From positions 43,030-107,029 of the forward strand of contig CANTFL010001075.1 in NCBI GenBank assembly GCA_947650285.1: 64,000 nucleotides of DNA, read 5' to 3'. The position numbers and the translations under genes are program-made. This DNA is from Hyaloperonospora brassicae. Lineage: Eukaryota; Oomycota; Peronosporomycetes; Peronosporales; Peronosporaceae. This document shows positions 1 through 64,000 of this stretch, piece by piece; position 1 is the first letter of the stretch, and every line of letters starts with the position of its first letter. The notes under the pieces are model-generated. The model made no database searches and had not been told where the DNA came from. It worked only from the letters and a program-made list of their open reading frames with translations.

Positions 1-1334
1 TCGTTGCCAAAATACTTGATCGTCTCATAGTTCAGCAACGCATCAGTCGCCTTGTCGTGGTACTCATTGTCGTGGCGCATCGAAGCCTCGCGATACTTCT
101 TTCGCCAAAGCGTAATTTTAATCGTGAGGTAGGCGTACACGACCAAACTAGAGAACGCCACAAAGCTCAGCCCCGCCAGCTCGAAATGCATTGCAAAGAT
201 CACAATCACCACCACAGATTCGGCCAAGGTCGGGATCAGGTACAAGAACACATACGACACGACGCTATTAGCGGATTCCACACCGCGATCCATCGAGCGC
301 AGCACGTCACCTAATTTCTTCTGCACGTGCCAATCGTACGACAGTGACTGCACATGCGCGTACGTCAGCGTCGCCAACTCAATGTACGCCGTCTGTTTCA
401 CTTTAAGATAGATCAGCGATTGCATCTCTTTAAACAGCTTTGACACGAGCATCAGAGCACTGAAAAGCGCAATCGACGACGTCGCGCGGCCAACATCTTT
501 CGCGACGAGCGCATTCGTTGCTTCCGCCATCGACAATGGTGCTGCCAAATTGGCCAATTTACTCAGAATCAGCACAACGTACGTACTCGCTGCACGCAGT
601 TTGTTCGTTGCTCCACGCGGCCAAAAGTACGGCTTCAAGATCGATACAAATTTCACGAACGAGATGCCGCGCGGTGGCGCCTGTTCACCTGTGCTCGTGC
701 CTTCGTCCACGCGCGGCAACGTGTCGCTCTCGCGCTGGACAGGAGCCTGCACCGAGTCCAGCAAGTAATTCAGATTGACCGCTTCCAGCACTGTGAAAAT
801 CAACGGCAACGAGTTGGCCACGTTTGCGTCCACGAGCGTCTGCGTCGCGTCCCCAGGACTTTTGTCCATTGCGTCCAACGCAAACGCGTTCACGGCCAAG
901 AGCGCCAAAAAGGCGAGACAGAAGAGGTACACGGTCCACGTGACAGCCCGTGCATCGGGCCAGCGCATTGCGAGCAAACACAAGAGACTCTTGAGCGCTG
1001 TGGCCCAGACAGGAAGTCCCCAGAAGCGCCACGCGAGGCGGTGTGTGTCCAGCAGCCACTGCAGTCGCACAAAAGTTGACACACCTAAACTCCGCGCACA
1101 GACCACAACGAGAGCGGTCAAGTCGCCGACCAGCAAAAGCAGTAAACTAAACTGGAAACACGACATAGCGCGCGGCTCCGATGCTTTGCGTCGCGGCCGC
1201 ACGCGCGAGTCACGACCGCCGTCTGCATCTGGCCGAGCGTCTGTTTGGTCCACTGACAGCCAATGGGAAGCGCGACGGTCGGTGGCCGGTGGTGGCACTA
1301 GCGGTGTGGCTTCTGATACCGACTGCTGCGTCAT
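1..1334 (-). CDS. ABC half-transporter, ABCB6/HMT1-type, N-terminal part (runs off left edge)
   Basis: An uninterrupted frame runs from an ATG at 1334 to the left edge, giving about 444 residues. After a hydrophilic N-terminus of about 55 residues come several hydrophobic segments: four in the first ~180 residues, which look like an accessory N-terminal membrane domain, then the start of the ABC exporter transmembrane domain. The last visible residues contain NYETIKYFGNE after an RHDNEYHDKATD stretch. This is the conserved segment of ABCB6/ABCB7/ATM1/HMT1 half-transporters just before the nucleotide-binding domain. The extra N-terminal membrane domain favours ABCB6/HMT1 (organellar or vacuolar porphyrin, heavy-metal or thiol-conjugate transport) over mitochondrial ATM1; substrate is inference. 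Walker A, signature and Walker B motifs lie outside the window. No intron is needed in the visible part. An in-frame ATG at 1166 would give a shorter protein. Confidence 0.8.
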   Translation of the reverse strand, partial: MTQQSVSEATPLVPPPATDRRASHWLSVDQTDARPDADGGRDSRVRPRRKASEPRAMSCFQFSLLLLLVGDLTALVVVCARSLGVSTFVRLQWLLDTHRLAWRFWGLPVWATALKSLLCLLAMRWPDARAVTWTVYLFCLAFLALLAVNAFALDAMDKSPGDATQTLVDANVANSLPLIFTVLEAVNLNYLLDSVQAPVQRESDTLPRVDEGTSTGEQAPPRGISFVKFVSILKPYFWPRGATNKLRAASTYVVLILSKLANLAAPLSMAEATNALVAKDVGRATSSIALFSALMLVSKLFKEMQSLIYLKVKQTAYIELATLTYAHVQSLSYDWHVQKKLGDVLRSMDRGVESANSVVSYVFLYLIPTLAESVVVIVIFAMHFELAGLSFVAFSSLVVYAYLTIKITLWRKKYREASMRHDNEYHDKATDALLNYETIKYFGN

Positions 1335-2907
1335 GCGGAGCCAATGAAATTGTCGCTGGAGCTCCTGAGCGTTTGGTAGTCGATTCGAAAGTGAGCGTGT
1401 GTGACGGGGCGTGGGAAAGCGCGCAGTGTGATTGGACGAAAACGAGCGTGAGTGGGACAAACACTGCGAGGCCGACGGGACCGCGCAATAAGGACTCCCT
1501 CTGATTAGTTGGCCTCTCCCGCCCGATAAGGACGTACAGTAACGAGGTGTTAGTCCACGGGGTGTATACTGATAATTGCTTGACGGCTGCGAAGCGATCG
1601 GTCGGTTCGTGTCGGCCGAATGCGCGACGCGCGTTGTCGATTGAGCGCTTTTTTCTTCGTGTTCAGTTGACTCGTTGTAGCTTTGTGTAGGCTTTACGTG
1701 TCTGTCGTCATGGATTGTTTGTTGGGTGTTTTAAGGGAAGGAACACCTGTTGGAATCACACGTCGGGGACGAAGTTGATGCTACGTGGGTTGAGAGTACC
1801 CAGTTGAAAGAGGTATAAGGAGCACAACAAGCAGTTGAGTGGCTTTGTTGGATTACATCGGGCAGGGAGCAGGTACCACGCCGGACATTGATCCTTTTGG
1901 TCGTTGTATAACCTTCTGCGATAGATACTTCCTTCCGAATTGATCCATTGCCTCTCTTGTCCGCTCTGTCTTTCAGTCCTCTTCCAGCATCGCATTGTCG
2001 ATCAGCTCTGGCTGAGCGCTCTTTGCAACGAGCAACGTGTGGTTGAAGCTGTTGGCAATGGCCAGGGCAACATTTCGGTTTTAGTAGCTACCGACCAGCG
2101 CATGGCATTCCGTTGGCCGACTTTACAGACCGTATTGACCTCTCCACGCTTGTCACAATCGATCTCATTCTGCAGACGATAGTAACGGTAGCACTGCTGC
2201 AATGACGCGATGTTGCCGGCACCCCGGCGGGATGTATCTTGGCCGTCTTTTTGGCAAAAGAGGCTGAACCCTGACGTATACATGCTTCAGGTCATCCATA
2301 ACGACGCTTGATGGAGCGATGTCAATCATAATAAGATGCTATCGGCTGACTGCATAGCTACAGCTCGCAGAGAAATTTACCCACATAAAATAGAGCTCGG
2401 GCGTTTACCACACCATTGTAAACGCGTCGAACCTGTTTAGAAGACTGTAGTTACAGTACATCGTTGTAGGACTGATTCGAAACCTTTTGGTCGGGTTTCT
2501 CTCTCGTAGTCTCCTGAACTCGTTGTTAGCTTGTTGAAAGCGGAGATGGCGTTCCTTTTGCTTTCTCTGGTCCGAGGTTTGACCAACGTAAGTTGTTCAG
2601 CTTTTTGCATGAATGCATATTGCACAATCATCCGGGAAGCTGCTTCTCCGTGAATTTGTTCTCTCCGCGGGGTTATTCAAACCTCCGTTTGCTCTTCGCA
2701 TGATTAATTGGAGGGAACAACGGACATTGGGATAGTTATGCTCCAAGCTAACATCGCGGTCACACTACGTGTACTGACTTAAATTAAACGCAACACGTGA
2801 TCCGCGCTCCCGTCTCTTCTCTCTCTCTGTCTCGTGCTCTGCATGTGAAGTTCGCAAAGCTGCCGCATACGACGAGTCGGTCTCACGTCGTTTCCAAACC
2901 TTGACAT
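1335..2907. other. Intergenic, no supported gene
   Basis: About 1.6 kb between the start of the ABC transporter gene and the 3' end of the RME-8-like gene, so it holds the transporter promoter. Reading frames are short and unlike known proteins. I saw no clear repeat or RNA gene. Confidence 0.5.
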
Positions 2908-5900
2908 TCAGACGGTCAGGTCGTCAATTTCTGACAAACTGCAGCGCTGGAAACGCAGCGAGTCCCAATCTTGGCCATTCATCGATGAAAACGGAGACGT
3001 TCCTGCTGCTGCTGATGTCTGCATGCCCAGTGATTCATTGCTGGAAGGACTTGCCATGTTGGACGATTCTGCGAGCAAATGAGGTGGAAGCAGCGCACCA
3101 GGACGGGCATCATTCACTTCGAGATTGTGCTGCGGATGCCGCCTCACAAGCTTATCCAGAGTCTGCCGCATCAGACGAACTGCAGCTTCTTTCGTATGGT
3201 CACTTGATCTTCGCTCTTGCAGTATGCGCAACACGTTTTCATGACTCTGGATTGAGATCAGCAATGCCTCGGAGAACGATGCAATGTCGATATCTCGTAA
3301 GTCCAAGTCGTTCATAGGTGTCGCCACAAACTTTGCCAGATAAACGTCATGCAGAACGAGTACACTTGAAAGCTCTGGGTACTGGTACCGGAACGAGTCG
3401 GCGGCTATCAAGTGTTCAGGGTTCCAGCGTGGCCACGTCTTTGTCGCAGCTGCAGCTTGTACCTTTGCGAGCTCAGTTGTGATGCACTTTTGCAACCGTT
3501 GCCTCATACTTACGGTCCAGATGAGCGTTGCCGTGTCAATGTCTTCAGCAGTTTGCATCGCCAGGACAAATCGATCAGGGGATGAACGCAGCACCTACAC
3601 GTCAACAGCAGAAGAATGGTACGTCAGTATTCGTCAACGAAGGAGCGGTGAAACAAGATGCCGGACAATCGCACTCGGACAAAGCTCGGTGTCAGCAGCT
3701 GATGCAGCAATTGGGTTGCCAATCCTGGCGCGGAGGCGCCTTTCGGTTCGAGACACGCACGCAAGACCAATGCAGCGCTTCGTATTGCACCAAAGAATCG
3801 TGACGTGGTCCGCTGCGTCTCTCCTGCCGAGCTGCCGATCTTGTTGCGTTGGTGGCCAATCTTCTTACGATCATGTGTATGCATATCGGTTGCATGCCCT
3901 TCTTCACCGTCATCAGCACACGATGTGTCCGATTCACTCCGTGTGTCTGAGGCCAGCGACTCCGGTGTCAATGCTTCATCAATATCACCGGCCGGGCAAA
4001 ACGCTACGATATCCAGAAGCGACAGTATGCCACCGGCGTTGACCACTAGTGCACGAAGACCAATAAAACGGCACAATCCACCGAGGCACCTCAGACACAG
4101 GCTCGCTGCGTCAATATTTGCGTACTGTACAATCACTTGACGTGACGCGAGCTCGATCAATGCGATCACCACTTCCGGATTCCTCCTTATAGCTCGAACG
4201 CCTGCTTCCTCTTGGTTTGCCAGAGTCGATAGCACCTCTGTCAAGCGACGCAAAAGTACGCGCGCCATGTTTTTATTGCCTCGATCGCTCCGCCAATGGG
4301 GTCCAGACACTTTCACCATTTGCAGGGCATGCTGGTACGTGGGTCCGCGCATCCGCTCAAGACAATCGGCGAGCACTTGTAGACCCCGCTCTTCAAAAAA
4401 TAGTCGACACGTGCCGGTATTGAGGCTGTACTTCTCAGGAGTAGACAGAATCGACACAAAAAGCTCCAACGACAAAATCCCGCGCAGCTGGTCTGCTTCA
4501 CTGAGCATGGACCGGCGCAGCGGGGCCAATAGAGACTCATAGAAATCGCTCTTGATCTTGACTTCAGCACAACAACGGGCTGGAACGAGTCGAGCTAAAG
4601 CCTTCAAAATTAGTACTTGTACCTCCCACGGTTCAGCTGCACATGATCTCTCGCTAAGCAAATGCTGTGAACGTGACGTCGAGAGGCTAGCACTTTCAGT
4701 TCCGACGTACGCAGCTTCTTTGCGACCGACCACCGCGAGCTCTTCGAATAGCGCGTAAATTGACTCGCTATACACCTCCGGCATCCACTTGCCCAAGAAC
4801 TCTCCATCGCCTTCAACGTAAGAACGCAAGAAGATATTGCCGATGAAAATATCATCATCTTCGTAGTGGTGATCCGCGTCGGCATCTGCAACAGATTTCC
4901 AGCTTGGCGTTGACTCCTGTTCACTGAAGCCCATATACTTGAGTTTCAAATACCGATACAACCGCACGCGTTGCGCAAGACCCCAGTTCACATCCGCCGC
5001 GCGTATTTGGGATACGTTGAAAACGTTTGTAAATTTCTCAGAGCTTACCGAAAGCAAAAGCCGTTCCATACCACAACCACCAAATCCAAGTGCATCGCGT
5101 AGCAAAGTGCTGAAATCGCTGAAGGAAGTTATCGAATAGGCATCCGTCACCTTGCTGCAGACGCTCAAGGGTTGCGCGCAACACTTCTTTAGAAATGCAG
5201 CTGTGGCCACGCACATTCCCATCCCTTTTGGATCACAACTAGCGAGCAAAGCGTACACAAGCGTGAGAGATCTCCAGCTACTGTCCACTGTTGCACTCAT
5301 ACGTGATTCGGCAGACACCGGGCTATACGAAGTTAACGATGAACAACCTGATGTTGCTACAGCTTCAGAAGAAGTGCTGCAGTCATCGTCATTGTTGTCC
5401 AGAAGCTCCAATTGCTCCAACAGAAAGAGTACATGAGTGATAGTCACATGGTCCAAAGTCTCCACCGCAATGAGTCGACAGAAGATGATGCGCTTGGGGC
5501 GAAGCAGCTGCAATGCGAACTTGTCACGCCTAGTGACCGCAAGCAGAACCGAGATGCCTGCCCGCAACATCCCGTCGCGCTGATTGACTACTGCAACAGC
5601 CTCATCTTCCGGTTCTACAAACCGCACAGATGCATCCTGGTCAACTGTGTCGACTGATTCAAGAGGTGTTGACAGCGTTGCTAGAAGTGCGGGATCCGTT
5701 AGAACGTCGACAACAGTGCGCGCCACTGTTGTGCCAAGTTGACTCAAGTGTTCCGACAGAACGTTCTGCGAGGTACCGATAGCAGCATGGAGTAGAAGGA
5801 AACATTCGCGAACAAATGCGGGCGAGTGGTTCATGTGATCACGCAGTAGCAGGAGTACGTAATGGGTTGGGATCTGCCCATGAAACAACATTGCATAGCG

Positions 5901-7847
5901 TCGGACAATCAACCGCAAGCACCGAGCACACCAAATTGCTCGTTCTTCATCGTCTTCTACCGCAAGTTGATCAAAAAGATGCCAAGCCAAGATGACGGGC
6001 TCAGCAATCTCGTACGCGTTCGTCAAGTCAGCCACATGAGGAATCAAGTACTTCACAAAGTAGTTGTTCACCACAAGCTCTTTATGCATCGAAGCGTAAC
6101 TCACGTGAAACATCTCGTAGTGCCAGCGCGGTATGCGCTCTCCAGACCGCACGACCTCATTCTCTGTCATGTGTCGCCGGCGACGTTCGAGAGCTTCAAT
6201 TTCACCTTGCAAAGCTGAATGCAGTTCTGCACGCATAGGGGCACGCCAGACTAATTTCGGACTCTCATGTGTAAGGAGGATAGCCTTCATCATTTTTCGC
6301 CAGTGTTCGCCCTTTTCGCGCGCTTCACTGCGCCATCGTTCACAGGCGCCCCCGCCGGAATCTTCTGCGTCACATGCATGCGACGCTAACCGGTTACGTT
6401 TAGTTCCAACGCTCTCATCAGCTTCAGAAACGTTGGACTTCGTTGTTAATAGGCGCTTGGGGTGGTCGAAATCAAACGAAAAGTGTGGCAATGCTCGCAC
6501 ACCACTTGCTCCAAGCGTAGCCTTGGCAACGAGTGGCGATGCCATCGTGTGCTGGACTTTAGACTCCACGCGATTCTTTGCCGGCATAAAAAGTCCAACT
6601 GGAAGTATGCGGTTCATCGTCTCTGTCGAGCTGCTGTTGCCAGCACAGAATACCGCAACGAGGTCAGCGCACAACTTCTGCAAGTCCGATCCAAGTTCAT
6701 CGCTATGCGCATCTTCTTCCCTGTGCTCGGTTGTTTTCATCTTTGCATCTTCTTGCACCGCTGTTTCCAGTGCGTACAACAAAGCGCCATATACCCTCGC
6801 CGTTTCCTGCAGTCGATGCACCTGATCGAGGTCCGCGATACGAAACAGCCCTTTCACCAATCGAATCGCAAGCGTCGTGACTTCTTGGCCACAACCCTCT
6901 CGGCAATGACACAAGTCCAGTAAAGTCACCCGAGCATCCGTCAATGCGTTTACTGCTTGTGTGCACGTCACAGCATCTGTTCTTGCTCGTCTCGACACGA
7001 GTGTCACGATAAAAATGTTCAGCACGCTTTGTAGCACTGGTTCAGTTTTGTTCGTCTTCTCCTGCTTCTCGACAGCAGTCCCGTATTGCACCAGCAACGA
7101 CACCAGCACTTCGTATCCTCCTGACTCAGCAAAATGTCGTCGATTCGCTGCTTCGCTTCGATCTGCGGCTTTATCACCAACGTCAAAGTCCAGACAGGGC
7201 GACAGCATCAACTCCAGCGTCTCCAAGCCCGACAAAACACTCGTTCGTGCCGGCCGATGGAGACACGCTAGAAAAGGCTTCAACGAGCACTTGGCGCAGA
7301 GTTTGTAGAGCTCTCGCCACCGAATCACGCGCCGGAAGCTCGTGAGGATCAGTGGCGTCATGTCGCGTCTACTGTTGCATGGCATCTGCACCGTTTGCTC
7401 TTGCAGTAGCTCGTGCATTACATCAAAAAGACGCCGCTGCTTGACGGCGACACGCACGACATTGGTGAAACTTGCATCGGGCACTTGGAGCTACGAATCA
7501 ATTGACACACAACACACACGATAGTAATCGGATGAGTCATGCGACAAGCAGTAAGTTCTAACTTTGGTCAACAGTATTGGTGCATGATCGTGGTATGACC
7601 GTATGCAGATATGCTCATATCGAGACATAGAGAGTGGTCGTCATATCAACGTATAGAGTGATCGGGATATCAATGCATATCATGAGAGTCGTCGTATCAA
7701 TGTCTCGAGTACCTCGAGTGGGAAGAGCGCGCAGAACGTGCAGAGGATCTCTTCGAGTTCCGTGTCGCTGACGTTCCGTGGTGCAGTGCGCAGCGAGAGC
7801 ACGTTGCGTAGAGCGTGTTGCTGCTGCACGGATCCAGCCTGCCCCAT
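2908..7847 (-). CDS. RME-8/DNAJC13-like endosomal protein without a visible J domain
   Basis: Proposed exons: 7713-7847, 3675-7490 and 2908-3594, about 1,545 residues. The 80-bp intron at 3595-3674 (GTGCGA...GTGTAG) joins in frame to give a contiguous RME-8-like segment; the 5' exon is less certain. The protein shows IWN-type repeats: KLVWRAPMRAEL followed by the NNYFVKYLI segment, then ADVNWGLAQRVRLYRYL followed by IFIGNIFLRSYVEGDG, and in the last exon ATLIWTVSMRQRL. Their order and spacing match DNAJC13/RME-8/GRV2, which act in endosomal sorting with Hsc70 and retromer/WASH. In those proteins a J domain with HPD lies just after the second IWN unit. Here the chain goes straight to the armadillo-like stretch (PWEVQVLILKALARLV) and no HPD occurs. 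The N-terminal PH-like region and the far C-terminal repeats are also absent, so it is much shorter than the roughly 2,200-residue human protein. Confidence 0.72.
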
Positions 7848-8137
7848 CGACAATGAGGACAGCGACGACGACCTCTGTGACGTCTGTAATTGTGTCGATG
7901 GGTTTATTTATTCAGTTTGACAGTAAACGTCGCTGCTCGTATCGAAAACGAGAGGGACACAAGCAAACACCTGACAAAAGCCGACGGAAGCAAAAGTATA
8001 TGTTGCAACAGACAGATTTCAGGTATCAAAAGGTTGGGAGGAGGAGGGGATGTGGTCCTCCTCCCATCTGAAGTCCGTCGTTATGACTATCGGTGTGTCG
8101 CGGCGCGAGCAGTCGCCCGTACGGCTTCCTCCCTGTC

Positions 8138-9649
8138 TTACATACGGCCGCTGCCTTGCAAGTCGCTTTGCTCGACCACGTCCATTTGATCCGGCGTGTC
8201 CTCGTTCATCGAAGAAGGAGCTTCGTCGTCGTTCACCATTGTCTTGCTCGGCTTTCGAAGGGCTTTACCGGCACCCGCAACTGGCTCAGCGTCTTCGCCT
8301 TCACCGTCCGACAGCAGTCCCTGCTGGTACAACTTGTCCAGGTCCTCTTCGTCCTCTTCCGGTTCCTTCGATCCCTTGACGGGCTCAGCGTCTTCGCTTC
8401 CACCGTCCGATAGCAGTCCCTGCTGGTACAACTTGTCCAGGTCCTCCTCGTCCTCTTCCAATTCCTTCGAGCCCATCTCAAACCCGTCGCCCTCACCAAG
8501 TGCCTCCTTCTCGCCCGTCGCGGACCCCATCTCGTCGCTCTCGCTAACCGGCCCACCACCTTCAGACATTTGGAGGCCCATAGTTTCCAGCAGTTTTGTC
8601 ATCTCAGGGTTCTTCCCAGCCGCGCCAAACATGTCCTTCATCAACGCGGCTATGTCGATACTGCTCGAGCCCGATTCGTCGGCCCCTGCAGCCTGTGCCG
8701 CAGTTCCAGCTTTGCCGCTCCCGGACGCCGCGGCATCCGCAATCATCTGTGCAATCTCCGAGCCAGGCTCGACCTCGCCGTACTTCTTGCCACGCCCGCC
8801 CGCCACAATGCCCTCAATGTAGTCCATCACATACGTCAAGCGGGTAAAGATGCCTGCCTGTTCGCCGCAGCGGCTTCCCCAGCTCACGAACCCAACGATC
8901 GTGTCGTCGTTCACGAGCAACGGACCCCCCGAGTCGCCGTTGCACGTGTCGCGGCCACCGCCTGTACCAGCGCAGAGCATACCTTCAGTAACGCGACCGA
9001 CGTAGCGCTCGAACTTGCCGCACTCGGCGTTCGAGATGATTGGAACCGTCAGCTCGTTCAGACGCGTGCTCATCTTGGCGTTGCTCTCGGGGGTCTTGCC
9101 CCAGCCAAACACAGTGGCCATCGTGCCCACTTCATTGTCCGATCCGTCAGCAGCACACATCTTTGCCGTCGGGCGCTTGACGGGCTTCTCGAGCTTGAGC
9201 AGACCAATGTCATAGAGATGGGCCGTCTTGTTGTACAGCGGGTGGCGAAAGCCTGCAATGACGTTAAAGTCCACGCCCTCCTGCTCGCCGCGCCTGGCTT
9301 CGCCCACGGAGCTGAAATTGGACTCGAACGTGGCGACAGTGGGCAAGAGGCCAATGGTGATGCAGTGGCCGGCCGTGAGGATGTACTGCGGCGCAATGAG
9401 CGTCCCGGCGCAGAACGTGCCGCCCGAGACACTGTCACTGAGGCTCGCAATGAACGGGTACTTGGAAATGTCGGCCGCCGACCCGCCGTAGATGCGGTTC
9501 TGTTCGTTCAGTGTCGTCGGCCGCGACTTTGCGTCGATACTGTCGGCTTCGGCCTTGTTGTCGAGCGAGAAGTCGTAGCCGAACGTGCCACTGGACCACG
9601 TCGCGAGGGCCGTGACGACGCATGCGTTGAGGACCCGAGTGACGCGCAT
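8138..9649 (-). CDS. Secreted trypsin-like serine protease (S1A) with acidic repeat tail
   Basis: Intronless, 503 residues from the ATG at 9649. A hydrophobic N-terminus looks like a signal peptide, followed by a short propeptide ending NR|IYGGS, the classical zymogen cleavage pattern. The catalytic triad is intact: His in TAGHC, Asp in HLYDIGLLKLE, Ser in CNGDSGGP. Asp six residues before the Ser (RDTCNGDS) predicts trypsin-like Lys/Arg specificity. The S1A fold ends near residue 285. A tail of about 215 residues follows, rich in Gly, Ser, Glu and Asp, including two near-identical copies of EDEEDLDKLYQQGLLSDG. First of four paralogues in tandem. Oomycete glucanase inhibitor proteins (GIPs) come from this fold but lack a working triad; this copy looks active, so I call it a protease rather than a GIP. 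Confidence 0.88.
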   Translation of the reverse strand: MRVTRVLNACVVTALATWSSGTFGYDFSLDNKAEADSIDAKSRPTTLNEQNRIYGGSAADISKYPFIASLSDSVSGGTFCAGTLIAPQYILTAGHCITIGLLPTVATFESNFSSVGEARRGEQEGVDFNVIAGFRHPLYNKTAHLYDIGLLKLEKPVKRPTAKMCAADGSDNEVGTMATVFGWGKTPESNAKMSTRLNELTVPIISNAECGKFERYVGRVTEGMLCAGTGGGRDTCNGDSGGPLLVNDDTIVGFVSWGSRCGEQAGIFTRLTYVMDYIEGIVAGGRGKKYGEVEPGSEIAQMIADAAASGSGKAGTAAQAAGADESGSSSIDIAALMKDMFGAAGKNPEMTKLLETMGLQMSEGGGPVSESDEMGSATGEKEALGEGDGFEMGSKELEEDEEDLDKLYQQGLLSDGGSEDAEPVKGSKEPEEDEEDLDKLYQQGLLSDGEGEDAEPVAGAGKALRKPSKTMVNDDEAPSSMNEDTPDQMDVVEQSDLQGSGRM

Positions 9650-9651
9650 GT

Positions 9652-9690
9652 AACTCACTCACTCACTCCCTCACTTACTCACTTACTTAC
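9652..9690. repeat. Degenerate ACTC/ACTT tetranucleotide repeat
   Basis: Units of ACTC, ACTT and CCTC repeat immediately upstream of the first protease start codon, so on the coding strand a GAGT/AAGT-rich tract forms its 5' leader. Confidence 0.8.
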
Positions 9691-10190
9691 TACTTTGGGA
9701 GCTCACTGGTACCAACGACCGCCCGAGAGACCGACCGCACACAGAGAGGGTAGGCAACCAAAACGACAGTCAGTCGTTAAAGACGCGAAAAAACAACGCG
9801 GGCAATCGATGCGGTTGGCCGGCGTGAAAACTCAAACTGACCCTCGGAAAAGCGGCTCAGGCGTCTCGTCGAGTGGTTTTGTGGCGAACCAGGAGGTTGG
9901 GTCGAGCCGGACCCCTTTTGCCAAAGGAGACGTGACGGACATGACCAGGACGGGATCCGCGAACTTCGATGGGACGGGAACAGACGTCGCAAGGGACCTG
10001 CGGCCCGAAGAGCTACTGGCCGACCACTAGTGCTCCGGCAGACAAGTGGCGAGGAAAACCAACTGCTCGCGCGTCGCATTGCACGCGGGGCGAAAAAAGC
10101 CACAGCGAGCGCCGCACGGGTCGAACGCCAGAGAGCGGCCAAGTGGTGTGCACCGATCGTCGGCGCTGGCGCTTTTTTTGCTGGGCGGAC

Positions 10191-10242
10191 GGACTGATCG
10201 GACTGATCGGACTGATCGGACAGCTCGGACTGATCGGACAGC
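10191..10242. repeat. Tandem GGACTGATC repeat with GGACAGCTC variants
   Basis: A 9-bp unit GGACTGATC occurs three times in a row, then alternates with GGACAGCTC. In the minus-strand open frame crossing it, the unit reads as Ser-Asp-Gln (SDQSDQ). I regard that frame as non-coding. Confidence 0.85.
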
Positions 10243-12569
10243 TCGCCGAACGTGTCGATCAGTTCTGGTTGAGGAGGTGCTTCAATGTCCAGTGCGGCGG
10301 CCTTTTCGGACCAGAGCCGACGGTCGTCGAGTGAACGCGCCGGCCCAGGTTTGGGACACGTGACAGGAAGAAGCTGGGCTGGATCAAGGGCAACACGTCG
10401 CGTCGATCGACCTGATGCGAGGAGTAGGAGGTACGATGGCGGCCTTGACAGCTGCGGGCTGGACGAGGTCCAAGCAGGTGGAAAAGTCCGGTAGGGACGT
10501 CTCACTTGTTTGGACTCTATGGTTGCAGATAGCATCACGTGTGAACGTGTGTGTGAATGTCGATAAGCGATGAAGAGGAAGAGACGTAAGCTGCGGGCTT
10601 AGTGCTTAGCGGTGTGGCAATGCAGGAGGACGCCGTAGTTGTCGAGATACATTGGAGACTGAGCCCGACAAAACTCGAGTCAGCCAGCGAGTAATCAAAC
10701 GTTACGCTTCAGTGCAGTTCGCTGGAACTACTCACTCGACTGTTTGTCTCTTCGATACGACGTTGTGGTCGCCGCACGTGCGCAAAGTAGTACGAACTCG
10801 ACCACTTGTCGTGCGCAACGACACGTTCACAAGGACGAAGACGAACGAGCGCCAGACGTCGCGTATGGAACGAGCATCGCTTTTCCAGGCGAAGAGCACG
10901 GCGATGTGTCGACTTTGCGGTGTGGATGCATACTTTTCTGCTGTAGAATCGTCTTGTAGGATGCCGTGTGGGGAAAGGCCTTTGCCTGCTATGCATATTG
11001 CGACATCGCTAGAGCTGTCACACGTCCTTGGATACCCTGCAAAGTAGCAACACAGGGACGCGTGCTTTCCCAATGCATTGATGCTTGCGCCACGACGACT
11101 CGATCGATCTCGTAGGTGAGTTGTTCGAAGGCCATGTGTCGGTCGTACTCAAGTGCCCGCGAGGTAAGCGCTCGTTACAGACTCGTCCAGCTCCCAGTGC
11201 CTCTACTGAAAGTTGCTATGGTGGTGTAGACGGCTCTTGAAGGTGTGTAAACGCTGCACGCGGCCATTGACACGGTAGAAAACATGCAGAGCACCTGCGT
11301 GGCGGCCAGCAGCTTGTCGCGCAAACTGTCCAACTGTCCCTTTGGCACTAGTCGCATGCCGAAGCACAACTTTCTGCCCCCTCCCGCGTGTCGTCTACTA
11401 GATCGTGTCCATCTCTCTGCTGCCACTGTCGAGGAAAGCAAAGTGAAGCCGACTGCCTGTAAAGCATTGAACGAACGCCAGCGTTTGGACGATACGTTGA
11501 CATCGAGTGCGACTGTACAGTCGTGTAAGTCAGTAGAGGCGACAGCGGTTCACTTGTTGTCGCCTCCTTATTCGACCGTCCGGACGATACCGCACGGCGG
11601 ATGTGTAGCTACGAGCGGCGGCAAAAGACGAAGAACGCGTTCGTTTTGCGAGAAACCACTAAGCAGTTCGTGCAAAGGCGTTCGTGTAGTAATTTCCCAC
11701 GCTTTTACATCACGTTGTGTGCATACCTCGCACTTGCACTCCATTGCACATCCTTCACCACACATGGCAGATCCTATCGATCACAAATAGTTGCGGTGCT
11801 CACTGACTGAGCACGTGTTCCACGAAGACGACGCTCGTGCATCGAGTGTTGTCACGAGGCAGATTGTTTATAAAGTTGAATGGTATGTGCCTTGATTGTT
11901 CGACAGTACAAGTAGCGCGTGTACGTGCCCCTTCGAGCCATAAACGCAGAGTCGGCAGGTACAGCACTCCAAAGTCGCTGTTGCATCGCTATCGCCAATC
12001 TATTCGATTGCGACGTTGGCGATCGCTGTGAATGCGAGCTCAAGAGCTTGCTCGTTCGATCCCAGATGCTGATGCGCCTACTTGGAAACATACAGAGCGA
12101 TGCTCGTATGAACACATGCTCAGCCATCGGCGCATCTTCTTCAGTTTTGGGACCTTTTACACCGCATGCTGCATCATTCGTGCGCGCCGCTCTTCGCTTT
12201 TCAGTCAATTGCGTTCGCGCTTGTGCGAGACGTTTAGTATCACAAGACTCATCGACAAACAAAGCTGCAGAGAAGTCCGGCTTTTACCTTACGCACGGTC
12301 ACGAACAGCGTTGCGCGTCTGACTCGCAGCTGCAGTGTCGGCCTTATGTACACATAGGTGGCAGTAGTCTTTTCGGATCCGGATGCTTAGCTCGTTGCAC
12401 AAACCACAGTATCGCTTGCATCGCGTTGCGAGAATCATAACCTAAAAAAGACCTTACGACGCACAGTACTGGCCAACATGCGTGGCAAGAGTTCCTCTGA
12501 AGCTTCAGTGGCTCTCCCAATTCGTGCATGGACCTTGTTCATGGAATAGCGAGGCGAGTCGTAGACAAT

Positions 12570-12624
12570 GAGCATTTGCAGTACGAGCAACGAGCATTTG
12601 CAGTACGAGCAACGAGCATTTGCA
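12570..12624. repeat. 22-bp tandem repeat, 2.5 copies
   Basis: Two identical 22-bp units beginning GAGCATTTGC and ending CGAGCAAC are followed by a partial third copy that diverges after GAGCATTTGCA. No coding function seen. Confidence 0.9.
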
Positions 12625-12835
12625 ATATGGATCACTTCGTGTTTTTCTTCTTAACAAGCGCACACGAAAGCCGATGCACCCGCAGCTCTCGAACGACTGC
12701 AAAGCCGATACAGCTCATTCCACCACTACACAAAAGAGCTCCGTGTGATCAAAAGTACAGACCAGTCCACATTCAGCTGCCACTTCGTGACTGTGCCAGC
12801 GTCGTTCGTGGCCGAGCCGTTGCATACCCCTCTTT

Positions 12836-13852
12836 CTAGCTTGACCCGTCAAACGCAAATGTGAACTCCTTCTCACCAGGGGTCCGTCTAGTAGTTAGGG
12901 ACCCGGCAGCCGACGCAATCGCATCAATCGACTTGGCACTCATCGTCTTCGGGTGCTTGCTACTGGCCGTCGCAGTGATCTCTAATTCTTTCGTCCTTGA
13001 CATGTTGTCGACGCTCGATGTCTTGTCCCGACCGCCACTGGCCACGACGTCGTTGATGTAGTCCAAGACAGACGACACGCGAGTGTACACACCAGGTTCC
13101 TTGCCGCAGTTGTCGCCTGTCCAGCTCACGAACCCCACAAGGACGTCATCGACAACAAGCGGTCCGCCCGCATCACCCCTGCAGGAGCTCTTGCCTTTGC
13201 CTTCGCCAGCACAGAGCATCTCTTTTGTAAGGAGGTCCGTGTACGCCTCGAATCGATTGCACTTTGCCAGCGAAATAATCGGAATGTCCACTTGTTGAAG
13301 GGTGAAAACAGCAGAGCTCTCTTCAGTCTGTCCCCAACCGAGCACCGTCGCTACAGTGCCAACTTGTTCGTCCGATCCATCAGCAGCAGGCAACGTCGCC
13401 GGTTTCTGCGTCACGGCCGTCTCGAGCTTGAACAGACCCACGTCGTACAGGTGCTTCCTCCTGTTGTACATTGGGTGCTTGAACCCTTTGACAATCCGAA
13501 CGATCTCGCCGTCCTCTCCGAAACTATACTCCGAGTCAAACGACGCCGTCATGTCTACCTCGTCCGTCTTGATACAATGAGCTGTCGTCACGAGGTACTG
13601 GGGCGCGATCAACGTCGCTGCACACACAGTCACGCCATCGATCCGGACACTTGCAACGTACGGGTGGTCCTTGATCTCGGCTTCCTCGCCGCCAAAAATG
13701 CGGCTCTCTTCGACGGCCGTCAAGCCGGTGCTCTCCTCAACGGGTCCATCTGCTTCGTCCGTAGCACTCGTGAGCAACAGACTGTCGGCACGTGCAACAA
13801 ACGTCAACGAGACAAGAGCCACAACCTCCAGACATGTCGTCAGTCGGGTCAT
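12836..13852 (-). CDS. Secreted S1A pseudoprotease, GIP-like
   Basis: Intronless, 338 residues from the ATG at 13852. A signal peptide-like N-terminus, a propeptide ending SR|IFGGE and the S1A fold are clear. His (TTAHC) and Asp (HLYDVGLFKLE) of the triad remain, but the nucleophile motif reads CRGDAGGP, so catalytic Ser is Ala. The pocket position that is Asp in the three neighbours is Ser (KSSCRGDA). Hydrolysis is therefore predicted to be lost while the fold, including Asp before the Ala, is kept. This matches the logic of oomycete glucanase inhibitor proteins, inactive S1A homologues described in Phytophthora sojae that bind host endoglucanases; partner and role here are inference. The C-terminal extension is short (about 65 residues), unlike two neighbours. 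The frame stays open upstream, but that part is translated minisatellite and I exclude it. Confidence 0.88.
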   Translation of the reverse strand: MTRLTTCLEVVALVSLTFVARADSLLLTSATDEADGPVEESTGLTAVEESRIFGGEEAEIKDHPYVASVRIDGVTVCAATLIAPQYLVTTAHCIKTDEVDMTASFDSEYSFGEDGEIVRIVKGFKHPMYNRRKHLYDVGLFKLETAVTQKPATLPAADGSDEQVGTVATVLGWGQTEESSAVFTLQQVDIPIISLAKCNRFEAYTDLLTKEMLCAGEGKGKSSCRGDAGGPLVVDDVLVGFVSWTGDNCGKEPGVYTRVSSVLDYINDVVASGGRDKTSSVDNMSRTKELEITATASSKHPKTMSAKSIDAIASAAGSLTTRRTPGEKEFTFAFDGSS

Positions 13853-13857
13853 TGTCG

Positions 13858-13983
13858 AGAGGGACAGAGGGACTGAGGGACAGAGGGACTGAGGGACAGA
13901 GGGACAGAGGGACAGAGGGACAGAGGGATAGAGGGACAGAGGGATAGAGGGACAGAGGGATAAAGGGACAGAGGGACAGAGGG
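13858..13983. repeat. GAGGGACA minisatellite abutting the pseudoprotease start codon
   Basis: About 15 imperfect copies of an 8-bp unit (GAGGGACA with GAGGGACT and GAGGGATA variants) start six bases upstream of the ATG at 13852. Read on the coding strand it is a pyrimidine-rich leader. Translated in the gene's frame it gives meaningless Pro-Ser-Val-Pro-Leu-Ser-Leu repeats. Confidence 0.92.
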
Positions 13984-14390
13984 TCGTTACGTAATGAGCT
14001 TTTGGTGAGCGACGCAAAAGTGTCACTAAAGTGGCAGAAGGACCGGCACTGCGATTGGCAGAGGGGTGCAGCGTTTCGTCCAATGACGACGTTCCTTCGA
14101 ATGGGATCAACAGGGGAACTAAGCTGACGACAGGACGGAAAACAGCTGGGAAGAGAAAACGGGATGGGGGCAGGCGAAAAACGCTCGACGGGACGGTCCA
14201 ATGGACGAACGTCGGGTTGTTTTGCTTGATACTGTAGCACAGAGAAAACGGGAGGCGACGTGTCGAGGACTCTACTTGGAGACTGTAAGTACTCATACAT
14301 TACATACGGGCAAATATGCATACGTGCATCCATCGATAGATATACACGCATACATATATTCGCAGCTTGTCCGTACAAAAGCTGCGTACC

Positions 14391-14414
14391 ATCGATCGAT
14401 CGATCGATCGATCG
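14391..14414. repeat. (ATCG)6 microsatellite
   Basis: Six perfect ATCG units downstream of the third S1A gene's stop codon. Confidence 0.95.
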
Positions 14415-14466
14415 CGACTTTGTTTGTTGTCCGAACACGCGCGCGACGGTCGTACGTCGTCGGACC

Positions 14467-16146
14467 TTATTCGACAAAATCGGCGTCATCGTCTTCACTG
14501 TCTTCGCCGCTCTTGGTCTTCTCCTTTGTCTCAGACTTGGCTGCCTTCTTTTTCGGAGCTACGGTCTCTTCGTCCTCGCCCTCTTCGCCTTCTTCGTCCT
14601 CTTTCTCTGCCCACTTGTCCTTCTTTGCTGCCTTCTTTGTCGACTTTAGAGCTTCGGCCTCTTCCTCCTCCTCCTCTTCGTCCTCTTCGTCCTCTTCCTC
14701 TTCACTCTTGAGCTTCTTTGCTGCCTTCTTTGTCGTCTTTGGAGCTACAGCCTCTTCTTCCTCCTCCGCTTCGTCTTCTTCCTCCTCTTCTTCTTGCTCT
14801 TCAGACTTGGCCTTTGGCAATGGCTTCTTCAGCTTCTTTGCCGAGACCGCATCGACCTCTTCGTCATCATCGCTCTCGTCAGATGCAGTCTTCTTGGACG
14901 ACACACTGGACTTCTTCGTGGCCTTGTCGTCCTTTTCGTCTTCGTCATCCTCCACCAGCTTTTCAAGTTCTTCTTCCACCTCCTCTTCTACCAGCTCTTC
15001 TTCATACTCCTTGCTTGCCGCAATCTTTTCTTTCGCCTTTCTTTCGTCTCTCTTCGCGACAGCCTTGGCTTGCCTGGCTTTCTGCACTTCTTCTTCATCG
15101 CTTTCTTCTAGCCCTTCCTCCAGCGCAGCTTCAGCTGCAGCCTCCCTCTTCTCGGCCGCTTTTTCAGCTACTCGGGCAGCCTCGATATTTTTCTCGACTT
15201 TTTCTTTGCTTTCGGTCAGGCGTCGACGACCGCGGCGGACCCTGCAGCCTGATGAAGTAGTGCTCGAGTCGGGCGATGTCGGCTCCTCCAATGAACGAGG
15301 CGACGAGTTCTTATCCTTCGAGTTGTCGGTCTGTTTGCCACTGAGAACATCGTTGATGAAGCCCATCACGGACGTCAAGCGCGTGTACACACCCGCGTTG
15401 ACCCCGCACTTGCCCCCCCAGCTCACGAATCCAATCAACGTCTTGTCGTTAGTGACCAACGGCCCTCCCGAGTCGCCATTGCACGAGTCCTTGCCGCCCC
15501 CTTTGCCTGCACACATCATCCCCTCGACGATGCGGTTGTTGTACATCTTGTTGCACTCGGCATTGGAAATGACGGCGACGTTCACTTGCTGGAGCGTCGC
15601 GGCCAGCGACCCGTTCTCGACCTTGCCCCATCCAAAAGCCGTCGCCTCTGTGCCAACCTCATTGTCTGCTCCGTCGGCCGCACACATTTTCACCGTCGGC
15701 TGCTTTGACGGCTTCTTGAGCTTCAGCAGCCCGACATCGTACAAATGGGCCTTTTCCACGTACAACGGGTGCTGGAACTCTTGGTCGACTTCAATCGTTT
15801 CTTGACCGTCGGTCGACCCCGTGCCACGTGCTGTCCCGAGGTGGACAACGACCGTGCCCCCCTTCTTCTTCACGCAGTGACCGGCCGTCAAAACGTACTG
15901 CGGGGCGATCAGCGACCCGCCGCAGTGAGTCCTGTCTTTCTCTTTGAACCGGATGCTCGCAATGAACGGGTAGTCCTGGATCTTCGCGTCCGAGCCGCCG
16001 TAGATGTGGTTCTCCTCGTTCGTCGAGGGGTTGTCGGCCGTGTCCGGCGGGAGCGCCGACGGACTCATTTGACTCGAAAAGTCGTACCCCGTTGTCCCCC
16101 CCCAGGCCGTCGTCCAAGCAAACGCGAGCACCAGTGGCCACTTCAT
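14467..16146 (-). CDS. Secreted trypsin-like serine protease (S1A) with long Lys/Glu-rich tail
   Basis: Intronless, 559 residues from the ATG at 16146 (MKWPLVLAFAW, signal peptide-like). The triad is intact: TAGHC, HLYDVGLLKLK, CNGDSGGP, with Asp in the specificity pocket (KDSCNGDS). The residue before the new N-terminus is His rather than Arg (NH|IYGGS), so a trypsin-like enzyme would not be expected to activate it. The S1A domain ends near residue 285. A tail of about 270 residues follows: alanine/glutamate/lysine helix-prone sequence, then acidic runs alternating with KKAAKK blocks (KTTKKAAKK, KSTKKAAKK). Such a strongly charged tail is unusual for a secreted protease. It may bind ionic surfaces such as cell-wall polymers, or be removed on maturation; both are inference. 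Confidence 0.87.
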   Translation of the reverse strand: MKWPLVLAFAWTTAWGGTTGYDFSSQMSPSALPPDTADNPSTNEENHIYGGSDAKIQDYPFIASIRFKEKDRTHCGGSLIAPQYVLTAGHCVKKKGGTVVVHLGTARGTGSTDGQETIEVDQEFQHPLYVEKAHLYDVGLLKLKKPSKQPTVKMCAADGADNEVGTEATAFGWGKVENGSLAATLQQVNVAVISNAECNKMYNNRIVEGMMCAGKGGGKDSCNGDSGGPLVTNDKTLIGFVSWGGKCGVNAGVYTRLTSVMGFINDVLSGKQTDNSKDKNSSPRSLEEPTSPDSSTTSSGCRVRRGRRRLTESKEKVEKNIEAARVAEKAAEKREAAAEAALEEGLEESDEEEVQKARQAKAVAKRDERKAKEKIAASKEYEEELVEEEVEEELEKLVEDDEDEKDDKATKKSSVSSKKTASDESDDDEEVDAVSAKKLKKPLPKAKSEEQEEEEEEDEAEEEEEAVAPKTTKKAAKKLKSEEEEDEEDEEEEEEEAEALKSTKKAAKKDKWAEKEDEEGEEGEDEETVAPKKKAAKSETKEKTKSGEDSEDDDADFVE

Positions 16147-16899
16147 TGTCACCTCCTCGCGCGAAGAGAGAGCAAAGAGGGTCGGAACCGATGGACGGAC
16201 TGTCGCTCGACCGACAACAAGGAAAAAACTAAAGTGCTAGTGGGACACGTGACGACGATCGGCTCATCGCGCGGCGGCTGTCTGCCGATGGTCAGCTCGC
16301 AATGGTGCGACCGAAGCAGCTCTTAGGTACAGTGCACAGCTGTTGGCTGGCGTGTGACCGAGAGCTCTGGTAGCTGCTATTGGGTGGCGCCTCTACAGTC
16401 CAGTGCTGAAGGACCCCTCCCTATCCATGGACGCCGGTTGACCAACTAACTGCATCGTGCGGCGACCCGTGACTATGGGTTATACCGGGCTTTGGTGCAG
16501 AGACAAAAGGCCGACGATGTAGTGTGATCGCACATCGACGATGCCGGAAGGTATTCATTCTCCTTCGGTCGCTCCAGTCTCTTCACATACTGAGCGAACA
16601 AACGGCAACGGAAGAGCGCGACAGGAACACGTTCATATACAGATATACAATGCGTGTATTGACAACCATCGGACAAGGGGATGGAGAGAGCGACGAGAAC
16701 AAGTTGACCCGATCGAGCTCTCGATCGTTCGACCGCCCCCCCCCCCCACACAGACACACGCACACACACTGAGAAGAAGAAGGAGACGCAAAAGCATGCG
16801 GTTTTCTCCTTGGGCATGTGCCTCCTCCGTGCCGTCCACTTTCTCGACGAACGCGACAACACACACGACGTTCAACATACCGTGCGAGTCACAGTGGCA
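16147..16899. other. Intergenic between third and fourth S1A genes
   Basis: 753 bp, presumably the promoter of the third S1A gene and 3' region of the fourth. Apart from a poly-C plus CA tract near 16.74-16.77 kb I see nothing recognisable. Confidence 0.55.
16735..16770. repeat. Poly-C tract followed by CA repeat
   Basis: A run of about 12 C followed by ACACAGACACACGCACACACAC. Low-complexity DNA in the gap between two protease genes. Confidence 0.9.
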
Positions 16900-18048
16900 C
16901 TACGTGCACATGGGCGCCACGTTGGGACTCGACAAAAGCAGCTCAGCTGATCCAGCGGAACTGGGCGTTGGCTCACTTGGCACTGCAAGTGGGACCGCGA
17001 CAGGTCGCTCCATCTCAATGGCCGCACGAGCGATCGTACCCGTTGACGGCGGACTGGGAGCATTGGCACCTCGCGCAGTTGCGACCTCTCTGGTCGCTGG
17101 TGCACTTGGCCTGTGCACGGTCGAAGACCGTCCAGCCGCCGATCCCTTCGGATCCGTTGACGCAACGTCGAGCTCTTTTGCCTCGTCGTGAGCCGCAGAA
17201 AAGCGCACGCCGCTGCCGCCGTGCACAATGTCGTTGATGTAGTCCCGCACGGCCGACACGCGCGTGTAGACGCCCGAGTTGGCCCCGCACTTGCCGCCCC
17301 AACTCACGACTCCAACGAGCTTACCATTCGCGATCAAGGGACCGCCCGAGTCGCCATTGCACGAGTCTTGTCCTTGTCCATTGCCTGCACACAGCATCGT
17401 GTCCGTGATGCGGTCCTTGTACTGTTTGCTGCACTCGTCAGTCGACACAATGTGGACGTCGACTTCCTCGAGCATCAAGCTCTGCGAGCCATTCTCCGTG
17501 ATGCCCCACCCTCGGACCGTCGCCACTGTGCCAACTTTGTTGTCAGAGCCGTCGGCGGCGGCCAACCCAATGGCTGCGACTGCGACTGGCTTCTCGAGCT
17601 TGAGCACGCCAACGTCGTACAAGTGGGCGGACTTGTTGTACAACGGGTGGCGGTATCCCTCTACGACTTTGACCTGCTGGCCTCCGTCTGCTCCTTTGGC
17701 GAAAGCTGAGCCGATTGACGCATAGATCATCGACTCGTCCGTCTTGACACAGTGCCCAGCCGTGACGACAAACTGGGACGCAATGAGTGTCCCGCCGCAA
17801 AAGGTATTGGCATCAGCTTTGCCCTTGCGCAGACTCACGATGAACGGCAGCTGCGACGCATCGGCCTCTGCGCCGCCAAAGATGCGCGTCTCTTCGCTGA
17901 TCGTCAGGCCAGTGCTTTCGTTGTCAAGGGCTGCGTCGCCCAGCACCAACGAGCCATTGGTCTCCACAAGTGCAGTGCCTCGGGCACAAGTAGCTGCTAC
18001 GAGCACAGATGCTATAACACGGACACGACTAGATACAGTGAACTTCAT
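16900..18048 (-). CDS. Secreted trypsin-like serine protease (S1A)
   Basis: Intronless, 382 residues from the ATG at 18048 (MKFTVSSRVRVIASVLV, signal peptide-like). The zymogen junction TR|IFGGA is intact. Triad residues are present: TAGHC, HLYDVGVLKLE, CNGDSGGP, with pocket Asp (QDSCNGDS). The array shares family blocks such as GYRHPLYNKSAHLYDVG, AADGSDNKVGTVATV and VSWGGKCG, which mark recent tandem duplication. The C-terminal extension is about 95 residues, rich in Ala, Pro, Ser and Thr, without the acidic repeats of two neighbours. Predicted role: secreted or apoplastic proteolysis. Host targets are unknown. Confidence 0.88.
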   Translation of the reverse strand: MKFTVSSRVRVIASVLVAATCARGTALVETNGSLVLGDAALDNESTGLTISEETRIFGGAEADASQLPFIVSLRKGKADANTFCGGTLIASQFVVTAGHCVKTDESMIYASIGSAFAKGADGGQQVKVVEGYRHPLYNKSAHLYDVGVLKLEKPVAVAAIGLAAADGSDNKVGTVATVRGWGITENGSQSLMLEEVDVHIVSTDECSKQYKDRITDTMLCAGNGQGQDSCNGDSGGPLIANGKLVGVVSWGGKCGANSGVYTRVSAVRDYINDIVHGGSGVRFSAAHDEAKELDVASTDPKGSAAGRSSTVHRPSAPATREVATARGANAPSPPSTGTIARAAIEMERPVAVPLAVPSEPTPSSAGSAELLLSSPNVAPMCT

Positions 18049-19616
18049 GGCAGACAATGGAGACGCGGAGAGCGACCTATGCGCTCAACTACAAGAGGAA
18101 AACTGACGTGTGTGTCCGTGTGTGTGTGTGTCGGACGAGGAAGCACTGTCTAGTCAAACACAAGACGTCACGACTACGGCAGAAAAGTCTCGAGTTGGGA
18201 GAGAAGAGCACGAGCGTCTGACACGATTGCCACCGCGCGCAAGCAACAGCGCTCCACAGCCTTTTTTTCGGTGCTCCTGCTGCTGCTGCTACCTACGACG
18301 ACGACGAGAAGATTACCATTTCCGACAAGACAAGGGCGACGGGTAAGAGTGTACATGTGGCGGTGCTACGATAGTAACACAACTGCACCAGTTGCCGCTT
18401 CAACTCAATCCAGCAGTAGTTGTTTGCTGGTCTCGGTATGGATTGACTTGGAGGACAAAACACACGGAGGACGTGACCAACAAACATTACACTGCGCGCA
18501 TCGACACATTGGCCATCTCTTTTTCTTGCGCGCGATACTGTCGACGACGTCAGCTGGGCGACTGTTTACAATCGAGAGAGAGATGGAGAGAGATGGAGAG
18601 ATGGAGAGAGAGATGGAGAGAGAGACTTCACGATGGTCGATTCACACATGATTGTGTACAAGATGTCGCAACACCTCTTCGCTAGGAAAATAGTGTCGGA
18701 CTCGGTAGCTCGTCGTGGTAAAACGTCTGTAGAGAAACCGAAATGCCTCTTCACTTTGAGAGGCAAGAGGTCATGCAGACGTGTTTCAGTGCTCCGAACA
18801 TGACTGTGTCGGGACTCTGATGTGCCACCAGACTTCGATCCCCCTGAGACGCTTTATTGTGCCATGGTCTACCCTTCACAGAGTCATTGTCGAGAGAAAT
18901 GTCGTGACCGTACGTTGACACAAGATGATGCACAAGGTCCTACAAACTCCGGAGCTAGAACGAAAGCGCCCGAGCTGCAAACCCGTTGTATATGACCGTG
19001 AGTCAATAGGTCGCGCGAAACAGGCATGCAAAAGCGCCCCGGGGACGACTGTGTCTAGTCTCCGTTGTCCGCGCTTGGCTAACGCTGTGAGTTGCCGTCC
19101 ACAAAGCACAGAAACGCGTGAAACAATTTGCGAAGCTGATGCTCGCCCTCCTTGAAAGACTGCGTCGGTCTGCTTACCCCCACAAGGGAGTGAGACAAAT
19201 GCTGGTCGTAACCAACCAAAGACGATTTTACACCCTGACGCTCGCGTTTTAGCCGTCCTGGAAATGGTATGTAGCTATTGCCGCGACATACGAAGGTCTA
19301 GTTATTCACACGTTTGGGACAGCGTCCAGCACTAAACGTCTGCGCATGCCGTTTTCCGTGCAAAGAGGAAGTGACCGATACGTTTACCCTAAAGAGAGTC
19401 GCTGTCGACTGAAAAAAGGTCCGCAAAGGACATTGGAGCAGACGGGCGCTTAAGAGGAACAGCTGGTGCGTGTCGATCATGTCGCACCCCTCGACGCGTC
19501 ACGACGACGACCAATGATGGACGGACCGCTCCTTTTTGTGGTGTACGTCACACAACGAACCACTTTGCTGGTACATTTCGCGACCCCGGTCAACTTGTCC
19601 TCTCTGTGGTCAGGTC
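18049..19616. other. Intergenic, 1.6 kb, no supported gene
   Basis: Separates the S1A array (minus strand) from the M3 peptidase (plus strand), so promoters of both lie here. It contains a GGAGAGAGAT-type repeat near 18.58-18.63 kb. No open frame has a recognisable product. Confidence 0.5.
18575..18632. repeat. Purine-rich GAGAGATG repeat
   Basis: Imperfect units of GAGAGAGATG and GGAGAGATG, purine only except the T. Confidence 0.85.
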
Positions 19617-22288
19617 ATGCTGCTGCGCTGCGTCCGTCCTCTGCGTACGCGCGCCACGTCCCACCGTCGCCACTTGCAACCAGTGCGTGCGCATGCATCT
19701 GATTCCAATGCGTGCTCGCCCAATGCGCTCGAAATGTGCGTTCGCGAGCGTCAATTGCCTCCTTTTGAGCGGCTAAAACTGCAAGAGATCGAGCCAGCCG
19801 TCAAACAGGCAGCCGCAAAGTACACGCAGACGCTGCAGGAGCTGGAGAAGGAACTCGCAGAGCGTATTGACAGGAAAAACGTGCAGTTTGGTCATGTGGT
19901 GGACCCGCTCGAGGTCATGGGCGATGCGCTGGGACGCATGTGGGGCGTGGTGGGCCACCTCATGAGTGTGCGCAACTCGGACGAGCTGCGTGCTGTGCAC
20001 GACGAGCTACAGGAACTAGTGATCCAGACAGTGACAGAGACGTCGCAAAGCAAGACGCTCTATGAAGCGTTTGTTGCAGTACGCGAGGGCAGCGAGTGGA
20101 GCTCGCTCGCGCGAGCGCAGCAGCGTGTGATCGAGCTGCGATTGAGAAGCGCTGTGCTGAGTGGAGTTGGTCTTGATGGTGACGAGAAAGAGACGTTCAA
20201 CAAGCTGAAGCTGCGTGCAGCTGAGTTGGTGAGTAGCAGAGGAGTTGTGGCATATATTGGGGTGCCTCGATCGATCGTGGTGGCCGTGACTAGTGCTAGG
20301 TGCTGATGAATTATCTTTTATCGCGTTGTTGCGGTTGCTCGTTGTTTGGACAGAGCACGGAGTTTGCGTCAAATCTGCTCGACGCGACGAAAGCGTATGC
20401 ATTGACGTTGACGAACAAGGACGATTTAGAGGGATTGCCGTCTTCGCTACTGCAAATGTTTGCTCAGAGAGCGCGTGACGAGGGCCACTTGGATGCTACA
20501 CCTGAAAACGGACCGTGGCGTGTAACGCTTGATCCGCCGTCGTACGTGCAGTTCATGAAGTATGCAGCAAAGCGTTCATTGCGCGAACAGCTGTATCGTG
20601 CGTCCGCTACTCGTGCGAGTGGTGGCTCGTTCGATAACGAAGGCATCATCGTTGAGTTGCTAGAAATCCGTCAGCAGATTGCCAATCTTCTTGGATTTAG
20701 CTCATTTGCGGAAGTGAGCATCTCGAAGAAAATGGCGCCTAGTGTCGAAGAAGTCGAGAAGATGCACCACGATCTGCGCAATAAGTGCGTCGATTTGGCC
20801 CGCGAAGAAGTGGAAGCTGTGACTGAGTATGCAAAGCAGCACGGACAGACGGAGCCTCTTGAGCCTTGGGATCTTGGCTATTGGTACGTGCGTTCACCGC
20901 ACGCATTGTAGCGTCGAACGTAGCTCTTGCTGATCGTGCTCCTCACACGCATGCGTGGTACAGGTCTGAACAGCTCAAGGCGAATAAATACTTGTTCACC
21001 GATGAGGAGATCAAGCCGTATTTTCCGCTCGAGCGCGTTAGTTCTCCAAAGTTGGGCCAGTGACAAGGTGGCTGAAGACAACTGACGGTCTGTTTCATTG
21101 CTGTTATACAGGTGCTTGATGGTCTGTTTGCGCTCACGTCACGGCTTTTCGGCGTGACCATCGAAGCAGCTGATGGCCAGGCGGAAGTCTGGAACCCAGA
21201 CGTGCGTTTCTTCAACGTGCGCAGTGCTGAAGGTGACAAGGATGTTATCGCTCAGTTCTACCTGGACCCGTACTCCCGTCCAAAAGAGAAGAACGGTGGT
21301 GCGTGGATGAACACGTGCGTCGACCGCAGCTGCGTGCTTGGTCCCAAGGAGTTAAATGGCAAGCGCATTCCAGTGGCCTACATCATCTGCAACCAATCGC
21401 CACCAGTGGGCGAAACGCCTAGCCTGATGACTTTCCGTGAGGTGGAGACTATCTTTCACGAGTTCGGCCATGGCTTGCAGCACATGCTCACGCGGATGGA
21501 GTACGGCGACGTGGCAGGTATAAACGGCGTTGAATGGGACGCCGTGGAGATTCCGTCGCAGATGATGGAAAACTTTTGCTACGACAAGGGTGCGTTTTGT
21601 CTTCATGCAGGTCGTTAGTGCTACATGCCGTGTTGTAACGTCTACTGTTGCTCGATGCAGACACCATTGCAGCGATTAGCGGACATTACAAGACGGGTGA
21701 GGCGCTACCTGACGACTTGTTCGACAAGGTCAAGGCAGCTCGCAACTTTATGATGGCTACGGGCATGCTGCGTCAACTCGGCTTTGGCGCCCTGGACATG
21801 TACTTGCACTCGCACTACTCGCGATTGCAGGAGCCACTGTTTGCAGTGCAGCAGCGTCTACTGGGAGACTACGCCGTGCTCAAGCCTCTGGAAGAGGACA
21901 GGTTTCTGTGCTCGTTTTCGCACATTTTCGCTGGCGGGTATGCTGCGGGCTACTACAGGTACGTTACTACGAAGTGTGCAGTGCAAAGAGTGGACTGATG
22001 CCTGTGTATGTGCTATGACGGGATCCATTTGACGAATGGGTTGCACTGCATTGTGTTTTGTCGAGCAGCTACAAGTGGGCAGAGGTTTTGTCGTGCGATG
22101 CGTACAGCGCCTTTGAAGAGGCAGCAAAGGAGAGTCCTGAGGCTGTGACGCGCGTTGGGCACAAGTTCCGCGACACTATTTTGTCCAGCGGGGGTGGCGA
22201 ACACGCCGAGCAGGTGTTTGAGGCCTTTCGTGGCCGCAAGCCGTCCATTACGCCGCTGCTGGCGCAGTACGGCCTGACTGACAAGTAG
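19617..22288 (+). CDS. M3 family oligopeptidase (oligopeptidase A / organellar oligopeptidase type)
   Basis: Six exons: 19617-20228, 20354-20883, 20964-21036, 21112-21589, 21661-21958, 22069-22288. All junctions are in phase and give 736 residues. Donors include GTGAGT, GTACGT, GTTAGT and GTGCGT. The zinc metalloprotease motif HEFGH lies near residue 520 within [19 protein letters not shown], followed by the M3 blocks [26 protein letters not shown] and [22 protein letters not shown], closest to bacterial PrlC/OpdA and plant organellar oligopeptidases. It should degrade short peptides, including released targeting peptides. The first 38 residues ([20 protein letters not shown]...) are Arg-rich with no acidic residue before Asp-31, a plausible mitochondrial presequence. 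Starting at the later Met ([11 protein letters not shown]) would give a cytosolic form. Confidence 0.92.
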
Positions 22289-22979
22289 CGGAAGCTCAGT
22301 AGTCACGTTTGACACGAAGGGCCGTGGGCATTGTGCAGGAAACGAGGCGATCATTGGAACGCAGCGAGTGAAGCACCGAAATGAATGGTCAGCGATGCGT
22401 GAAACGCGATGGATGATTACTGCTGGACTGCATCCCCGTTCCACCAACTTCAACATCATTTTGTATTAGATTTCACCGACTTGTGCCGAGCAACGGTGGT
22501 TTGGTCCATGGACTTGACAATGCGAGAAGATACGCGTGTTTTCTCAATGCTAACAGCGATCTTCATTCCGATAGCGACACAATGATCAATCGTCCATCCT
22601 TGCCCCAATTCGCGTCGGTGCTTCGTTGCACGGAAGCATCGAATCGCCACTGCGACCTCCTTGTAGTACATGCTGACCACTGCCATCATCCCGGTGGACT
22701 CGGACAAGATACTTGTTTAGCATATTAGTACACGTGAAGTTTGGAGAACGTAGCCAAAACGTACAATAACAAACAGGCATTGTCGTCACGTTCGCGCCCT
22801 TCCCCTCGAGTCGACACTATTCCGTCCACAATCACTTCAAACAGGATATCAAGTCTCGCCGGTCCCTCCCTTTTTCTAGCAAACCGTCGAGCAGCTCCGG
22901 AGCTCGTCGAAGCCACAACTTCAACATCCACTTCACCCGAAAGAGAGAGAGAGAGCGAGCGATCCCACGTCGCCTCACG
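22289..22979. other. Intergenic, no supported gene
   Basis: Between the M3 peptidase stop and the F-box/SPRY start. A GAGAGAGAG run lies about 20-30 bp before the next ATG. Nothing else recognised. Confidence 0.5.
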
Positions 22980-24185
22980 ATGAGCGCAAGTCCCACGGCC
23001 TCGTCCAGCGTGACGCCGTCCCGCCTCCCGCACCTCCACTCGTTCGTCCTGCTCTCGAAGCAGTCGCCCACTCGGCCCCTCGCTCTCCGTCGCCAGCGCA
23101 GCAGCAGCTTCTGCTCCACCGCGAGCCATTGCAGCAGCAGTGACGAGTCGGACGCGGCTTTGGACCTCGACACAGACGACTGCGCACTTGTCTACGCGTC
23201 GTACGCAGCGGTCACGAAGCGCAGCGGCCACTCGATTGGCTGGTGCGACCTGCAGACCTCAGCGTACGCGCGCGACGCTTCGGTCACTGCTCGACGTCGG
23301 CCCCCACGCCGCAATGCCCCCCTGCCGTTTGCAGCGCTGGCGCTCTGTTTCGAGTTCCTCACGCTCGACGAGCTGCTCGGCAGTGTCGCTCGCGTCTGTG
23401 CCGCTTTTGACGACGTTGTCGAGCACGCGGCAGTGCTCTTGACCGGTCTCTACAGTCGTCAGTGGCGCGCGAACAAAGTGCTGCCGCAGCCCTACGTGGC
23501 GCTTTGCTTTGACGATCAGCGCACGCTGTGTACTGCCCGTCCAGTGGGTGCGTTGTACGCGCTGTCGACACGCAGTGCAGTGACGCACTTGGCCGACGGC
23601 ACGTACAGCGTCGTGAACAACTCGAGGCTGCGTGCGGTTACCAATGGATCCATTGACTCGGTCCGTGGCGTCGAGGCACTGCCCGTGCTGTCGTGTGCGC
23701 GTGCGCTGCACAAGCACATGTGCTATTTCGAAGTGGGGTTCGACGGCTGTGGGAGTGTGGGGTTCGTCTCGATCGCGGACGCAGCTGCTCGAGTGGCGTA
23801 TGGCTTTGGCTCTCGCGAGCACGTTGGCTGGACAAGTGTGTCGTATGGCTACCATGGCAATGACGGTGACTTTGTGTTCAACGACGGTGCGAAGCCCTAC
23901 GGCGGCGAGCGACGTGCGTTTGGTCCCATGTGGGGACGAGCTTCGACAGCTCGACTCGAGCGGGACAGCTCGAGAATGGCTACAGTTGGCTGTGGCCTGG
24001 ATGCTGGCAACCGTCAGGTCTTTTTTACACTCAATGGGGCGATGATTGGCGTAGCACCCACGAGCGTGCTACCTGGTGACTATGCTGCTGCCGTATCGCT
24101 CCACGCGTTTGGTGACCGAGCTGTTTTGAATGCTGGAGCAGCTCCGTTTGTCTTTGACATCGAGGCTTTTTGTGCAAGTCCTTAG
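22980..24185 (+). CDS. F-box-like and SPRY domain protein
   Basis: Intronless, 401 residues from the ATG at 22980. The first ~110 residues are Ser/Arg-rich and low complexity. Residues about 113-150 (LPFAALALCFEFLTLDELL followed by VARVCAAFDDVV) fit a degenerate F-box, a Skp1-binding helix bundle. From about residue 195 a B30.2/SPRY-type domain is evident: YFEVGFDGCGSVGFV, VGWTSVSYGYHGNDGDFVFN, and VGCGLDAGNRQVFFTLNG. F-box plus SPRY suggests a substrate receptor of an SCF ubiquitin ligase, as in FBXO45; a CUL1 gene lies at 48-50 kb in this window. The F-box call is weaker than the SPRY call, and the target is unknown. Confidence 0.78.
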   Translation: MSASPTASSSVTPSRLPHLHSFVLLSKQSPTRPLALRRQRSSSFCSTASHCSSSDESDAALDLDTDDCALVYASYAAVTKRSGHSIGWCDLQTSAYARDASVTARRRPPRRNAPLPFAALALCFEFLTLDELLGSVARVCAAFDDVVEHAAVLLTGLYSRQWRANKVLPQPYVALCFDDQRTLCTARPVGALYALSTRSAVTHLADGTYSVVNNSRLRAVTNGSIDSVRGVEALPVLSCARALHKHMCYFEVGFDGCGSVGFVSIADAAARVAYGFGSREHVGWTSVSYGYHGNDGDFVFNDGAKPYGGERRAFGPMWGRASTARLERDSSRMATVGCGLDAGNRQVFFTLNGAMIGVAPTSVLPGDYAAAVSLHAFGDRAVLNAGAAPFVFDIEAFCASP

Positions 24186-25033
24186 CTGAATTCGAACGGA
24201 TTGAGCTGAGGGCTTGCACAGAAGAGTACGTACCCCCCCACCCCCGTTGACATTGAGGCCGCCATCTATCGGCCGCTGCTGTTCTGTCTTCCTGTTTGTG
24301 TGTACATGTATTGCATTTGTATTGCTTTCGTTGTCCGTCTTTCGTTCCGCTAGGTCTTGACTTTGCACGCAATGCTACTTCGACACGTCGTTCAGTGAAG
24401 ATTGCCGTCAAGACTCGTGTTTCTCGCTAGCCACATCGACCCTTGAGCTAACGGATGATGCTAATGGGCTTCCGGTATCAAAAGTAGCTGGGCTGACTGC
24501 CGCTGTGAAGTACATGCTGACTGCCACTGTAAAAATTGTCTGCAACACTCTTTTGCAGGGTAAACATTCAGCACTTGCACGATAAAGCGCTCGCTACTTT
24601 ACTGGTACGCACACAAACGTGCGTGGTGTCAATCGCATTAAGTCGAGGCACTGCATCCTTGTAAATGGAATTGCATGGGTATTGTTCATACGGGACAGCA
24701 ATCGATAGCCGAGAAGGCACAGTTGGCATGTGAGACCAGAAGATGATCAAGCGCGATGCACTCACTCTTTGTAAGCACTAGAGATGTCAACATTAGCGTT
24801 GCAGCGGGTCAGGCAGTAGGTTCCCATTCCTAACCATGTGGCTGTAATGAGAGCATCTACGCCAAATCGAGCGCTTCGTCGCATCGGTGGTTGCTGTCAT
24901 TGAGTTTTCTACTGTCCATCAAAATGTAGCAGACTCAGCTGTCTCGGATGAACGCAGTCAGTGTACACATGATAGTATTTGGTAATGCAAAAAGGATACA
25001 GAAGCCTAAACTAGAGCCCTCCTTCGACTTGCC
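24186..25033. other. Intergenic between convergent genes
   Basis: 848 bp between the F-box/SPRY stop and the 3' end of the HTH gene, which converge. No gene or repeat recognised. Confidence 0.5.
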
Positions 25034-26665
25034 TCACACCGTGTTCTCGTTCAGTGCCACACTCCACGCGTTCTTGTCTTCTAGATACATGTTACAGCTT
25101 CGGAACGCTATACGTGCATTGTCTCCGGCAAAATATTCCCAAGCGGAGTAGAACCAAAAGGCGACGCACTTGCGGTAGTCGTTTGGCTGAGTTGACTTTT
25201 TCATTTGTAGAATGCTGCGCCACTCCTCAATTACAAAATGCGAAAGCGTGTCTTCGAACCGCGAGGACCGCAGCGGATTGCGCACTGTGTACATCGTCGT
25301 CCAGTACTTGTTATAGCCCTCTTGCTGTTTCAAACCATCCAGAAACGCCGGAGCCCGGAACTCCTCGATCGAGCTGTCTAGCAGGAATGCAAACTTATCA
25401 ACGTACTTTGCTTCCTCCTCGTAAAACTTCCGCCATGTCTGCACATCGTGAACACATGAGACCCGTCAGCTTTGCTTTCCACACTGGACTAAGAATCCCT
25501 ACTTTAGCCAACAACGGAACCGTACATACCACTGCGAAAAATTGCACCGCTTCTTCCGGATCGTTCAGTCGAGTGCGGTGCAGACTATGTGCGTGTCGCA
25601 GCTTGATCGTTTTCTTGCGTTCCCAGTGCCACTCTTCTGTCGGCGGAAATATCGACATTGGCACCATAACCGACCCGTTGCCACAGATTGCAACATAGAA
25701 CGAAATGATGTCTTCCACGTCGACCGTCTTGTCCACGTCTTCGCTCGCCTTATCAAAACCTCCACTGTCATCGTCCTCCGCGTGCTCGTTCCCATCCGAG
25801 TGCTCGTTCACACTCGGCTTGACGAAATCGAATCGAGTGACAAAGTACAAGAACTTGGTAGAAAAGGGTTCCTGCCTGAAAAACTCGCTCAGTTGCTTCC
25901 GCAGACTCGTCATGTCTTCCACATGCGAAGCCGTGGACTCTTCTATCTCGTCAAACTCGCCTGCACAGCACAAGTAACAAAAGAAAAAACAACACACAGA
26001 CCAAATTAATAACCGCTCGCCCACGTCTCGTTGTGCAGCGTCATAGCAGCACACACACACATCCAGCACTCGATGCACGCAACGCACCGTGATCAAGACA
26101 CTCTAATGCATACGTCGCCGTCGTGTCAATCGTCGCTGGATACTTGCACTCGCCTGCCAATAACAATACCAACAAAACAACACACAAACAGCCACAAAAC
26201 AGCCCACACCAGTTGCAAAACCGCCAAGAAAACAGCAACACAGCGAGACACACCCCACACCAGTCAGCATCCCATCATGCACCAGCCTCGGTACGCCAGT
26301 GCAACCACAGCTGAAACAAACGTACTCACGCCTGCGCGCACCACGTCCTTGTGCCTCCCGCGCAGATCGCTCTTGAGGTCGCTAAAGTTCGTCCGCGTGC
26401 TGCAGAACTTGTTGTAGCCGACCCAGTACTGCGCATACGTCTCGTTGAACACCAAGTGGCCGCGCTGGATCGTACTGGCGCAGACGAGCCGCGACGGGTC
26501 GGTCGCGCGCAGCCGCGTGACGTTTTTCCGCCAATCCCGGATCTGGCCCGTCTTCACGCCGTGCTTTTGCGCGGTCGCGGCCACTGAGCCCGTGCGCTCG
26601 GCCTCGTCGAGGATCTCGAGCTTCTTGCCCACCGTCAGTGCCCGGTCCGCCTTCCCGCGCGCCAT
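25034..26665 (-). CDS. HTH (CENP-B/pogo-type) protein with uncharacterised C-terminal region
   Basis: Four proposed exons: 26326-26665, 26088-26153, 25530-25960, 25034-25438. Donors GTACGT, GTGCGT and GTATGT and matching phases give 413 residues. A 66-bp internal exon carries phase 1 on both sides. Residues about 8-45 (ALTVGKKLEILDEAERTGS, then AATAQKHGVKTGQIRDWRKN) form a helix-turn-helix of the CENP-B N-terminal/pogo/Brinker class, which binds DNA. The remaining ~360 residues contain conserved-looking aromatic-rich blocks (RGHLVFNETYAQYWVGYNKF; FFRQEPFSTKFLYFVTRFDF; EEWHWERKK; ECRRHSH-like basic stretch) and an acidic linker, but no family I recognise. No DDE catalytic triad is evident, so a transposase-derived domesticated DNA-binding protein is one possibility. 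Confidence 0.72.
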
Positions 26666-27085
26666 CGCACGTGCGTCGCGGGTCCCCACCGTCCAAGTCG
26701 CGGGTCTCCTCGCAGCGCGTGTCGTGGTGCACGTGTTTTTGGCCAATCAGTGCGCGTCGAGCCGCTCGGGCAGGTGGTCCACGTGCACGAGCCAAGCGGT
26801 CGTACTTACGGCTGACCCCTACGGTACGGTGAATTGTTTTTATCGTGGATGCGTTTTTTATTTAGCAGTCAAGTAGGCGACCCGAGTTAAAATAAAACAG
26901 AGCGACGCGATCGACGGGGCACTTGTATGCGCCGAGACGACGCGAGGGACCCGACGCTTGCTCTCGCGCGCGTGTACTGGTCGACGCGTCACTGCTCAGC
27001 TGCGCGTCGATCGATTGATTGGCTGTAGCGCGCGCGCGCCCGTACGCGTACCGTACCGTGCGAACTCGCGGCCGCAACCGCGACA
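26666..27085. promoter_or_regulatory. Shared divergent upstream region of the HTH and ADA3-like genes
   Basis: 420 bp separate the two start codons, with genes facing outward, so both promoters must fit here. It is GC-rich with CGCGCGC runs near 27.03 kb and has an A+T-rich patch near 26.83-26.90 kb. No specific operator recognised. Confidence 0.5.
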
Positions 27086-28875
27086 ATGCCACGGAATATC
27101 CCGCCGTTGCGTGTTCCGTGGCTGCCGCACGACCAGTTTCCAGCCACGAAAGCAGCGTGTAGCACTGCTGATGGTCTCGTATCGAGCAGCAAGAGCTCGC
27201 TTGTTAAAGTTGTCCACGAGCTCAAGGTCTGGGATTGAAGGCATTTTTTTTACTGCTGTGTTGTTTTTTATTACTGCAGTTGTTGGTTGTTGTTGCTATG
27301 TTTTTCTTTAGAATTGTCGATGTGTGGTTTTTGTAATTTGGTTGTGTCACCACTGACGAATGTGTGTGGCTTTTGATTGTGGTTTTTGTTTGGGTGGGAC
27401 TTGACGTTGACCTGTGCAGCGGGGACGGGCAAATGTGGACAAGCAATTGTCGCAACTGGATACGCAGCTCGTGGCTATCTCGGACTATCTCGATGGGAAA
27501 AGGAGCACCATGTTTCCGCCTAATGTGATCGTGTATGTAGAGGACACGCAGGACGCTGTGGTGCCATTGACTGGCGAAGGACGAAGACTGTGTGGAGCTG
27601 GTGCTGCTGCAGGGACAGATCAGTTTAGTGGTGTCGTCGTGAACGGTGATTCAGTGGTGCCAACACCTGCAGCAGTAGAAGACGATCTTCAGTCGGGTGG
27701 GAACGCAGCACAATGCACGATGCGATGTAGACAGTCGTGTATACTGATGCTTGTGATGACGACGGTGTGGAGGTACAGAGACGCCGTGCACGACGACTGG
27801 ACTGTGGAAGTATTTGTATGCGTACTCGTTCTTCAAGACGATCACACCTGAATACATGGATCAAGCGTTATTGCTCGAAGGTAATGCTGCTGTCGCGCAG
27901 ACGCGGATACTCTCGATCTGGTCGAAAATTTGTCGCTGATGATGTGTGCCGCTTCTTGTAGATTTGCACGCTTTTTTCGAAGACTTGGAACCACGTGAGG
28001 TCAGAAAAAGCGCGATCTTGACGGGTCAGAACGCTCATCAGCTACAGAGCAATCTGAATGGGAACAAGTCTACACCGCTTAATCTTGACGGGTTCTTCAT
28101 GGAGGTATGTCGTAGGGCACAATGCGGCAAATGAACGCTGCAATCCGCATGTAATCGTGTTTGTTGCACTATTGCTACCTGCAGAGACTTGTGGCTTCAC
28201 TATGTGTGGTAGAGGCACCCGCATCGACGAACACGAGTCACGAAGCTTGCTCGTCTGAGCCGGATGGTGATGACAAACGCTTGTATGATGCTACAGCAAG
28301 TACACTGGACACGGAAACAACAAGGCATCCAGTAGGCTTGACTGGTGTACAACCGCGCAGCCCTAAGGGTCTCACCCGAGTGCTGCGTCACGTCGGATTG
28401 GTTGAGGGAAACGAGACCGAAATTGCTCGCATCAGTCTGTCCAATCTGATGGACGACGAAGTATCGCAAGAGATCCGCTCATTGCAGCGTCAACTAGAAG
28501 CCTGCGTTAGAGAGACAAATGAAACAAAGCGGAAGTTGTGGAGACTCATGGACGAGTACGTTGGTATGCAAATTTGTGGAAAGCGCGATGCGCTGACGTG
28601 TGGGTGTGCTGCTTTGGTAGGACAAAGCCGTGGCTTTCGCAGAGAAGGGAGGAGGAGGAGACTACCATAAAGGAGTATATCACTATGTGGCGAACGAAGA
28701 AGGTAAGCGTCGCGGCATTTTAAAGACTTGACAGGCGGGTCAGCGCTGACGCTTCGTGTTGTTACAGGAGCTTGCACGGAAAAAGAAACGCCGAGAGAAG
28801 AAGCTTCAGCGGCGGCAAGGTACGGCAAACTTTCTCCTTACTTCCAAGCAGCCGTGGTGCTGTCAAAGTCGGTGA
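27086..28875 (+). CDS. ADA3-like subunit of a SAGA-type histone acetyltransferase complex
   Basis: Seven proposed exons: 27086-27226, 27420-27696, 27779-27880, 27962-28104, 28185-28555, 28621-28702, 28768-28875. They sum to 1,224 bp, 407 residues. Donors GTAATG, GTATGT, GTACGT and GTAAGC are convincing; GTCTGG (first) and GTGGGA (second) are weaker. The N-terminus (MPRNIPPLRVPWLP) and a LWKYLYAYSFFKTITPEYMD segment precede the Ada3-type C-terminal domain: LTRVLRHVGLVEGN, then DDEVSQEIRSLQRQLEACV, then ETKRKLWRLMDE, ending in a lysine/arginine-rich helix (ELARKKKRREKKLQRRQ). ADA3 links GCN5 and ADA2 in the acetylation module. The final exon could instead splice at GTACGG near 28.82 kb, so the last dozen residues are unsure. 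Confidence 0.7.
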
Positions 28876-29196
28876 CATGTTTCCGACTGCATGCAGCTTT
28901 TCGCCGCAACAACGGGGGCAACGGTAAGCTTCTGGTCAGCAATATCTACATCGAGCAACGATAGAGATTTTCGGGCTGTGGCCTATGTGCTAAATCGGTC
29001 TGGAGACCCACGCGCTATTGGCAGAGTGAGGCGCACACACACGCGTTATTTATTGGCATGTGGCAGCAGGTTGGGCTCTGGTGCTGTTCACATCAGCAAC
29101 GAGTCCACCGTACTGTTTCGCTAGGAAACAATTCAATGGGCAAGATGGCTTCTTCTGCTGATGCGTATACTTGCTTAAATTGGATCGTCAGACATA
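28876..29196. other. Short intergenic between convergent genes
   Basis: 321 bp between the ADA3-like stop and the R3H gene stop. Contains nothing recognised; a final alternative ADA3 exon could extend into it. Confidence 0.45.
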
Positions 29197-30819
29197 TTAC
29201 TTGAGCGGGGGAAAGTCGTCATCGACAAATTCACTGTGCACCACTGCGCGAGGGCCAGCACTATGTGGCGGTAGCTGTCGGCCACGCGGTAAGGGGTATC
29301 CGTAACTACTGCGCCCCATTACCATGGATGGCGGCGGGTTCATCTGATGTGGCTGGAACTGCTGCTGCTGCTGCTGCGGATGGTACTGCTGGTGCGAAGA
29401 CCTCTGGAAAAGGTTGGTGTCTACTCTATTATTGGCAAAATCAGGGCCGCCGCCGTGGTATCGACCACGTCCCGCCGAGATCATGGGCATGAGCACTGGT
29501 GGATGTAGCGACGGTGCACCGCCACTTTGTTGATGCTGGTAGCCAGAGAACCGATCGTACGGCCCCTCATGGAGCTCGCCATGTCCAAACCGCACACCGC
29601 CTCCAAAGCGGTCACCGTAAAATGGTGACTCACCTCCACTGCCACTTCCGTTAGCTGCCCCACCGCTCAAACGAGGGCGGAACGCGTCGTGGTTGCGCGC
29701 AAAGTCCGGGTCATTCAGCTCTTGCTCGCGGTTCCGCCACAGAACCTTGCTTTCTTTCCAGCTCGCTGCATTCGGAGCACTCGGCTGGACGGCCCGCGAA
29801 TACTCATTGGGGTCGCTGACGCTCGGTCGTCCCTTGAGCGAGCTCGACTCGCACGTCTGCGACGCACCATCTCCATCGTCCAGAGCATTGGCTCGACCGA
29901 ACCCGCGACTGCCATCGGGTCCAGCTGCTTGTCGATGTCCGTGCTTACCACCGTCCATTTCAGTGCGGACAGCACGTTCGCTGCTGTCGTGCGCCAACGA
30001 CGGCGACGACGGCAACACCGACTCTGTAGCTGCTGCTGCTGCATTGCTATCGTCTGCACCAAATATCCTTGCACGGGCTTCGGCGTACGCTCGTTCCCGG
30101 TCCTGTAACGACGGCGTGGCCTTGTCGGTCCCGCTCCCACCGCGGCCATGACTGCCAAGCCTCGGAGCACAGCGTTTGCGCATCATGATCTTCGGCGCAC
30201 AGACGGGTGCCTTGGCCGACGCCTGCCGCTCGGTGGACAAGTCAATCAGCAGCAGACGAGGCACAACGGACTGCGCAGTCTTAATGAGCGTCACGACGCG
30301 CGCCGAGCTGTTGTCGGCCGAGCTGTAGTCGGCTGTCTGGTGCTCGAGGCCGCAGCGCTGTGCCAAGCGATGGACAATCAGTCGATGGTACGACGACAAG
30401 GGCGGAAAGTGGAGGTGCAGCTCCCTCGAGTGCCGCAGAAAGCGCACGATTTGGTCTTCAAACTGGAGCACTGTCATGCGCTCGCGCGCGTTTTCCAGTC
30501 CCGTGACCAGTACAGGATCCAGAGGTCCGTAGCCGCTCGGACTCGATACGTTTCCCTCAGTACACACGCCGTGAGTGACTGGCTGTTTGTATTGCTGCTG
30601 CTGCTGCTGTTGTTGGACTGTATAGTGGCCGCCAGAATCAGAGGCGGCAGGCGGCGGGAGGAGACAGAGGTCCTGTAGAGCGTGAGCGGCTTCGTCCACG
30701 TCGCCGGTCGTCGAAGCGCGTGCAGCGGCAGTTGCGAGCGCCGCGGGAGTGCGCGCGGCCGTGACGTCGAGGAGCGCGCGCTCCCACTCGTCGCAAGTGT
30801 CTCCGGCCGGGTGGATCAT
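29197..30819 (-). CDS. R3H-SUZ domain RNA-binding protein
   Basis: Intronless, 540 residues from the ATG at 30819. After a low-complexity N-terminus with an eight-Gln run (residues about 68-76), residues about 118-195 form an R3H domain (FEDQIVRFLRHSRELHLHFP, YHRLIVHRLAQRCGLEH), which binds single-stranded nucleic acid. A SUZ motif follows (KIMMRKR...RERAYAEARARIFG), the pairing seen in R3HDM1/R3HDM2/Encore. The C-terminal half is Gly, Gln, Pro, Tyr and Arg-rich with a six-Gln run and ends FVDDDFPPLK, a disordered RNA-granule-like composition. Likely role: cytoplasmic mRNA regulation. The specific RNA targets are unknown. Confidence 0.85.
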   Translation of the reverse strand: MIHPAGDTCDEWERALLDVTAARTPAALATAAARASTTGDVDEAAHALQDLCLLPPPAASDSGGHYTVQQQQQQQQYKQPVTHGVCTEGNVSSPSGYGPLDPVLVTGLENARERMTVLQFEDQIVRFLRHSRELHLHFPPLSSYHRLIVHRLAQRCGLEHQTADYSSADNSSARVVTLIKTAQSVVPRLLLIDLSTERQASAKAPVCAPKIMMRKRCAPRLGSHGRGGSGTDKATPSLQDRERAYAEARARIFGADDSNAAAAATESVLPSSPSLAHDSSERAVRTEMDGGKHGHRQAAGPDGSRGFGRANALDDGDGASQTCESSSLKGRPSVSDPNEYSRAVQPSAPNAASWKESKVLWRNREQELNDPDFARNHDAFRPRLSGGAANGSGSGGESPFYGDRFGGGVRFGHGELHEGPYDRFSGYQHQQSGGAPSLHPPVLMPMISAGRGRYHGGGPDFANNRVDTNLFQRSSHQQYHPQQQQQQFQPHQMNPPPSMVMGRSSYGYPLPRGRQLPPHSAGPRAVVHSEFVDDDFPPLK

Positions 30820-32520
30820 GGCGTCGCTCGACTGCCAATGAGGACGGACTCACGTGATTGGGCAAAAGCCAGAGGGGAAGTGGGGCGGTCGTTGTGGGGG
30901 CGAGTCGGGGGTGCGACCTGTGCGAACGCATGGGGTATGCGGTACGACGAGGCGGATCGAACTGCGCGGCGATTGGACTTGGACAACTTGCACGCGGCGG
31001 TGGTTTGTTTCTTTTTGCGCTAGAAATAGGGATCGACGCATTTGGGGACCAAAGGACTATAATTGGTGTCGCTTTGCCACGAAGCCACTACGCACGTGCG
31101 ACCGATCGTGCTGCGGGGCTAAACTAAAATACGCCGCTTCTCGATGTTCGGCGCCAGCATGCGGTGACTATAAATAGTGACTGTATCTTCGAATAGCGCT
31201 TTGGCCGATCGCTACGAATGCGGCGGTTGCTCTCTAACTCTATCGTGCACAATCGAGTTTGACAAAACGTGCAGGGCAGTAGTGGATAGCCGGCCGCCCT
31301 TTGCACTCGCTGTTTCGTCAGGCCGACATGTATCGTGTGGCTGCTGTGCTGACCAGCTGTCTTGGGTTCCGAGAGCCACAATCCACTTTAAAAAAACGTG
31401 GGCAAATTCAGCAGGAGAGGACGCTGGTCCAATCCACTCGCAGGGCCCGTTCCCTCCTGAATATTGGGCCAACTGCTGTCACAATGTCCATCAACGCCCG
31501 AGTTGGCACGGCAGGCAGAGTCCGTACGACACGAGATGGCAGCTGTCGTGACGCGAGTTCGTCGAAAGCGCGTGATATTTCAACGGGCACAGCCGACCGA
31601 GCGGAGAATTAATTGGTCGCGAGAAAAAATCCAATCGATAGATAACGACCGGTCCACCCGTTCCTTCGAGAGCTACTGCAGAGCGTGGACACCCATCCCA
31701 CTCGACCGACGTGAGAGCAGTTTGTCTCGAGCCAGCCATTGTGTCAGTAGGTTGGCGCTGACGTTGACGAATTAACCAGCGCGGGGTCAGGCAGACCCAT
31801 TAGCGTTCGACGAACGACGATACCGCCATAGCAGCAATGAAAGACACTTCGAGACTGACAGCTAAGCGGATCGTTGACACAGCCAGCGGCGCTCCAACTC
31901 AATCGCTCTTGTGGTCAGTCGGCGCTGACCGGAATCGTCGACTCGCGCGCGTGTGTATCGCCTCGTCCCCCTCTCTCTACACCCGTCTGTCTGTAGAACA
32001 CGCAACAAGGCCGGACGCCGTAGTACACTTTGGGCGACAGCGCACCGACAAAACATCTCCATCAATCGCTTCGCTCTGCTATGATGCGCAGGTCCGCTTC
32101 GGTCTTCCTCGGACTGGCTCTCTCGATATGATTACACGAGGGCTCGATGCCGTCGGACATGTTGACGAACTCGCCCCACCACAGCCACTCTCTTTCCCCA
32201 TTCCCTAATCACTCGATCGCTCTGTCGCAACTGTCTCTGTGGCGACTATCGATCGCCTCGGTTATGTCCCACCTCGCACGGCTGTGTCCGCACGCCAGGC
32301 GCTTCTCGCGCAGACGAGACACGAACCACTCGCTGCGATAAAAAATAATCCGTCTCCCGCCTCGTCACCCCCACCCCACCCCCTCCGCGACAACCGGCTC
32401 AAAAAAGCACATTTCTTGCTCCACCCCACCCCACCCCACACCCGTACGTACGTCCACCACACTAACTCTTCCCACGTCCACATCGATCGGCTCCGCCCGT
32501 CACTCACTCACTCAGTCGCT
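30820..32520. other. Long divergent intergenic region
   Basis: 1.7 kb between two outward-facing genes. Several short open frames exist on both strands but none shows a domain or splice context. Near the right end there are C-rich CCCCACCCC clusters (about 32.37-32.44 kb) and an ACTC repeat just before the ATG at 32521, both on the coding strand of the next gene. Confidence 0.5.
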
Positions 32521-33765
32521 ATGTTCGCGTCGCTGTCGGAGGCGCTCGCGTGGCCCCCGCGCGGCAGTCGCCCGCAGCCGCTCAAGCAGCAGCGCACCCC
32601 CACCGCCACGTGCTCCGACTCGAGCGACGACGTCTCGGACCGCGAGAGCGCACCCGTTGCCGCTGCGCCAAAGCCAACAACGACTGTCTACGCAATTGCG
32701 TCCAAGTTGTTTGTCGCTGCGACAGCGCCACGGGACGACGAGACGCCAACGACGCCGACAGCAGACACTGCCGACACTGCAGCCAAATCAGACGAAGCAG
32801 CGGCGGTCGGGACGCACGTGTCGACGGCGTTTGGGCTCGGGACGGTCGCTGCCGTGCGCCACGACGACGGCGTCGTTGCGGTTGATTTGCCACTGGCGGG
32901 ACTGCTGTACCTGACAAGTGCCGCGCAAATGCAGGTGGTGCCTGCACTACTGGGGGACCATGTGCGCACGCGGGTGGGCGCTGGACGGATCGTGCAGTAC
33001 AATGCAGAGCAAGCAGTGTACGTGCTGCAACGAGGCGGCGGCAATGGGGACGAGGAGACGAAGGAGAAGGTGACGCCGAAGATGATGAAGGAGGACGATG
33101 ACGAGGCTGTGCTGTTTTGCGTGCCAGTGTCGGACGTTATCCTGCCGGACGGACGGACGTTTGGCCGACTGCGGGAGCCAGTGCAGCGGGCGAGGAGTCT
33201 GTCGGAAGGCAGCACGAGCAGTGAAGACTGCGGCTTGCGACGGACGCGTCCGAGGCTGTCGAGCACGAGCTCGTCGAACGGCTTGACGCTGCTGAAGAGC
33301 ATTGCTACGACGTCGTACTCGTTCATTGCGAGCAAGTACCACCAGGGACAGCCCGTGATCACCAGGTTTGGCGCTGGGCATATTGTTGCTGTGGATCCAC
33401 AGCGAGGGTCGGCTCAAATCTACCTCGTGTGGGGGGCCATGGCGTTCCTGAACGCTGACATGATTGACTTTTACCCCAAAGCGTTGGAGGGCACGGACGT
33501 GCACACGAAGTTTGGCTCGGGGATTGTTTTGGAATTGCGGCCCGCTGATGCGATTTATACCGTGCGTCTGCACGACGTGCAGCCTCTGGGCAAGTCGGAC
33601 GTGGTCTTTGTGCACGAGTCCGACTTGTCCCGGAGTCGAAAGATTGCAGTCACGGCTGCGAACGTCCGGGACAGACTGAAAGCAATGGCACATCGGTGTT
33701 TCGGTGAACGCATCGTTGTCGCGCACCAGAGCCACGATGCAGAGCCAAACTCTGCCGGTATATGA
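32521..33765 (+). CDS. Protein with four FGxG-type repeats, family not recognised
   Basis: Open frame of 414 residues from the ATG at 32521; upstream in-frame sequence is C-rich leader and excluded. Four related units are visible, each starting with a Gly-x-x-Val core: GTHVSTAFGLGTVAAVRHDD (near residue 97), GDHVRTRVGAGRIVQYN (near 145), GQPVITRFGAGHIVAVDP (near 276) and GTDVHTKFGSGIVLELRPAD (near 323). Each is followed by a beta-rich V-x-L stretch, suggesting small SH3-like or Tudor-like barrels. Between units 2 and 3 lies a Ser-rich linker. I do not know the family. The stop at 33765 may be real, or the frame could splice into the open stretches that follow (33.7-35.7 kb). Confidence 0.65.
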   Translation: MFASLSEALAWPPRGSRPQPLKQQRTPTATCSDSSDDVSDRESAPVAAAPKPTTTVYAIASKLFVAATAPRDDETPTTPTADTADTAAKSDEAAAVGTHVSTAFGLGTVAAVRHDDGVVAVDLPLAGLLYLTSAAQMQVVPALLGDHVRTRVGAGRIVQYNAEQAVYVLQRGGGNGDEETKEKVTPKMMKEDDDEAVLFCVPVSDVILPDGRTFGRLREPVQRARSLSEGSTSSEDCGLRRTRPRLSSTSSSNGLTLLKSIATTSYSFIASKYHQGQPVITRFGAGHIVAVDPQRGSAQIYLVWGAMAFLNADMIDFYPKALEGTDVHTKFGSGIVLELRPADAIYTVRLHDVQPLGKSDVVFVHESDLSRSRKIAVTAANVRDRLKAMAHRCFGERIVVAHQSHDAEPNSAGI

Positions 33766-35701
33766 GTCGTGCACTCTGGTCGATGCCGTTGGAGTGCTGA
33801 CAGCGTCAGGGCTCACTATTTTTGGTGAAGACGACGAGCAACGAACGTTTTCGAGGCCGTTCGTGGCCGTCATGGCTCTATGTTGTGAGTGTTATATATT
33901 CTTTGCAGCTGCCGCGCGTACCGCTATGCAGCTGAACTATGAGCTGCTCGGATAAAAAGTATCTGCAGTGTGTGGGTGCAGTGCCAATCAGCCTAAACTA
34001 TCGATTGATGCCATTCATCACTCGAGGGGTTGCTGCCCAGTCCATGAGGTACAGATAAAGTAGCGACAACGTCGTGTCGCTACGTAGCAATGGGAGATGA
34101 AAATGCGTGATAGACCATGTGTGGACTTGTGTATTGCGATGCTGAGGATTGATTTGGTTGTGAGTATAGGTGCGGTGGCACTGAGATCAGTTCTGCGCGG
34201 TGCTGGTACTCACTCGTGTTATTACGGGCTGTGCTGCAGTTTTTCGACAATACGTAGTGAGGGGCGCAGTTTGTGTTCGTGTCCGTCACGACGCCGCCAC
34301 GCTCACGATCGAAGCTGCTCCACGTGCTTACAGGCGGCTCGTCAGGTTTCCAGCACACTTCGCTGGGACTTGTCTTGTGTCGATAGTGTCGAGTGTTGAG
34401 GTCTCATGACATGTTGGTGCAGTCTGGCTCGCGTGGGCCTAGCTGCTGTCACAGCCTATCTGGATAGAGCCGAGAACGAGTGTTGCTTACGAATGGCAAG
34501 ACATGCACTGAGCGGCTACAGCTTGGGACTCGATGGATCACGAGACTGCAGCAAGCAGCTCAGAGCAGTATTTGTTTCGTTCATGACGACAGTTCCAAAC
34601 TGGACAAGAAGCGTGGTGTGAGCTTGAATGCCAGCCAGCACACCAAGTCGCAATCAGCCGCGCTTGGTCTTACGAAGTACTGATGTTCCCGAGTTGAGTC
34701 GAGTAAAAAGGGGTCCGTCAGTTATCTCAGGACCATGTGGTACAGCATGAGGAATTTCAAGTCATGCAGTCACTGTTTCCCACCATGCTGGTAGTGAAAA
34801 GGGGCACACGACATTAGCGATGCGACAGGAGCCATTTTGTGAGGAGATCATAGGCGGCGCCTCGTCGTCCGTACAATGGCAGATGCCGTTCCACAAGGCT
34901 TGAGTTTGGCACGATCGGCGTGACAACTAGTCGCTCACCACAGCATCTTTCGGTCTAACCGAGCACCATATGAATCGTAACTCGGTCTCGCTGGCAGTCG
35001 TCTGCACCACGAGTGATCATCGATGCACGTCAGGTTTGGTCGCTTGTACATCACTCGCGTTACAGACTTTGAATGCTTGATGCAGGTCCATTCGTCACAG
35101 TAGCACACGGCACGGCAGAAGTGCAGGCAGCACAGGACGATGAAGTTTGCGATAGCTTGTCGCTCGATGGACGGGTAGCGCTACCTTTCGGTCGCTCCAG
35201 TAATGGTTCTTACCGTCTACTGCTTCCGCCGGTATGTTTGTGGACACAAACGCACATGCGGTCAGTGCAGTACAATTTCAGGTCAGTCTCATGTGCTTCG
35301 TATCAACCGCAACGCAGCAACGCGTCGCCGATCAAGTGCAAAACGCGGCAGTGGGTTGCATTATTGTTCGGCCACTGCTGTTTGCATGCCATGTTCATGA
35401 CATGACGAAAGGTACCGTGTTTCTCCTGATTGAATTGCTCGTACGGGCAGTATCCTCAGATACAGCAGCTGGGCGTACAGCAGTCATTCCCTCAGCTTCA
35501 GTGGACACGCAGATCTCCTTTCTTGCAGCAGACACTTTTCGCGATACGTGAAAGTCATCGGAACACACGAAATGTCTGCCGAATTCCCAAATACTCTTCT
35601 CGACCGTGTGCAAAGCTCATGTATTCCACCTTATGCCAGAAACACCCGTCTTTGCCTGCGGCGGAAACCCACCGACTGCCATTGAGCACGTACTTACACC
35701 C
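33766..35701 (+). other. Unresolved region with splice-compatible open stretches, possible multi-exon gene(s)
   Basis: No single long frame, yet several plus-strand segments join in phase at plausible sites: a frame ending 33917 to 33982-34048 (donors GTACCG, GTACAG), to 34170-34253 (donor GTAGTG), to 34334-34400, to 34468-34683. This gives a chain such as RAVLQFFDNT-RLVRFPAHF...IVSSVE-SRERVLLTNGK. Further coding-like stretches follow (QHEEFQVMQSLFPTMLVV near 34.74 kb; VAHGTAEVQAAQDDE near 35.1 kb; RYVKVIGTHEMSAEFPN before a TGA at 35683-35685). No domain is recognised. It could be one gene, two genes, or a 3' extension of the FGxG repeat gene. Codon-like appearance by eye is weak evidence. 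Confidence 0.3.
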
Positions 35702-36630
35702 TCAAGTGTACTTGACACCACCCATGAACGTTCTCGGGTCTGGTGCAGCACCACTGAACGCGGCGTTTGAGAAGTCAAAGCCCGGGTTCTCTTCCTGGAA
35801 ACGCTCGAGCATCATGTTTCGTTTCGTAGTTTCCTGCTGCATCGGATCCAACTACACCCGCAACACGACGTAGCGTTGTCAGCATCACAACCTGACACGA
35901 GCAGTCCAAACACTACGAACTTCACGGCACCCAACCTCTCCATGGCCAGCAAAGACGCTCGGCCAGATGTAGCCCTTTTTCATTTTCTGGAGGTTAATGT
36001 TCAGCTCTCCCGCGTCTACAACACGCCACCACCAATCGATCCGAAAAATGAGACCCCTTACGTTCCCCTCTTCATTACAACAAACGCATACCTACCTGCC
36101 AATCATCACCATCACCATCACCACCGTCATACTCCTAGCACCATACTACTGTCACTAGGCACGCATCAACACATGCATACTAAACTCACCCAGCATCCAA
36201 TAGCTCTCTGCAACGACCACAGCGCTTGCGAGGTCGTGCTATCGTCCAGCTCAGCAATCACTTCAGCACAACGTCGCACCTCTGGCAACAAACTGTCATG
36301 ACCCAACAAACGCACGTACATTGAGAAACTTGTGCGAGGCGCCACAGAGCCCCAAAGTCACGTGGTTGGCGCGAATCTCACACTGGATCTGAGAGGCTGT
36401 CACACCTGTTGGGGGGCGGACGTAGACATTCACTTCTTCCATCGACTGCTCCCACTCGTAGATGACGCGACCTGCGGCCAAGTTGAATACCATTGTCGAC
36501 GATGCATTATGCATTAGCAAAAAGCGGTTAGCGAAAGAGGACGTGTTGAATGAACAATGGATTGGATGGGGATATTGGGAAAGCGCGTACCGTCGAACTT
36601 GTACTCGCGGCGCTGACTTCCGGTCGCCAT
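35702..36630 (-). CDS. NUDCD2-like CS-domain co-chaperone
   Basis: Five exons: 36591-36630, 36320-36471, 36190-36238, 35936-36015, 35702-35851. Donors are GTACGC, GTACGT, GTGAGT and GTTGGG. Phases agree and total 471 bp, 156 residues. The product starts MATGSQRREYKFDG and continues through a CS domain: RVIYEWEQSMEEVNVYV, QIQCEIRANHVTLGL, FLNHDLASAVVVAESYWMLD, LNINLQKMKKGYIWPSVF. It ends with the family-specific tail ERFQEENPGFDFSNAAFSG...PDPRTFMGG, which matches plant and animal NUDCD2-type proteins closely. These act with Hsp90 in dynein/LIS1-related folding. The 49-bp exon is recognised only by family alignment, so short-read annotation may miss it. The third intron contains an ATGGTG run. 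Confidence 0.9.
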
Positions 36631-38306
36631 GCGGTCGGATACTTTCGAGACGTAATAAGCGAATAGATGTGGATGTGGCTTTGCGCTCGTGCGCGATAAA
36701 AAAAGTGATCACGACGTAAGGACAGTTAGAAACGTACCGACGGATTGATCGATTTCTCTCTCGTGTTGACTGGTGAGGCGACGTATATGCTCAAAAGTGA
36801 AGTAGCCTCCGATTTCCGTTGTATCGCTCGATTGGTTTTTGACGGACCAGGTTTGCGTGATGTGCGTACATGTTTCGGTAAATGTGTACGGTGAGAAACT
36901 GCAGCAGATGTTGTTTCCAGCATAGCTTTCGCTTTCGCCTCTTACGTTTTTTTGTTATCTCGATCCTGCACCAGTGATCGTTGCTAAGGCGAAGCAGTAC
37001 ACGGAATCAAAATGTCCTCAGTCAGGCGTCGTCGGCTTCGGTGAATTGTACTAGCATAGCGCACATACAACGTGGCCACGGTAGGGAGTTGGGAATCGAG
37101 GAGAGAAGACGACCTATTGCTTGGTTCTATCTGGGCAAGATGTGGACCATTAGTCTTGACCTCGAGTTCTGGAGTAACATGTAGCTAGAGCTGGATACAG
37201 CGGTCTTCAGTTTGCTATCCAACGTATCGAAAGAGTGAACTGGTTGTGTGAGTTTTGTACGAATCGATGAGTCCACCGTACGCTCAGTGTCGCAGCCGAG
37301 GATTCTGTAGCTGACGGGGGCAGTATGAACAGCAAACGTAGCTGATGCTTTGACCAGCTGCAGTGAAGAAAACAGGAACAGTCCACACTGAACAAAGATA
37401 ACCAGAAAACAGAGGGTACGAGCTGAACGCAAGGGCACATGGACATCAAGATCGTCGATTTCGATGAATGGATCGTCGGTTTTCATCGATGCTTCGTTGG
37501 TAAGTTAGCGACAAAAACAGCGGACCGAAAAATGCGATAAGCGTGATACGTATCTGCTGGAAGGTAAGAAGACGACGACGACCAGGATGTACATGGTTCG
37601 TCGCACACGATCGGTGCGATCATTTACGATAGCGCCGTTTCCTGGAGAAGACGCAGCTGTATTCCCGCACGACGCGAACGAGTGTACGAACGAGGACAAG
37701 CTTGAAAGACAGTGTTGAATGGGAATGGGGATGAATGTGACAGTGCTCGAGAGCTTACTATATCTGCCTGAGTTTCAGCACATAGGTTGTCAATCAAATG
37801 TGGATCAGCTTCGACCGGTTCACCGAGATACGATTTCGGAACCATTTTGCGTGCTGCGACTCCGTAACGCAAGGACAGGTGGGGAGGTAGTAGCAGACAT
37901 GTATGCGTATTACCTTTGTCCATACTTTATACATGTTGATGTGGTTGCTGCGGTTGACAAGTGCACTTTTAGTTCTTCGGCTTACCATTCACCCCGCACC
38001 GCTTGCATGTTTATTGTACATGGACTGCATGCTGCTCCCAATATCAACGAAGACGAAATGGGGCCAGTGCTAATCAATTGTGGCTTACATACCATACTAT
38101 TCGTCATTCTAACGTTTAGGGCAAAACATGTCACGGGCTCACACACCGGTACATGAAACGAAGGAAGCACCAGTGTATGACTGTAGTGGCAACGATCATA
38201 TATTGAGTGTACAGGTCTGGTCAATCGCATAACAAGAGCGCAAAACACCACGTTCATACGCTCAGCTGCTTTTTTGTCACACCCTGACAACATCAGTAGT
38301 AGTCCC
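36631..38306. other. Intergenic with a possible small minus-strand membrane-protein gene
   Basis: About 1.7 kb between the NUDCD2-like start and the receptor-phosphatase stop. The only coding-like content is the minus-strand set of fragments at 37127-37923, entered separately. The rest shows nothing recognisable. Confidence 0.4.
37127..37755 (-). CDS. Possible small membrane-protein gene, exon structure unresolved
   Basis: A minus-strand frame ending at 37127 starts MKTDDPFIEIDDLDVHVPLR at 37486 and contains one clear hydrophobic segment (TLCFLVIFVQCGLFLFSSLQ). Upstream, 37755-37846 encodes MVPKSYLGEPVEADPHLIDN... up to a good donor (GTAAGC). A 58-bp intron would join it to LVLVRTLVRVVREYSC, then another donor GTAAAT. 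The last joins to the membrane part are ambiguous, so the true exon chain and product are unknown. Listed because composition and splice sites look gene-like. Confidence 0.3.
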
Positions 38307-41300
38307 TTAGCTCACATTACCGCGACCATAGGTGCCTTCAGGACACTTGTACTCGTCAGGGAGCAGGGAGCGCTGCAGCGAGTTGAAAGCGTACTGACGC
38401 TTGCCAGTGTTTTTGAGCGCGTTCTCCAGTCGAACGCCATTGCTGCGCATCGTTGACACTGTGCGTACCACATACTCCTCGGGCAAGCCATGGTTCTCAC
38501 TCAGTAGCCGCACCTGCTCGAGCGTCACCGACATGCTCGTGCGATCCTTGGCGCTTTTGCAGGACGTCGCGCGCCCTGCGCCGAGTAGGCGACACAAATT
38601 AGAGCTCTCCTGAACGATCTTCGGATGCTTCGATTTGACTACTTGCCGCTTGCTAGCTGTGGTAATACGCTCCTCCAGCGAGTTCAACAGAGGCTCGATT
38701 GTCGACATGGGCGTCAGCATGGCGTCCGGCTGCATTTCGTGCACACAGCAGTCAGCATACATGATAAACGAGAGCATCATGAAAGCGCCGATCAGCACGT
38801 ACCATTTTAGCAGCAAACAGCTTGTATCTCTCGACGTAGCGGGTCAGCACGAAAAAGCTCTTGCGATTGATGACATCCTGCAGCGTCGTCTTCTTGCTGC
38901 TGGCGTTATTTGCCAGCGTCTGCATTTCGTTGATACCCTGCGTAAAGACGACCGGCGTGACAGGAATCGGGCCGCCTGATCGAATGGTAGATGGAATGGA
39001 AGCTCGCACGTCGTTTGAGCAACGCACACCGATTACAACGGTAAACGTGCCCGCGGTAGACCCCTTATTCAATCGAACGGACACTACGCTTGGAAGCGTG
39101 GTGTTTGTCATGTGGAGATTCAGCAGTGTTGACGGGAGGTGCGATGGAGGCAGCGTATCGAGGACAAACGCAACGTGCTTGAGTGCGTCCACGGCTGCTG
39201 AGAGGTCCTCTAGCATTCCGATCTCCTTGCCCTGTGTAGACAGCAATGACTCGACCTGGAAGAGGAAGCCAACGCCATCGATTATATGCAGAAACGAGCG
39301 GTCCACTAGGTGCTGCAACGAATACTCCAGCTGACGGCAGAAGGACGTAACCAGCGTGGTCAATGCTTGCGAAAAGCACATATCGAACCGGGTCGTGAGA
39401 TGCCATCGCGTCTCGTCGGCAGAACGTGTATCAGCACCGCTCCAGTCCACCACATTGGCGCCACCGCTGAACGAGACGTTACTCTGCACGCGGGACAGCG
39501 ACCGTTTCTGCAACATCGAGCGCAAACTTAAAATGCTTCCGCCATGACGGAACTTGAAGCAGTGCGCAGCAAATGCGCCTACTGTTATAGTTGGGTACAC
39601 CCTTACGCTTGTCGACGTCCTCCTTGATCGCTGAGAGCGCAGGTCAGCACTCGGGCCGACCCACATTTCCTGCACGTGCAGATTGATGGGCAGGAACCGC
39701 AGGACCAAACTCTTTTTCTCAGTACTGGCCTTGAAATTGAGCCCCTTTTCTGCACGTTCGACGCACACTTGGTGGCACTCGCGCAATGCCTCGACGTACA
39801 TCTTGCGTTGCTGCACACGGTGATTCAGCCACGTTTGGACCAGCGTCCGGTCATTCTCACCCTGAATCTGCTCGATCAAGTTATCGTACAAATTGCCAAC
39901 AAGTCCACTCTTCACTCGCGCCTCATAGTCTGCAGCTTCAGCTACTGCGCGCGCATGATCATCAGCCCGCTCGGAGACGAGCAGCTCCAGGTACTGTCGA
40001 GGTACTTCGTTTGTAAGAGGACTTTCAAGCATGTCTTCGATCACCATTTCGTCGCCTTCAGCAAACTGAAAGCTCTTGGTGATGTAGAATCCAGAGTTCT
40101 CCTTCAATTGGCGCGGCGACGAAGTCATCGACTTGACTCGCAAACAAGGTATCGATGAACCCGCATCTGCGGTAGCAACCCCAGTGGCAGCTGCTGAATT
40201 TGGTGACGCTGTGCCAGTTCCATCCTGCAAAACAGTTGGACCAGACGAAACAGAGCGGTGCGAAACCTGTCGTGCTACCAAATTCACCTCGTCTGCCGCA
40301 AGAACGTCGTCACGCGTACACAAGAACTCACAAAAGACCTTGGGTCGTGAGGGTGGTGCCATACCCATTCCAGACACACGAGCGATCCTGGCACGTTCGT
40401 CCAGCTGTAGGGAAGATGCACGCGTCACTTGGAGAGACTCGGACAAGTCACCGCTCGACGACTGCAACGAAGTCTGCTCCGGGATCTCGTATACGACAAA
40501 GCGAAGAAGTGAATTGACGTGCATCGCAGGTATCTGAAGTATCGACAGGAAAGTGGCGGTTTGGGTCACTGCGCCGCTACCCTCAACTTTGCCAGTCACT
40601 AGTGTCGGCAAAACCGTCTCGGTAAAGCTCACGCGAGACCACTTCGCTAGTGGAATAGCAACGCAAGAAGCCGTGCATAAGGCCCCAGAACTAAGCATCG
40701 ATTGCGAGTAGCCACGGCGGCTGAAGATTCCTTCTTGATGTATCCCGCTCTCAATAAAAGAGCTGATTGACGAACGACGATAACTCATTACTGGAAGATC
40801 CTCGTGGTACTCGTCCTCACCAACGTCATTTCCACCAGCTTCTGGTGTAGTGTTTTCGGCAACATATAGCTCCACGAAGCACGCCTGCGTAAGAGGAATG
40901 GGCGACAACAGCTGGACTGCTAGCGCCAGCACATTCTGCGCACCATCCACTATCTCCTGGCTAGTCGGGTTATACTCAGTGTCAGGAAAATGCAAAATGC
41001 CTGCCCAACCGTCGCTTAGCCCTGTATCATTCGCTGATATGCCAAGCTTGCCACTCTCGGCCTTGTCAGAAATACTTGACACCGCATGATGCAGCACCTC
41101 CGAGTCTTTGGCATGCATCGATGGGTTCCAATTCATCCCACGTAGTCGTGGGTTCCATTGCAAAATCAGAAAGCCAACTGGAGGTACCAGGGTTGGAAGC
41201 CAAATGGAGAAAATGTACCAAACAACAGAGTCAATACTCCGATTGTTCCAGTGCAAAATGAAGTTCATGATAGAGGATGTTCCGAGCACGAGCGCAATCG

Positions 41301-44300
41301 ATAGTATCACCACCGAATATGTAATCAACGACTTCTTCATCACTTTCACCACGTGGTCGTCGAAAATATCGCCGGACTCATCAATCAGCCGCACGCCTCG
41401 TTGGATCACGAACGTGCCGAGCACGAGCAACGCCACGGAGGCGAGAAAGATCAACAGTATGCCGCTCTGATGGAGAGGGAAAAACCAGCCGGAGTAGCTC
41501 ACATCCTTGCATACACTATCCACCGCATATTGCCACTGTCTAGGTTGTAGATCGGGGCAGTAATCGTTCGAGCACAGTCGCATCGTATAAACGGGGTTCT
41601 TCAGATAGTCGTCGTAGGCGCACTTGTAGAAATCTGTAAGACTTATGACACCGAAAAGTTGGATACCGTAGAACACCACATTCATGATCACGTAGATGGT
41701 AAACATTAACAAGCGTCCAGATGGTCCCACGTCGTGGAACAGCACCGTGCCCCAATGAAAGCACACTGAAGTCATCATCGTCCACGTAAAGCAGATAGAT
41801 ATCGCGTACAGTAAGTAGTAAACTGCGGTTCCTCTCGCTGATGACGCATTAGTCGCTACACGAATCCAAATTGCGTTGCCGACGATACAAAGGACAAAAA
41901 TCATCATCACAGACAAAGATGTCATGTCGTTGTAAAACGTCAATTTCGAAAATGAGATGCCATTCTGCCAGTAGCATAGGAAGCATCGAGTTAGTCATCA
42001 GAATCGCATGGAGAAGCGGCAGGCAGAAGATGTTACCATTCGTGTGATCAGCACAGCACCAGCCAGAGCAACAGCATAAAATGTGATTGACATCACGCTG
42101 TACACACTCAGATTGTACTTCGAGTCTATGTCAACACATTCAAACACGAGTAAGCGCATACGTCTTCGTACAAATGGTCGAACGAGTCATATACGTACTT
42201 GTTTTCGCGTGCACCAATACTTGAGCACAGTCAGTGCCCAACACACCGCCGTCATCCGTCAAGACGACTTCGCCGAGAGGAGGCATACTGAACCCGCTTG
42301 CATTAGCACTCCTCTGGTCCTCATCGCCAGCCCAGGCAACATGGGTCACTTGAATCTGGAACGTGAACATACTCCTTATCTCCCAAGAATCGTTCGTTTT
42401 AACGCCAGAAGGAAGGAGGTTTGTCACGCAGAAGTAGGTAGAATTGTCGCTCTGGAGGCTCAAACTTGTTTTGCCTGGATTAGCGTACAGATTGATGAAC
42501 GGGTTTCCGCCTTTGACATATGAGACCGTCGAAGATGAGTCGAAAAACACAGTAGAAGCGGGCTCACGCCCTTTGCTGGCGCAGTGCGGGGAACGCAAAT
42601 TTACGCATACTTTCGGGTTATTCGACTCGGGGCCAACGATAGTGGACGTCGAAAACGACAACATCATTATCTCCATGTCCTCTTCCATCCACAACAGCGA
42701 CGAATCCAGCCGGCCTTCCTGGACAGAAGGCAACGCCATCGTAGCAAGTGTTAGCGCGCCTAAACCCGGAGGCGAAGCGGTTGAGTCAGCAGCGGCCACC
42801 ATCAATTTACGCTCCCGGCGGGAAGCAGCAGCAGACATAAGGGCCCCAGATGACGTCTCATATGATAGTGACACGCTTACACCCGCTGAGCCACCAAACG
42901 CGCCGGAACATGCACCTGTGATAATACTTTCCGAAAGCACAAACGACATAGGGCCTCCAGAGCTCAATGTCATCAAATCCGTTCGGCCTTCGAGTAGACC
43001 CATCACATCGATAAAGCCGTACCGGTGAGTATCGCTGTCACAGTTCGCATCTTTTGTTACATCGAAGCAGCTATACGCGCGCACGGTGGAAACACTGTCA
43101 CTGTTGCCGTTTCGTAGCGTGACTTTTACCGCAGTGCTCTCCCATGATACGAATCGCCAGCCACTAGGGAGCGAGATAGTGATCCACCAGTTGCTTTTGC
43201 GGGTCATCGGATCTTCCTCGCCCAAGTTGAAAAATGCTCCAATGATGTCAGCCGCCAAGAGCGTAAATGTCGCTTCTGCAACACTGTGAGGAGTGACTGA
43301 CGATGTCGACACCTTGTAAGAATCCGTTGATACACATGTCTTGTATCCTGGTGAACACGAGCCACCGAAAAGTCTGCGTTCGCACATGGGCCTGCTAGAG
43401 TCTCCAGGGTACATGTTCTGACACTCGGATGCCTTACACCGACAGTACGTCGGTGTGTAAGGCACGTGCCGACTGCTTTCGTTTTGCTGCAAAAACAAAA
43501 AGAGAAGCAGGTCAATGAGCTCAAGTTAGGCAAGATATTACCATACGCCAGATCAAGATCAGTGACGCAACTAACCCAGATTTTGCTCCCGATCTCTGAT
43601 GCACTCGAAGGAACGCCGTGCTCAGCGAGAGATAACACCTTGACGACTTCGTTTCGACCACTTTTCAATCCCGACGTTGTTGAGTTGACTGCGAGCGATG
43701 CCTCGTCTGGCACTGACACATCGTCGTCAAGAACTATCAAGGGTTCATCTGCTGTAGGCGCGACCATTTCCGTTTTGGCAGCAACGAACTTAGTCGCGCA
43801 TGGTGCAGTCGCTGGAACATCGCTGATTGGAGGTGCTTTAGCGCAACCAACTGATGCAGCTTTCATCGTAGATGCGCTATCGTCGCTGAAGCCGATAGCA
43901 ACCCGAACCCTACTTGATCCCCCGAGCTCGTCCACATTCAGAGGGCTCGCAGTAACCTGAGCAACTGTATCGATACCGGAAGAGTCGGTGGGGCTCAGTG
44001 AGCTAACAGGGAGGTCAGCTACTTCAGAACCAACTGGAGCACGAACGTCCACAGAGCTGGCAACGCTAAAGCTATCCGGAGATGCTACAGGAATATCAGC
44101 ATCCGGTTGTTCTGATGCAACGTGGGTAGACTCGAGCTCAACACATGCATCCACATCTTCCTCTTCGGTCTCGTCACGACTCCCGTGAAAACCAACAGCA
44201 ATGTCCGAGTCACCAAAACTCGCAGTAGCACGAATGCCGTCAGCATTTGCCGTCACATCCAGGTCAGCGGACCCGAGTGAGACGTCCAACCCGTGCGACT

Positions 44301-45036
44301 CTGTCAAGGTTTCCATACTTTTCCAATCCACAGATGCCCCGTCATTTCCAGCACCCATCAAGGCGCCAAGCTCCATTAAGTCCAATACTGTCGATTCGAC
44401 TGTGTCTTCGGATGTAGCTAAAATACCGCCTGCAGAGTCCGCCACGCGATCGATGTCTCCAGCACCAACTGTGACGCCAGTCCCTGCAGTAGTCATGTCC
44501 AGTCCAGCTCTGTCGATCTTCGAGTCACGCATCACATTCGTGTCTTTTGCCACGCGAGAACCTGCACCTCTGTCCCCAAAAGGACCACCGTCGTTTGAGT
44601 GCCTAATCTCCACCTTCTCCGCGTCCTCTGCACTCGGCGAGCGGTCCGGAACCGTCTCTTTCTCCAGCACCTTTTTGTACGTACCATGACGCTGTTTTTT
44701 ATCCTGAGCACTGTCTTCTGCATCTCTTTCCATCGCAAACATCCGGTACAGCACCTCCTCTTCTTGCTTTATCAAGGCCGCACTTGCAGGCACTGCGTCT
44801 CCTCTCTCTACCACACATCACAGCGACAGACGTCACACATGAGGCAGAAAGAAAGTCAATACACCGATCGAAATGACTCGTCCAGTGACACGGCGCGCAC
44901 CTTCTTTGGCTACGGACACGAGTAGCAGTCCCGACGCGCATAGGAGCAGTAGACACAGCGCTGCTGCGCCCACAGACGTCCCGCGACGTTGCACGAGTTG
45001 ACGCTAAATGGAGCAGATATACATTAGAGACACACC

Positions 45037-45080
<44 letters not shown>

Positions 45081-45226
45081 CGACGTACCCGCATAAAGTG
45101 CCGTCCAGCAGTGCGCACTGCTGTTGTTGTCTGAGTCGATTGGGAGGAATCGAGGGGTAGGTCAACGACGATGTGACGAGAGGCTCGTGCATAGGTTAAT
45201 TTGGGACGACCAAAAACGACAGACAT
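38307..45226 (-). CDS. GPCR-INPP4 fusion: seven-transmembrane protein with inositol polyphosphate 4-phosphatase domain
   Basis: Seven exons: 45089-45226, 44901-45003, 43576-44807, 42199-43486, 42037-42125, 38803-41964, 38307-38729. Phases fit and total 6,435 bp, 2,144 residues. Donors are GTACGT, GTGCGC, GTTAGT, GTACGT, GTAACA and GTACGT. Layout: cytosolic start; signal anchor near residue 60-80 (GAAALCLLLLCASGLLLVSV); Ser/Thr/acidic then Cys-containing ectodomain to about 920; seven hydrophobic segments to about 1240; a long cytosolic part. The C-terminus matches INPP4A/B: LPINLHVQEMWVG, FTQGINEMQTLANN, and the CX5R active site CKSAKDRT near residue 2061, then VTLEQVRLL and PEGTYG. INPP4 removes the 4-phosphate of PI(3,4)P2. 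Receptor-effector fusions of this kind are known in oomycetes as GPCR-bigrams. One anchor plus seven segments places the phosphatase in the cytosol, which supports the model. Confidence 0.85.
45039..45074. repeat. (GA)n microsatellite in intron 1 of the receptor-phosphatase gene
   Basis: About 36 bp of AG dinucleotide repeat inside the 85-bp first intron (45004-45088). On the transcribed strand it is a (CT)n tract upstream of the ATTTAG acceptor, so it may serve as the polypyrimidine tract. Confidence 0.9.
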
Positions 45227-46043
45227 TGGCTGTAGGGCTCATCGCCACTAGCACTACCACCAGCAGCAATAGCCACAGAAAACATACCGACACAAAGGTA
45301 CTCTTCAACTGATTGAAAGCTGTCAAAGCCGAGCGCCTTTCGAGTGCAGTTGGCAGACACAATCGATCACTTAGCCCTGTGTGCTTTCCCTGTGCGTGCA
45401 AAGCATTTGCTTATGCAGCCTATAGACTCCTAGCTGATCATTGCCAGGAGGCGTCGACACTTGTGCCTGCGACAGCTACTCGTTCGACCGCTGCGACTTG
45501 CGAGCAACAAACTGCATGCAGTTCATAACTGCTGGTCGCTCACGACGCTGCCACACATGATAGCGTGCTACTGGACGCACGCAACATATTGTATGGCTCA
45601 GGAACAGCCATCGATGTATGTTGAGGCCGATGCTAGCAATAGCGATATCCAGCCAGTTGCAACAGTCATTGAAGCGCATCGAAGGGACCGACGAGAAGAG
45701 CCCTTTTTTCCTCCCGATTGACCAAACGGCAGCTTTTCTTCGCACCCAACCAGTGCGCTGCCTATCGCTCCTGCACCTCGGAGCGATCGGATCGAGCAAT
45801 AGACGACAACACTATCGTGAACCTGAGCTAACAACGAAGCCCTGTCGTCTCGTAATTAGCTGACAGGCGATACGCGTCGGTCCGTCTGTAGAACACCAAG
45901 CGCACGTTGCAAGAACGGTGCTAGAAAAAAGCGCACGTTGCAAGAACGGTGCTAGAAAAAGCGCATGTTTAATTTCAGGTGCACCACACAAGTCACTTTG
46001 TCCACTCGATTCAAAAGAGAGCTATCAATCACCACGTGCAGCG
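45227..46043. promoter_or_regulatory. Divergent upstream region of receptor-phosphatase and UTP7 genes
   Basis: 817 bp between outward-facing start codons. It carries the 31-bp tandem duplication about 85 bp before the UTP7 ATG. No other element recognised. Confidence 0.5.
45900..45960. repeat. Perfect 31-bp tandem duplication upstream of the UTP7 gene
   Basis: The 30-bp unit starting GCGCACGTTGCAAG and ending GGTGCTAGAAAAA occurs at 45900-45929 and 45931-45960 without mismatch. A partial third start (GCGCATG) follows. It includes CACG and TTGCAA cores. Confidence 0.95.
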
Positions 46044-47767
46044 ATGGCGGCGATCGACGAGGAGGACATTGAGCAGATCGTGCGCGAGGCGCCCACGCGC
46101 TTAGGGCAGAAGGAGAGGCGCGGCAAGCCCAAGCAGGAGAAGGTCAAGCACGTGGCCAAGTACACGCGCGGTGGGGCCATCTCGCAGCGTCGCATCCGCA
46201 ACATCCGCGACAAGAAGCTCAAGGGCTCGTTGCAACGCGCGTATGAGCAGCACCAGCTCGCCGCCGAGTCAGCGGCCAAGTCGGAGATCTTACTGCCTGA
46301 CCAGGCCGGGTACCTGGAAGCCGAAGGACTCGAGAAGACGTACAAGTTCACGCAGAAGCAGCTCGCCGACAACGTGGACCTGAATACCGCCCGCAAGATC
46401 TTTAGCTTGGACTTGCCCGACTACGGATCGTACCGTGTCAAGTACACGCGCAATGGACGGAACATGCTGCTTGGGAGTCAGAAAGGCCACTTGGCGCAGA
46501 TGGACGCGTTGCGCATGAAACTCACGTGTGAATTCCAGGCCAACGACTTGGTGCGCGACATTAGTTTCTTGCACAACGACTCGCTGTTTGCTGCAGCGCA
46601 GAAAAAGCACGTGTTCATTTACGACAACACGGGTGCTGAGGCACATTGCATCCGCACGATCCCAGAGCCTCGACGGATGGAGTTTCTGCCGTACCACTTT
46701 CTGCTCTCGACCGTGAGTGGCAATGGACTGCTGAGCTACCACGACGTGACTGAAGGGAAACAGGTATCGACGCACCGAACAAAGCAGGGACTATGTGACA
46801 CGATGGCGTTGAACCCGTGGAACGCTGTTGTAAACCTCGGACATGCAAGCGGGATTGTGACATTGTGGACACCAAACATGTCGGATGCTGTCGTCAAGAT
46901 GCAGTGCCATCAGGGACCGAGTACGTTGTTTGTCATTGTCGCTGGGGTTTTTCATGAGTGTACTTGTGGCTTACAGTTATTCGACTGGTTGTGGTTTGAT
47001 CAGTTCGCTCCATGAGCATTGACGGCAGTGGAAAGTATCTCGTCACCGCTGGTGCGGACAGGAAAGTGAAGGTGTTTGACCTGCGCAAGTACCAAGAGTT
47101 GAACAGCTACTACCTAACAGCGGCAGCTAACACAATGAGCGTGAGTCAGCGTGGACTCGTAGCAGTAGGCTTTGGCCCGAACGTACACGTGCTCAAGAAC
47201 GCCTTCACATCGGGCTCTCCTATCCGGCCATACATGACGTACCAGATTCCAGGCTCAATGGTCAGCTCGATCGCATTCCGTCCGTTTGAAGATGTGCTGG
47301 CTGTTGGCCATGCCACGGGCTTCAACTCGGTGGTGATTCCTGGCGCAGGTGAGCCGAACTTCGATACGTACGAGGCGAACCCGTACGAGAACCACAAACA
47401 GCGTGACGAATCCGAGGTGCGCTCACTGCTGGAGAAGATCCGTCCAGAGATGATCACATTGGATCCGAATGCCATTGGCCGTGTGGACATGGACCCAGCT
47501 GAGGAGCAGGAAAACAAGATTTATCAGATGAAGCGTGCCAACGAAAGTGGCAGTGTCAAGAAACCAAAGAAGAAGATGCGCGGTAAAAACCGTCCGTCGC
47601 GGCGGTTGCGCAAGAAGCAGCAAAATGTCGTCGACGCTCAGAAACAGCAGTGCCGCGAGCAATTGGCGAGCAAGCAGAAACGCGCATATCGACAGGAGCA
47701 GCAGCGCGAGTGGGATGGAAAAGCTGAGAGCGCGCCTACAGCGCTTAATCGATTCTTCAAGAAATAG
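46044..47767 (+). CDS. UTP7/WDR46, U3 snoRNP small-subunit processome WD-repeat protein
   Basis: Two exons, 46044-46920 and 47004-47767, with an 83-bp intron (GTACGT...GATCAG), giving 546 residues. The N-terminal basic region has KYTRGGAISQRRIRNIRDKK, matching the UTP7 lead-in. The WD propeller follows: YGSYRVKYTRNGRNMLLGSQ, VRDISFLHNDSLFAAAQKK, MALNPWNAVVNLGHASGIVT, SGKYLVTAGADRKVKVFDLR. The BING4-type C-terminal domain (FRPFEDVLAVGHATGFNSVV, PGAGEPNFDTYEANPYE) precedes a Lys/Arg-rich tail (KKPKKKMRGKNRPSRRLRKK) fit for nucleolar RNA. UTP7 works in early pre-18S rRNA processing. The ATG at 46044 begins the conserved protein; the open frame further upstream is not conserved-looking. Confidence 0.92.
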
Positions 47768-47985
47768 ATGCATATCATGCTGGCCACTTTCATTAGACGT
47801 ACCCATTGCTTGCCCTGCATCATCCTATCTATCATCATGCGTACAGGGTAGAAGAGCTGCATCGAACGAAGCGAGACTACCACCGACCTCTCATCACAGT
47901 CAAATAAAATCGTGCACGACCATCAAGACCCGTATTCTGCCATCGATTGATTCATGTTCTGCTCACCCGGTGATTCAAGAGTAGA

Positions 47986-50232
47986 TTATGCGAGGTAGCG
48001 ATAGGTGTTGGCTTGATCGGGGTCGCGCTCGAGATACTCTCGGTCAATGAGAGCCTCAATACGGCGCTTGATGACCTTTAAATTCGGCTTGAAAAAAGCT
48101 AGCTGGCTCAACACTTCCGAGATCAGCTGCTGGTGCTGAAGCGTCTTGCGCGCCTTCATGATACGTACGATCGCAGCTTCTATAGCTATGCTGCGGTCTT
48201 CCTCCACATTCTTCTGGCTGTGACTTTCTTCCAACGACGCCATAGGGATTCGTAGCTTGCGCATCGGCGACGCAAACGTTTCGTTCACAGCGAACTGGTC
48301 GCTCGTCGAAACAGTCTTGCCGGCAGGCGTCTTGGTCAACAGCTTATACTTGCCACACGACAGCGAGTGCATGATACGCTTCACGACGTCCACACTCAGG
48401 TTCAGTGACTCGCGCACAGCTTCAAACGACAATGCGCCGTTGCCCTCGTTAAACAGTAGCATCGCCACGGCCTGCAACGTCGTGACCTGTAGATCGTACC
48501 ACTTCTTCGTAGGGAAGTTAGCACGGATCGTGGCGTTGCCAAGCGAGTGCACCCACTGCAGTCGACGGTGGCTTGTTTTCGAATCGTAGTACACCTTGAA
48601 GAGATTCATACACCGGACCATTAGCGGTGGCATCGTGACTTCCAAGATGCGGTAAGACGGCCAGTAGCCCGTCGTCAGCACTTGCACGCTGAACTCGAGG
48701 TTCAAAGCAGCTTCGTTTGGACTACTCTCACGTTGCTTCTTCAAGAAGCTGTCAAACTCCTGGTGGTGGTCACTGCCGATGGCCAAATCGTTCATCATAC
48801 CTTCCATCTTGCCTGTAAATTGCGCACCGCAACGTAGCTTCAATTTACCAATCATGAGCACTTCAGCATCGTCGGAAGCAGACCGCTGGTTCAGCAAACG
48901 CTTGGCTAGTTGATTGCGGTAAATCTCAGCAAAGAGGTCTTTGTCCGTGAGGTACGAGAACACAAACACCACTTTCTCGAGGTAGTCCTCCACCTGCTCA
49001 TCACTAAGCTTCTCGCCACCAGTCTTCAGAATGCGGTCACAAAACGTACTCATGAGCTTCGCCGAGCTGTCGGGACCAACGTCCTTGTTCACAAACTCAA
49101 CAAATGCTTCCTTCAACGCCTTCTGAAACAGCGAGTTGCCTGCAAACTGCTCATTCACGATGCTGCGGAACTTGTCGTGGATCGTAAGGATGTCCTTGAT
49201 AAATGTCGGATCCGAGCTGGGATCACGGATGTTGCCCGATGCCACAGCATTTGCGCGCATGATCACAATGTCGTTACCCACCGCTGTAATATGCTGCTGC
49301 ACAAGGTCCGCGATCGGCTCGAGTCCATTCTTCAAACGCGCAAACAAGCGGTACATGCGCGCCAAGTCGTCCAGCTTGTTGTTCTTCAGCAACGCAATGA
49401 CACCAGAGTTTTCTCGCTCAATGAGCTCTTTTTGGGCAGCTTCAAGCAGCACGCTCTCGAGCTTCTTTACAAGTTTCGGTTCGGTCGACTTGTGCAAGTA
49501 CGTGTGCACGCGACTGCGCTCGCTCTGCAGCGCGTCCTCCACTTTCTGCAGGTACACGGGCGTCGAGTCTTCGCTGAGCCAGCCCTTGGACTTGCGCTCG
49601 TAGTACGTGGCACTCGTGGTCACGAGGTCCGCTTCGAGAGCACCTTGGTACACATCCAGCGACTTCATCCCCATCACCTCAAAGATCTCGACGCAATTGC
49701 GCATGAGCGTCGCGTCAATGATCTCGCCATTGCGCTCCTTCTCAATCAGCTCAATCATCGCGTCCTTCACGCGGCCTTTGACCTGCTGGAACACCCTGCG
49801 GTCAAAGCTCTGGAGCCCCGCGTCGTCCAGCGTCGGGAGCGAGTGGTGCTTGACAAAGTAGCGGTCCAAGTACATAAAAAAGCGCGTCATCCACTTCATC
49901 ATGAGCTTGTGGTTCGTCCAGCGCTTGACAAGCTCTTGCAAGAAGAACTCGTCGTGCGCGTGCTCGAGACTGGGCAGGACCTTTTGCTCCAAGTACGTGT
50001 CAAACGTGCGGCCGTGGCGGTCGTAGAGCTGCTCCGAGAAGTTGTACGGCGACCGCTGCGTGCACATGTTGTAGCACGTGGTATAGATAGGCATAAAGGC
50101 ATTGGGCGGGAAGGGCGACACCTTGACGTGGTCAAACCCCTTGTCAAGAATAGCCAGCAGCACGTCGATCGCTTTGGGCTTGATCTCTTGGTCCCAGCCT
50201 TCCTCGAGCGAGATCATGTTCTTCCCACTCAT
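47986..50232 (-). CDS. CUL1: Cullin-1, scaffold of SCF ubiquitin ligases
   Basis: Intronless, 748 residues from the ATG at 50232 (MSGKNMISLEEGWDQ). The N-terminal cullin repeats carry the Skp1-binding signature IYTTCYNMCTQRSPYNFSEQ and the block LVKRWTNHKLMMKWMTRFFM, close to plant and animal CUL1 rather than CUL3 or CUL4. The cullin-homology and winged-helix regions follow. The neddylation segment IVRIMKARKTLQHQQLISEV has the conserved Lys, and the protein ends in the diagnostic YLERDPDQANTYRYLA. It recruits RBX1 and E2 and pairs with F-box receptors; a candidate F-box/SPRY protein is at 23 kb. A GTGTGT/ACACAC tract sits just before the start codon; the frame continues upstream but is not cullin-like. 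Confidence 0.95.
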   Translation of the reverse strand: MSGKNMISLEEGWDQEIKPKAIDVLLAILDKGFDHVKVSPFPPNAFMPIYTTCYNMCTQRSPYNFSEQLYDRHGRTFDTYLEQKVLPSLEHAHDEFFLQELVKRWTNHKLMMKWMTRFFMYLDRYFVKHHSLPTLDDAGLQSFDRRVFQQVKGRVKDAMIELIEKERNGEIIDATLMRNCVEIFEVMGMKSLDVYQGALEADLVTTSATYYERKSKGWLSEDSTPVYLQKVEDALQSERSRVHTYLHKSTEPKLVKKLESVLLEAAQKELIERENSGVIALLKNNKLDDLARMYRLFARLKNGLEPIADLVQQHITAVGNDIVIMRANAVASGNIRDPSSDPTFIKDILTIHDKFRSIVNEQFAGNSLFQKALKEAFVEFVNKDVGPDSSAKLMSTFCDRILKTGGEKLSDEQVEDYLEKVVFVFSYLTDKDLFAEIYRNQLAKRLLNQRSASDDAEVLMIGKLKLRCGAQFTGKMEGMMNDLAIGSDHHQEFDSFLKKQRESSPNEAALNLEFSVQVLTTGYWPSYRILEVTMPPLMVRCMNLFKVYYDSKTSHRRLQWVHSLGNATIRANFPTKKWYDLQVTTLQAVAMLLFNEGNGALSFEAVRESLNLSVDVVKRIMHSLSCGKYKLLTKTPAGKTVSTSDQFAVNETFASPMRKLRIPMASLEESHSQKNVEEDRSIAIEAAIVRIMKARKTLQHQQLISEVLSQLAFFKPNLKVIKRRIEALIDREYLERDPDQANTYRYLA

Positions 50233-50894
50233 GGTACCTGACAAACACACACACACACAATCGATTGCCTCGCGCTCGACAGAAGGAAGCGGTCGCACGG
50301 GCGCGTGGAAGCAGTCGCGTCGAGCAGCGCAGCGACGCACGAGAAGCGTTCTTTGCGGTTCCGCGCACGAGCCGAGCGAGATAATCCTCTGAATAGTGAT
50401 ACCACCGACCCCGGCCGCTCGCCCCTCTTGTATCGAATCAACGCAACGGGTACCGCACGCACGGCCGTTGGCGGAACGTTTGGTCTCTTTTGACAACTTT
50501 TGCGGTTGTTTCGTGTTATTGTTCTTGGTGTTGTAATTGTTGTTCTTGCGTGCAGCCCGTCCATCTCGTGGTCGCCAGCTCTTGCTGCAGTATTGTTTTA
50601 ATCAATAACACGGTCGCATTCCACTGGGTGGCTGATCGCTGGCTTTTGATTGGTGCACAGTGCGCCAGTGAGAAGCCGACAGCGCCTGTCCCGCCATCGA
50701 CGACGCCCACGGCCGCGCCCGCGATCTCTCTGCGCCGCGTCGGCTCGAGCTGTCAGGTCCACGCGCTGCTGTCCGCGTCCGCGTTCCCATCAAGTGAACG
50801 AACAGGACGAGACGCGCGCGCACGACCGGTTTGGTCGCAGTCGGTCGACTCTGTCAAGCGCTGTCCGTCTTTCTTCCTATCAGTACTGTCGTCG
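50233..50894. promoter_or_regulatory. Divergent upstream region of CUL1 and the FHA-RING gene
   Basis: 662 bp between outward-facing ATGs. Contains an ACACAC run near 50.24-50.26 kb next to CUL1. Open frames crossing it on both strands are non-conserved extensions. Confidence 0.5.
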
Positions 50895-52361
50895 ATGCTG
50901 CGCGACGTTGCGCTGGGGTCGTGGGAGTTCTCGGCCTCGTTTTGCGTCGGGCGCAGTCGCGGCTGTGAGGTCAGTATCGTGACGTCGGAGGACACGCGCA
51001 CGGTCAGCAAACGGCACGTGGGCTTTATGCCTCTCACCGAGACGTTTACTACGACTGCTGGCTATGGCAAACGTCGCTGGCTCGTCCACGATCTCGAGAC
51101 AATGAATGGCACCGCAGTGAACGGAGAGGAGATTCCTGCCGGTGGCAACCGAGAGCTCCGAGGTGGGGACGAAGTGGTGCTGGCCTCGGCCATGAGGCAG
51201 TGCGTGCGGCTGCAGGTCCAGTTCTCAGACGAAGCGCGCTCGCGCATTGTGGTCAAAGCACTTGCGTGCTCGACTGCGCCGTCGCCTGCGCCACTGCACC
51301 GTCGTCTCGTGACTCCAGGGACATTGGCTCGCCGCTCGCCACGTCGAAACGTTGTGACAACCGCATCGGTAGCGGCAACGGGCTTGGACCGGTCAATGGC
51401 TACGATTGCTGGTAGTCCAGCAGTCATGAGGACGGGCTGTCGATCGGGCCGAGTTGCGGGAACACTGGGAAGTGATGCGAATGCGACGACGCCGCTGCCA
51501 CAGAGTGTTTCGCAGAAGCGGAGTCGGGCTAGTCCGAGGCATGTAGTAGGTGAGGTGAAGAATGTGGAGAGGAATGACAAGCAACAGAACACGCCACAGA
51601 GTCAGCAGAGGAAGCGCTCTCGACGTGGTGGAATAAATGAAGAAGGAGACGAAGCAGTAGCGCGAGGAGGTGCAGCAACGGAAGAGGAAGTTGTTTCAGC
51701 TGCGAAAAAAGCTCGGGAGCATGAAGAAGAAAAAGAGCGGCTCATGATGTGTTCTGTGTGTCTGGAATACTTCCACGGCAGTGCCACGCTACCGTGCTCG
51801 CACACGTTCTGCGGATACTGCATCAGCAATTGGTTCCGCCACTCGCTGTCTTGTCCCGAATGCCGGAACGTCGTCAAGACGGTTCCCGTGCGCAACCGCG
51901 CCCTGGACGAGCTCGTGGAGCGACTGGTAGGCCATACCGAAGCGTACAAGTCCCACGTGCGCCGTCGAGCACGGATGCAGCGACGGCTTGTCGAATCACG
52001 CCAATACACTTGTGGAAGTAGCGACGACAATGGGGACGTGTCTGAAGGCGCTGTTCGTGGCGTGGGCTGTCTACAGCTTGGCAGGACCAGCACTGTGGAG
52101 TCGTCCAGGGCGCATACCAGCGTTTTCACGCGTTGGTCGGTCGATAAGAGACTCGTGTTCTCTGCTTACATCAGCAATCAGTTCGGCGAGACGCGCCTCG
52201 CTACGTGCAAGAAGGTGGGCCTCACGCAGCTTGCACTGGACGCTTCGAGCATGAACGAGCTGATCACCGTCGCGCAGAATCTACTGCTGGACTGCGTTGG
52301 CCTCCGCATGACGAGCAACGAGTGCCGCCAACGCCTCAAGATCTTTGTGCTGTTTGGCTGA
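50895..52361 (+). CDS. FHA-RING E3 ubiquitin ligase (RNF8/CHFR-like)
   Basis: Intronless, 488 residues from the ATG at 50895, the first Met upstream of the FHA fold. Residues about 5-105 form an FHA domain with the phosphothreonine-binding pattern: FCVGRSRGCEVSI, VSKRHVGF, DLETMNGTAVNG. A basic, Ser-rich linker carries likely nuclear signals (QQRKRSRRGG). Residues about 280-320 form a C3HC4 RING: CSVCLEYF, TLPCSHTFCGYCI, CPECR. FHA followed by RING is the layout of CHFR and RNF8, which read phosphorylated proteins at mitotic or DNA-damage sites and ubiquitinate nearby substrates. The C-terminal ~150 residues are not recognised, and no PBZ finger is visible, which argues against strict CHFR orthology. 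Confidence 0.87.
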   Translation: MLRDVALGSWEFSASFCVGRSRGCEVSIVTSEDTRTVSKRHVGFMPLTETFTTTAGYGKRRWLVHDLETMNGTAVNGEEIPAGGNRELRGGDEVVLASAMRQCVRLQVQFSDEARSRIVVKALACSTAPSPAPLHRRLVTPGTLARRSPRRNVVTTASVAATGLDRSMATIAGSPAVMRTGCRSGRVAGTLGSDANATTPLPQSVSQKRSRASPRHVVGEVKNVERNDKQQNTPQSQQRKRSRRGGINEEGDEAVARGGAATEEEVVSAAKKAREHEEEKERLMMCSVCLEYFHGSATLPCSHTFCGYCISNWFRHSLSCPECRNVVKTVPVRNRALDELVERLVGHTEAYKSHVRRRARMQRRLVESRQYTCGSSDDNGDVSEGAVRGVGCLQLGRTSTVESSRAHTSVFTRWSVDKRLVFSAYISNQFGETRLATCKKVGLTQLALDASSMNELITVAQNLLLDCVGLRMTSNECRQRLKIFVLFG

Positions 52362-52754
52362 AGTGGACCACGAAGCGCCGACCATCACGCAGGCCCCGTT
52401 GGTTTTCCACCCGCAGTCTTCACGACGTACACACAGAGGCCGCCACCGAAACGTTATAAAAATCTCGTGCTCCAAACAGCAGCGTGCCGAGCCCCTGTAA
52501 CCTCTAGCAACATATGGCACTACCTGTCTGCAAGCCATTCTTTTTCCTCTGGATCGGTCCAAACGTAAAACCTCACGCGAGGTTTTGAACCAGCGCCCCA
52601 CGGTCTCTCGCAATGGGGACTTGGTGGTCTCCGTTAACGCGAGTACGAACGAAAAGAAAAAAGAATACAACAACAACACAGAGAGAGAGAGAGAAAATAA
52701 TACTAAATAATAAAAAAGCAGCCGCATCGACTCGTCCCGCCTTTACGACAAAAG
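52362..52754. other. Intergenic, no supported gene
   Basis: 393 bp. Contains a 10-bp ACCTCACGCG/GAGGTT short inverted motif near 52.57 kb and a GAGAGAGAGA run followed by A/T-rich sequence just upstream of the chromodomain gene. Confidence 0.45.
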
Positions 52755-54568
52755 ATGTCGGCCGCGATCGAGCGCATCGTCGACCGCAAGCTGATCAAGC
52801 AGCGCGTGCACTACTACGTCGTGTGGAAGGGCTTTGGCGAAGAGAACAACACGTGGTACACAGCCAGCAGCAGCAGCCCCGAGTCTTACGTGGTCCTCGT
52901 CCCACTTTGCGTGCTCGAATACCAGTGCTGACTTGTCTCGGATCCCCGTGTGACGATCATGTAGGGAAAGCCGCATCGACCTGATCGCGGATGGCTACAC
53001 GGACGCCATCAAGAGCTACGAAGAACGTACGAAACGGGGCGATCGCCCGCTCTCGCTCTCTTTTGGTGCCGTGGACACAATTCGCGTCCTGCTGAATTAT
53101 GTAGAGACACTGACGTGTGGTTGTTGTATATTTATTATTTTTTTCTATTTTTATTTATCATGGGGGTGTGGCTATTGTACGTGCGACTTTTTGGTCTTCT
53201 TGTCATGTACTAGAGCGGAAGAATGCGTCGGCGGCGTCTACGCCTCGCGGCCGCAGTCCTGGCCGCCCGGCGTCCAAGAGTCCACGGACAAAGAGCAAGA
53301 GTCCTGGACGTGGAGTCGGTCGCCCTCGATCGCGACGCAGTCGCTCCCGCAGTGTCTCCGTGAGCAGGAAGCTGCCCATGCACAGCAAGGACGACGGCGA
53401 GCACAGCAGCAGCAGCACGGCCACGCGACAACGGAAGAACAAGCCAAGCGATGACGTGGAAAACGATGATGATCGTAGCGGTGTAGCGAAGGAGACATCG
53501 GGGCGTCGGTCGACTCGGCCACAACAGGCTGCGACGGAGACGAGCAAGTTTGTGTCTCGACTGGACGCGCACAAGATTGGTGATCCCGCGATGACGGATG
53601 AGGAGGACGACTCGGTTTTGTTGCGGTCAACTATTGCAGCGCTGGCGCCGGGGATGCACGGAATAGCTTTGTCGACTCCGCCGGTGTCGGACAAGAACGT
53701 GCACGAGAAGTCGGTGGTGCTGTCGTACGAGGCGGACGAGGAGTCGGAGATGCCGTTCAAGCACGCGGCACTGAAAAGGCAGAACGCAGCATCTTTCAAG
53801 GCCAGTCCATCGTCGGCCAGTACTGTTCACGAAGACGCCAGATCGGCTCACGATGGACTGGTTGCCAAGACTGGGACGAGCAACTATCTCATGTCGTTCG
53901 TGAGTGCAGCGACCGTGATAGGCTCCCTCGTGGCAAGCCATGTGCTGCCTCGTGAGGATGATGAAGGCTTCGATCTGTGGCAAAGGTGGCTTCCGTTCCT
54001 CACGCCCGTCGTGGCGCTGCTACTATTCTTCCACCAGAAGGATGCGCACGCTTCGGCGAAATGGGTGGCTACTAGTCTGACGTGGCGTGCTGCTGCCGAG
54101 CTGCTACTGTTGATCGGGAGTACGCCGCGCGAGTTCGAGATGATGGTGGCTGGCTCGGCCTTCGTTGCGAACGCGTCACTGCTAATTGCTTTCGTGTCCA
54201 TGCTTTGCAATGGTGAGCACGAGCAGTCCAAGGCTACACTTGCGCTGCTCGGAGTTGGAGCTCTGGCGCTCTTCCTATCAGACAGGTATGTTTTTATCGG
54301 GCCGGGTGGAGTCCACTTGCCATACAGTCGTTGTTGTGCTCTAACGAACGTGCCTACCTGTTGTCTGTTGTCAGCTGGGTGATTTCTACCAAGAATACGG
54401 AATTGGAGTCTCGTGTAACTCTCATGTCCATGGCTGTTGTAAGTTTGCCTTATTCTGTGCGGGGTGCCGAGCAACGAATGGCGTAACTGATCTTTGTTGT
54501 CGTTGCATGCTCAGCTAACAATTGCACTGTCGCCAATGCCATCGGCATCTTTGGAGGACGATGATTAG
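52755..54568 (+). CDS. Chromodomain protein with basic Ser-rich linker and multiple membrane segments
   Basis: Proposed exons: 52755-52855, 52965-53026, 53214-54285, 54375-54438, 54515-54568, giving 450 residues. The first intron splits a chromodomain: IERIVDRKLIKQRVHYYVVW, KGFGEENNTW|ESRIDLIA, with the aromatic-cage residues Tyr and two Trp. The second donor is ambiguous: 53119 instead of 53026 adds 31 residues. Next is an Arg/Ser/Pro-rich linker (SPGRPASKSPRTKSKSPGRG, RPRSRRSRSRS). The C-terminal third has five or six hydrophobic segments (NYLMSFVSAATVIGSLVAS, WLPFLTPVVALLLFF, VAGSAFVANASLLIAFVSML, LALLGVGALALFLSDSWVI, and a last one). Chromatin reader, RS-like linker and membrane domain recall the lamin B receptor plan, though the domains are not homologous. 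Location at the inner nuclear membrane is inference. Confidence 0.72.
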
Positions 54569-54803
54569 GATAGGGCGCATCAGGCCCACCACTTGACGCT
54601 GTAATTAGTTTTCGCTGACTTCATTCGGAGGCAGTACTGTGGCTGCTTAATGAGTAATAATGACCTTGCGCCGTTGCTAGCTCGCTGTTCTGGACATCTT
54701 CGTTTTCGTTACAGCAAAGCCACAAATTCCGTTCGACGTCGAAAGCGACCGCTCAGTAGTCTGATATTCTAGAAAAATCAGCAGACGGGTGCACGCACCG
54801 GCA

Positions 54804-57800
54804 CTACTGCAGCGCCAAATGCAGCGTCTTCATCAGCAGCTGCTGGGTTTGGACGCTCCTAGCAATGTCAACATCACCCTCGCAGCCCACTAGCTCCTCA
54901 ATAACCTCAATCGTCAATGCTGACACAGTACGAGCTCCGACAGGATGCTCCGGCCGCGACGCGTACTCCTTCATAGCCTTGTACATCAGGGTCTGCCGCA
55001 TCAGCGCCTCTACGTTCTCCTCATTTACACCTGCCGCCGATTCCGCTGCGATATTGTCCCATAACTTGCCATCAGCGGCAACGCAGGATCGCCACACACT
55101 GACTCGCATCTCCTTGTATTTCTCGGTCAGCGGATCGGTTGCTAGTGTATCCAGCGCGTCCAGCGTCGCCAAGAAAAGATTGGTTCTAACGCACGAAACA
55201 AGAATTGCATCAACGTGAGTGCGGCACCTCCAGCCACGCACAACATGACAGTCAACAGTACCTCACGGGGTCGTCTGTTTCGACCGAAAGGGCAGATGCC
55301 ACACACGCGTCAACTAACGCTTCGGGTGACAGCGGCTGCGGGTCAATGGGCACCTTCAGTGGTAGGCGCAGCAGCAGCCCCTGAAGTTTCCCGCGCAAGA
55401 GCTGCAAAACACAGACGAAACAACGCTGTCAACATGACCATTGTCAGCTACATGCTGAAGCAGTCGATGTACCTCGTGGTCAATTTCCTGTACACTGTCA
55501 GGATGAGACAGACTAGGCGAAGCAAAGGCGGCGATTTTGGCAATGCTCGCCATGGTCTTACGCTTCGGCAACGACCGTTGCTCTCTCTTGGCTTCCTGAA
55601 GTGCAAATGTCGCCGCCTGGTCATATCGCTCGATTGAAATTGCAGTCAACCAGCAGTACTGCCTCAGGTGGTCGCGTTCGTTCATGAACTTGTGCAAAGC
55701 CGGCGCAAATAGCTGCGAGTGGGCGAGCAAGTATGCCAGCACGGTCCGAGAAGACGCATCCGCTTTTTGGTTGTTTCGGGTCCAGGGGTTCCGAACTTCG
55801 CCGTTATACCAGCGGAAGATAAAGTCGTCAAAGCCCTCATGCTTCTTGCAGTATGACTCCAACCTCTTCGATGCGGGGCTTTTTGGAAGTTTGCCAAGCA
55901 CGCAATCCAGTTTCGACAGGTTCTCGGAGTCTTCAATCAATACCAGATAAACCATGCCCTCGAAGTAACGATACGTTTCGCAAAGCTCAACGCACTGACA
56001 GAACAAGTCGGCGCGCTTACGGGTAATGACACCATCCGTACCAAAGTCGACTGCAATATCGCTTTCTTCGCACGACGTCTGGGTTGCAAGGTAAACAAGA
56101 GGGTTTAGAGTGGCGCGCTTCGTGTACGCTTCTTCCGCGCGTAGATCGTCTGCTTCCTCGCTCAAAGCATGAGGGATGCACCTTGCGTAATCATCCAGCA
56201 AGACGATTCCTAGTCTCCGAATCTGATCCGTCAGCTCGAAGATATCGTTGTGCTGCCAGCGAATTTGCCTCTCAGACGCTTCTGACTGCGAGTATCCCGA
56301 AAGTGCAGACAGACGAGATATCTGATCGACCACGACTTTTCGCACCTCATGCGCAAGTGTCCAGCTTTTCGTCGATGCAAAACTTGCAGCAGAGCCTTGC
56401 ACGGGCGTACACAGCATACTTAGCATAGCACAGCCGCTTTCTAGCAAGCCGCAAAGATACGCTGGGTCGCTCTCGCCAACTGACGTCGACAGGGACTGAA
56501 CCTCGTCGCTCAAATACTGGAATAGCTCCGCGATCTTACTCACTTCGCTGTAAAATATATCGAAGGAATTGTAGCCCGCAAGACGAAGCTGCTCTGTCTG
56601 ATAGCCACGCTTTTTTACAGTTTTCTCGATCGCGCGCACCAAAAACTTTCCGGTCAACCGGCGTTCGACTCCCGATGGAACCACATCGTCGGAAGAATTC
56701 GATGACACAATCGACGCCTGTAGCTTGCATAGAGCGATTGCAGCCTGAAGCTTCTCTTCGTTTTTCGTCAACTCACACTGGAGTTGAGGGGAATTCTCAA
56801 TAAACTCCCAGACCGACACACAACGGCGCTGCAAAAATTCCAACAATGCCACATGGCGATTCCTCTTTTCTTCCAATTGGTAGCGTACCAGCTTCGGAGT
56901 AACAGAGCAAGCAGCAGACTGCTTCTCTTGGCCATCGATATTGGTCGGTGTACCGTTTTCCCATCGCAAGCCTGATGACGACTTGGCATCCAAGATCTGA
57001 AGATCCACAACTACGGCGGCCTGAGCTGCGTATCCCACATCCCTTACGCTCACGCGCAGCGCTACCGCAGAGTTCGGCGAGTCGTGAAAATGCGTCAGAA
57101 TCAAGCGGACGTAATCCTCGACGGCCAAGTCCGTCTTCTCGAAACGGGACAACTCGTTCGCGTCGTTGTTTGCTTCGCGTCTCCGACGTGTCCTCTCCGC
57201 AGATGCCTCGGACAGAAGTGGGGTTGCATGACGTTCCAGTCTTTGCATGTCCGAGGCGGTAGCCATGCACACTGATCCACTCGGTGACTTGACGCTCTCT
57301 TCTATGAGCAAGAACAAAACCGATCCCTTCACGGCGTTGTTGTCAAACAAGCTCTGGTCCGCACGCGCTCCAAATGCCAGAGCCAATCTTCCTTGAGTAC
57401 CTTGAAGTGGGAACGCCGTCGACCGTACACTAGTGTGTCCAACCTGAGGCAAAATAAGCGTACAAAACTGGACAGGCTGCATCTGTGTCCACACGAGGTA
57501 CAAAGCGCCACGTGTGATAGATAAGCTTTCGACCGCAAATAGCTCAGCCTGCCCGTCAAAAGCTGGTTCATAGTCCAGCATGTGCACCCACTCTGGCGTT
57601 GGCAAAGTGGTGTCACTCATTGTCTCGAGTGAGAAATGGAACAGCGCGTACTTGACCGTCGCACTTGTTCCAGATCGAGACGATGAGCAGACGAAAGCCA
57701 CTAACACACCGACGCACGCGTCGTGCGCGTACGGTATGGAGACAACGTGTGCTTTTGTCAACTGCGCTTCCGGGAAGTTGGTGCTAAAGTAGCTCATTGC

Positions 57801-58886
57801 TACGCGACTGGCATCGAAATGCCACTGAGAAACGCACGAGCAGTCCAGCACGTCAGCATTGCTAAAAGAGCGACGCGCCAACATCCCGTCCTGATACAGC
57901 ACAAGCACATCTGACGTTTCGTCCACTTCGTCTCCATCACTGTCCATCAACGCCACGTCGTCCATCGACGATGAAAGTACGTTCAAGCACGTAATCGGCT
58001 GGTTGACATTCAGCTCTCTTCGACCTGCACCAGCTTTCGACCCTGTCGACGAGAAGAAAAACTGCGACACTGACTTGGTCAGTCCTGCCAGCAAACCCGC
58101 ACTCTGCTTCTCAAAAGCCCGCACGCGAATGCGTCGGTCTTCCACTGCAACTTCCCACACATTTCCATAATTGCTCCAGCACAGTACTCCAGTCGCTCCG
58201 TATTGTCCCTCGTCGTCGTGGCCCGCTCGGTCGTCTCTTGCTACAATCGCAGCCTGTGCGTGCGTCGAAACCCGTTCGTGGCTGTCCAGCGGGATCTGTA
58301 TACTCAGCGGTAGGCTCTCGTACGGCAGCTCAATGTCTTCCCAAAAGAGCACCAGCCCGCTCGTCGTCACGACCAAGAGACTCAGACTCTGACCGTAGAG
58401 CGCAAAGAGAAACGGACACGCGACGTCGTCCAACGCGAGGGCACGCGGGAGCGGCAGTGCAATTACTTTGTGCCGCTCTTGTTGCCACAGCAGCACTTTT
58501 GTGCGGCAACTAAACACAAAGAAAGGGATCCACTGCCGTCCACTGCGATGACGCGCCGACGGCACTGACGCGCGGCAGCAGCGCACGTAGTGTCGCAGGT
58601 CGACAGGCGACAGCTGCTGGGTGGCCCACTCGTTGCGCACGTGGTCCAGTACCGACTGCGGCAAACGACCGCCTTCGACGACCGTAGAGCGACGCGTATC
58701 CACCAGCAGCAGCGACGACGACGTGTCGTCAGCCGCGTCGCGGCCGCCGCCGGCTCGACGCGCGTACAGAGCGTCCCAGTACTCGAGACGCTGCCGCTTG
58801 ATGGCGCTCGACACGTCCGTCGCCAGCGGTCCCGTGTCGCCCACGCGCTTGGGAGGCCCCTCGCCGAACTTGCGGGCGCGGAACAT
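54804..58886 (-). CDS. NUP133-like nucleoporin
   Basis: Three exons: 55452-58886, 55262-55401, 54804-55185, total 3,957 bp, 1,318 residues. The first intron is only 50 bp (GTAGCT...TTGCAG); the second is 76 bp (GTACTG...CGTTAG). Joined exons read continuously as the alpha-solenoid. The N-terminal ~500 residues look like a beta-propeller (WIPFFVFSCRTKVLLWQQER, LLVVTTSGLVLFWEDIELP). The C-terminal half is helical, with NUP133 landmarks FRYFEGMVYLVL-type helix, HEGFDDFIFRWYNGEV, WLTAISIERYDQAATFAL and KRKTMASIAKIAAFAS. The last exon (LFLATLDALDTL, VWRSCVAADGKLWDNI) matches the family C-terminus. NUP133 is part of the Y complex of the nuclear pore. Divergence is high, so confidence is moderate to good. 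Confidence 0.8.
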
Positions 58887-59240
58887 GGGTACACGAAAAT
58901 GACTTGGGGGCCACTGACTGACTGGGCACAGATGCGAGTAGCGGGTGGACGACGACTATACGTATACGCACAAACAGATGGAAAGCGGGGGTTGGTCGAC
59001 ATGGCTACATTTTACGTTTTGTTGCATGGCAAATGGCAGCATGCGTACTGTGCGCGTGCGTGTGCATGTTTGTTTTTCCTTCTTCTTTCTCTCTCTCTTC
59101 ACTGCGAATAAATACGGCCCTGGTGCGTAGCGTGTGCGCAGCAGTAGTCACTCCGACACCATCAAGTCCCCGCTCGCGTACCAACTTTATAAACAAGCAG
59201 CGGGGACTTGGCCGAGCTCTACTGGTGACTCCCCATCAAC
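58887..59240. other. Short intergenic, upstream of the NUP133-like gene
   Basis: 354 bp between the NUP133-like start and the scaffold gene stop, both on the minus strand. Presumed promoter; a CT-rich tract lies near 59.08-59.10 kb. Confidence 0.5.
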
Positions 59241-62200
59241 TCAGAACCCAAGCGTCGCGCGTTTGTTTCGATACGCGAGTTCGGCGTCTGCTGTCTCCGG
59301 CGATGCTGCGTTCGCCGGCTGGTCGGCAGCGCTACCAGTAGACGACGAGACGCTACCTGGCGCTTTTCGGCCGTCATTGAACCGCTGCCGAAAGTAAGCA
59401 TGGGCAAGTCCCAGCACCTTTACCCATTGGAGCATCTCTTCCTGATTCTTTGCAAGCATTCGCGTCTGCTGGGTAGGTGAGCATATCATAAACTCATGGG
59501 GCTTGCCCACATCCTTGCCATACAGGATCTCCAACGACTTGTGCTTCAGTGGGATAGCACCACGTGGTTCCCGGTCTCCCTCGCGCTTGTAGTAACGGAG
59601 ATACCCGTCCGGCTCAATGTTGCACCACCGCTCGCGAACACCACGCAGCGACATATTACCAAATGCGCCCTTTTCGTTGGAGTGCGTGGCGTGCTTGCGC
59701 AGGATACCACTCATCCTTGGCAACAACCCGATCTGATTCGCGTCTTGCATGAACGAGCTGATCGACGCACCATTGTTGCTGTCGCGGCCGTAATCAGGTT
59801 CAAGTCGTTCCGAACCTCTTTGTGCGCTGGCCGATTGCCTGCTGACACCCTGCACAATCTGAGCACCGAACATGGACACTCTGCCCCCGAACGAGCTTCG
59901 GAGACCACTGACGGACACACGAGAGCCAACGGTGTTCCTTCGGGCGACTTCTTGCTGTGACGGTGGGCCAGCAACAGTTGATCGCGATTGCGGCTCCGTT
60001 GCATTGGCCACCACATTCAGCGTCCCATTTGTCAATGCCTGGAACTGATCTTGCACCACCTTCATCTCGTCTTTCAGTTGCAACCGATGCTTGCTGAGCT
60101 CGCTTTTTCGTACTTCGTTCTCATCACCTGCAGCCTTCGCGAGCTCGGCAACGGTTTCATGCAGTTTCGTTTGAAGCTTGCCAAGCTTAGTCTGTAACCG
60201 CATCGACTCCGACAGACGTCTCTGTGGCGCTTCATCAATGTCAATCGTATCAATCGACGAATCTGCGGGCTGCAAGACAACGTTTTTGCCCTGATCGACG
60301 TCAAAGAAAACCTGCAAGTCGTTCTGCATGCGCAGCATCTCGTCCATTGCCACTTTCAGATCGTCCTTCAGATCTGCTCGCCGAAGCGACAAGTTGTCGG
60401 CCTGTTGCTGATCTCCGCTGCGATTTGCTTGCGCGATTCCAGCCACGGTTTCTCGCAAGCTCTTCCGCAGCAGTGCGATCTTGTTCTCCAAGAATATCAA
60501 TTGCGGCGGACGTTCCCCACTAATGAAGGCGTCCTCGCGCTTGACCGCTGCTGCAGCTACGTCCATTTGATTCCGGAACTGGTATATCTCTGACTCCACG
60601 AATCTAGTTCGCTCTTCTTCCATTTTGATCTCCTCGGCTAGATGGTCACATTGTGCTTTAACTTTGATAAGAAGCTGCTCACGTGCATCCACAGCGCGAG
60701 TATCAATTGAGCCTCTATGCACCATCGAGCCCAAGAACGCCGGCGAAAAGAACTTGATTTCCTGATGCCCGCTCGGGTCCTCCATACCAAGGTCGCCATA
60801 CTTATCCAGCTCATTTTGCAAGCTATCGAGAGTCTGCTCTGTTTCGGCGCGCGCTGATCGCAATGCGCTGTTCTCGGCAATAAGGTCGGTGACGTCCTTT
60901 TCGAGTTCCATTGATCGCCGAACCAGTTCTGCCGTCCTCAACACTTCGGGTGACTCAATTTCACCCGCTGCTTGCTTGTCCAGCTTCTCGATCATCACTG
61001 TAAGCAAACGTTCCTCTTGGATCAAATTCTCACGCTCCTTTCTCAACGATTCTTGATGCTGCTGCACTCTTTCGACTTGTGTCTCCATGATCTCACACTT
61101 CTTTTCCATCTCAAGGCGTTTCAAATACATATGACGGTCTGTCGCTGCCCATACCTGTTTCTGAAGCTCACTACACACCAAGACCTGGAAGTACTCCTTG
61201 CGGAGTGAGTTCTGCATCAATCGAGCTGCACGAGCTTCTTTGACTTCTTCCGTCTCCTCAAGTAGGGCTTCTTCCTCGACCCGACCCACAATGCCTTTTG
61301 TAATGTCAGCAAACTTAATGCGAACAGGGCGTACCAAACGAGCAAGCAGTTCAAGTACCTCCGAGTAGGTGTAGCCGGTCAGTGGAATCCCATTCATCAT
61401 CGTAACACGCATGTTCACAGCGAGACGCTTTTCGGGCTTCATGCTCCAGTTGTAAATCTCAGCGGGACTCGCCATTCCGTTTGGCAGTTTGTAAATCTCT
61501 GCAATATGGACCTGAAGGTCAGTGAACACTGTACCTGGAACACCAGCAATTTGTTTCAGATTGAGTCCCAGTCGGCCGTGTCCGAAGGTCACCTCAATCT
61601 CATGTACCCAATTGTAGATGACACCTGTTTTCATGGGAGGGCGCAACCACTGCGTGTGACCGTAAGGCGACACATAGTACGTTTTACCATCATTGCTTTT
61701 GCTTTGACGCGTAGACCAGCCCTTAGGCAAGGCAAGTATCTCGCCAGATTCCAATACTTCGACTGTTTTGCACGAAAGCTTGGTTCGAATCTTCTCCAAA
61801 ACCGCCTCCAAGTTCGCATCGACGGGTGTCACCTTCTCAGCAGAATCTGTGACGGCTGTGATAGTCGCGTGCTCGCCGTGCTCGGTCGTTTCTTCACTTT
61901 CATCCTGGTCGTCAGACTCTGATTCCATGTCCACATCTAGCGCTGCAAAATCAGTAACGTCCTCGGTACTCTGGTCTGCAGCACTGCCGGGTAGGACATG
62001 CCTGACAGCTGGTGAGTCCGGTGCCACTTTCTGTGGAAATCGCAAAGCACCTTCGGGGCTCGCGACTGCTAGCTCAGCGACTGACCGATATCCCGCAACA
62101 CCACTCGCGCGTGTCAATCCGTCTACTGCGTCAGCTCCACTCGGCAACGCCAATTCCGAGTATCCTTCTACTTTCATCCGCTCTTGCGCCATATTACCAC

Positions 62201-62843
62201 ATGGTTCTAGCGTCACAAATGTCAACGGATCGTTCAACTTGCCGACATCCTGATCAGCACCTTCTTCAGCTCCATTAGCAGCTGCCATCCAATCACCTCC
62301 ATCTAGTGACAGTTTGGCTTGTGTCGCTCCATCACACTCGCGCTTCCACACGTCACTTGATTCAACTTCATGCACAGCATGTACTGCTTCTTGCGTAGCG
62401 ACAGGTGCTGCTGCCAGCTCTCCGACCGCACCGTTCCGCTCGTCTTCCACACCAGTGTTTTCACTCGCTGCCACAAACTGAGTGTCCACTGTGTCGGCCG
62501 TTTCCTCCGCGCTCAAGCACTTCTCGACATCAGCCACGTCCTCGTCCACATCCACGTCCCTCTGCTCATCGTCTCCATCGCTTTCCTCGGCCGTTCCCAC
62601 TTGCACGGCACGCACGACATCATCACCTGCTGCCGCATCGTCACCAGCTCTGTCGTTTTCGATTTCCAGCGCCGGCGCGACCGCTTCGGCTTGGTCGGCT
62701 GCGAGCTCTGTCTCCTCGTCTTGCACCTGCTCGGCACGCAACGCGTCACTGCCGGCGACGACGTCAGCAGCTTCGGGCGACAACGCATCCAGACACCGCG
62801 TCGTCTGCGCCGCGTCCGCCTCTGGCCGCGCGTTCTGCTCCAT
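59241..62843 (-). CDS. WW-PDZ-coiled-coil-PH scaffold protein
   Basis: Intronless, 1,200 residues from the ATG at 62843. The first ~340 residues are acidic and low complexity. A WW domain lies at about 370-403 (LPKGWSTRQSKSNDGKTYYV, THTQWLRPP-like end with both conserved Trp). A PDZ-like fold follows at about 415-510 (EVTFGHGRLGLNLKQIAG, VNMRVTMMNGIPLTGYTYSE). Residues about 530-915 are mostly heptad-rich coiled coil (RLEMEKKCEIMETQVERVQQ). Residues about 1043-1140 form a PH domain (MSGILRKHATHS, GVRERWCNIEPDGYLRYYK, MLQWVKVLGLAHAYF). The order suggests a membrane-attached adaptor that binds Pro-rich and C-terminal peptide ligands and dimerises. I do not know a named orthologue; partners are unknown. 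Confidence 0.82.
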   Translation of the reverse strand: MEQNARPEADAAQTTRCLDALSPEAADVVAGSDALRAEQVQDEETELAADQAEAVAPALEIENDRAGDDAAAGDDVVRAVQVGTAEESDGDDEQRDVDVDEDVADVEKCLSAEETADTVDTQFVAASENTGVEDERNGAVGELAAAPVATQEAVHAVHEVESSDVWKRECDGATQAKLSLDGGDWMAAANGAEEGADQDVGKLNDPLTFVTLEPCGNMAQERMKVEGYSELALPSGADAVDGLTRASGVAGYRSVAELAVASPEGALRFPQKVAPDSPAVRHVLPGSAADQSTEDVTDFAALDVDMESESDDQDESEETTEHGEHATITAVTDSAEKVTPVDANLEAVLEKIRTKLSCKTVEVLESGEILALPKGWSTRQSKSNDGKTYYVSPYGHTQWLRPPMKTGVIYNWVHEIEVTFGHGRLGLNLKQIAGVPGTVFTDLQVHIAEIYKLPNGMASPAEIYNWSMKPEKRLAVNMRVTMMNGIPLTGYTYSEVLELLARLVRPVRIKFADITKGIVGRVEEEALLEETEEVKEARAARLMQNSLRKEYFQVLVCSELQKQVWAATDRHMYLKRLEMEKKCEIMETQVERVQQHQESLRKERENLIQEERLLTVMIEKLDKQAAGEIESPEVLRTAELVRRSMELEKDVTDLIAENSALRSARAETEQTLDSLQNELDKYGDLGMEDPSGHQEIKFFSPAFLGSMVHRGSIDTRAVDAREQLLIKVKAQCDHLAEEIKMEEERTRFVESEIYQFRNQMDVAAAAVKREDAFISGERPPQLIFLENKIALLRKSLRETVAGIAQANRSGDQQQADNLSLRRADLKDDLKVAMDEMLRMQNDLQVFFDVDQGKNVVLQPADSSIDTIDIDEAPQRRLSESMRLQTKLGKLQTKLHETVAELAKAAGDENEVRKSELSKHRLQLKDEMKVVQDQFQALTNGTLNVVANATEPQSRSTVAGPPSQQEVARRNTVGSRVSVSGLRSSFGGRVSMFGAQIVQGVSRQSASAQRGSERLEPDYGRDSNNGASISSFMQDANQIGLLPRMSGILRKHATHSNEKGAFGNMSLRGVRERWCNIEPDGYLRYYKREGDREPRGAIPLKHKSLEILYGKDVGKPHEFMICSPTQQTRMLAKNQEEMLQWVKVLGLAHAYFRQRFNDGRKAPGSVSSSTGSAADQPANAASPETADAELAYRNKRATLGF

Positions 62844-64000
62844 GTGCTGAGCGTATTGGCGATTGACGGAAGTGGCGAGCGGCGTCGCGTCGAGGCGGGC
62901 TTGCTAATACGACCGTGGGGGGCACGGTGACCGCGACTAAGTGCGAAATTGCACACTCGCGTGGAGTATGCGTCGGAAGCCGCGCGCGCTTGTTCAGTTG
63001 CTCGCGAGTTGCGCTCGGGCACGAATGTTGCCCGTCGGTCGTAGTTTACTTGCGTATCAACATAAATGACGACAGTTTCGGCGGCGGGCAGCGGCCGAAA
63101 ATCCACCCGTTGTTTTACCATCCTCGAGGACGACGTCGACAGTTCCCGGGGGCAGTAACCGTTGCCAGTAGTACCAATCCCTTGACCGCAACTGACTGTC
63201 CGTGGGCAGTAACCGTTGCTACTGTTACCAATCAACGTGTTTGCGTGAACGATCCAGTGGCCAGCTGGACACCCGTCAACGTGCGACCAGATGCTTTCCA
63301 AGCTCCATCTGTCGCCGTGCGTTTGGCATCATCATCAACGAGGGCATGGCTTTCCCCGACTCACTTTTGTAAGAAAGGCGCGTTGCGGCGCTGTCGACGC
63401 GTGCAGGGGCAGGAGCCAGCACTGCATAGGGAGACATACAGTGCACGATGTGCACGGGGCGGGCTCTTGGTCCGTCGCGTGCAGCATCGCAAAAGTCGTT
63501 GCACGAATGCCGTCGACGTAACGGCCGATATCGGACCGACTCGTTCGTCCACGCGGCACACACGTCGAGAGGCATTCAGCTCGAGACAGTTGTAGTGGAT
63601 GTCGTGTGTGACTCACTCATCACTCGAGTCAGTCGCATTGGGATGCAACAGCGCTTGTCGAAATAGCGTTACGCAGGTGTGTGCTCACATGGGCTGACGC
63701 GCTGTCCTGTCCTGCGTGGCGACTTGCACGGCTTTCCTGAGCGATAGAGGGCAAAAGTCGTAATATACGGTCATCGAAGTCCCACATGCGTCGTTTGTGA
63801 GGGTCGTGTACGTATCGGTTGCGTGCGTAAGCACGGCAAGAGCTGACGTGAAAGGGGAAAGGAAGGAAGGAGCGACGATACTTGGAGCGTGCCGCTTTGG
63901 TCGGTCGTTTGCTTTGTTGTGGCGTACGATTGACCGGAGACACCGTCGGTCGCGTATGATTGCACCGTTTGATTGTTCGACGCAGCACCCGTTGCCACAA
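62844..64000. other. Right-end region, no supported gene
   Basis: 1.16 kb upstream of the scaffold gene. It carries the duplicated Myb-like motif at 63.15-63.23 kb. A minus-strand frame from the right edge to 63629 is open but Arg/Ser/Thr-rich and unlike anything I know; it could be the end of a neighbouring gene, but I do not support it. Confidence 0.45.
63150..63233. repeat. Two copies of a ~30-bp element containing AACCGTTG
   Basis: Copies at 63150-63179 and 63204-63233, 54 bp apart, share GGGCAGTAACCGTTGC and the end ACCAATC, with a few differences between. AACCGTTG fits the Myb consensus (YAACNG). They lie about 310-390 bp upstream of the scaffold gene's ATG. Confidence 0.85.

What the first reader, a model, noticed from the sequence alone, without database searches (positions are those of the whole stretch)
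38307..45226. Receptor-phosphatase fusion: 7TM protein with an intact INPP4 phosphoinositide phosphatase
Seven exons join in phase into one protein with a signal anchor, a large ectodomain, seven hydrophobic segments and a C-terminal domain carrying CKSAKDRT and the flanking INPP4 blocks. Coupling a putative extracellular sensor directly to PI(3,4)P2 dephosphorylation in one chain bypasses G proteins. Fusions of GPCR-like domains to effectors (GPCR-bigrams) are established in oomycetes. The roughly 840-residue N-terminal ectodomain with its own membrane anchor and a Cys-containing part looks unusual and may hold an undescribed ligand-binding fold.
Basis: partly seen in the sequence, partly recalled or inferred. 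Interest (0 to 1): 0.85.

Follow-up and report, generated by a model that had tools for sequence, protein, structure and literature searches.

The report
Downy-mildew receptor fused to lipid phosphatase
The window of a downy-mildew genome holds one intact gene for a cell-surface receptor joined in a single chain to an enzyme that removes phosphate from membrane lipids; this receptor class was described in 2018, but its large outer part, which differs between sister genes, looks undescribed.

The parts
38307..45226 (-).
44902..45094 (-). Probable signal peptide (residues 45-80, split by intron 45088-45004); start codon of the deposited protein at Met45
43576..44901 (-). Variable low-complexity linker (residues 81-486; A, S, V, D, G together 54% of 406 residues)
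43325..43462 (-). Six-cysteine module (residues 495-540), six Cys kept in 14 of 15 aligned rows, lacking in the Albugo row
42200..43324 (-). Conserved ectodomain core (residues 541-915), six Cys kept in 15 of 15 rows, modelled as mostly beta, read as two lobes
42043..42099 (-). TM1 (residues 925-943), exon 5
41161..41919 (-). TM2-TM7 (residues 961-1213) in exon 6
41461..41655 (-). Loop TM4-TM5 (residues 1049-1113) with four Cys in 14 of 15 rows and five in one; read as extracellular loop 2
40108..40941 (-). C2-like domain (residues 1287-1564)
38313..40095 (-). INPP4-type phosphatase domain (residues 1569-2138), exons 6 and 7
38538..38561 (-). Active-site motif CKSAKDRT (residues 2056-2063)

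Best explanation
It is a GPCR-INPP: a plasma-membrane (or endomembrane) receptor-phosphatase of an oomycete. A signal peptide sends the chain to the ER. The cysteine-rich, probably beta-sandwich ectodomain stands outside on a flexible linker and senses a ligand, surface or partner. The 7TM bundle passes the signal to a cytosolic C2 plus INPP4 module, which lowers a 4-phosphorylated phosphoinositide, most likely PI(3,4)P2 to PI3P, at the receptor. Shown here: gene structure, orthology, domain order, intact active-site motif, predicted phosphatase fold; N-out/C-in topology is supported only indirectly. Inferred: membrane location, ligand sensing, catalytic activity, substrate, and gating by the 7TM bundle.
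Confidence: 0.8

Rival explanations
1. Two genes or an annotation chimera: an ectodomain/7TM gene next to a separate INPP4 gene.
For: Fused or split models occur at this locus in other species: two Peronospora models run on into the neighbouring CS-domain gene, and H. arabidopsidis has the gene as two models (P0077, P0024). P0005 and P0016 carry extra residues at the exon 4/5 join.
Against: TM2-TM7, C2 and most of the phosphatase lie in one open exon of 1054 codons; the chain is aligned through 7TM and phosphatase in 15 of 15 chosen orthologue models, of which P0020 lacks TM1.
Confidence: 0.03
2. The phosphatase domain is catalytically silent and serves as a scaffold, as the IP4P domain of P-Rex proteins is thought to (recalled); signalling then runs through G proteins.
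For: The closest solved structures are P-Rex1 and P-Rex2. The class's authors list an inactive catalytic domain as one possible mode (PMC6033456).
Against: CKSAKDR is kept whole here and in the other three 7TM-bearing genes of this genome, while P-Rex2 and P-Rex1 read CSSGVHR and CGTGMQR at that place.
Confidence: 0.12
3. It acts on PI(4,5)P2 as the reverse partner of GPCR-PIPKs, in line with the cycle that the class's authors proposed for PIP2, rather than on PI(3,4)P2.
Against: The motif and flanking blocks are those of animal INPP4, which removes the 4-phosphate of PI(3,4)P2 among other substrates (passage of PMC9694693); that PI(3,4)P2 is its main substrate is recalled.
Confidence: 0.2

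Closest known systems
GPCR-INPP class of oomycete GPCR-bigrams (van den Hoogen and Govers 2018)
   Same: 7TM and C-terminal inositol polyphosphate phosphatase in one chain; an orthologue is deposited as P. agathidicida GPCR-INPP 3.
   Different: The passages seen do not describe a large ectodomain, a C2-like domain, or which INPP type it is. Their supplementary tables were not available to me.
Animal INPP4A/INPP4B
   Same: CKSAKDRT motif, flanking blocks, C-terminal position of the catalytic domain; C2 before the catalytic domain (recalled for INPP4).
   Different: INPP4 is soluble (recalled), without 7TM or ectodomain; the insect protein shows one weak hydrophobic peak.
P-Rex1/P-Rex2 INPP4-like (IP4P) domain
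   Different: P-Rex has exchange-factor modules instead of a 7TM (recalled), and altered active-site letters.
GPCR-PIPK
   Same: 7TM joined to a phosphoinositide enzyme, found in oomycetes (passages of PMC5784254).
   Different: Kinase rather than phosphatase; no such ectodomain described in the passages seen.
Adhesion GPCRs
   Same: Large ectodomain before a 7TM.
   Different: No GPS/GAIN family hit in Pfam for the pieces and proteins scanned; adhesion GPCRs lack a C-terminal enzyme (recalled).

Membership tests
GPCR-INPP (oomycete GPCR-bigram) | Seven transmembrane segments | tested here: met
   Seven hydrophobic segments at 925-1213 in the spliced model, by a hydropathy scan only; 7TM profile shared with two paralogue groups (hhalign 99.8 and 99.9%)
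GPCR-INPP (oomycete GPCR-bigram) | C-terminal inositol polyphosphate phosphatase domain in the same chain | tested here: met
GPCR-INPP (oomycete GPCR-bigram) | GPCR fold of the 7TM part | tested here: inconclusive
GPCR-INPP (oomycete GPCR-bigram) | Phosphatase on the cytosolic side | tested here: inconclusive
   Odd number of spans after a probably secreted ectodomain, Cys in the TM4-TM5 loop, NxS/T sites in outer loops of some rows, but in two inner loops of the Albugo row; no experiment
GPCR-INPP (oomycete GPCR-bigram) | Phosphatase activity and ligand control | not testable with these tools
   called open by the class's authors in the passages seen
INPP4 phosphatases | CKSAKDR(T) active-site motif with flanking conserved blocks | tested here: met
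INPP4 phosphatases | C2 domain before the catalytic domain | tested here: met
Adhesion GPCR | GAIN/GPS autoproteolysis region | tested here: inconclusive
   No Pfam family in five window frames or in P0003 and P0027 at E up to 1; absence from a library is not proof

The most novel reading that the evidence does not exclude
Oomycete GPCR-INPPs are modular sensor-phosphatases: one conserved 7TM-INPP4 chassis carries at least two, perhaps three, independently acquired cysteine-bearing ectodomains (and in one member none), each a lineage-specific fold with its own ligand, so that PI(3,4)P2 is controlled directly from the cell surface.
Probability: 0.4. Interest if true: 0.65.

Novelty: new member of a known kind. 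Interest (0 to 1): 0.4.

Why it matters
The class has been known since 2018 but its ligands and modes of action are open (passages of PMC6033456). This work points to where a ligand may bind: a conserved, single-exon, cysteine-rich ectodomain of about 430 residues that can be made alone. It also suggests that the lipid branch (INPP4 type, PI(3,4)P2) differs from the PIP2 cycle proposed earlier, which a lipid panel could test directly.

Tried and rejected
Pfam on five window frames covering the gene found no family at E up to 1. Pfam on five relatives gave only a Band_7_C tail in the Albugo model and a weak LacI row; NCBIfam on four gave one weak row.

Ectodomain relatives outside the orthologue group: the region search gave 24 proteins, which I read as all of this group, some partial; the profile search gave 8 shorter proteins at E up to 0.1. 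Of the five of these read, three end at or just past the exon 4 end, P0071 is a partial gene model ending there, and P0077 is a split N-terminal half, so no stand-alone secreted relative was found; three were not read. Each search scored only about 8000 candidates. In the own genome exon 4 finds only itself at E up to 1.

Ectodomain against those of the two other types: no relation to either (hhalign 0.2 and 0.1%; 16 rows after one was dropped, against 9 and 5 rows; Neff 2.4). The profiles are shallow, so a distant relation is not excluded. The first such run had badly cut rows and was repeated for this comparison. Types A and B against each other: 24%, E 8.5e-4, inconclusive, so they may be distant kin.

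One tree of the phosphatase domain (19 rows): the window's gene groups with three orthologues (100/99). A single origin of all 7TM-bearing members is not settled: the deeper forks are weakly supported (82-83%) and two are drawn open, and the genes without 7TM have long branches.

Full report
What is there. On the minus strand, seven exons between 45226 and 38307 join in phase with GT..AG introns into 2139 codons. Exon 6 alone is open for 1054 codons, a chance of about 1e-22 at equal codon use. The window is 64 kb of a 107,029-base contig, the same length as the contig of the deposited Hyaloperonospora brassicae protein P0001.

Relatives. A search with residues 490-2139 gave 69 proteins. After P0001 itself, the next 29 are its close relatives at 39-88% identity, in Phytophthora, Nothophytophthora, Peronospora, Peronosclerospora, Bremia, Plasmopara, Pythium, Globisporangium, Albugo and H. 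arabidopsidis, some of them partial or unnamed. One, P0005, is deposited as 'Phytophthora agathidicida GPCR-INPP 3'. The other 39 are mostly other oomycete INPP proteins and insect INPP4A-type proteins, with a few unnamed rows and one fungal row. I aligned 15 of the 69. Models differ: P0020 (Nothophytophthora) lacks TM1, P0005 and P0016 have extra residues at the exon 4/5 join, and P0015 at the exon 6/7 join.

N-terminus. This is how a cleaved signal peptide looks (established knowledge; no predictor was run). P0005, P0017, P0020 and P0028 lack it, and in the Albugo model it is not aligned.

Paralogues in this genome. The last exon finds eight places at E up to 1. The eighth (E 0.9) was dropped as chance, leaving seven, a lower bound. 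For the six other than the window I fetched 7-8 kb each. L011 (= P0049) and L012 (= P0040) have an ectodomain, 7TM and CKSAKDRT; L013 has a 7TM near its start and CKSAKDRT; L014, L015 and L016 show no 7TM in their long open frames and read CKSGKDRT. Upstream exons of these three were not modelled, so a 7TM there is not excluded. The window's ectodomain has no profile relation to those of the L011 and L012 types (shallow profiles); those two types may be distantly related to each other.

What is known. GPCR-INPPs were defined in PMC5784254 (start of abstract and find passages seen): P. infestans has seven and other oomycetes one to nine; the authors assumed PIP2 as substrate and a cycle with GPCR-PIPKs, and said direct activation remains to be tested. 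PMC6033456 (part 1 of 3 and find passages) describes the topology with an intracellular enzyme and lists possible modes. The word 'ectodomain' occurs in neither main text. PMC9694693 (find passages) reports INPP4 homologues in all oomycetes it examined. The term GPCR-INPP is held by the first two papers only. Other searches added papers whose listings show one mention of GPCR-bigrams and which I did not read, and a P. agathidicida genome paper whose main text has no 'INPP'. The library is open-licence only, and supplementary tables could not be read.

Verdict. The gene is real, intact by sequence, and belongs to a published class: a new member of a known kind. What I did not find described is the ectodomain, its restriction to one orthologue group, and different ectodomains on a common 7TM-INPP4 chassis. 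The INPP4 type also argues for PI(3,4)P2 rather than PI(4,5)P2 as substrate, an inference from family knowledge that a lipid panel would settle.

Noticed in passing
P0077 and P0024 (H. arabidopsidis), orthologous to window 45.1-38.3 kb: A protein named 'RxLR effector candidate' (P0077, 593 aa) matches residues 66-650 of this receptor at 52%, and P0024 matches 966-2137 at 88%: apparently one receptor gene split into two models, so the effector label looks wrong. A plain RxLR scan of its first 150 residues found none.
   Followed up: partly
window 36472-35705, minus strand: A CS-domain gene lies downstream; two Peronospora models (P0010, P0011) run on from the phosphatase into a CS-domain tail that matches this stretch in two pieces (49-63%), most likely a fused annotation. 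One piece here holds four stop codons in the frame asked for, perhaps an intron.
   Followed up: partly
P0030 (Albugo laibachii): The Albugo orthologue model carries several hundred residues with a Band_7_C hit after the phosphatase, probably another fused neighbour.
   Followed up: no
window 45864-47767, plus strand: Divergently placed neighbour with WD40-type matches and a BING4CT domain (PF08149, E 1.7e-37), in two overlapping open frames that suggest an intron.
   Followed up: partly
L014, L015, L016: Three INPP4-like genes of this genome without a visible 7TM carry CKSGKDRT instead of CKSAKDRT.
   Followed up: partly
window 45038-45074 approx.: Intron 1 holds a run of GA dinucleotide repeats (plus strand; CT on the coding strand), seen in the sequence.
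   Followed up: no
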